DNA from: Acidobacteriota bacterium
GTDB taxonomy: Bacteria > Acidobacteriota > Terriglobia > Terriglobales > Acidobacteriaceae
Direction: 5' to 3'
DNA: 32,263 nt
Assembly: GCA_003225535.1 (NCBI GenBank)
Contig: QIAL01000217.1
Coordinates: 1 to 32,263 of the forward strand
The notes under the pieces are model-generated. The model had not been told where the DNA came from. It did no database searches and saw only the letters and a program-made list of their open reading frames with translations. A program made the position numbers and the translations under genes. Shown here piece after piece: positions 1-32,263 of this stretch (the first letter of the stretch is position 1; the number at the start of each line of letters is the position of its first letter).

Positions 1-181
1 TCGCGACTTTCTTGCTCGCAACCTCGGTGGCAATGGACGCCGCTCCGCTGCCCACGACGGCAGCTTCCAGTGTCCATCCGGTCGCAGCGGCAATCGCCTG
101 TCCGGCGGTAATGGTTTCCCACGAAACGCGATTCAACCTGCCTTCGCGCTGTTCGACAACCACGAGAATCGTATCTGCCAT
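1..181 (-). CDS. etfA: Electron transfer flavoprotein alpha subunit, N-terminal part (runs off the window)
   Basis: The first 60 codons read from an ATG at 181 towards the window edge and begin MADTILVVVEQREGRL. This is the typical start of the EtfA N-terminal domain, which shares the Rossmann-like fold of EtfB. The product pairs with EtfB to carry electrons from flavin dehydrogenases to the quinone pool or another acceptor. The FAD-binding C-terminal domain lies outside the window. The gene follows etfB on the same strand, about 100 bases away, with a mosaic palindrome between them. The identification rests on the N-terminus and on the etfB neighbour. Confidence 0.85.
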   Translation of the reverse strand, partial: MADTILVVVEQREGRLNRVSWETITAGQAIAAATGWTLEAAVVGSGAASIATEVASKKVA

Positions 182-213
182 AAAGTCAGCTCTTGGCTTC
201 CAACCCTTAAACA

Positions 214-283
214 TGTGGGGACAGCCGCCATCGGCTGTCCGCCGAGCAAAGCTCGGCTCGCGGGCAAGAGTGCCCGCGCCACA
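214..283. repeat. Mosaic palindromic element, three adjacent hairpins with TGTGG/CCACA ends
   Basis: Three perfect hairpins follow one another: GGACAGCCG/CGGCTGTCC (219-240), GCCGAGC/GCTCGGC (241-257) and GCGGGCA/TGCCCGC (260-277). The block is bounded by TGTGG on the left and CCACA on the right, so its ends are inverted. Single modules of this element recur at 9423-9475 and 11082-11104 and inside two coding regions (11329-11352 and 14191-14234). It fills the space between etfB and etfA. It could shape the shared messenger RNA, but no function is shown. Confidence 0.85.
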
Positions 284-284
284 C

Positions 285-1055
285 TCACAAAACTCTCAAC
301 TCATTCCGCAACTTATCCACCAGCTTCTTCGCAATCTCGCCTGGAGATCCTTCAATATGCTCTGTCTTCTTCGTTTTCTGCGGGATATATAGCTTCTCAA
401 TCTTCTGCAGATTCTCTCCCAGAGCCGACTGCACCTCGGCCAAAGACACCTTCCGCAACGGCTTGTTCTTCGCCTGCTTGATGCCGATCAGGGTGGCATA
501 CCGCAACTTGTTGATGCCCGACTGAATCGTCAGCACCGCCGGCGTAGGCATATCGACAAACTGGAAGTATCCCGCTTCGAGTTCGCGCTTCACGCGAATC
601 CCGCTCTCACTTTTCTCGATCTGCATGATGATGGTCGCGTGCGGCCATCCGAGCAACTCCGCCAGAATGACACCGGTCTGCGCGTATCCGTAATCATCCG
701 ACTGCAGCCCGGTGAAGATCAGGTCAAACTGCTCGTCCTTAATCGCCGCAGCAATGGCCTTTGCCGTGTTGAAGGCGTCAAGACCAACGAATTTGTCGTC
801 TTCGAGATGAATCGCGCGATCCGCGCCCTTGGCCAGCGCCTCGCGCAGCACCTGCTGCGCCCGCGCCGGACCGCTCGTGATCACCACAACCTCGCCTTTA
901 TGCTTCTCTCGCTGCCGCAGCGCCTCTTCGAGCGCATAGGCGTCCGGCTCGTTGACCTCGTAGGAAACGTCTTCGCGAATCCACGTGCCCGAGTCATTGA
1001 GCTTCAGGGGTGCATCCTTCTGCGGCACCTGCTTCATGCAAACCAGAATCTTCAA
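285..1055 (-). CDS. etfB: Electron transfer flavoprotein beta subunit
   Basis: This 256-residue protein has the usual length of EtfB. It starts MKILVCMKQVP and carries the conserved NEPDAYALEEALR block (residues 35-47). A GLQSDDYGYAQTG nucleotide-binding region lies at about 116-128, and the EtfB signature region (VKRELEAGYFQFVDMP) at 155-170. With EtfA it forms the soluble heterodimer that takes electrons from flavin dehydrogenases and normally binds AMP in this subunit. The start is a TTG at 1053-1055 with GGGAG eight bases upstream; the next ATG (residue 7) would remove the first beta strand. It is transcribed away from the B12 methyltransferase genes, and etfA follows downstream. Whether it is the housekeeping or an electron-bifurcating type cannot be decided here. 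Confidence 0.93.
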   Translation of the reverse strand: MKILVCMKQVPQKDAPLKLNDSGTWIREDVSYEVNEPDAYALEEALRQREKHKGEVVVITSGPARAQQVLREALAKGADRAIHLEDDKFVGLDAFNTAKAIAAAIKDEQFDLIFTGLQSDDYGYAQTGVILAELLGWPHATIIMQIEKSESGIRVKRELEAGYFQFVDMPTPAVLTIQSGINKLRYATLIGIKQAKNKPLRKVSLAEVQSALGENLQKIEKLYIPQKTKKTEHIEGSPGEIAKKLVDKLRNELRVL

Positions 1056-1157
1056 GAGAATTTCTCCCTAGACCGGTGGCGTGCTTCAACCACGGCAAAA
1101 CCTGTCAGTATAAATGACGCACAAGGTGCCTAGGAAATCCATGGAACGCGAGAATTC

Positions 1158-1185
1158 GTAGAGACGTTGCAAGCAACGTCTCTAC
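1158..1185. repeat. Perfect palindrome of the GAGACGTTGC family
   Basis: GTAGAGACGTTGC and its exact reverse complement are separated by AA, giving 13-bp arms. It lies in the divergent intergenic region between etfB and the corrinoid protein gene. The same palindrome occurs as paired copies at 1916-2010 and 7803-7896. A longer reading frame for the corrinoid gene would translate through it, which argues for the start at 1254. Confidence 0.9.
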
Positions 1186-1253
1186 GGTTACCTCTTTGTG
1201 ATCCTAATCACAGACTCCCACGACTCCCTCCGTCAGCATGGCCGAGAGACCTT

Positions 1254-1919
1254 ATGCCTGACGACCACTTCTCCGCCATGCGCCAAAGCATCATCGACGG
1301 CGCCCCCGACACGGCGTCCAGCCTGGCGCGGGAAGCCGTAGCTTCCAGCATCCCACCCATCGACGCCATCAATAAAGGATTCGTCCCCGGCATGCACGAC
1401 GTCGGCGAGCAGTTCGCCCACGGACAAATGTTTCTCCCTGACATGATGGCTTCCGCCGAAGCGATGCGCGCCGCCATGGCCGTGCTCGATCCCGAACTCA
1501 AGAAATTAGGCACAGAGCGCCCGAGAGCCGGCATCGTCGTGCTTGGCACGACGAAAGGCGACATCCACGAAATCGGGAAAATTCTCGTCGGGACGATGCT
1601 GACGGCTCACGGATTCCAGGTTCACGACCTCGGCGTAGACGTCGCGGGCGAGAAGTTCGCCGCCAAAGCGCGCGAACTGAAAGCCGACATCGTCGGCGTC
1701 TCAGCGCTTCTGACCACGACGATGCGCAACCAAAAAGGTGTAGTAGAGGCGCTGGAAAAAGAGGGCTTGCGCTCGCAAGTAAGAGTCGTGGTCGGAGGCG
1801 CTCCCGTCACCCGCCGCTGGGCCGAAGAAATCGGCGCCGACGGCTACGCCAAAGACGCCATGAGCGCAGTCACGCTGGCGCACGAGTTAATGCAGCAGAA
1901 GTTGCAAATCGTGTCGTAG
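1254..1919 (+). CDS. Corrinoid (B12-binding) protein of a methyltransferase system
   Basis: The 221-residue protein matches the MtaC/MttC/MtbC-type corrinoid proteins: an N-terminal helical cap (about residues 5-85) and a Rossmann-like cobalamin domain (about 90-215). The B12 motif GDIHEIGK gives D103-x-H105-x-x-G108, with His105 the expected lower cobalt ligand. VSALL (S150-x-L152) and VVGGAPV (G181-G182) complete the signature. It would accept a methyl group from the MttB-family protein encoded next and pass it to an unseen acceptor. The ATG at 1254 follows GAGAG. An upstream in-frame start at 1167 would read through a palindrome and give a basic, proline-rich leader, so it was rejected. 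Its TAG stop lies inside the next palindrome. Confidence 0.9.
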   Translation: MPDDHFSAMRQSIIDGAPDTASSLAREAVASSIPPIDAINKGFVPGMHDVGEQFAHGQMFLPDMMASAEAMRAAMAVLDPELKKLGTERPRAGIVVLGTTKGDIHEIGKILVGTMLTAHGFQVHDLGVDVAGEKFAAKARELKADIVGVSALLTTTMRNQKGVVEALEKEGLRSQVRVVVGGAPVTRRWAEEIGADGYAKDAMSAVTLAHELMQQKLQIVS

Positions 1920-2010
1920 AGACGTTGCTTGCAACGTCTCTGCCGCCAGCGCCACAGGCTCGCGGATTCAACGACACTGTCAGCAGAGACGTAGCAAGCT
2001 ACGTCTCTAC
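1916..2010. repeat. Paired palindrome element (95 bp): two GAGACGTNGC palindromes flanking a spacer
   Basis: A 28-base palindrome (1916-1943) and a second one (1985-2008) lie head to tail across a spacer of about 40 bases. A 94-bp copy of the same architecture is at 7803-7896. The two share the palindromes and GTCAGCAGAGACGT at the spacer edge, while the rest of the spacer differs. Bases 1917-1919 are the TAG stop of the corrinoid gene. The right end touches the AGGAA ribosome binding site of the methyltransferase gene. Confidence 0.85.
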
Positions 2011-2021
2011 AGGAACTACAC

Positions 2022-3488
2022 ATGCGACCCAAGCTCGAACTCCTTGACAAACCGCTGATCGAGCGCATTCTCGACGAAGCCTTCCAACTCATCGAAGACC
2101 CCGGCGTGCGCGTCGCCCCCTACGTCGAAGACTTGCTGCGTTCCGCCGGCATCACGGTGAAAGAGGGCGTCGCGCACATTCCCGAAGTCCTTGCCCGCCG
2201 CCTGCTCGATCTCGTTCCGCGCGGATTCTGCCTCTATGACCGCCTCGGCAAGCCCGCAGTCCACTACACGGGAGACACGGTTCACTTTGATCCCGGCTCG
2301 TCTTGCCTGAACATTCTCGATCCCGAAACGCAGCGGCCCCGCCCAGCCATGTCCACTGATCTCGTGCGCCTGGTGCAGGTCGCCGAGATGCTGCCTCAGT
2401 TTGCAGCGCAGTCCACCGCGATGGTCTGCAACGATATCCCGCCGGAAATCGGAGACTGGTACCGCCTGCTTCTCGTTCTGTGGTATTCCGAAAAGCCCGT
2501 GGTCACAGGAGCATTCTCCGCCTCAAGCCTGAATACGCTGATCGATCTGCTCGCCATTGAAAGCGGAGGCCGCGAGACTCTTCGGCGAAATCCCCGCGCT
2601 ATCTTCGATGTCTGCCCATCCCCGCCCCTGAACTGGTCGGAATTCGCTTCAAAGAACCTCGTCGATCTCGCCCGCGCCGGGGTTCCCGCCGAAATCGTCA
2701 GCATGCCGCTGGCCGGCGCGACTGCTCCGGTCACGCTCGTCGGTTCGGTGGTGCAGCACGCCGCCGAGTGCATCAGCGGCATCACCATTCATCAACTTGC
2801 GCAGCCCGGTTCTCCCATCGTCTGGGGAGGCGCGCCGGCCATCTTCGACATGCGCACCGGAAAGACTCCCATGGGCGCCATCGAAACAGCGATGCTCGAC
2901 CTGGCCTGTTCGCAAGTCGGAAAGTATCTCGGCCTGCCGACGCATGCCTACTTGGTCGCAGGCGATGGCGGTGTCGTCGACGCGCAAGTCGAGATGGAAA
3001 GCGGGATGTCGGCAGTGCTCGGAGCGCTCGCCGGCATCAACATGATCTCTGGCGCCGGCATGCTGGACTTCCTCGCGTGCCACAGCATCGAGAAGCTCGT
3101 CATCGATGCCGAAGCCATCGCCTCCGCGCAGCGCCTGATCGAAGGCATTCAGCCCCGCGGCGTTTCCCTGGCAGTCGACATGTTCGCGCAGACGGGCCTG
3201 CAAGGCGACTTTCTGAAGCTAAAAGAAACGCGCACACTCTTCCGCAAAGAGCAGCACTTTCCCTCAGGAGTCATCGACCGCGGACTTCCATCTCCGGACG
3301 GAACCACTCCCGACATCCTGCAGCGTGCGCGCCATCGCGTCGACGAATTGGTCGCCACGTATGAGCGCCATCCCCTGCCGGACGAAGTCGAGCGGGAGTT
3401 GATCACCTTCACCCAGCGCGAAGCCAAGTCATCCGGATTGGAAGGCCTGCCTGGGATCCTCTGCCCCGAACCCAACCTGACAAAGTAA
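2022..3488 (+). CDS. MttB-superfamily corrinoid methyltransferase, non-pyrrolysine type
   Basis: At 488 residues this is the normal length of the trimethylamine methyltransferase (MttB) superfamily, a TIM-barrel enzyme that moves a methyl group from a methylated amine to a corrinoid protein. The conserved block PLAGATAPVTLVGSVVQHAAE is at about 229-249, followed by QPGSPIVWGG (261-270) and DAQVEMESGMSAVLGALAG (320-338). True MttB has an in-frame amber codon for pyrrolysine. None is present here, so it belongs with the non-Pyl branch that includes the glycine betaine enzyme MtgB. The substrate is probably a quaternary amine but cannot be read from the sequence. The ATG at 2022 has AGGAA upstream. 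It sits directly after the corrinoid partner; no MtgA/MtrH-like acceptor methyltransferase or corrinoid reductive activator is in the window. Confidence 0.92.
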   Translation: MRPKLELLDKPLIERILDEAFQLIEDPGVRVAPYVEDLLRSAGITVKEGVAHIPEVLARRLLDLVPRGFCLYDRLGKPAVHYTGDTVHFDPGSSCLNILDPETQRPRPAMSTDLVRLVQVAEMLPQFAAQSTAMVCNDIPPEIGDWYRLLLVLWYSEKPVVTGAFSASSLNTLIDLLAIESGGRETLRRNPRAIFDVCPSPPLNWSEFASKNLVDLARAGVPAEIVSMPLAGATAPVTLVGSVVQHAAECISGITIHQLAQPGSPIVWGGAPAIFDMRTGKTPMGAIETAMLDLACSQVGKYLGLPTHAYLVAGDGGVVDAQVEMESGMSAVLGALAGINMISGAGMLDFLACHSIEKLVIDAEAIASAQRLIEGIQPRGVSLAVDMFAQTGLQGDFLKLKETRTLFRKEQHFPSGVIDRGLPSPDGTTPDILQRARHRVDELVATYERHPLPDEVERELITFTQREAKSSGLEGLPGILCPEPNLTK

Positions 3489-3499
3489 CGGCGCCTCCA

Positions 3500-3560
3500 T
3501 GGTAGCGCCGGCGCTTGCCCTGAGCGAAGTCGAATGGGTCCCGCCGGCTGTGGCGGGGAC
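3500..3560. repeat. Intergenic palindromic repeat cluster after mttB homologue
   Basis: This holds GTAGCGCCGGCG (also found at 8517-8528), the near-palindrome CCCTGAGCGAAGTCGAATGGG, and a CCCGCC/GGCGGG hairpin (3540-3557). It lies between the methyltransferase stop and a convergent zinc-ribbon gene and may help end transcription, although no T-tract follows. Confidence 0.6.
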
Positions 3561-3650
3561 GTCTCGCCCCCTCGTCTGCGGACAATGCAATACTTCAGAT
3601 TTTTTGAGAAAAGTCGTTCGTTGGCCGCGAGATTTGTGCCAAAAAGGGGC

Positions 3651-3923
3651 CTACTCCATGATGACCGTCGACTGCCCGGAGATCTCAAACCGTTTCCGGC
3701 AGCGCATGTTCTTGCAGGCCATCATGTCGTCTTTCCGCACCATATAAGAACGGAATTTCGCGAAGCGGGCCCGGTCGCGTTCATCGGCTCGTCCCCCAAG
3801 TTGGTGCTTCTTGGTGCGTACCACCCAGGTCACCTCATACTCCGCCGCCTGGTGACAGTGCGGGCAATTCAGTGAAGCCGGTTTCTTTTCCTGACGCTCA
3901 TCAAAAAAATCACGCTCTTCCAT
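3651..3923 (-). CDS. Small zinc-ribbon protein
   Basis: A 90-residue protein with two cysteine pairs, CPHC (residues 20-23) and CKNMRC (near 70-75), that could hold one zinc ion in a treble-clef or ribbon fold. The stretch between the pairs is charged and contains RTKKHQLGGRADERDRARF. There is no signal peptide or membrane segment, so it is probably cytoplasmic. Small proteins of this type often bind nucleic acid or a protein partner, but nothing here defines a role. It is convergent with the methyltransferase gene and divergent from the small basic protein at 4081. Confidence 0.7.
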   Translation of the reverse strand: MEERDFFDERQEKKPASLNCPHCHQAAEYEVTWVVRTKKHQLGGRADERDRARFAKFRSYMVRKDDMMACKNMRCRKRFEISGQSTVIME

Positions 3924-4002
3924 AGTTGTAGGAGCACCAGCTCAGCGGCGCTCGGTCAAACATGAATTATTGCACACTTGAGCGAGCGCGTTCCTCGGTT
4001 GC

Positions 4003-4026
4003 GCCTCCGTGACCTCTGTGGTTCAG
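4003..4026. repeat. Half-copy of the CCTCTGTG...GTGGTTCA repeat
   Basis: CCTCCGTGACCTCTGTGGTTCAG resembles one arm of the long inverted repeat at 6147-6216. A further decayed relative (CCTTCATGCCCTTTGTGGTGAA) is near 5046. It lies between two divergent small genes. Confidence 0.5.
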
Positions 4027-4080
4027 GCCGTTCCTGCATCAGCTAGAATTCCAATTGTCTGAGGCACGACAGGGTTCAAC

Positions 4081-4248
4081 GTGGCAAGAAAGAAGAAATT
4101 AAAACGCTTCCGCGCAGTCACCGCAGTGAAGGAACTGGCCCGCGAGCGGGTCGGCGCACCACCGGCAGGGAAGATTGTCGTCGAGAAGAAGAAGAAACCG
4201 GAGAAGCACAAGCCCACAATGAGCAAGCTGCTGGACGAAACGGACTAG
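4081..4248 (+). CDS. Small, very basic protein (55 residues), function unknown
   Basis: The frame opens with GTG at 4081 and encodes 55 residues, about a third of them Lys or Arg: VARKKKLKRF at the start and VEKKKKPEKHKP in the middle, with an acidic end (LLDETD). The composition suggests a nucleic-acid-binding or ribosome-associated protein, but no known family was recognised. The opposite strand is also open, but its product is low-complexity and hydrophobic, as expected for the complement of lysine-rich DNA. The ribosome binding site is weak (ACAGG). A longer complementary frame here should not be annotated instead. Confidence 0.55.
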   Translation: MARKKKLKRFRAVTAVKELARERVGAPPAGKIVVEKKKKPEKHKPTMSKLLDETD

Positions 4249-4264
4249 ACGAAACAGCAAGACG

Positions 4265-4924
4265 TTAGTCAAAAGATGCTGTCACGGTAACATCCCCATT
4301 TATTATTACGTTACACGTATTCCCTGAGCCGGATGTGCAGCCGGTCGTGAAACCGAGGAAGGTGTGTCCAGCATCGGGCGAGGCCGTAAGTGACACCGTC
4401 GAACCAGACTGAAACGCGACTGCACATATAGTTCCACCGGCTCCGCAGTTGATGCCTGCCGGACTGCTGGTGATCGCGCCATCCGAGACGCCACTTGTCA
4501 AGTTCAACGTAAGAATATTCGTCGCCGTACCCTGCGGGCACCCAAGGCTCGCCGGACCATCGACGGTAATCGACACCAGATTGCTAACGATGTCATTGGG
4601 GCTGTCATGCATGCTGGCAAAGATCTGCGCCACGCCACAACCTGTATTAGGCGACACAGTTCCGGGGCTGGTGAACTGGGCAACTTCCGGATTATCCGAC
4701 TGCCACGTTACTTGATTCGTAATATCGACAGTTTTCGGCGGGTGAATGTACGTGCCGTAAGCTTTGTACAGGAAAAATGCCGAGGGGTCGACGGCGCCAA
4801 AAGTCCCGTTCCCCGGCTGAATATTGATCCCCACCAAATGCTGATTGTGCGCGCAACTCGACAAGCTCAACAGACTGCAAGCTGTAATCACAAGGGCCGT
4901 AGCGACAAACCACTTCCGGATCAT
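4265..4924 (-). CDS. Lipoprotein with Ig-like and divergent InlB-type repeat domains
   Basis: The 219-residue precursor begins MIRKWFVATALVITACSLLS and has a lipobox LSSC with the lipidated cysteine at residue 24. The middle part (about 30-125) resembles a bacterial Ig-like domain (WQSDNPEVAQF, then GTVSPNTGCGVAQIFAS). The C-terminal 70 residues match the divergent InlB B-repeat pattern (GINCGAGG...VSLTASPDAGHTFLGFTTGC...VTVTASFD). It is probably anchored in a membrane and faces outward, in adhesion or as an extracellular scaffold. The start at 4924 is chosen because AGGAG lies just upstream and the signal peptide then begins correctly; an in-frame start at 5005 would bury it. Confidence 0.8.
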   Translation of the reverse strand: MIRKWFVATALVITACSLLSLSSCAHNQHLVGINIQPGNGTFGAVDPSAFFLYKAYGTYIHPPKTVDITNQVTWQSDNPEVAQFTSPGTVSPNTGCGVAQIFASMHDSPNDIVSNLVSITVDGPASLGCPQGTATNILTLNLTSGVSDGAITSSPAGINCGAGGTICAVAFQSGSTVSLTASPDAGHTFLGFTTGCTSGSGNTCNVIINGDVTVTASFD

Positions 4925-5079
4925 GCTAGCTCCTGGGACCGAGCGCCGGGACGCGCACTGCGGCTGGAATGGGGCCAATGTAGTCAAAGCCCGCGTAAAA
5001 TGCAATAGCCCGCGAGGTCCAGCGGATTCGATTTCCTTGTTGTACCTTCATGCCCTTTGTGGTGAAAGAGTTTAGCCGG

Positions 5080-6120
5080 CTACCGCACCGCGTCCGCCAC
5101 GTACTTCACGAACTCGTTCACATCCTCTTCGGTCGTATCAAACGAGCACATCCAGCGCACAATGCCATCCTCCTCGATCCAGGGATAGAAGAAATATTTC
5201 TCCTTGATCTTCTCAATCGCGTGTTTCGGGATCTGCGCGAACACGCCGTTGCACTCCACTTTCCAGACGATGCGGATCTGAGGAATCTTTCGCATCTCGG
5301 CTTCGAGCACCCGTGCCATGCGGTTGGCATGTTCGGCGTTACGTTTCCACAGATCATTCGTAAGCAGCGCCTCAAACTGCGCAGCAATGAATCGCATCTT
5401 CGACGCAAGTTGCATCCCCTGCTTGCGCAAGTAGAGGAAGTCCGCGCTGAGAGCGCGGTTGAAGAACACCACTGCCTCCCCGCCCATGATGCCGTTCTTC
5501 GTGCCACCAAACGAAAGCACATCCACACTCAAATCGCGCGTAGCCTGGCGCAGCGTTTGCCCGAGACTCACTGCCGCGTTCCCGATGCGGGCCCCGTCCA
5601 TATGCAGGAACATCCCGCGCTCGTGAGCAAACCGCCCCAGCGCCTGAATCTCTTCGGGTTGGTACACCGTGCCCATCTCCGATGCCTGCGTAATCGAGAT
5701 GACTCGGGTCTGTACGTGATGCTGATCGCCGATGCCGTGATAAGCATGCCGGACGGAGTCGAGCGTGATCTTGCCATCCTGATGCGGCAGCGGAATCAGC
5801 TTGCATCCAGTATGTTTTTCGGGAGCTCCACATTCATCGGTATAGATGTGTGCGTAGTCGCTGCATAGCACCGCATGGTAAGAGCGGTTCAATGCCTGCA
5901 GCCCCAGCACGTTCGCTCCGGTGCCATTGAACGTAAAGAACACATCGATGTCGTCGCCGAAATGCTCCTGGAACTTCGTAACTGCCGACCGCGTGTAAGG
6001 GTCGTCTCCGTAGGCCACCACGTGTCCCTGGTTCGCCCGCGCGATGGCTTCCAAAACTTCCGGATGAACTCCGGCATTGTTGTCGCTGGCGAACCCGCGA
6101 GTGATTTTTGCAGATGTCAT
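5080..6120 (-). CDS. ltaE: Low-specificity L-threonine aldolase (PLP enzyme)
   Basis: This 346-residue fold-type I PLP enzyme matches the threonine aldolase/beta-eliminating lyase family, which cleaves L-threonine or L-allo-threonine to glycine and acetaldehyde. Visible marks are ASDNNAGVHPEV (11-22), FNGTGANVLGLQAL (64-77), the cofactor-holding HMDGARIGNAA (D175) and SFGGTKNG with the Schiff-base Lys208. The length is normal and it should be cytoplasmic. The ATG at 6118-6120 has no strong ribosome binding site. The gene is divergent from the adenosine-deaminase-like gene, with a long inverted repeat between the two starts. A close homologue with another beta-hydroxy amino acid as substrate cannot be excluded. 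Confidence 0.92.
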   Translation of the reverse strand: MTSAKITRGFASDNNAGVHPEVLEAIARANQGHVVAYGDDPYTRSAVTKFQEHFGDDIDVFFTFNGTGANVLGLQALNRSYHAVLCSDYAHIYTDECGAPEKHTGCKLIPLPHQDGKITLDSVRHAYHGIGDQHHVQTRVISITQASEMGTVYQPEEIQALGRFAHERGMFLHMDGARIGNAAVSLGQTLRQATRDLSVDVLSFGGTKNGIMGGEAVVFFNRALSADFLYLRKQGMQLASKMRFIAAQFEALLTNDLWKRNAEHANRMARVLEAEMRKIPQIRIVWKVECNGVFAQIPKHAIEKIKEKYFFYPWIEEDGIVRWMCSFDTTEEDVNEFVKYVADAVR

Positions 6121-6146
6121 AGCGATTCAATGTAGCAGACGAATAG

Positions 6147-6216
6147 AAAGGCTTCACCACGGAGGACACAGAGGGTCACTCAGGACTTCCTCTGTGCCCT
6201 CTGTGGTGAAGCCTTT
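6147..6216. repeat. Long inverted repeat, 28-bp arms, in a divergent intergenic region
   Basis: The left arm (6147-6174) and right arm (6189-6216) are reverse complements at 26 of 28 positions, with a 14-base loop. The core reads CTTCACCAC...GACACAGAGG. Transcribed, it would form a very stable hairpin; as DNA it may be a cruciform or protein site. It lies between the starts of ltaE and the deaminase gene. Partial relatives are at 4003-4026 and near 5046. Confidence 0.85.
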
Positions 6217-6274
6217 GACGTTGGCCGCCCAGCACGCGGTCAATTACAATGCCCCTTCCCGAGGTTCTTGACCG

Positions 6275-7792
6275 ATGCGCCAGTTCGTCCGTCGCCTGTT
6301 TCCAGTTCTGGCTCTTTCGCTGCTGGTTCGCGCCCAGACGCCCGAACAGAAAACCGCCCGGTATCTCGACTCCATCCGCAACCAGCCATCGTTGCTGCTA
6401 GCGTTCTTGCACGATATGCCAAAAGGCGGAGACCTCCACAACCATCTCGACGGCGCTTTGTACGCCGAGGATCTTATCGACTTCGCCGCCTCCGACAACT
6501 ACTGCGTCGATCGCACGACATCCCGACTCCTCGCCCCGCCCTGCGATGATTGCGAACACTACACGCCCAAGCCCGCCATCCGTTGCGCCTACGAAGACCA
6601 CATTCTCTATAACCAGATCATCGATGCCTGGTCCATGCGAAACTGGCGCGCCGGAGAGGAATCGGGCCACGACCACTTCTTTGCCACCTTCGATAAATTC
6701 GGTCTCACATCGCACAACCACGTCCCGGAAGCGATCGCTAGCGTCATCAATCGCGCCGCTAAAGAGCACGTGCAGTACATCGAGTTCATGCACAGCGGCG
6801 ACGGCCGCGCCGCGGCCCAACTCGGCTTGAAACTGGGATGGGACGATGATTTCGGAAAAATGCGTGAGAAACTTCTGTCCGGAGGATTGAAGGACATTGC
6901 CGCCGCGACCAGCAAGGCTCTTGCCGAAGATGAAGCAAAAGCGCGCGGGGAACTGAAATGCCGATCCCGGGAAGCAGAGCCTGGATGCGACCTCACCGTT
7001 CGCTATCTCTACCAGGTCCTGCGCGGGCTTCCCCCGGAGGCCGTATTCTCTCAGATTGTTCTGGGATTCGAACTGGCCTCCTCCGACCCTCATTTCGTCG
7101 GACTGAACCTGGTGATGCCAGAGGACTGGTACGTTCCCATCCATGACTTCAACCAACACATGGCCATGCTGGATTACCTGCACGGCATCTATCCCAAGGT
7201 GCACATCACTCTCCACGCAGGCGAAATCGCCATGGGCCTGGTGAAGCCCGAGGATCTTTCGTTCCACATCCGCGCCTCGGTTGAGCGCGGACACGCCGAA
7301 CGCATCGGCCACGGCGTCGATATCATGCTCGAGAAAGATCCCGTGAGCCTGATGAAAGAGATGGGCGCCCGCAACGTGCTCGTCGAAATCAATCTGACGT
7401 CGAACGATCAGATCCTCGGAATCAGCGGCGACGAACATCCCCTTCCGATTTACATGAAGTACGGCGTTCCCGTCGCAATCTCAACGGATGATGAAGGCGT
7501 CGCCCGCTCCGATATGACGCACGAATATCTGCGCGCCGTCGAGTCCTACCATCTGTCCTATACTGTCTTGAAGCGCATGACGCGACAGAGCGTCGAGCAC
7601 AGCTTTTTGCCGGGACAAAGCTTGTGGGCCGAGACTAAGAGTACGTTCCGTCCGGTCGCCGCCTGTGCATCCGATAAAGCTGGCAGCGGAAAGCCGTCCG
7701 GGGGATGCGCAAAGTTCCTCGATGCAAGCGAACGCGCTCGGGAGCAATGGAAGTTAGAAGCGGCCTTCGCGGATTTCGAAAAGAATTTCTGA
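6275..7792 (+). CDS. Adenosine deaminase-like metallohydrolase, exported
   Basis: The 505-residue protein starts with MRQFVRRLFPVLALSLLVRAQ, a typical signal peptide cut near residue 20, so it should act outside the cytoplasm. The amidohydrolase barrel carries all adenosine deaminase metal and catalytic marks: HNH (H55, H57), HAGE (H314, E317), RIGHG (H346) and STDDEG (D405, D406). The reaction would be adenosine to inosine plus ammonia. It is longer than cytoplasmic Add (about 340 residues), closer to secreted ADGF-type enzymes, with extra sequence at 60-150 and a cysteine-containing tail (464-490). Purine nucleoside phosphorylase is encoded two genes downstream. GAGG precedes the ATG by ten bases. 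Exact substrate preference is inferred. Confidence 0.87.
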   Translation: MRQFVRRLFPVLALSLLVRAQTPEQKTARYLDSIRNQPSLLLAFLHDMPKGGDLHNHLDGALYAEDLIDFAASDNYCVDRTTSRLLAPPCDDCEHYTPKPAIRCAYEDHILYNQIIDAWSMRNWRAGEESGHDHFFATFDKFGLTSHNHVPEAIASVINRAAKEHVQYIEFMHSGDGRAAAQLGLKLGWDDDFGKMREKLLSGGLKDIAAATSKALAEDEAKARGELKCRSREAEPGCDLTVRYLYQVLRGLPPEAVFSQIVLGFELASSDPHFVGLNLVMPEDWYVPIHDFNQHMAMLDYLHGIYPKVHITLHAGEIAMGLVKPEDLSFHIRASVERGHAERIGHGVDIMLEKDPVSLMKEMGARNVLVEINLTSNDQILGISGDEHPLPIYMKYGVPVAISTDDEGVARSDMTHEYLRAVESYHLSYTVLKRMTRQSVEHSFLPGQSLWAETKSTFRPVAACASDKAGSGKPSGGCAKFLDASERAREQWKLEAAFADFEKNF

Positions 7793-7802
7793 GCAGGTTG
7801 TG

Positions 7803-7896
7803 GTAGAGACGTAGCTCGCTAAGTCTCTGTCGGCACCGCCGATGAATTCGATGTTGTAGGCGCCGTCAGCAGAGACGTTGCAAGCAACGTCTCTAC
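7803..7896. repeat. Paired palindrome element (94 bp), second copy
   Basis: It has the same architecture as 1916-2010: an imperfect palindrome (7803-7830), a spacer of about 40 bases ending GTCAGCAGAGACGT, then a perfect palindrome AGAGACGTTGC/GCAACGTCTCT (7871-7894). It lies 10 bases after the deaminase stop and 24 bases before the nuclease start. Confidence 0.85.
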
Positions 7897-7920
7897 GAAA
7901 TGCTTTTGGAACCGACTTGC

Positions 7921-8520
7921 ATGCCCCGCAAACGCACACTGATCCCGTCCCCGCTCGCGTGGACCACGCTGAACCTCCCGGTCCCGCACCCGCCGCTCCC
8001 CGTCGTCGCCGAGCGCGGAGGGACTCAGCTCCGCACGCCTCTCCCGGTCGCCATTGTCGACACGCGCGAGCAAAATCCGCTCTCGTTCCGTCGCTTCCGC
8101 GGATGGTTCGCCAAGATCGAATACCGCGCCTTGCCCCTCGGGGATTATTCCGTCAAAGGCATGGAAGACACCTGCGTCGTCGAACGCAAAGATCTTGCCG
8201 ACCTGATTTGCTCCTTCACGACAAACCGCACCGTCTTCGTCAACCGGCTCCGCCGCATGGCCGAACGCCCACACAGCCTGCTCGTGGTGACTTCGTCATT
8301 GTCAGAGATCAAATCCGAATATCCCTACCGCGCCGCCAATCCCAACCGCATCACGCAGTCGCTGATCGCGGTGCTAACCGGCCTTCATCTCCCCTTCATC
8401 TGCACCGACACCCACGAACTCGGCGAGGAGATCGTCGCCTCCTACCTCTATCAAACGTTTCTGTATGATTGGCTGGACCGCAACGGCCACGGCCGTCATC
8501 TATCCGACGGCGATTTGTAG
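7921..8520 (+). CDS. Stand-alone ERCC4-fold nuclease
   Basis: This 199-residue protein has one recognisable domain (about 42-185), the ERCC4 nuclease fold of XPF/MUS81. The active-site series is clear: VDTREQ (46-51), GDY (74-76) and VVERKDLAD, that is ERK-x3-D with E88, R89, K90 and D94. The family cuts branched or flapped DNA. Archaeal and eukaryotic members add a helix-hairpin-helix domain or helicase, neither of which is present, so it may act alone or with a partner. The ATG at 7921 is preferred; an in-frame ATG at 7900 lies just past the palindrome. The stop is part of a GTAGCGCCGGCG motif, and purine nucleoside phosphorylase follows 55 bases later. Confidence 0.85.
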   Translation: MPRKRTLIPSPLAWTTLNLPVPHPPLPVVAERGGTQLRTPLPVAIVDTREQNPLSFRRFRGWFAKIEYRALPLGDYSVKGMEDTCVVERKDLADLICSFTTNRTVFVNRLRRMAERPHSLLVVTSSLSEIKSEYPYRAANPNRITQSLIAVLTGLHLPFICTDTHELGEEIVASYLYQTFLYDWLDRNGHGRHLSDGDL

Positions 8521-8575
8521 CGCCGGCGTATCGCCCGCGCACCCGAGGTGAAAACAGAGCTCGCAGATCTTTCGA

Positions 8576-9415
8576 ATGACCGATCAATTCACCCAAGCTG
8601 ACGCCGCCGCACAACTAATCCTGAAACGCACGCCGCTGCGCCCCAGGATCGGCCTCGTCCTTGGCTCTGGCCTCGGCGCCTTCGCTGACTCGCTCGCCGA
8701 CGCCACCTGCGTCCCCTACTGTGAAATTCCTTCGTTCCCGCAATCCACCGCGATCGGGCACGCCGGGCGCATGGTCATCGGCAAAGCCGGTGACGTCGCG
8801 GTCGCCGCCATGCAAGGCCGCGTCCACCTCTACGAGGGATACTCCGCGCAACAAGTTGCTTTCCCGATCCGAGTCTTCGCCCGTATGGGGATCAAGGCCG
8901 TAATCCTGACCAACGCCGCCGGAGGCATCAATCTCGGATTCTCGCAAGGCGCGCTGGTGCTCATCCGCGATCACATCAACTTGCAGGGAACCAATCCTCT
9001 GGTAGGCAACAACGACGACCGCTTCGGTGTCCGCTTCCCCGACATGACCCACGCCTATTGCAAGGAATATCGGCAGGCCGCCCGCGAAGAAGCAGGCAAG
9101 CTCGGAATCACTTTGCACGAAGGCGTCTACGCCGCGCTTCTGGGACCCAGTTATGAGACGCCCGCGGAGATCGAATATCTCCGTCGCATCGGTGCCGACC
9201 TGGTGGGAATGTCAACCGCAGCGGAAGTAATCGCCGCCCGTCACATGGGACTCAACGTCCTGGCAATCTCCTGCGTCACAAACATGGCCGCAGGAATCCT
9301 CGACCAGCCACTCTCACACGCAGAAGTAATGGAGACCGGCGAGCGAGTGAAGTCCACCTTCGAATCACTCCTCAAAGCAGTCTTGCCGCGAATCGCACGC
9401 GAAGTCGGCGGCTAA
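8576..9415 (+). CDS. punA: Purine nucleoside phosphorylase (trimeric PNP-I type)
   Basis: The 279-residue protein has the length and motifs of the trimeric PNP family, which splits inosine or guanosine with phosphate into base and ribose-1-phosphate. Phosphate-site motifs GSGLG (30-34), HAGRM (62-66) and QGRVHLYEGY (80-89) are present. The purine-site residues E194 (PSYETPAEIE) and N236 (CVTNMAAG) indicate 6-oxopurine preference, and GMSTAAE (211-217) is conserved. It should be cytoplasmic. With the deaminase encoded at 6275 it would complete adenosine to hypoxanthine. The ATG at 8576 follows a weak binding site, and the gene lies 55 bases after the nuclease gene on the same strand. Confidence 0.93.
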   Translation: MTDQFTQADAAAQLILKRTPLRPRIGLVLGSGLGAFADSLADATCVPYCEIPSFPQSTAIGHAGRMVIGKAGDVAVAAMQGRVHLYEGYSAQQVAFPIRVFARMGIKAVILTNAAGGINLGFSQGALVLIRDHINLQGTNPLVGNNDDRFGVRFPDMTHAYCKEYRQAAREEAGKLGITLHEGVYAALLGPSYETPAEIEYLRRIGADLVGMSTAAEVIAARHMGLNVLAISCVTNMAAGILDQPLSHAEVMETGERVKSTFESLLKAVLPRIAREVGG

Positions 9416-9422
9416 TCGGTTC

Positions 9423-9475
9423 ATGTGGCGACGGCCGCCTTCGGCTGTCCCGCAAAGGCGAAGCCGAGCGGCCCG
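9423..9475. repeat. Mosaic palindromic element, TGTGG family
   Basis: TGTGGCGACGGCCGCCTTCGG begins a copy related to 214-257: a GACGGCCG/CGGCTGTC hairpin followed by a degenerate GGCGAAGCCGAGC module. It lies between convergent genes (punA and the SAM-hydrolase-family gene) and may aid termination on both strands. Confidence 0.75.
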
Positions 9476-9503
9476 CTCAGACTGCCCGACTTGAATTTGA
9501 GCT

Positions 9504-10451
9504 TCACCGCCCCGCCCGCGGAATCAACAGCGACACCGGCGGCCTAATTCCATACTTCTCAGCAAAACTCCTCTGATTCAGCGCCAGCCCCAGACGTCCA
9601 CGCGAGTCAATGTACAGCAATGGATCCCCCACCGGAACATCGCTGAACGTCTTCACGAATTTCATCTTCAACTCTTTGTCGCCGACCTTCACCGGAACTT
9701 CCTGCCCGTGCTGGTAGCCGAGCTTCAGAAAGTCGCTCCCATCCACGTTGGTCACAAGATTTCCAAATGGCCCATCCGTAGCAATCACAGAAGCCTTCAA
9801 GGCGTGATCATCGATCGTTGCGACTTTCAGATCCAGCCGAACCAAGTCCTTCACCGCCATCGCCGGACCAACCTTGCTCCAGTCGTCGCCACGCGCCAGG
9901 TGCCCCCCCACCGGCGAAAAAATGTCACGCCCATCAAACGTCGACGACAGCTTGCTGCCGATCATCCACTCCGTATTGGTAATTTCCCGAACCGCGTCAA
10001 TGCCGTCGCGCTGCTCCACCAGCGTGATCACTCCATTGTCGGGCAGTACAAAGTACTGGCCCTTCTTCGAGTGGGCCACGATGGCCTTTCGCGAACTTCC
10101 CACTCCCGGGTCGACCACCACGACAAAGACCGTTCCGCTCGGATAATACGGCGTTGCACCAAAGAGATAGCGGGCTCCTTCGAAGACCGAAAACGGCGTC
10201 ACCTGATGCGTGAGATCCACGATGCGCACGTCAGGCATGATTCCGTACATCACACCGCGGCAGATCGCCACGGAATCGTCGAGCACTCCGAAATCCGTCA
10301 TGAACACAATGGTCGGCGGATACTTCTGTGCCGCGTCGTTCGCCGCCCACGCCCCTGAAGGAGAAAGCGTCAGCAAGAGAATCGCGAGTGTGACGGCGAT
10401 CGTGTTGCGGACACAGCCCCGCCCAGGACTGACTGAAGATGAAATGATCAA
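9504..10451 (-). CDS. SAM hydrolase / SAM-dependent halogenase family protein (DUF62) with N-terminal signal peptide
   Basis: The family includes SAM hydroxide adenosyltransferases and the fluorinase and chlorinase. The core motifs are present: MTDFGVLDDSVA (about 51-62), VVVDPGVGS (111-119), LPDNGV (135-140), FDGRDIFSPVGGHLARG (172-188) and GPFGNLVTNV. D114, R121 and H184 fit the Asp-Arg-His triad of the SAM-hydrolysing branch, so hydrolysis to adenosine and methionine is likelier than halogenation. The start chosen is a TTG at 10449-10451, six bases after GGAGGG. It gives 315 residues and a clear signal peptide (VTLAILLLTLSPSGAWA). A far upstream in-frame start would add some 58 residues ahead of that segment. 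Export is puzzling because SAM is cytoplasmic. Confidence 0.85.
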   Translation of the reverse strand: MIISSSVSPGRGCVRNTIAVTLAILLLTLSPSGAWAANDAAQKYPPTIVFMTDFGVLDDSVAICRGVMYGIMPDVRIVDLTHQVTPFSVFEGARYLFGATPYYPSGTVFVVVVDPGVGSSRKAIVAHSKKGQYFVLPDNGVITLVEQRDGIDAVREITNTEWMIGSKLSSTFDGRDIFSPVGGHLARGDDWSKVGPAMAVKDLVRLDLKVATIDDHALKASVIATDGPFGNLVTNVDGSDFLKLGYQHGQEVPVKVGDKELKMKFVKTFSDVPVGDPLLYIDSRGRLGLALNQRSFAEKYGIRPPVSLLIPRAGR

Positions 10452-10607
10452 CTTCTCCCTCCTGTCCAAGTTCAGCAATGAGATGTTCCTGGATTTTACC
10501 CGCGACCGGCGAACAAGTGCCCGGAGATCTTTCCGCTCAGAGCGCTTGATTCTAAGCAAAGTATCGCAATGCAGGAAGCCAAAGCCCACCATCATTGCCC
10601 GTCCAGT

Positions 10608-10613
10608 TATAAT
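10608..10613 (+). promoter_or_regulatory. Possible -10 box of the PPOX gene
   Basis: A perfect TATAAT lies 45 bases before the ATG at 10658, a fitting distance for a sigma-70 start in the divergent region. No good -35 box is seen 17 bases upstream, so the call is weak. Confidence 0.3.
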
Positions 10614-10657
10614 CCACCAGAGCACACTCCGCTGCTCGATCTCTATGTGGAGGCCTC

Positions 10658-11056
10658 ATGCCGCAAGCCATTCCCGAAAAATACAAGGATCTCTTCCAGA
10701 AAAGGGCCTTTGCCAACCTCGCCACGCTCATGCCCGACGGCCGCCCGCAGGTCACTCCGGTCTGGGTCGACTTCGACGGTGAGCATGTCATCTTCAACTC
10801 GGCCCGTGGACGCCAGAAGGATAAGAACGTCCGCCGCGATCCGCGTGTCGCGCTCGCCGTTGTCGATCCCGAGAATCCTTATCGCTATCTCGAAATCCGC
10901 GGCCGCGTCACGGAAATCACCGAAGATGGCGCCGACGATAGCATCAACAAGCTCGCCAAGAAGTACCTTGGCGTCGATAAGTATCCTTACGGCCAGCCCG
11001 GCGAAGTCCGCGTCCTCTACAAGATCAAACCCGAACACACCACGGTAATGGGATAA
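10658..11056 (+). CDS. PPOX-class (pyridoxamine 5'-phosphate oxidase-fold) flavin or F420 oxidoreductase
   Basis: A single-domain split-barrel protein of 132 residues. Marks of the family are LFQKRAFANLATLMPDGRPQVTPV (first strands), a cofactor phosphate-binding stretch FNSARGRQKDKNVRRDPRVAL (about 46-66) and YRYLEIRGRVTEI (about 75-87). Members bind FMN, F420 or biliverdin and reduce or oxidise small molecules; the pattern is closest to the F420-dependent TIGR03618/Rv1155 group, but the cofactor is inferred. GGAGG five bases before the ATG fixes the start. It is divergent from the SAM-hydrolase-family gene. Confidence 0.87.
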   Translation: MPQAIPEKYKDLFQKRAFANLATLMPDGRPQVTPVWVDFDGEHVIFNSARGRQKDKNVRRDPRVALAVVDPENPYRYLEIRGRVTEITEDGADDSINKLAKKYLGVDKYPYGQPGEVRVLYKIKPEHTTVMG

Positions 11057-11081
11057 CGGTCGAGTGACCAAGAACCACGTT

Positions 11082-11136
11082 GGGACAGCCGCCTCGGCTG
11101 TCCCGCGGCCGAGAAAAAGATGGGGCTTTAGCCCCC
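11082..11136. repeat. Two palindromic elements directly upstream of homoserine dehydrogenase
   Basis: GGGACAGCCG/CGGCTGTCCC (11082-11104) is the first module of the TGTGG mosaic family. GGGGC-TTTA-GCCCC (11122-11135) belongs to another family, with relatives near 12350 and at 31504-31517. A TGA in the homoserine dehydrogenase frame (11140-11142) lies just after them. Confidence 0.85.
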
Positions 11137-11187
11137 GTGTGAGGCTCTATCCGCTCCTACAATCTCTGCTTCCTGGGCTACGGAAAC

Positions 11188-12150
11188 GTGAACCGGACGC
11201 TGGTCCGCCTGCTCGATGATCGCTCCGCCGAACTCCGCGACCGTTACGGCATCAAGTTCCGCGTCACCGGCATCGCCTCCCGCCGCTTAGGATGGATCGC
11301 CGATCCAACCGGCATCGATCCCGAAAAATGTGGCACGGGCACTCCTGCCCGCGAAATCTCACCAGGAAGCGTCAGTGTCTGGCTAAAGAGCGCCCAAGCC
11401 GACGTCCTCTTCGAAGCCACATCCCTCAACGTTGAGGACGGCCAGCCCGCCGTCGACCACATCCGCGCCGCCCTCAATCACGGAGCCCACGCCATCACCG
11501 CCAACAAAGGCCCCATCGTCCACGCTTACCGCGAACTCCGCGACCTGGCCGCAGCTAAAGGCAAACGCTTCTTCTTCGAGTCAACCGTAATGGACGGTGT
11601 CCCCATCTTCTCTCTCTTCGACCAACTCCCTACCATCCATCTGCAAGGCTTCCATGGAATCCTGAACTCCACCACCAACGTCATCCTCAGCCAGATGGAA
11701 CAAGGCCTGAGTTTCGACGAAGCGCTAAAGAAAGCGCAGGAACTCGGCGTTGCCGAAACCGATGCCACCCACGATATCGACGGCTGGGACGCCGCCGTAA
11801 AAACCGCAGCCCTGATCACGGTGTTGATGGATACGCCCATCCGCCTCGATCAGATCGCACGCGAAGGCATCCGCGAGCTGACCCCGCAAGCCGTCCGAAA
11901 TGCTAAGCGCGATGGATGGCCCTTCAAACTAGTCTGCCGCGCCAGCCGGACCGAAAACGGCATCGAGGCCAGCGTGAAGCCAGAAAAGATCCTGAGCACG
12001 CAACCGATGGCAAAGATCGCGAACACGTCTTCCTACGTCTACTTCGAAACCGACATCTTCCCCGGCCTCGCCATCACCGAAGAAAATCCTGGCCTCTACG
12101 CAACCGCCTACGGCCTGCTGGCGGATTTCGTAAGAGCAGTCAAAGACTAG
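11188..12150 (+). CDS. hom: Homoserine dehydrogenase, 5' end uncertain
   Basis: The enzyme reduces aspartate semialdehyde to homoserine for threonine and methionine synthesis. Recognisable blocks are FEATSLNVEDGQPA, ITANKGPIVHAYRELRDLAAAKGK, FESTVMDGVPIFSLF, GILNSTTNVILSQMEQG and DATHDIDGWDAAVKTAALI. There is no ACT domain. From the GTG at 11188 the protein has 320 residues but lacks its first beta strand and NAD(P) loop. These are encoded just upstream in the same frame (NLCFLGYGNV, 11161-11190), between a TGA at 11140-11142 and the GTG, with no ATG, GTG or TTG. The true start is either unusual (ATC at 11149 or CTG at 11173) or has been lost. A palindrome-encoded insert (CGTGTPAR) lies at 11329-11352. 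Confidence 0.85.
   Translation: MNRTLVRLLDDRSAELRDRYGIKFRVTGIASRRLGWIADPTGIDPEKCGTGTPAREISPGSVSVWLKSAQADVLFEATSLNVEDGQPAVDHIRAALNHGAHAITANKGPIVHAYRELRDLAAAKGKRFFFESTVMDGVPIFSLFDQLPTIHLQGFHGILNSTTNVILSQMEQGLSFDEALKKAQELGVAETDATHDIDGWDAAVKTAALITVLMDTPIRLDQIAREGIRELTPQAVRNAKRDGWPFKLVCRASRTENGIEASVKPEKILSTQPMAKIANTSSYVYFETDIFPGLAITEENPGLYATAYGLLADFVRAVKD
11329..11352. repeat. Mosaic palindrome module inside the homoserine dehydrogenase coding region
   Basis: TGTGGCACGGGCACTCCTGC and the next four bases closely match the reverse complement of the third module plus end of the intergenic element at 214-283. The hairpin is CGGGCA/TGCCCG (11336-11351). It is translated in frame as CGTGTPAR and keeps the frame open. 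Confidence 0.75.
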
Positions 12151-12194
12151 AACGCGTTGAAGCAAGAACCTAAGGAACGGTGCCTGAGGTAAAC

Positions 12195-12326
12195 CAGCGG
12201 TGTCTGATAAACAGCAGCGTGGGTTGATAGAGAAAGGCTCACAGCGCGGTTGATACAGAGGTGCAGTACCGTGATGGAGGCTTACAGTATCGTTGTGGAG
12301 GCTTGCAGCACCGTGGAAGAGCGGCC
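12195..12326. repeat. Degenerate tandem repeats of about 21 bp ending in palindromes
   Basis: The clearest units are 12264-12284, 12285-12305 and 12306-12326, each opening CAG-N3-CGT and running through TGGAGGC-like sequence. More divergent and longer or shorter units are at 12242, 12212 and 12195. The array leads into GCGGCCCT/AGGGCCGC (near 12321-12338) and GAAGGGCTTCAGCCCC (near 12355-12371). With these palindromes it fills the gap between hom and the amidohydrolase remnant; no gene was seen there. Confidence 0.7.
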
Positions 12327-12379
12327 CTTCAGGGCCGCGTCCAGCGCCCCAAATTGAAGGGCTTCAGCCCCTGACCCGC

Positions 12380-12990
12380 TCACTGCCCCGATAGTCTCAG
12401 CGGCGATCCTGCTGCGCCGTACACCACTTCGCCATCAATCAACGTCATCAGGCATTTCATGTCTTTGATCTGATCTGTAGGCACGCTGTATAGGTCGCGA
12501 TCCCAGATCGCGATATCGGCTCTCTTGCCGACTTCAAGCGACCCGATCTTGTTCTCCAGAAACATCTGCCGCGATCCCCACGCTGTGTAGCTGCGCAAGG
12601 CCGTATGCATGTCGATCGCCTCCGCAATTCCGAACGGATTCATGCCGTATGTGCCCTTCGCGGTTTGCCGCGCCACCGCGGCCCAAAGCCCATATCGGGC
12701 GGCAAGGGGCGTCACAGAATAATCCGACCCTCCAGACCAGAGAATCCCGCGGTCATACAGCGTCTTGAATGGCTCCAGACTCTGTCCGCGTTTCGGACCA
12801 TAATTTCCCGCGTAAATGTCGCCAATCCACCACAGGAACTCGGCCTGCATTTCGGGATAGCCGGCGTCGTACGGCTTTTGCAAGTTCGCAATCACATCGA
12901 GGGAATGTGGAGTGGGCAGATTGGCATGGATGATGCTGTGCCGCAGACCGGGCTGGTTCGCGGCCCAAATCAACAGAGATCTCTCGTTGG
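12380..12990 (-). pseudogene. C-terminal remnant of an amidohydrolase (YtcJ-like)
   Basis: The last 200 or so residues of a YtcJ-type metal-dependent amidohydrolase are intact: LRHSIIHANLPTPHSLDVIA, PEMQAEFLWWIGDIYAGN, a metal-site GGSDYSVTPL, AIDMHTALRSYTAWGSRQMF and the family's end KIGSLEVGKRADIAIWDRDLY...LMTLIDGEVVY. Complete members have about 550-600 residues. Here homology stops abruptly near 12980, upstream of the HSIIHAN block, and the expected barrel start with its HxH is missing. A TTG at 12973 opens the frame but cannot give an active enzyme. On the same strand the sequence immediately upstream is the beginning of an unrelated membrane protein gene. Confidence 0.8.
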
Positions 12991-13235
12991 CTCTGGCGGT
13001 ACAACGTCTTTCCTGAGTCCAGGTATTTCAGAACTTCCGAGCGGGGCATCCCGATTCGGAGAGCACGCTGATACTGTCGCACCTGCGCCTGATAGCCGAC
13101 GTCCAGTTCTGCCCGGACGCGCGCGGCAGTTGCCTCCTTTTGTTTGATTTTCCGATAGGTAAATCCACCGAAGAGCAAAACTCCAGACACAACAACGAGA
13201 AGAACAAGAAGGGCGACTTTGGTGGTGCGAGCCAC
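12753..13235 (-). pseudogene. Truncated single-span membrane protein fused out of frame to amidohydrolase remnant
   Basis: A GTG at 13235 opens 160 codons. The first 80 or so look genuine: a membrane helix VALLVLLVVVSGVLLFGGF (7-25), a charged KIKQKEATAARVRAEL segment and RIGMPRSEVLKYLDSGKTLYR. From about residue 81 the frame reads the amidohydrolase DNA out of frame and gives a Ser/Arg-rich sequence of no known type. The native C-terminus appears deleted, with the junction near 12990. Whether the hybrid is translated is unknown. Homologues of the N-terminal part would be small anchored proteins of unknown role. Confidence 0.55.
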
Positions 13236-13303
13236 GCCGCATCATGTCATGCGACTTCAGAATTCGCAATAAACGCACTCGTGGTAGAAATATTCAGGCC
13301 ACA

Positions 13304-14626
13304 ATGTCTACCATAACAAACACCGCGCCCGCCTTCGACCTTGCTTATGTCCGCTCTCAGTTTCCGTCTCTCTCGCAGACGGTCAACGGCCGCTCCACCG
13401 CCTTCCTCGATGGCCCCGGCGGCACGCAAGTCCCTCAGCGCGTGATCGACGCCATCTCCGCCTACCTCAGTCACGACAACGCCAATACCGGCGGAGCCTA
13501 CTCCACCAGCCGCAACACCGACGCCATGATCGCGCGCGCGCGTGGCGCCATGGCCGACTTCCTCCATTGCGGCGCCGATGAAGTTGTCTTCGGTCCCAAC
13601 ATGACAAGCCTGACTTTCGCCATCTCCCGCGCAATCGGCCGCGAACTCAAGCCTGGAGACGAAATCCTCGTCACGCGCCTCGATCACGACGCCAACGTCT
13701 CTCCCTGGCTGGCGATGGCGGAAGACCGTGGCGTCACCGTCCGATGGGCCGAGATCCATGACGAAGATTGCACGCTCGACATGTCCGACCTCGCGTCGAA
13801 GATTAATGCCAACACCAGGCTCGTCGCGGTAGGCTACGCCTCGAATGCGGTCGGCACCATCAATCCGGTCCGCGTGATCACGAAACTTGCGCACGCCGTG
13901 GGAGCATTGTGCTACATCGACGCCGTCCACTACGGCCCCCACGGATTGATCGACGTCGCCGCGCTTGATTGCGACTTCCTTGCCTGCTCCACCTATAAAT
14001 TTTTCGGCCCGCACATGGGAGTGCTATACGGCAAGCGCGAGCATCTCAAGCGCCTTCGTCCTTACAAGGTCCGCCCGAACACCAATGCGATTCCAAACTG
14101 CTGGGAGTGGGGCACGCTGAACCACGAATGCATCGCCGGAATCGAAGCTTGCGTGGAATATATTGTCGACCTCGGCCGCCGAGCCGTCGAATGTGGGGAC
14201 GGCCGCCTCGGCCGTCCGTCGAGCGAAGCTCGACAGGTTTCATCCGCCCGCCGGGCAGCCATCGAAGCCGCCTACGCCGCCATCCACGAGCACGAACGCG
14301 CGCTTCTGGAAAAAATGATGAGTGGCCTGCAGACAATCCCCGGCCTGAAAATATACGGCATCACCGATCCCGCCCGATTCGGCGATCGCTGCACCACGTT
14401 CGCCGTCCGCATCGAAGGTCACACCCCGCTGGAACTCGCCACGAAGCTGGGCGACCGCGGATTCTTCACCTGGGACGGCAACTACTACGCGTTGAATCTC
14501 ACCGAGCACCTCGACGTAGAAAAATCCGGAGGCTTCCTCCGCATCGGGCTGGTCCACTACAACACTCCGGACGAGGTCGACCGCCTGCTAGCCACCCTTC
14601 ACGAAATCGTGGGAGGCAGATCGTAG
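13304..14626 (+). CDS. Cysteine desulfurase-like class V aminotransferase (VC1184 subfamily type)
   Basis: A fold-type I PLP enzyme of 440 residues. It begins with the family's FLDGPGGTQVPQRVIDA (35-50) and has NTGGAYSTSR (61-70), VTRLDHDANVSPW (123-135), CYIDAVHYGPHG (203-214, Asp206 for the cofactor nitrogen) and CSTYKFFGPHMG with the Schiff-base Lys232. The C-terminal block FLRIGLVHYNTPDEV is also typical. The subfamily resembles SufS/Csd, but no SufE or scaffold gene is nearby, so desulfurase activity is uncertain. Residues of about 295-315 (VECGDGRLGRPSSEARQV) are encoded by a mosaic palindrome and look like an insertion between GRRA and SARRAAIEAAYA. The ATG at 13304 is favoured over an in-frame start 20 codons earlier, which lacks support. 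Confidence 0.88.
   Translation: MSTITNTAPAFDLAYVRSQFPSLSQTVNGRSTAFLDGPGGTQVPQRVIDAISAYLSHDNANTGGAYSTSRNTDAMIARARGAMADFLHCGADEVVFGPNMTSLTFAISRAIGRELKPGDEILVTRLDHDANVSPWLAMAEDRGVTVRWAEIHDEDCTLDMSDLASKINANTRLVAVGYASNAVGTINPVRVITKLAHAVGALCYIDAVHYGPHGLIDVAALDCDFLACSTYKFFGPHMGVLYGKREHLKRLRPYKVRPNTNAIPNCWEWGTLNHECIAGIEACVEYIVDLGRRAVECGDGRLGRPSSEARQVSSARRAAIEAAYAAIHEHERALLEKMMSGLQTIPGLKIYGITDPARFGDRCTTFAVRIEGHTPLELATKLGDRGFFTWDGNYYALNLTEHLDVEKSGGFLRIGLVHYNTPDEVDRLLATLHEIVGGRS
14191..14234. repeat. Mosaic palindrome inserted in frame in the SufS-like gene
   Basis: Two hairpins, GGACGGCCG/CGGCCGTCC (14197-14217) and GTCGAGC/GCTCGAC (14218-14234), follow ATGTGG in the same order as in the intergenic element at 214-257. 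The DNA is translated as part of VECGDGRLGRPSSEARQV without a stop or frame change. Confidence 0.85.
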
Positions 14627-14696
14627 CGGCGCAGTCCTCGGCGGCCGACTGCTAGAACAACATCGACTCGCGATTCAAAAGGGAATTGAGATCCGG

Positions 14697-14750
14697 GTGC
14701 CCCCATCCCTGTCCCGCGGCTTTTGGGCGGGATAGGGATGGGATTTTGAC
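14697..14750 (+). terminator. Repeat-derived hairpin with T-tract after the SufS-like gene
   Basis: Arms CCCATCCCTGTCCCGC and GGCGGGATAGGGATGGG (14702-14742) form a long stem followed by ATTTTGAC. It lies 70 bases after the stop at 14626 and could end that transcript. The layout (GGGTGCCC, stem, GGGATTTTGAC) is shared with 26041-26085 and 26671-26717. Confidence 0.6.
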
Positions 14751-14915
14751 TTCCCAAGAAGCCCTTACACGGGATTCCTAACAGACGGCAGTCGGAGGTT
14801 GGCAGCGGCGAGCAACTCAGCGCTCACCGCACTTCGTCAGACACCGCAGCTTCGCCAGCTGCTCTCGAAACTCGTCCAGTAAACCGAGAAATCCCTCCTG
14901 CCGTTGTCGCCGTTA

Positions 14916-15866
14916 TTACAGCTTCCCCAAAATCGTCTTTCCAATTTGTGATCCCCTCATGCGCGCGTCGGGAACAAACATCGTTGACATCGTGATCACC
15001 GCGTCCCCCTTCTGTACATAGAACGCGTGGCCAAAGGCTCCAATCATCGCGTGATCTCCAATTCCCGGAACTTCCTCGAAGCCGGGGACCGCCGCCTCCG
15101 TCACCCGCATCCCTGCCCAGGCATCCGCGCTCACCCCGCGCTCCAACGTGAACGAAAAGACCCGGCCGTCCGCAGGTGGCTGGGTCATTCCCAGCGTCTT
15201 GACGATCCCTTCCAGATCATTCGCGTTCTTCATCAATGCAGGAAGATTGTCAGCCTTCGGTCCTGGCCGCCGGTTCACTTCGTCGGTCTGTTTTTTGGCC
15301 TGCGCCATGGCCATCCGCTGCAACTGGCTGACAGATTGCGCGTCGGTGTAATACGCGCAGCCGGGTTGATTGTCGTCGACAATTTCCGCGCTCTTTTCGA
15401 TCTTCACGCCCAGGATCTTTTGCAAGTCCGCCGTTGACAGCATTCGGCAGCTGTCTCCGGAAGCCACCACCTTCAGGTTGTCGCTCGATCCGCCGCTGAT
15501 CGCCGACGCGTAGTTCGAGACCTTGTGTTTCACCCAATACGCACCGTAAATGGCCGCACCCGCCACAATCATGAACAGCAACAGAAAGATTCCGCCCAGC
15601 CACAGCAGGACCTTGCCGAGTCCGGAGCCCTTCGGCGTCGCGCTGACTGGCGCTTGCAGCGGCTGATAGCCCTGGGGCGGCATGGGCGAGACGGGCTGCA
15701 AAAGAGTGCTCGGCACAACTACCGGCTGATAGCCTGCCGGAGATTGCGCTGGTGCCGAGGCCGGTGTTGCCTGCACCGGAGTTCCTGGAGGAACCGCTCG
15801 GGCTCCGCAGGTATTACAAAACGGTCCGGTCAAAGGCGTGCCACAACTCACGCAAAACCCCGGCAT
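14916..15866 (-). CDS. Zinc-ribbon membrane protein with C-terminal exported or sensor-like domain
   Basis: The 316-residue protein starts MPGFCVSCGTPLTGPFCNTCG, a zinc ribbon with C5, C8, C17 and C20. A Pro/Gln/Ala-rich linker (24-80) follows, then one membrane helix (about 85-111, VLLWLGGIFLLLFMIVAGAAIYG) and a soluble domain of about 200 residues. That domain contains a DSCRMLSTADLQKILGVKIEK...CAYYT stretch, with two cysteines that could pair, and GIGDHAMIGAFGHAFYVQKGDAVITMS near the end, reminiscent of DUF3558-like lipoproteins. The ribbon would be cytoplasmic and the large domain outside. GGAGGGTGT precedes the ATG at 15866, which decides this start over an upstream in-frame one at 15986. 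The role is unknown. Confidence 0.75.
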   Translation of the reverse strand: MPGFCVSCGTPLTGPFCNTCGARAVPPGTPVQATPASAPAQSPAGYQPVVVPSTLLQPVSPMPPQGYQPLQAPVSATPKGSGLGKVLLWLGGIFLLLFMIVAGAAIYGAYWVKHKVSNYASAISGGSSDNLKVVASGDSCRMLSTADLQKILGVKIEKSAEIVDDNQPGCAYYTDAQSVSQLQRMAMAQAKKQTDEVNRRPGPKADNLPALMKNANDLEGIVKTLGMTQPPADGRVFSFTLERGVSADAWAGMRVTEAAVPGFEEVPGIGDHAMIGAFGHAFYVQKGDAVITMSTMFVPDARMRGSQIGKTILGKL

Positions 15867-16053
15867 ACACCCTCCCCATCGGTTCCAGGTTAATTTCGAA
15901 TCGCCCCACACAACGAACTCGCCTGCATCTCCGGACCCAAAAAGCCGCACAATTGTACCCCCGAATTCCGGGCCGGAGTACTCCATAAAACACGTCAGCC
16001 CGGGAGGCGTCCCGGGCTGATCAAGTGCTTAAAACGAAGATCGATGTGGCGGC

Positions 16054-16323
16054 TTACGGCCAGCGCTTTGCCGTATCTTCCCATCCCGCCGCACGCACAG
16101 GCTGCGGCGCCGGAATAGATGGACTCGATGGAACTGGAATCCGCGAAGTCGACTGTGGCCCGTTTACCGCGGTCGCCAAAGCCGGCTTTCCCATCTCAGA
16201 CATACTTTCCTTTTCCTCCGACAGCAAGGGAGCCACCAGCCGCAGTGCCTCCACTTCTTTCTCTAACCGAGTCAGTTCCATCTCTTTCTGTCGTAATACC
16301 TCGTACACGTTTTTCATGGTCAT
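16054..16323 (-). CDS. Small coiled-coil protein with Pro-rich tail
   Basis: An 89-residue protein. Residues 3-42 (KNVYEVLRQKEMELTRLEKEV and on) show heptad spacing of a short coiled coil. After residue 50 it turns into an Ala/Pro/Ser-rich tail with no predicted fold. There is no signal peptide. It is encoded between the zinc-ribbon protein at 14916-15866 and the GAF protein at 16451, all on the minus strand, so they may share transcription. ATG codons at residues 1 and 3 are both possible. It was not matched to a named family and its function is unknown. Confidence 0.65.
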   Translation of the reverse strand: MTMKNVYEVLRQKEMELTRLEKEVEALRLVAPLLSEEKESMSEMGKPALATAVNGPQSTSRIPVPSSPSIPAPQPVRAAGWEDTAKRWP

Positions 16324-16450
16324 AGCACCCGCACTGTGGTCGATGGTTTCGAACCTTCCACCCGAACTCTAGCAGAGTTGCCTGTATTGTCAAGGGTTTC
16401 GGCAGCGGTGTAGTACCTTCTGCTCGAGGTCTGACGAGTGGAAGGTTGCC

Positions 16451-17893
16451 CTAGCGGAGTAGCAGGAATGCGGCCGCTCCAGCGCCAATCACCAGCAGCG
16501 CCAGAACAATGTATTTGTTTGCTGAAAACCACGACCGCGAAGGTTCAAGCCCAGCGCTCAGAATGAGTTGCGGAGGCTCGGCAGGCCCTGCAACTTCACC
16601 GATTGTGACTGGAACGGCTATCGCCGTCTCAGCAGGCTCAACCAGGAACGGACCCGGCTCCGGTGGAACCATCGCCACTTTGGGCGAGGCATCGGCAGCT
16701 CGTTGAGTCGGGACGTCAATAGCTTTAGCCATCGATACCGCAGCTGCAGAGAACGCCCCCCCGGCGGACTTCGAGGCCTGAGCTGTGATAATTCCAGTGG
16801 GTAGATTCCGGGTCGGAGCTTGCAGCCGCAGTTGTCCCCGCCACTTCTTCTCTTCGCACTCCACGCAGAGTACCCGCCCTGCCGAAATCGGGAACCCACA
16901 AGCCTCGCACTTCCGGAGCCCTCGCAGCACGGGAGGCACGTGGCTCTGGTCCGCATCGCTGGACTTCGTCACTTCGCCCTCACCCGCGGCCGACCAGAAC
17001 AAAAGCTTCTTCGCCCGACCCTGATTCGCTGAAACATGACCAGCCGTAGCTACTTGGGCACCACTCTGAACCGGCGATGTCCGCGCCTGTGGCTCCGGCA
17101 AAATCACCTGTGGAGCAGCCTCCGCCTGATGGGGAATTACTTCGGCTAAAGGTGATTCCAGCGCTGCCGCTGCTGTTATCTCAGGAGCCTGATCTTCCTG
17201 ATGGTGTCTGACCTCTTCCACGACGAGGTCGCTCAGGAACTGACCTTCGAAAACTTCCGGATGCACCGCTTCCGCCACCGAACTCTCCCGCTCACTCAAT
17301 TGCTGCGGCAGGATTTCGACAGCATGCGCCAGCCGGACCGCCGTTTCGACCATCTCGCTCAGCCGCTGCACCGCCGAGAGGTCGCGCTCCCCGAAGGCGT
17401 TCGCTTTCCCCGAAAAAAGTTCGAAGACTCCAAGAACCGTATCATCGTTCACGACTGGCATGACCAGCACCGATGCAATTCCCATCTGCCGGCACACCTC
17501 GCGATTCACGCGCGCGTCGCGCTCCGCATCGTCGCAACGCAGAAGCTGGCGCGTGCGCACACTCTCGCCTGAGAGCCCGAACTCGGTGGAGAGCAGGGCG
17601 CCTAATTCCGGCGCATTCGTCCCCGAACTGGCGCGGCACAACATGTCATGGCGTCCATCGCGCCGCAGCGCAATCGCGGCTCCGCTCGCGCCCGTGATGT
17701 ATTGCGCGCGGTCGGCGAGCAACTGAAGCGCGGCGTCGAGATCCCTTTGCGCCATCTCGGCCAGTGAACGTCCTCCATCTTCGCCCGGAAAACGCACCGA
17801 CGCCGCCATGGCGGCCTGCGCCGCCAGTGCTGCCGAGACTCCCTGCCGACGACTTGGACTGTTCTCTTCCAAGAATGCTCCCCGGCGGACCAA
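16451..17893 (-). CDS. GAF-domain protein with zinc ribbon and C-terminal membrane anchor
   Basis: The protein of 480 residues has a GAF domain at about 45-192 (ARVNREVCRQMGIASVLVMPV, then VLGVFELFSGKANAFGERDL), a class of small-ligand or redox sensor domain. A long Ala/Pro/Glu-rich linker (200-320) follows, then a zinc ribbon with C329, C332, C343 and C346 (CEACGFPISAGRVLCVEC). The very end is a single membrane helix (about 460-479, YIVLALLVIGAGAAAFLLL), a tail-anchor arrangement that keeps the sensor in the cytoplasm. No output enzyme domain is present. The start used is a TTG at 17891-17893 without a strong ribosome binding site; the first 30 residues are therefore uncertain. Confidence 0.75.
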   Translation of the reverse strand: MVRRGAFLEENSPSRRQGVSAALAAQAAMAASVRFPGEDGGRSLAEMAQRDLDAALQLLADRAQYITGASGAAIALRRDGRHDMLCRASSGTNAPELGALLSTEFGLSGESVRTRQLLRCDDAERDARVNREVCRQMGIASVLVMPVVNDDTVLGVFELFSGKANAFGERDLSAVQRLSEMVETAVRLAHAVEILPQQLSERESSVAEAVHPEVFEGQFLSDLVVEEVRHHQEDQAPEITAAAALESPLAEVIPHQAEAAPQVILPEPQARTSPVQSGAQVATAGHVSANQGRAKKLLFWSAAGEGEVTKSSDADQSHVPPVLRGLRKCEACGFPISAGRVLCVECEEKKWRGQLRLQAPTRNLPTGIITAQASKSAGGAFSAAAVSMAKAIDVPTQRAADASPKVAMVPPEPGPFLVEPAETAIAVPVTIGEVAGPAEPPQLILSAGLEPSRSWFSANKYIVLALLVIGAGAAAFLLLR

Positions 17894-17994
17894 AGTCCGC
17901 CCGTCAATTTCTCTATCAATTGTAGGGATACTTACTCTGGAGTCTCGCTCGCAGGAACTACCGTGTCAAGATTTCTTAAGGGCAGAGGTATTAA

Positions 17995-18293
17995 GCCAAA
18001 AGTGTCAAGCGGGGCCTTCAGCACTCGGCCTTCGGCCTCACCCGTCAGAGGGCAGCATCCAGAACCGGTCTCATAAATAGTTTTTGGAGCCGACTGTCTA
18101 GCCCGCAAGGAATAAAGCCCCTATTTTTATTGGGTCTGAACGGCACGGCTGAAGCCGTGCCCTACCCAAAACCATTTAGCTGCTTGAGAGCAGTTCTCAG
18201 CACTCGGTTTTCAGGATTCAGTCCATCAATAGGAAGCTGAGAAGAGGGAATGGAAGATGGAGTGAAAAGGGCAGAATGCTGAGTGCTGAATGC
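17995..18293. repeat. Repeat-rich intergenic region upstream of the RNase HI stop
   Basis: No gene was seen in this stretch. It holds GGCACGGC-TGAA-GCCGTGCC (18142-18161), a palindrome that recurs at 31462-31481. A TCAGCACTCGG motif occurs near 18017 and 18197 and again inverted near 18277 (GCTGAGTGCTGAA). CGGCCTTCGGCC forms a small hairpin near 18024. All are probably dispersed palindromes of the same general type as elsewhere in the window. Confidence 0.6.
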
Positions 18294-18740
18294 TCACTTC
18301 CTTCGCCGAGCCGCCTGCGCCAACCCATTGGCCTCGGCGTTTTCCTCCCGCCGCACGTGCGAAATGGAGAACGCCAGCGAGCGCGCCAGCTTCCGGCAGG
18401 TCCAGTGCAGAGAGTAGAGGCGGGGACTGCGGCAGACGTACTCTCCGGTCATCTGCCTCACCACAACTTCGGAATCGGAATAAACGTGGAGCTTCTGGGC
18501 CTTGCGCTCCACCGCGTACTGCAGAGCTTCCATCAAAGCGGCGTACTCGGCAACATTATTGTCCTGGCGCCCAATCCACTTCGCGATCCGGACGGGACCT
18601 TCCGCCAGACCGCTGATTACTACGCCAATGCCCGCCGGACCCGGATTTCCCAGGCATCCGCCGTCCACATAGGCCACCAGTTCTGACGTCACTTCGATTT
18701 TTCCAAGTCTACTCAGCACTGTGCCCTCATCAATCCTCAC
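18294..18740 (-). CDS. rnhA: Ribonuclease HI family protein
   Basis: The fold and active site of RNase HI, which cleaves RNA in RNA-DNA hybrids, are clear. AYVDGGCLGNPGPAGIGVVI holds the first Asp, DNNVAEYAALMEAL the Glu, VYSDSEVVVRQM the second Asp and HVRREENAEANGLAQ the C-terminal motif. The last motif normally reads AD-x-LA; here the fourth acidic residue is Asn (EANGLA). The GTG at 18740 gives 148 residues, close to the family norm. A TTG at 18812 would add an unlikely 24-residue leader, and a GTG at 18719, preceded by GAGGG, is a good alternative. It should be cytoplasmic. The next gene on this strand is the GAF protein, about 400 bases away. Confidence 0.88.
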   Translation of the reverse strand: MRIDEGTVLSRLGKIEVTSELVAYVDGGCLGNPGPAGIGVVISGLAEGPVRIAKWIGRQDNNVAEYAALMEALQYAVERKAQKLHVYSDSEVVVRQMTGEYVCRSPRLYSLHWTCRKLARSLAFSISHVRREENAEANGLAQAARRRK

Positions 18741-18918
18741 CGTCAAGGCTATTATTTGGTTCCCTTTCAGCGTTTTGCAGTTGCTCTTTTCACTGTGAAT
18801 TCTTCTGTGCAAAAGGCGTACCAGAAAAAATCACATGGGACTAAGTTTTTCCATTACAACCATTTGCATTTTCGATTATGCACAGCGCAAGCCGTCGCTA
18901 TTGCACCAATAGTTTGCG

Positions 18919-18946
18919 TTGACTTTTCTAGTTACTCTGGTAACTT
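18919..18946 (+). promoter_or_regulatory. Sigma-70-like promoter for the candidate RNA
   Basis: TTGACT (18919-18924) and TAACTT (18941-18946) are separated by 16 bases. A small inverted repeat AGTTAC-TCTG-GTAACT overlaps the -10 box and could be an operator. Transcription would begin near 18953. Confidence 0.4.
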
Positions 18947-18952
18947 TGCCTA

Positions 18953-19208
18953 CGTCGACGGTCGAAAGGGTGGGCACAATAAAATGAGCCGGCCCGAAGT
19001 AGACTGAGTGATTAGCCGGGCGGGGCGACCCGCAAGGCGACCGGACCTGAAAAAACCGACGGATCTGCGAGGTTCAGTTGGGGTTCGGAACTGCGAAAGC
19101 AGTGATCGCATCAAGGGGCTGTGACGGTACATGCTTCCACGCTGTGGGCTCCCTCGCAGGAGCTAGCGGCTAGGGCATAACCAATGTCACGGCCCTTTCA
19201 ATTTTTTT
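18953..19208 (+). ncRNA. Candidate structured RNA of about 255 nt
   Basis: A stretch with no convincing coding frame lies between a promoter-like site and a T7 terminator. It shows many compatible helices: ACTGC-GAAA-GCAGT with a GNRA loop (19090-19103), CAGTT/AACTG just before it, GGTCG near 18960 against CGACC near 19026 or 19038, and a long imperfect 3' hairpin (19113-19197). It could be an independent small RNA or the leader of the cytochrome gene that starts 267 bases after the terminator. It does not carry the hallmark sequences of RNase P, tmRNA, SRP or 6S RNA, nor of the common riboswitches I compared. Start and end are approximate. Confidence 0.45.
19113..19208 (+). terminator. Intrinsic terminator with long hairpin
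   Basis: AAGGGGCTGTGAC (19113-19125) pairs with GTCACGGCCCTT (19186-19197), allowing one bulge and one G-U pair. Inside it GGT/ACC, ATGC/GCAT, CGCT/AGCG and GGCTCC/GGAGCT continue the stem. Seven T residues follow at 19202-19208. It marks the 3' end of the candidate RNA. Confidence 0.65.
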
Positions 19209-19474
19209 CCCAGCTTTTTCCTCCCTCTCCCTTCCAATGAGCCCTTACCATTTTGTCTAATCAACAATTCCTATGCGATTATTGCCATCAGTAATGACTG
19301 CCAGCTATTATGGGCAGGCCCGGTAGCGAGAATCCTTCAAAACTGTCATCTCAGAAAGACAACACACACAAAGACGTTTTATCTGTATTGTTGTTCCGGC
19401 GTGGGGACCTCGCTTAGCATCGGGCAGACCGCGGCTTCGTCGTTCTCAAGACCTCTGGCCTGAGGGAGTGTCCC
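19209..19474. other. Intergenic region upstream of the di-heme cytochrome
   Basis: About 265 bases with no gene, AT-richer than its surroundings. No clear promoter hexamers were recognised. TGAGGGA at the right edge is the likely ribosome binding site of the GTG start at 19475. Confidence 0.5.
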
Positions 19475-20849
19475 GTGAAGCCCACATTGCTGCTGTTCTT
19501 GATAGCAGGGAGTATCCTGCTCGGCCTCGCAGCGCAGTCACCTACCCAACCGCCCGAAGCGGCGACCGGATTCGACGATCAGAGCAACGGATTTTCCGAT
19601 CCTGTTCGTCGTCTTGCCGACCAGAAATTTTTCGAGGAAGTTGAGCACATCGTCCCCGACGGACTAGGCCCGCTCTACAACGCCCAGTCCTGCCGCGAGT
19701 GTCATCAGACTCCGGTCACCGGAGCCGCCAGCCAAGTGAGGAGCGGAGATCGTCAAGGATCGGAACCTGGTGAATGACCGCGCCATCTGCCCCGAGATTC
19801 AGGAACGTGTACCTGAAACCGAGACCGTGCGCACCACCCGCCTCACTACCAACACCCTCGGCGACGGATATGTGGAAGCTATTCCCGACGAAACCCTGCT
19901 CAAGATTCGCAAGGATCAATGCAAAGCGTCGCGCGGAAAGATTTGCGGGCAGGCGATCAAGGTGCTCGTACCCGAGAGTGAAGGAGCCGATCGGATCGGC
20001 CGATTTGGATGGAAAGATCAGCACGCCAGTTTGCTGGCATTTGCCGCTGATGCTTACCTGAACGAGATGGGAATCACGAGCCGCCTTCAGCCAAACGAAG
20101 TGACGACAGCATGCAATCCTACGGTGACAACGATCATTCCGAACACCGACCCCACAAAGATCACTGAACCCAATAGCCTGCCCGATCCCACTGACAACAA
20201 TCTGGAAGACATCGACCACTTCGCTAGTTTCATGCGCTCGCTCAAGGCGCCAGCCCGAGACACAGCGACGACGACACCTGAAGTCATGCAGGGCGAGCAA
20301 CTCTTCACGAAGATCGGCTGCGCCAGTTGCCACGTGGAAACCATCGTCACGGGCAAGAGTCCGGCGGCCCCCGGTGGACCGGGATTGCATCCCGACGCGC
20401 TCGAGAACCGGACGATTCATCCTTACAGCGACTTTCTCTTACACAACGTGGGAACGGGAGACGGAATCTCAATCGCCTTGATCGAACATTTCGGCCGCGA
20501 GCGAGTCCACAGGCGGATGCGCGAACTGGAAGGAGCGCGGCCAGGGACGCAGCAGCCCACCAAAGGAAAACCCGAGGACGAATGCAGCGAGAGCTACCAG
20601 ACGGCGATGCTTGAAGGAGAAAAGCATCCCGACCTGTTGCGTGACACTCTTTGCGCGCGCAACAAGATCAGAACCGCCCCGTTGTGGGGACTTCGCGTGC
20701 GCTCGCGTCTGATGCACGATGGCGCGTCTGTCGAATTGAGCGAAGCCATCCGCCGTCATCAGGGCGAGGCGGAGGAAGTAACAGAGCGCTTCGTCAAGCT
20801 GAAGCCCGCAGAGAAGAAGGCACTGCTGGCGTTTCTGCAATCGCTTTGA
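19475..20849 (+). pseudogene. Di-heme oxidoreductase (DUF1111/DHOR family) with a frameshift
   Basis: The first 87 codons give a signal peptide (MKPTLLLFLIAGSILLGLAAQ) and the first heme site C73-REC-H77. Reading then breaks near 19730-19765 and resumes in another frame at NLVNDRAICPEIQERVPE, continuing with NTLGDGYVEAIPDETL, GRFGWKDQHASLLAFAADAYLNEMG, the second heme site CASCH and RTAPLWGLRVRSRLMHDG. Complete members are single proteins of roughly 450-550 residues with a conserved linker in place of the break, so some residues may also be missing. Members are exported cytochromes related to di-heme peroxidases. A sequencing error is possible; otherwise the second part could be made only from the internal GTG at 19770, without the first heme or export signal. 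Confidence 0.85.
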
Positions 20850-21059
20850 CTTCGGGTCGGCGCAGCGTGATAGTGGTGACTGGGCTGTTTCCAGTCGAGC
20901 GAAGGATTCTCGCAGGCCACTCTTTACTTACAGAGCTTCTCCCCGCCTGATTTTGCTCCTATTCGGCGGCATCCCTAACAGCCCAGCGATTCTAAGGAAA
21001 TGCTAGTCGCTGCGCTCCGCAGGCCGAAAGTAACGAAGGTAATTCGCGCCAGCATGCAG

Positions 21060-21770
21060 CTAAGCCGCCGCGCCCGATGTCTCTGCGGCGCCGACGTCCG
21101 GCTTGCCGCCCATAATGAGAAGCCACAACATGAACACAATCTCCCCAATCATCGCGGGCTGAGAGTAGGTATCCACCTTGTCCTGATATTCCGGCAAAAG
21201 AATTCCCGTCATACTCAAGACCACCCAGGCCACGCCTGCCAATCCAAGCCACGCTCCCAGAAACCGCGGCAGGAATCGCGACCTGTACACGAGCAGCCCC
21301 AGTGGAAACAGCCACAGCCCCCAAAACATCTCGGCGACTACAAATCCCTGGCCATGCAGCTTGATGAACAGCATCGCCAGAGCCTCCCGCTGAGTCTTGT
21401 CGAGCACGGACAGGAAATCAGCCCCGCGCACCAGGACGAGCGCGGCGATGGAGTTCAGTTCATTCACAAACGCGATCGGAACCGAGACCACAATCAAGAG
21501 CACCATGAGCGAGGCGTGCCGCCGGCTGACCCCTTTGAGCAGATCGAACAAAGCCAGGGACACAAAGATAAAAGCGGCCTGCCCGATGATCGCACCCGCG
21601 ATGCCGAGGCGAAACAGCGTCTCGTGGGCCGAGATGTTGCTGGCCGTCGCCGCCGCGTTTCCATGCACGATCACCTTGCCGGGGACATAACCCATAGCGA
21701 AGAATCCGATGATTGACGTGAGTACATACAGTAAGCCTGCGAACCTGCCCGGGTTCCTGGTGAAGCTCAT
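21060..21770 (-). CDS. DUF4386 integral membrane protein
   Basis: A 236-residue protein with about six membrane helices, starting MSFTRNPGRFAGLLYVLTSIIGFFAMGYVP, which is the usual opening of the DUF4386 family. Later blocks LFRLGIAGAIIGQAAFIFVSLALFDLLKGV and GLWLFPLGLLVYRSRFLPRFLG also fit that family. It should sit in the cytoplasmic membrane. No catalytic or transport motif is known for the family, and no partner gene is evident; the protease gene follows upstream on the same strand. The ATG at 21770 is the natural start of the first helix. Confidence 0.85.
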   Translation of the reverse strand: MSFTRNPGRFAGLLYVLTSIIGFFAMGYVPGKVIVHGNAAATASNISAHETLFRLGIAGAIIGQAAFIFVSLALFDLLKGVSRRHASLMVLLIVVSVPIAFVNELNSIAALVLVRGADFLSVLDKTQREALAMLFIKLHGQGFVVAEMFWGLWLFPLGLLVYRSRFLPRFLGAWLGLAGVAWVVLSMTGILLPEYQDKVDTYSQPAMIGEIVFMLWLLIMGGKPDVGAAETSGAAA

Positions 21771-21873
21771 ACGTTCCTCGCGTGTGGAGTCTAGCCTGAG
21801 ATACGGCGGGGATGGTCAAAAGTTTCACCATCGCTGTTTCCGTTCGATGAATTTCGAAGGCGTCCACAAGAAA

Positions 21874-21903
21874 GCCTCCGTCGTCACGCTCGACGACGGA
21901 GGC
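21874..21903 (-). terminator. Hairpin terminator of the S53 protease gene
   Basis: GCCTCCGTCGT and ACGACGGAGGC are perfect 11-bp arms with an 8-base loop, followed on the minus strand by TTTCTTGT. It lies 30 bases after the protease stop at 21934. Confidence 0.65.
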
Positions 21904-21933
21904 AATCATCAACACTTGGTGGTTACTGCGAGC

Positions 21934-24087
21934 CTACGGATGAAAGGCATCCGCAAACGCTTTCCCGTTCGGCGTTCCCACGCCCGTCACGTTGTCCCAT
22001 CCCACCTTGGTCTTCAGCCGGGTCGGGTCCGTGCATAGCGTTCCGAAGAAAGTCGCCGGCCCTTCTGCGGAACAGTCCATGCCAAAGGAAACGAGCACTG
22101 CCGTGTCCGCCAGTGGCGCATAGTCCCATATCGCGTCGGCGAATTTTCCGGTGACCGAGCCTCCCAGGATTTGTGCCGGGTTATAAGGAACGGTTACGGT
22201 CGGCGATTCCCGGATCGAGGCAGTGACATTGTGCTTCGTTGCCACTGGGACGATGTCAGTGACGGCTCCAACCGGGAGCGAATACAGATAAGGAGCCGCC
22301 AATCCGAGCGGCGCTCCCGCCTCCTGGTTTGCGATCGCCCAAAGTGCCGAGAACATCGGGCACGCCAGGCTCGTTCCGCCCCATACCTGCCACGTCAGCG
22401 AGGGAATCTGGAACGGGACTGAGATCGCGATGACTCCGCCAGTGAACGGATCCGCCAGCCAGGATACATCCGGAACCTGACGCCATTTCCCCGGCACCCC
22501 TTTCTGGTAAGACGGCTTGAGGAAACCGCCCGTGCAGTTGAAATTGACATCCGCGAATACGCAATTGCTGGGACCTCCGCCCGCCCCGCCAATGAATCCA
22601 AAGAACAGTGGCGGATCGAATACGGTGCCCTCCTCGGCCAACAGCGTTTCGTTGTTGCCCCATCCCGCTTGCCACGCGATCGAATTGTCGGCATTCAGCG
22701 CCAACGTCACGCCTCCCACGGCAGTCGCATACGGGGAATCGGCCGGCGCTGACACTGTCGGCGGGATTCCAAAGAATGAGAAGTCTCCTTGATCACCCGA
22801 GGAGAAGTTCGCCGAAATTCCCGCAACCGCGGCTATTTGGTTAATCAGGTTCTCCGTTAGCAGTTCGTTGGTCGGATCGAAAGCCTCGATCGACCCATAG
22901 CTACCGGAGAGCACGTTTGCCAGACCGTAAACAACGGCCGTGAGTTCCGCTTCGTCCACATCCGAGAAGTTCGCCGAAGGTGGAACGATGAGGTTAATGT
23001 TCGCGCCCGGCGCAATGGCATGGGCCCACTCCACGTCGATATTGATCTCGGTCTGGTCTATGGCCTGGCAGGTGCTTACGGTCGGGACATAGGTAATCGC
23101 GAAATTCGACGAGGTCAACTGCGGCAAACCGAACTGCGCGGAGAATGCATTCGCATCGCTCTGGATGGTCAGCGAGCCGCACCAGTCAATGATCCCGATC
23201 GTCTGTCCTGAGCCATCGAATCCCTCCGCATACAAGGCATTAAGGTTGTATGCAGCCTGGATCATCGCCGGCGTGTATCCGCATCCTGCGCTGGTCAGGC
23301 TCTGCTCGTTGAGATGGTTGCCCTTGTATGTGCCAATGGGGAATGACCCATTGTTGTTCGTCGAGAACGATTCGGTCTCGGTGCCATCGAAGCAGTTATT
23401 CGAGAAGAAGCTGCTGTCCGGTGCCGCCGGTGCCATGGCAGCTAGTGACTTAGCCCCCGGTTTGGTCGATGGAGGACCTGGCCGCGTTGCCATCGGATGT
23501 GTATATTCACCGCTGTCGAGACCGGAGATCGCCCGCACCAGGGGCGCTGCCGCCCCGTCCACGTAGGGATCGCGGTTGTTGGCGCGCATTACATTGCTGC
23601 CTACTTGATATTGATTGAGCTGCACGTGCAGCGCATTCTCGATGTCGCCCACCGTTCCTTTCGCATGCACGAAGAAATTCATCGGACCAACCCGCATCAC
23701 CTTCAGGTTGTTCGCCGCGAGAAATTGCCGCACCACCTTCATCTGTGCCGCGGTCGGCGCAAACCTAGTCGCGATCTGGTTGCGGGTCAGGAAGTGCCGG
23801 AATTGGGGAGACGTAGGATCGTAGAGATTTTTGGTTATCGCATCCAGTTGCCCTCGGTTACGCGGATTCAGCCAGAAGCTCACCTCGATTACCTTCGCAG
23901 GATCCTCGGTTCCCAGGTTCGCTGCCGTGGCCACATAATTTGGCGTGTTGTGCGCGATGAATCTTCCGGTGGCAGCAAAGCCCTGCGATGCAAGGCATCC
24001 GATCAGCACCACCACAAACAGCCCCAGCCACATGGCCCACACTGCTTTGCTCTTGGCTGAAAGTAAAACTGCATTGCTAGAGTCCAT
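21934..24087 (-). CDS. S53 sedolisin/kumamolisin-type serine-carboxyl protease precursor
   Basis: This 717-residue exported proenzyme has an N-terminal hydrophobic signal (about 14-38, cut near GFAA) and a pro-kumamolisin activation domain (about 55-195, with LYDPTSPQFRHFLT at 88-101). The catalytic domain spans 270-717. The triad is clear: E347 and D351 in TEINIDVEWAHA, the oxyanion D432 in FSSGDQGD and the nucleophile S573 in WGGTSLACP. DNVTGVGTPNG near the end fits the calcium site. Such enzymes degrade proteins at acid pH outside the cell. AGGAGG stands directly before the ATG. A hairpin lies in the 5' leader and a terminator follows. The activation domain means self-cleavage is expected. 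Confidence 0.95.
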   Translation of the reverse strand: MDSSNAVLLSAKSKAVWAMWLGLFVVVLIGCLASQGFAATGRFIAHNTPNYVATAANLGTEDPAKVIEVSFWLNPRNRGQLDAITKNLYDPTSPQFRHFLTRNQIATRFAPTAAQMKVVRQFLAANNLKVMRVGPMNFFVHAKGTVGDIENALHVQLNQYQVGSNVMRANNRDPYVDGAAAPLVRAISGLDSGEYTHPMATRPGPPSTKPGAKSLAAMAPAAPDSSFFSNNCFDGTETESFSTNNNGSFPIGTYKGNHLNEQSLTSAGCGYTPAMIQAAYNLNALYAEGFDGSGQTIGIIDWCGSLTIQSDANAFSAQFGLPQLTSSNFAITYVPTVSTCQAIDQTEINIDVEWAHAIAPGANINLIVPPSANFSDVDEAELTAVVYGLANVLSGSYGSIEAFDPTNELLTENLINQIAAVAGISANFSSGDQGDFSFFGIPPTVSAPADSPYATAVGGVTLALNADNSIAWQAGWGNNETLLAEEGTVFDPPLFFGFIGGAGGGPSNCVFADVNFNCTGGFLKPSYQKGVPGKWRQVPDVSWLADPFTGGVIAISVPFQIPSLTWQVWGGTSLACPMFSALWAIANQEAGAPLGLAAPYLYSLPVGAVTDIVPVATKHNVTASIRESPTVTVPYNPAQILGGSVTGKFADAIWDYAPLADTAVLVSFGMDCSAEGPATFFGTLCTDPTRLKTKVGWDNVTGVGTPNGKAFADAFHP

Positions 24088-24122
24088 TTACTCCTCCTGT
24101 ATCGACCAGACAAGCGTAGGTT

Positions 24123-24156
24123 CGGACTTACTCGCATTCTTGCGACGTTAAGTCCG
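24123..24156. promoter_or_regulatory. Inverted repeat in the leader of the S53 protease gene
   Basis: CGGACTTA (24123-24130) and TAAGTCCG (24149-24156) are exact 8-bp arms, with CGCA/TGCG pairing inside. It lies 36 bases upstream of the protease ATG, so it could be an operator or messenger hairpin. The rest of 24157-24635 holds no gene; a small CCGCCATCGGCGG palindrome is near 24469. Confidence 0.5.
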
Positions 24157-24653
24157 TTCGCACAAACACGAATGACTCGACCTATGAGCCGACTAACTTC
24201 GTTGCAGATTGAGTTTGGTTGAGAGTTGAGATGACGGGTTGCAAATTGAGAGCGACATGCTACCCCTATTCGTGACGAATGGTCAATCATTAAACGGGAG
24301 ACCAAGCTGTCGCTCTTGACGCGTCCATGGCTCGATTTGACGGGTTCCCTACATTTCCCCGCCAAAAAACCTGCGAAGAACTCTTGTCCCATCACAGCTT
24401 GCCTTCCAGCGCGATTCTCGCGGCGCGAGTGATTCATGGCTCCGATCGTCAGGATTGAGTTCCAGACCGCCATCGGCGGTTGGCACATGCGAGAGCAAGC
24501 TCAAAATCGGAACGACCCTTGCCATGCCGAAGAAAATCGTTTTACTAAATCATCCCCCGCTATGGGATAATTCCTCACCGTAAACGATTTCCGCATCGGC
24601 GCACACGTCTGTCGCGGAAAATCACTTCAGCACTTGTGAGGGCGAAAACTTCT

Positions 24654-26018
24654 ATGTCTAAAAATCCCCTGTCTCGCCGCCAATTCATGCAAATCGGTTC
24701 CGGCGCTCTCGTCGCCACCACCGTCGCTAAATCCGTTTTGCAACCCCACATCCTCAATGCCTCCTCGCGCCCGGTTGCGCCCAGCGACACCGTGCGCTTC
24801 GCCTCGATCGGCACCGGCATTCGCGGATGCGAGCACCTTCAAGCATCTCTCTCGGTTCCGGGCATTCAGTGCGTCGCGGTATGCGATCTCTACGACAGCC
24901 GCCACACGGCTGCGCGCGAAGCCGTAAACAATCCAAGCGTCCCCGCCACCCGCGACTATCGTTCGATTCTCGACCGCAAAGACGTCGACTCCGTCCTGAT
25001 CGCCACCATGGATCACAACCATCTCCAGATCTTTCAAGATGCCTGTGCCGCCGGCAAAGACGTCTATTGCGAGAAGCCGATGTCGCATACCCCCGAAGAC
25101 GGATTCGCCATGGTCGAGGCCGCGCAGAAAAATAAACGCATGGTCGCTATCGGCAGCCAGCGCGTCAGTTCCGTCCTTTATGCCAAGGCGAAAGAGATCT
25201 TCGACTCCGGCAAGATGGGCGAAGTTTTCTCCATCAACGCCTACTGGGACCGCAACTCGCCCAGCGGCGCGTGGGTTTACCCCATTCCGCCCGATGCGAG
25301 TGAAAAGACCATCGACTGGAATGCTTTCCTCGGCAAAGCTCCCAAAGTCCCCTTCGATCCAATTCGCTTCTTCCGCTGGCGCTGTTTCCGCGACTACGGC
25401 GAGGGACTTGGTGGCGATCTCTTCGTTCACCTGCTCTCCGGCATCCAGTTCGTCGCCGGAATCAACGAGCCCGCCCAGCGCGCTCAGTCCTCCGGGGGCC
25501 TTTTCCACTTCCAGGATGGCCGCGAGTTCCCCGACCTCATCGAGACGCTCTATGACTATCCCAAGTGCCGCGTAACCTTGCGCTGCAACCTGAACAACAA
25601 CGGCGGAGAATTCATCGGCTTCTACGGCACCAAGGGCACGATGATCATCAAGGACTCCACGCTCACCTATAAACCCGAGGACACGCGTCCCGAGCCCGAA
25701 GGCTACTCAATTTTCGGTTGGCCGAAGGCGCTGCGCGATCAGTATCTGCAGAAGTGGCACGAGGAGCATCCCGAACCGGAAGCTCTGAGGTGGAAAGTCG
25801 ACGAAACCGGCGAATCCTACGTGAACCCTCCGGGCTACAGCGACACAGTCGATCACCAGGCCAACTTCTACAACGCGGTGCGCACTCGCAAGCCAGTTGT
25901 CGAAAACGAAGTCTTCGGCAACAACGCTGCCATAGGATGCCACCTGGCGAACTTCTCCCACTTCGAAAAATCCGTCGCAGTCTGGGACAAGTCAGCCAAG
26001 AAGATCGTCAAAGGTTAG
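24654..26018 (+). CDS. Gfo/Idh/MocA-family oxidoreductase with Tat signal
   Basis: The 454-residue protein begins MSKNPLSRRQFMQIGSGALV, a twin-arginine signal (R8, R9), so it should be exported folded with its nicotinamide cofactor. The Rossmann loop is RFASIGTGIRGCEH (G53, G55, G58), and the family lysine lies in CEKPMSHTPEDG (E140-K141-P142). The C-terminal part (about 170-440) is the expected substrate domain, with DRNSPSGAWVYPIPPDAS and FRWRCFRDYGEGLGGDLFVHLLSG. Such Tat-exported members act on sugars or cyclitols; the substrate is unknown. The ATG at 24654 is preferred because the Tat motif then starts properly; a GTG at 24636 adds six residues. Confidence 0.9.
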   Translation: MSKNPLSRRQFMQIGSGALVATTVAKSVLQPHILNASSRPVAPSDTVRFASIGTGIRGCEHLQASLSVPGIQCVAVCDLYDSRHTAAREAVNNPSVPATRDYRSILDRKDVDSVLIATMDHNHLQIFQDACAAGKDVYCEKPMSHTPEDGFAMVEAAQKNKRMVAIGSQRVSSVLYAKAKEIFDSGKMGEVFSINAYWDRNSPSGAWVYPIPPDASEKTIDWNAFLGKAPKVPFDPIRFFRWRCFRDYGEGLGGDLFVHLLSGIQFVAGINEPAQRAQSSGGLFHFQDGREFPDLIETLYDYPKCRVTLRCNLNNNGGEFIGFYGTKGTMIIKDSTLTYKPEDTRPEPEGYSIFGWPKALRDQYLQKWHEEHPEPEALRWKVDETGESYVNPPGYSDTVDHQANFYNAVRTRKPVVENEVFGNNAAIGCHLANFSHFEKSVAVWDKSAKKIVKG

Positions 26019-26040
26019 CCGGAACGAGGAACAACGAGGG

Positions 26041-26085
26041 GTGCCCACCCTTGTCGCGATCTAAGCGACAGGGTGGGGTTTTTGA
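26041..26085 (+). terminator. Repeat-derived terminator after the Gfo/Idh/MocA gene
   Basis: CCCACCCTTGTCGC pairs with GCGACAGGGTGGG (26044-26077) and GTTTTTGAC follows. It lies 25 bases after the stop at 26018, so it fits an intrinsic terminator. It is a copy of the element at 26671-26717 and a relative of 14697-14750. Confidence 0.6.
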
Positions 26086-26148
26086 CTTTCTGGTACGGAA
26101 AGAAGGGATTTCAGTTTTAGCACACTGCTCCCCGTCTGAGCGCCTCCG

Positions 26149-26613
26149 TCACTTCTTAAATACGGCATCCAGCGCCGCCTGCGCGATCGCTTCATCGATC
26201 TCCGACTTGGCGCCACTGGCCGCAATGCCCCCGAGTGTTTGGCCGTCGACCTGAATCGGCAGCCCGCCCTGATTAGGGAAGAAATCGGGAAAGGCAAGTA
26301 CCTCCAGCTTCCAAGCCTTCAGAGCATCCGCTCCGTCCTTCGATGGCTTCCGGTACAGCGCCGAGTGTCGCGCCTTCTTCTGTGCGAACTGAATCGTATT
26401 GAGCGACGCGCCATCCGCCTTCTCCAGAAAGAGAAGATTCCCGCTGTCGTCCACAACGCAGATGGTCACTTCAACGTTGAGCTTCTTCGCCTCCGCCTCG
26501 GCCGCGGCCACCAACGCCTTGATCGTGGCCAGGTCAAGGCGCTTCTTGGTTGGGAGTTCAGCGACAGACACGGCCACCATGAAAGTCAGCATCACAACAA
26601 AGAGTTTGCACAT
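26149..26613 (-). CDS. GlcG/HbpS-like (DUF336) protein, exported
   Basis: A 154-residue protein with a short signal peptide (MCKLFVVMLTFMVAVSVAE) and a full GlcG/HbpS-like domain: LATIKALVAAAEAEAKKLNV, TICVVDDSGNLLFLEKADGASLNTIQFAQKKARHSAL, and the end block LPIQVDGQTLGGIAASGAKSEIDEAIAQAALDA. The family includes the extracellular heme-binding HbpS and proteins of glycolate loci (GlcG); a cofactor is not evident here. The ATG at 26613 starts the signal peptide. An upstream in-frame start would translate the palindrome at 26671-26717 and was rejected. The beta-propeller gene lies upstream on the same strand. Confidence 0.87.
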   Translation of the reverse strand: MCKLFVVMLTFMVAVSVAELPTKKRLDLATIKALVAAAEAEAKKLNVEVTICVVDDSGNLLFLEKADGASLNTIQFAQKKARHSALYRKPSKDGADALKAWKLEVLAFPDFFPNQGGLPIQVDGQTLGGIAASGAKSEIDEAIAQAALDAVFKK

Positions 26614-26670
26614 GCCACGGATGCTAGCAGCCGACGTGCCAGTTTTCCAATGCACCTGCTCTGCAGACGC

Positions 26671-26717
26671 GGGTGCCCCACCCTGGTCGCGATTTTTGCG
26701 ACAGGGTGGGGATTTTG
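26671..26717. repeat. Palindromic element GGGTGCCCCACCCT family, copy between glcG-like and propeller genes
   Basis: CCCCACCCTGGTCGC and GCGACAGGGTGGGG (26676-26711) form the stem, with GATTTTGAC after it on the plus strand. Both flanking genes are on the minus strand, so here the T-rich end is on the wrong side for terminating either one. Confidence 0.8.
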
Positions 26718-26749
26718 ACCTCCTACGAATCGTACTGAAAGCCAGATCC

Positions 26750-27868
26750 CTACTTCGGCAGAACAATCAGGTTCTGAACGTTGGGAATCGAGTGCGGTGA
26801 CCCCGGAGCCCGCGTCGCCCCGGTCGAGGTCACCGTCCATACGAACAGCTTTCCTGCCTTCAGGCTGATCGCATACACGTGGTTCGCGTTATCCCAGAAA
26901 ATCTGATCGATCGTGTTCCCCGTCAGAAGCCCGGTGAACTTCGTGATCGGATTCGCTCCATTGAAATGGAAGATCTGGAACCCCGCTGTCCCACCCACGG
27001 CTAAATACTTCCCCGATGGCGACATCGAGTAGTCGTTCACCGCTCCCACAAGCACGGTTGGCATGTTCGAGAACGTGCTCTTTGTGGTCAGATTCCCCGT
27101 AGCGCCTGCTGTGTAAGACGCCAACTGCCACAGGCCATCCTGTCCCCAGTTCGAATTCAGCGGCTCCATCGCAATCGCAAGATGATTCGTCGGATCAGCC
27201 GCCGCCTTCCACGGACAATAGAATCCGCCCGACTTCTCCGCCGGAAATGGGAAGTTGTCGTTCAGGTACGAGAGTGTCCCATCCGTGTTGCGCTTCACCC
27301 CGATGATCTCTTGCCCGAAGTGATAGCAACTGGATGAGTATGCATACACGTTATTTCCGATGAAGCTCACCGGAGTATTGTTCGGTGGGCCTCCCGCCAG
27401 ATCGCCGATCTTCGTCAGGCGTCCGTTGGATTGGTTAATGCTGAACGACAGGTAATCGTTGTTGGTGGTGTAGTAGTCCGCATACAGCGTCTTACCGGTG
27501 TGGTCCAGGTACACGCTGATAACTCCCGGCCCGGGATTCGTCACCTTATACGTGTCTTTGAATGTCAGGGCCCCGTTGGACGCAATCGAGAACGAGTTGA
27601 TGTCAGTGTCCACATTCGCAACACCAAACAGCCATGCTCCATTGAGCGCCATATAGTTCACGTCATATGGAAACGGCGAACCAGGGATAGGTGTCAGCGC
27701 TCCGTTGGAGGCCGCCGCGTACGCGTTGATCTTGCCCGTGCTGCTCGTCGGTGCGCTGGAAACGTACACGTACGCGACGGGGGAAGCAGGGGCCTGAATT
27801 GAATTGGATTCAGTTGGTGAGGGCGTGACCTGAGCGGATGCCAGAACTATGCTGGCGCTGCGAGACAT
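26750..27868 (-). CDS. Beta-propeller protein of the lactonase/YVTN-like type
   Basis: The 372-residue protein contains repeated blades of about 45 residues: AYVYVSSAPTSSTGKINAYAAAS-NGALTPIPGSPFP, INSFSIAS-NGALTFKDTY, LSFSINQS-NGRLTKIGD, IIGVKRNT-DGTLSYLND and ASYTAGATGNLTTK. This is typical of seven-bladed lactonase-like propellers common in Acidobacteriota. It most likely binds or hydrolyses an extracellular substrate, but no catalytic residues stand out. The N-terminus (MSRSASIVLASAQVTPSPTE) lacks the expected signal peptide or lipobox; the frame upstream closes at a TGA without another ATG. The real start may have been lost to a frameshift, or the protein may be cytoplasmic. Confidence 0.8.
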   Translation of the reverse strand: MSRSASIVLASAQVTPSPTESNSIQAPASPVAYVYVSSAPTSSTGKINAYAAASNGALTPIPGSPFPYDVNYMALNGAWLFGVANVDTDINSFSIASNGALTFKDTYKVTNPGPGVISVYLDHTGKTLYADYYTTNNDYLSFSINQSNGRLTKIGDLAGGPPNNTPVSFIGNNVYAYSSSCYHFGQEIIGVKRNTDGTLSYLNDNFPFPAEKSGGFYCPWKAAADPTNHLAIAMEPLNSNWGQDGLWQLASYTAGATGNLTTKSTFSNMPTVLVGAVNDYSMSPSGKYLAVGGTAGFQIFHFNGANPITKFTGLLTGNTIDQIFWDNANHVYAISLKAGKLFVWTVTSTGATRAPGSPHSIPNVQNLIVLPK

Positions 27869-28272
27869 ACAATTGATCGCTGCTCCACCGGAGAATTGGA
27901 TTTCGGACGAGCGAGGATTCAGATGCTGTTCCGCACTTCCGGGTTTAATCCGCCAACGTCAGTGAACCCTTGCGATCAAGTGCGATCAAGTGTTTGCTTT
28001 AGGTGTCCAAGGATTTCACTGTATGAAAGCGCAAATAGGCCTCAAATCCTTAACCCTCGCTATGTCTGACGACCCCAGCAGAGAACAACATTGTCAAATC
28101 TCTAAATTTAACTTGGATTGCCAGAGAATCTGGAGTATCTTTCCGGCATTGAAATTGGCGCAAGGCCCGCCAAGCCTGCTTTCCGGGAACCGTCGATCAC
28201 GTCAAAGTCACCCTGCTCGCGTGATCGATAACAGGTGAAGTGAGGTCTCAGCAGATCCGAGGGAATTCTGCC
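27869..28272. other. Divergent intergenic region
   Basis: About 400 bases between the propeller gene (minus) and the large exported protein (plus). No convincing gene is present. GCGATCAAGT is repeated directly near 27972-27991 and could be a binding site. GAGGGA near 28260 serves as the probable ribosome binding site of the GTG at 28273. Confidence 0.5.
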
Positions 28273-31200
28273 GTGAAATCTCCTCTTTTTGTCTGCATCT
28301 TGTCGTGCTCTCTTCTCAACTGTTCCTCCTATGCCCGCAGCATCCAGGCGGGCTCACCCGATAACTCACAGCCTGCCACTGCAGCCGCGCACGCTCCTTC
28401 CGAAAACCAGGTCCCTGCCGCTGCGCACTTTACGATTCCCGGTCCGGAGCGTTCTTTCCTCCGCATGGCCGGCATCAGCCAGATGATCAGGCCCGAAGAA
28501 GTCCTGCCTCTATTGAGCAGGAATGTCTTTATCGAGGGCTATCAGGGTTCCAGTCAGCCCACGGAGTTCCTGATCTTGCTTCGACGTTACGTCGTCCAAG
28601 CCAGAGAACTCACCGAGTTGGCGGCGAAAAACGACATGGTCATCCGTGTTGCGGGTTGTGACGACGCCCAGCCCCTTCTGCACATCCTCGGATACCGCAC
28701 TCGTCCGGATTGTGGCAAGGCTGACACTGCTTTACTCACCGACGATCCCGAACGTGCGTTCCTCACTATCGATTCCGGATTCCCTCTGCCTGACCTGGAG
28801 CGGACGCTGCAGGGAGGAAAGCCCTTCGAGTACGCGTTCTCGCCTTCCGCCGTGCCCGTGCTGTTTGCCGGAAGCGAGTGGACCATGGCGAGCAAGAAGA
28901 ACCACACCGAAAACAGCAGAGACTTGCTCGACACAATTTTGAACGACCCCGCGGTAGCTCGTCTCTACTGGGCGCTCTCCCGGATCGAGCCCGAAACCGC
29001 TGGGTTCTTGCAGCAGTCCATTGGACTTCAGAAGTTGCTCCCCTACGCCGCAGTTCTTGACTTCTATGGCAGAGAGCTCTCCATCTCCGGCGGCAAAGTC
29101 AGCGTGCCCGGCGGCGCGGCAGCAGAATCTTCATGGAACGATTTGGTCGGCGCAAGTCCGGCAAGTCCATCTGCCTTCGTTTCAAGATTGCTCGGCCGCG
29201 ACAAGGGATGGCTTGCCGCTTATTTCGATGTGCTTTGCCGCGCCAATCGCGAGCAGCAGGCGTATTTCACGGATCCGCATCGCCTGAAATTTTTCTACAC
29301 CGCACTCCTCTCGACGGATTCCGCCGACAAGCCAACTCGCGGCACGTTCCGCCCCGTGCCCGAAATGTTGCTTCTGGTCTCCCGCCTTCCGCTCGACAGT
29401 TCCGCACAGCCCCAGGTTCCGGGAGGTCTCGAATCCTGGAAAAGGATTCTTTTCGACGGTCATCACCGAAGCGTGTTTCGCAAATGGGCGAAGGCCGACA
29501 AGTTGAATCATCCCGATGACCTCGTTCGAGTGCTATTCGCGCTGTCGCGCACTCACGATACCAATCTCCTTCAGCTCTACATGGCGCTTAGCCAAATCGA
29601 CAGCAGGAGGCCGCCCGATCATCGCCTCGCACCTGCAACCGTCGAATTGTTAGCACGCAAGTACGAGGACTACAGCGATCAATACCGCATTTTCTCCGAG
29701 TTCCCGGAGTTAGGTGACGAGTCGATCACGTTGTTCCTAGACGTAGCGCAGAGCCTGGGCAATGCGCCCATGGCATTTCGCGCCAATGGATTCGGGACGT
29801 TCCAGGCAACCGTCGGAATCTGGCAGATTCTGGCCCGTCAGGGACAAATCCCGCCATCCCGCTTCGATGAATCATGGCAGCGCGTGATCCGCCCCTTTGA
29901 GGGCATTCGTTCGGCAGCTCATCTTTATGACGCCGGCCGGAATTCCCTGGGAGAAGTCTTCCGCTTCTCCACCGGCAAACCGCACGGATCCCAAGACGAC
30001 ATCATTGAATTGCTGGCAGGACCGCCGCAGACCACTCCGCAGGGAAAGCAGATGCACAACGAAGTCGCCAACCGCATCCGCTCCGTCCTCGACGATCAGC
30101 GCCTGGTCTCGATCGACACGTTGATGTCAGTAGGCGATGGACTCGCCGAAAAGGAACGCGGCAAGCATCCGGAAGAGTACGTCGTTCTGCTGGCGGCGCA
30201 AACTCGCGAGTTCGAAATGCCGCGTCCCATCTTCAGCAACGGTGAACGGACCCAGTGGGCCGCGGGAATTTACAACAATCACCACACTGATGTGGAGATG
30301 CGCACCGATTTGCCCAAGCTGCTCAAATCCCCGACAGCTTCGCGGGCGCAAATTGAAGAGGCCCGAGGCCAGCTCGCATCGTTCCTCCGCGACACTCTCG
30401 TCGGCCTCAACTACGCGTACTACGAGCCGCCGGGCGCACAAGCCCTGCACAACAATCCGTTGTTCGTTCGCTCCCACGATTTTGCCGGAGAGTCTGTCAC
30501 CGGAATCTCGAGCCTCTGGCAGGCGCCTGTGCTTCTCGGCCGCGGAACTCCTGCGGGCGGCGGCGCTCATTTCGTCGGCTCTCTTGCTGACCTCCCATAC
30601 GCCTTAGCCGAGCTCGAGCAGGATTTCATTTCTCCCAACAGCGTTCAAGCGCTGGTCTGGGGTGAGATGACTCCCGGCATGCTGACCAGCGCCATCTTGC
30701 CTCGATGGTGGAACGTCACCCCCGTGGAGTTGCACGCCATCGCTCTCTACCAGAAATCCGGCGAGGAGCTTCTTACCGCTTCTGAAAAAGACGAGGCACT
30801 GCGTGCCGACGTTCTTGCCATCTTGTCCAATCGCCTCCTTCCCCAGCAAGCCCGGCAGATTGAGCAGGCAATGCGCACGGGAAGCGTTTCCGAAATCATT
30901 CCTCAGATGATGCCCGCCGACACCTTCTACCTTGCCGCGGAATTCCAACAGAAATATCCCGAGCAACCCCGTGACTTGGGAACGTCAACTCAGGAACTGC
31001 AGGAACTGATTCGTCAGCATCCCGACCAGGTCAACTGGAGACGCTTATCGCACGACTTCGGCACGCCTCATCCGGTGATGGCGCAGAACTACGGCCCTGA
31101 ACTGCTGAATGTGGCTCCCATGCCGCCCTTCGCCGGATCCTCCAGCCGCTTCCTGCCGGAATGCTGGGATTCGCCCAACTTGTACTGGGCTCGCTTGGCG

Positions 31201-31392
31201 GATGAAGCGGGCGTTTCCCCGGTGATGTTGAACCGTTTGGTACCTGAGCTCACGCAAAACATGATCCAGAGAATTTTCGCTACCGATTTCGAGGATTGGC
31301 CGGCGCTTCTTCGTGCCATGCATGAGACCGGTGCCGAGTTCCGCCAAGGCAAACTGGGCTCACCGCAACGAATCACCGCCGTTCAACATTGA
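28273..31392 (+). CDS. Large exported protein of unknown function (1039 residues)
   Basis: I do not recognise a named domain. From the GTG at 28273, preceded by GAGGGA, the protein begins MKSPLFVCILSCSLLNCSSYA, a signal peptide; the LLNC site is a poor lipobox. A Ser/Ala/Pro-rich stretch (about 25-55) leads to a long, mostly helical region. Notable blocks are DPAVARLYWALSRIEPETAGFL, LLPYAAVLDFYGRELSISGGKVSVPGG, HDTNLLQLYMALSQID and FGTFQATVGIWQILARQGQIP. Near the end are FVGSLADLPYALAELEQDFI and EMTPGMLTSAILPRWWNVTPVELHAIALYQ. No transmembrane span is seen after the signal. A VWFA-related protein follows 142 bases downstream on the same strand, suggesting a shared role. An in-frame GTG at 28240 is the alternative start. 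Confidence 0.75.
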   Translation: MKSPLFVCILSCSLLNCSSYARSIQAGSPDNSQPATAAAHAPSENQVPAAAHFTIPGPERSFLRMAGISQMIRPEEVLPLLSRNVFIEGYQGSSQPTEFLILLRRYVVQARELTELAAKNDMVIRVAGCDDAQPLLHILGYRTRPDCGKADTALLTDDPERAFLTIDSGFPLPDLERTLQGGKPFEYAFSPSAVPVLFAGSEWTMASKKNHTENSRDLLDTILNDPAVARLYWALSRIEPETAGFLQQSIGLQKLLPYAAVLDFYGRELSISGGKVSVPGGAAAESSWNDLVGASPASPSAFVSRLLGRDKGWLAAYFDVLCRANREQQAYFTDPHRLKFFYTALLSTDSADKPTRGTFRPVPEMLLLVSRLPLDSSAQPQVPGGLESWKRILFDGHHRSVFRKWAKADKLNHPDDLVRVLFALSRTHDTNLLQLYMALSQIDSRRPPDHRLAPATVELLARKYEDYSDQYRIFSEFPELGDESITLFLDVAQSLGNAPMAFRANGFGTFQATVGIWQILARQGQIPPSRFDESWQRVIRPFEGIRSAAHLYDAGRNSLGEVFRFSTGKPHGSQDDIIELLAGPPQTTPQGKQMHNEVANRIRSVLDDQRLVSIDTLMSVGDGLAEKERGKHPEEYVVLLAAQTREFEMPRPIFSNGERTQWAAGIYNNHHTDVEMRTDLPKLLKSPTASRAQIEEARGQLASFLRDTLVGLNYAYYEPPGAQALHNNPLFVRSHDFAGESVTGISSLWQAPVLLGRGTPAGGGAHFVGSLADLPYALAELEQDFISPNSVQALVWGEMTPGMLTSAILPRWWNVTPVELHAIALYQKSGEELLTASEKDEALRADVLAILSNRLLPQQARQIEQAMRTGSVSEIIPQMMPADTFYLAAEFQQKYPEQPRDLGTSTQELQELIRQHPDQVNWRRLSHDFGTPHPVMAQNYGPELLNVAPMPPFAGSSSRFLPECWDSPNLYWARLADEAGVSPVMLNRLVPELTQNMIQRIFATDFEDWPALLRAMHETGAEFRQGKLGSPQRITAVQH

Positions 31393-31401
31393 GAGATCTG
31401 T

Positions 31402-31464
31402 CACGAACGTATTTGAGGAATACACGAACGTTTTTGGGGAATGCACCAACGCTTTTGGCAGGGC
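31402..31464. repeat. Three tandem 21-bp repeats
   Basis: Units at 31402-31422, 31423-31443 and 31444-31464 follow CAC-N-AACG-N-NTTTGNGGAATN; units one and two differ at only a few places and the third is more decayed. The array passes directly into a palindrome. The period and the CA-N3-CG core resemble the array at 12264-12326. Confidence 0.8.
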
Positions 31465-31517
31465 ACGGCTTTAGCCGTGCCGTTCGGGTTTCACAAATGA
31501 TGCGGGGCTTTGGCCCC
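31462..31517. repeat. Two palindromes before the VWFA-related gene
   Basis: GGCACGGC-TTTA-GCCGTGCC (31462-31481) is a copy of 18142-18161 with the loop changed. GGGGC-TTTG-GCCCC (31504-31517) matches 11122-11135. They lie 17-70 bases upstream of the ATG at 31534. Confidence 0.85.
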
Positions 31518-31533
31518 TGAGGGAAACGCGCTC

Positions 31534-32263
31534 ATGGTAAGGAAATTTCATTTGGCGGCCGCACTCTCTTTTCTATTGTTCCTGGTCAATGAAACTGCCA
31601 CCCGGGCACAAGACAGCCCCGATATCCACGTTGTCGTCAATATGGTCCAGCTCAACGTGGCCGTTACCGATAACAAGGGAAACTACATCACGGGACTCAA
31701 GCCCAGCGATTTCGCCATCTATGAAGATGGCATCAGGGAAAAGCCTGCCACCTTCGCGGAAGGCGATGCACCCGCGCACCGCCTCGACGATCTCGGACAG
31801 GAGGCTTCTTCCCCCTCGCCGGACGCGGCCGCCGGATCTTCAGACGGCGCCACGGCTCAGACTTTCGATCAACTGATAAGCGGTTCCAACGTCTTCGTCC
31901 TGTTCGATACCAGCGACTACATGTATCGCGGCTTCGTTTTTGCCCAGGACGCAATCTCCGAATTCATTCGCTCGCTCGCCAAAGCCGACAAAATTGCCTT
32001 CTATTCCTACAGCCGCGATCTCTCGCGCGTCGCTCCTCTCACCGCCGACCGCGGCCAACTACTCCAGGCCGTGCGCTCCACGGTTGCCGGCGATCAGGCC
32101 GCCCTCTACAACGCACTTCTGCTCACACTTAAGGACGCCGCGCAAAACCGTGGCCGCAAAGTCGTCGTCGTGTTTTCCAACGGCCCCGACAACTCCAGCG
32201 TCGTGCCCCCCGAAGACGTAGCCGAATTCGCCCAATCTTCCGGCGTCTCCATCTACATGATCA
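31534..32263 (+). CDS. VWFA-related Acidobacterial domain protein, N-terminal part (runs off the window)
   Basis: Begins MVRKFHLAAALSFLLFLVN with a signal peptide ending near TRAQ. The next part is the recognisable opening of the 'VWFA-related Acidobacterial domain' family (TIGR03436): HVVVNMVQLNVAVTDNKGNYITGLKPSDFAIYEDGI (about 32-67). A low-complexity insert (72-112, Ala/Ser/Asp-rich) follows, then the von Willebrand A fold with VFVLFDTSDYMYRGFVFAQ and KVVVVFSNGPDNSS. The metal site usually written DxSxS is DTSDY here, so the third ligand is not Ser. The protein is exported and probably binds other proteins. It follows the large unknown protein. The stop lies outside the window. Confidence 0.9.
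   Translation, partial: MVRKFHLAAALSFLLFLVNETATRAQDSPDIHVVVNMVQLNVAVTDNKGNYITGLKPSDFAIYEDGIREKPATFAEGDAPAHRLDDLGQEASSPSPDAAAGSSDGATAQTFDQLISGSNVFVLFDTSDYMYRGFVFAQDAISEFIRSLAKADKIAFYSYSRDLSRVAPLTADRGQLLQAVRSTVAGDQAALYNALLLTLKDAAQNRGRKVVVVFSNGPDNSSVVPPEDVAEFAQSSGVSIYMI

Follow-up and report, generated by a model that had tools for sequence, protein, structure and literature searches.

A homoserine dehydrogenase loop recurrently occupied by REP sequences in Candidatus Sulfotelmatobacter-like Acidobacteriota

RESULTS

Repeats within the window and across genomes

The window, that is, the whole stretch of 32,263 nucleotides that was analyzed, carries a homoserine dehydrogenase (HSD) gene with a short palindromic repeat read in frame inside it, together with related repeats in an aminotransferase gene and in intergenic DNA (Table 1). 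It belongs to a genome (G000) of 6.83 Mb in 1086 contigs, estimated to be 85% complete. The relatives named below are metagenome-assembled genomes that were submitted under the name Candidatus Sulfotelmatobacter or as other Terriglobia.

Table 1. Positions of the HSD gene, its loop, and repeat elements in the window
Feature	Positions	Strand	Basis or content
Composite intergenic element, REPIN-like inverted pair	214-283		GTGG-tagged REP on + (215-240) and GTGG-tagged REP on - (259-282)
Copy of the other REP hairpin, untagged or eroded, GGGACAGCCGCCTCGGCTGTCCC	11084-11104		Just 5' of the HSD gene
HSD gene	11149-12150	+	Pfam PF00742 (E 2e-43) and PF03447; start codon context
Variable HSD loop, holding REPs in relatives	11302-11367	+	Approximately residues 52-73 in the protein alignment; alignment, loop tables, pLDDT
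REP-derived segment, TGTGGCACGGGCACTCCTGCCCGCGAA	11329-11355	+	In frame, CGTGTPARE; matches the degenerate genomic pattern without mismatch
Second coding REP, TGTGGGGACGGCCGCCTCGGCCGTCC	14192-14217	+	CGDGRLGRP; within aminotransferase class V gene 13244-14626 (Pfam)

The REP-derived segment consists of a GTGG tag (11330-11333) and two arms (approximately 11334-11341 and 11346-11353) in which one pair is broken. The preliminary description had noted its likeness to the reverse complement of one end of the composite element, and this was confirmed: at up to three mismatches, a degenerate pattern, TGTGGCRCGGGCACTCYTGCCCGC, matched the window nowhere but at TGTGGCACGGGCACTCCTGCCCGC (11329-11352, +) and TGTGGCGCGGGCACTCTTGCCCGC (260-283, -), and it had no match in 100 shuffles. 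The composite element itself is an inverted pair of GTGG-tagged REPs, different from each other, with a spacer hairpin, GCCGAGCAAAGCTCGGC, between them. The proposal that two enzyme genes carry pieces of a single element held only in part, since both pieces are coding and both start with TGTGG but they belong to different hairpin families; the HSD and aminotransferase modules each match a different end of the composite element. Another palindrome family, tagged with GTAG (GTAGAGACGTTGCAAGCAACGTCT), has several copies outside the main genes (1158-1185, 1916-2010, and 7803-7896), and a 58-bp repeat is present in two copies, 81% alike, at 26034-26091 and 26667-26724, around and in an ORF at 26149-26766.

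Pattern TGTGGCRCGGGCACTCYTGCCCGC matched the G000 genome 32 times at up to three mismatches, nine of them exactly, and its reversed control did not match at all. This bears out the suggestion that pieces of a dispersed element lie within coding sequence; its genomic copy number far exceeds chance. The family was found in 36 of 37 congeneric genomes, reaching a maximum of 96 copies in G004 (at up to two mismatches), and in none of 24 genomes outside the genus, which belong to other bacterial families. Across all 61 genomes, the reversed pattern had no match.

Identification of the repeat as a RAYT-associated REP

Repetitive extragenic palindromes (REPs) are defined by a GTAG or GTGG tetranucleotide that precedes a hairpin (stem of 7-20, loop of 2-5) by 0-2 nt (PMC6006769). 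In the genomic consensus, TGTGG-CGCGGGC-RCYCYY-GCCCGCG, the GTGG tag is followed directly by a hairpin (8-bp stem, 4-base loop), a structure that can also be written as GTGG plus CGCGGGC(A/G)CYCYYGCCCGCG. The stem is kept by paired changes in variants of the repeat, such as TGTGGAGCGGGC...GCCCGCT and TGTGGGGCGGGC...GCCCGCC. A gene for a REP-associated tyrosine transposase (RAYT) was identified at C288:2072-2470 of G000 (NF047646, 89.9 bits, cut-off 80), with exact copies of the repeat on either side (2017-2040 and 2634-2657), and the layout of RAYT and repeat on C147 of G001 is similar. The two copies on C288 are in direct orientation, whereas classical RAYTs sit between inverted REPs (PMC2817692). 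The repeat, 24-27 bp long, is a RAYT-associated REP (GTRG tag plus hairpin) dispersed in a Candidatus Sulfotelmatobacter-like genome; further REP families coexist with it. Its movement would probably depend on the RAYT.

The homoserine dehydrogenase and its variable loop

Both HSD domains, PF00742 and PF03447, scored above cut-off, the PDB homologues include 3do5, and homologues at 73-94% are present in 27 congeneric genomes. The first codon is probably ATC (11149-11151). An ATC or ATT start with a GAGG/AGGA-like sequence upstream appears to be conserved between the window and loci L031 and L081-L121; about 30 of the 44 HSD homologues listed have such a start with no in-frame ATG, GTG, or TTG upstream, an in-frame stop lies at most two codons ahead of it in L091 and L111, and two relatives have ATG at this position instead. 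A biosynthetic enzyme with conserved initiation at AUU/AUC would be unusual. The protein is presumably made as read.

The repeat encodes HSD residues 58-66 (CGTGTPARE), which lie in a loop bounded by a strand that ends at residue 48 and a helix that starts at 72. An AlphaFold2 model of the protein had a mean pLDDT of 88.5, and its lowest ten-residue block was 61-70, at 56. The solved archaeal HSD 4ydr is much shorter at this loop. A lineage-specific insert at CGTGTPAR had been predicted, and as a gain in length it was not borne out: the loop (GW...DVL) has 40 residues in G000 versus 41-43 in most Acidiferrales outgroups. Because the G000 loop is no longer than theirs, a clean insertion cannot be read from this gene alone, and either the REP replaced loop sequence or a deletion came after it. 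The residues CGTGTPAR, whose conservation in species lacking the element had been named as evidence against an insert, are absent from the outgroups without the repeat (Acidiferrales and Chloroflexi).

Recurrent occupation of the loop across the genus

Tagged hairpins (GTRG and a hairpin of 7 bp or more) were counted in 49 Terriglobia HSD genes, with codon-shuffled sequences as control; when the tag was not required, the scan proved too permissive beyond the loop and was not used for counts. There were 28 tagged hairpins versus 2.8 in the codon shuffles, and 22 of the 28 were inside the loop. The HSD copy of the window is not among them because of its broken stem pair. With the window's genome and its nearest relative left out, 16 of 30 congeneric HSDs had a tagged hairpin in the loop. 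No hairpin was present at the loop in congeners L094, L095, L104, and L107, and in the Acidiferrales and Chloroflexi outgroups, which have loops of similar length, the table of untagged hairpins contained no REP-like tagged ones.

The loop REPs differ between congeners in family, strand, position, and frame. They occupy two sub-sites, with forward copies starting at alignment columns 56-63 and reverse copies at columns 94-97. Forward copies are read in phases 0 and 1 (CGAGAPARE, VERAPSPA, VGRTLLSD, and VVAGDSPA) and reverse copies in all three phases, 0, 1, and 2 (SRAAAPAPH, WRTGLSAPH, and RGQECPRY). A CGAGAPAR group comprises eight species, and other congeners have a further, likewise dispersed palindrome family in the loop (GGCTTCAGCC type, LKGRGFSRA). 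The E-type REP in the G018 HSD matches a variant with seven copies in G018, two of them exact, including that in the HSD itself. A-type and E-type REPs are of equal length and two compensating shifts apart. REP type differs within the sister pairs L101/L102 (support 98) and L086/L093 (support 97), the former of which also differs in strand. A tree built without the loop requires 16 or more changes of REP state; it is only partly resolved, with many weak branches, and the states were labeled by hand. These data establish the HSD loop as a recurrent site occupied by REPs across species. The HSD loop of the SbA1 genome (L036/L082) contains an in-frame partial duplication, 15 nt long, of the start of the REP (CGAGACGAGTPARE).

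The two closest genomes document erosion at this site. Terriglobia bacterium SRVP_4 (G023) has TATGGCGCGGGCACTCCTGCCCACGAA at the same position in its HSD gene with different base changes (TATGG...GCCCACG), and the segments in G000 and G023 each derive from a perfect REP by one to two changes. Between them, the REP codons show three replacement and no silent differences, and the rest of the gene shows 16 replacement and 61 silent ones. As both copies are eroded and the differences in the REP codons are all replacements, the palindrome is decaying in this lineage and not maintained.

REPs in other genes and their reading frames

Coding copies of this family in G000 were judged from 30 loci. Type-A copies lie within Pfam domains in ThiE, MutM, DnaE (HHH_6), LarC (twice), and a molybdopterin oxidoreductase, and between domains in IspE and a penicillin-binding protein (PBP); in TrpB, PGK, and PilM, the copy lies at the N-terminus and may not be translated. 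Tagged hairpins across the genus numbered 15 in ThiE (0.9 expected from codon shuffles), 15 in MutM (0.75 expected), and 6 in the window's aminotransferase, a weaker version (2.45 expected); since these three genes were chosen for their REP in G000, the counts are biased for that genome and not for the others. In ThiE and MutM, the REPs are clustered across the genus at fixed sites with different REP versions, and the direct REPs on the plus strand mostly hold one phase. Within the hairpin loop of some coding REPs, in MutM (L169 and L174) and ThiE (L209 and L214), a repeat of 20-21 nt (CTTCGACAAGCTCAGGGCAGG or its complement) is nested in frame. The LarC nickel-insertion protein (L022/L030, G000 C790:2899-3021) has two in-frame REPs, oppositely oriented, on either side of a His-rich stretch.

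All six frames of the repeat are free of stop codons. Coding copies in G000 use the forward frames CGAGAPARE (ThiE, IspE, and HSD) and VARALLPA (MutM, DnaE, LarC, and PBP) and the reverse frames SRAKAPAPH (LarC) and SARAT (molybdopterin oxidoreductase). The two frames that yield peptides rich in Trp, His, and Cys were not seen among G000 coding copies, and one of these (RGQECPRH) is used in other Terriglobia HSDs. The preliminary description had suggested an element that tolerates coding insertion in one particular frame. That idea has to be abandoned, both for G000, with at least four frames, and for the relatives, in whose HSDs five combinations of strand and phase occur. With four of the six frames in use in G000, the bias is against a few frames and not toward one.

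DISCUSSION

The identity of the repeat, its in-frame position, and its location in the loop are direct observations. We consider it very likely that the REP sits in a flexible, dispensable surface loop of HSD that repeatedly gains, overwrites, and erodes such elements. On the simplest account, REPs would insert in or overwrite coding sites, probably through the RAYT; selection would then remove copies at sensitive positions and leave those in floppy loops that keep the frame, and the copy in the HSD loop would be translated as a tolerated peptide. Tolerance of the loop, and not a function of the peptide, would account for retention of the REPs.

A single ancient insertion into HSD, inherited vertically and altered by compensatory mutation and small indels with no hotspot involved, would fit the eight-species CGAGAPAR group and the plus-strand sites in ThiE and MutM, which are constant in position and mostly of one phase, as an old insertion followed by drift would leave them. 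For HSD we regard it as unlikely, given REPs that use both strands and two sub-sites and show five strand/phase states, given supported sister species that bear different REPs, and given the two compensating shifts that separate A-type from E-type REPs; the match between the G018 HSD and a multicopy variant of its own genome also argues against it. The recurrence of hairpins at the same place in many species could instead reflect selection for a hairpin with an RNA or DNA function in the HSD gene, such as mRNA stability or pausing, that re-evolves there. Erosion of the arms in the window's own lineage, the congeners with no hairpin at this place, the use of both strands, and the occurrence of similar elements in unrelated genes make this quite improbable.

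Two trivial explanations carry almost no weight. The loop is rich in Gly, Ala, and Pro codons, and GC-rich coding sequence of this kind might resemble the repeat by chance, but the shuffle and reversed-pattern controls and the common GTRG tag refute this. An assembly artifact might be suspected in a metagenome-assembled genome of so many contigs; the chance of this is negligible, as the site recurs in assemblies made independently in different studies, among them a 176-kb contig of SRVP_4, with the frame always open.

The constant-phase sites of ThiE and MutM may reflect either one old insertion with drift or replacement of one REP by another; the A and E versions, equal in length and two compensating shifts apart, favor replacement. 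A stronger form, in which a lodged REP is the preferred target and is overwritten in situ at the same length by the RAYT or by REP-to-REP conversion, strikes us as somewhat doubtful. If it were true, enzyme loops in the genus would track the current REP population of the genome.

REPs are named for their extragenic position, and their mode of movement is still under debate. A well-aligned enzyme loop in which many species carry different REPs lets gains and losses be mapped onto a tree and compared with the rest of the gene, and it offers direct material on REP insertion or replacement and on selfish DNA that gives enzymes new peptide segments. In the open-licence PMC papers searched, neither coding REPs in this bacterial group nor recurrent colonization of one enzyme loop across a genus had been described.

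Rickettsia palindromic elements (RPEs) are long, about 100-150 bp, and occur in proteins of Rickettsiales. The HSD-type repeats resemble them as selfish palindromes read as part of a protein and differ in being 24-27 bp long, GTRG-tagged, and RAYT-linked; identity with an RPE was rejected on the grounds of this length and their presence in Acidobacteriota. RPE-4 and RPE-6 have been counted as CGTC REPs, and RPE-1 was described as longer (PMC3733652). With REP/RAYT systems, REPINs, and BIMEs (PMC2817692, PMC6006769), the elements described here share a GT[AG]G tag beside a hairpin, many copies, inverted pairs (the composite element of the window), and a RAYT flanked by copies. They differ in copy number, with 32 copies in G000 versus the more than 100 per genome that are usual for REPs (PMC2817692), and in the sizeable share of copies inside genes. 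The closest parallel is with intragenic GTAG/CGTC REPs, known to be in frame (Di Nocera et al. 2013, PMC3733652), which are likewise short tagged palindromes inside genes and for which two Xanthomonas species were described as sharing a site in recB (PMC3733652). The REPs of HSD are the same kind of element and result from the same kind of event. What differs is their setting in a biosynthetic enzyme of Acidobacteriota, in which one loop has been colonized many times across a genus by REPs of varied families, strands, and frames.
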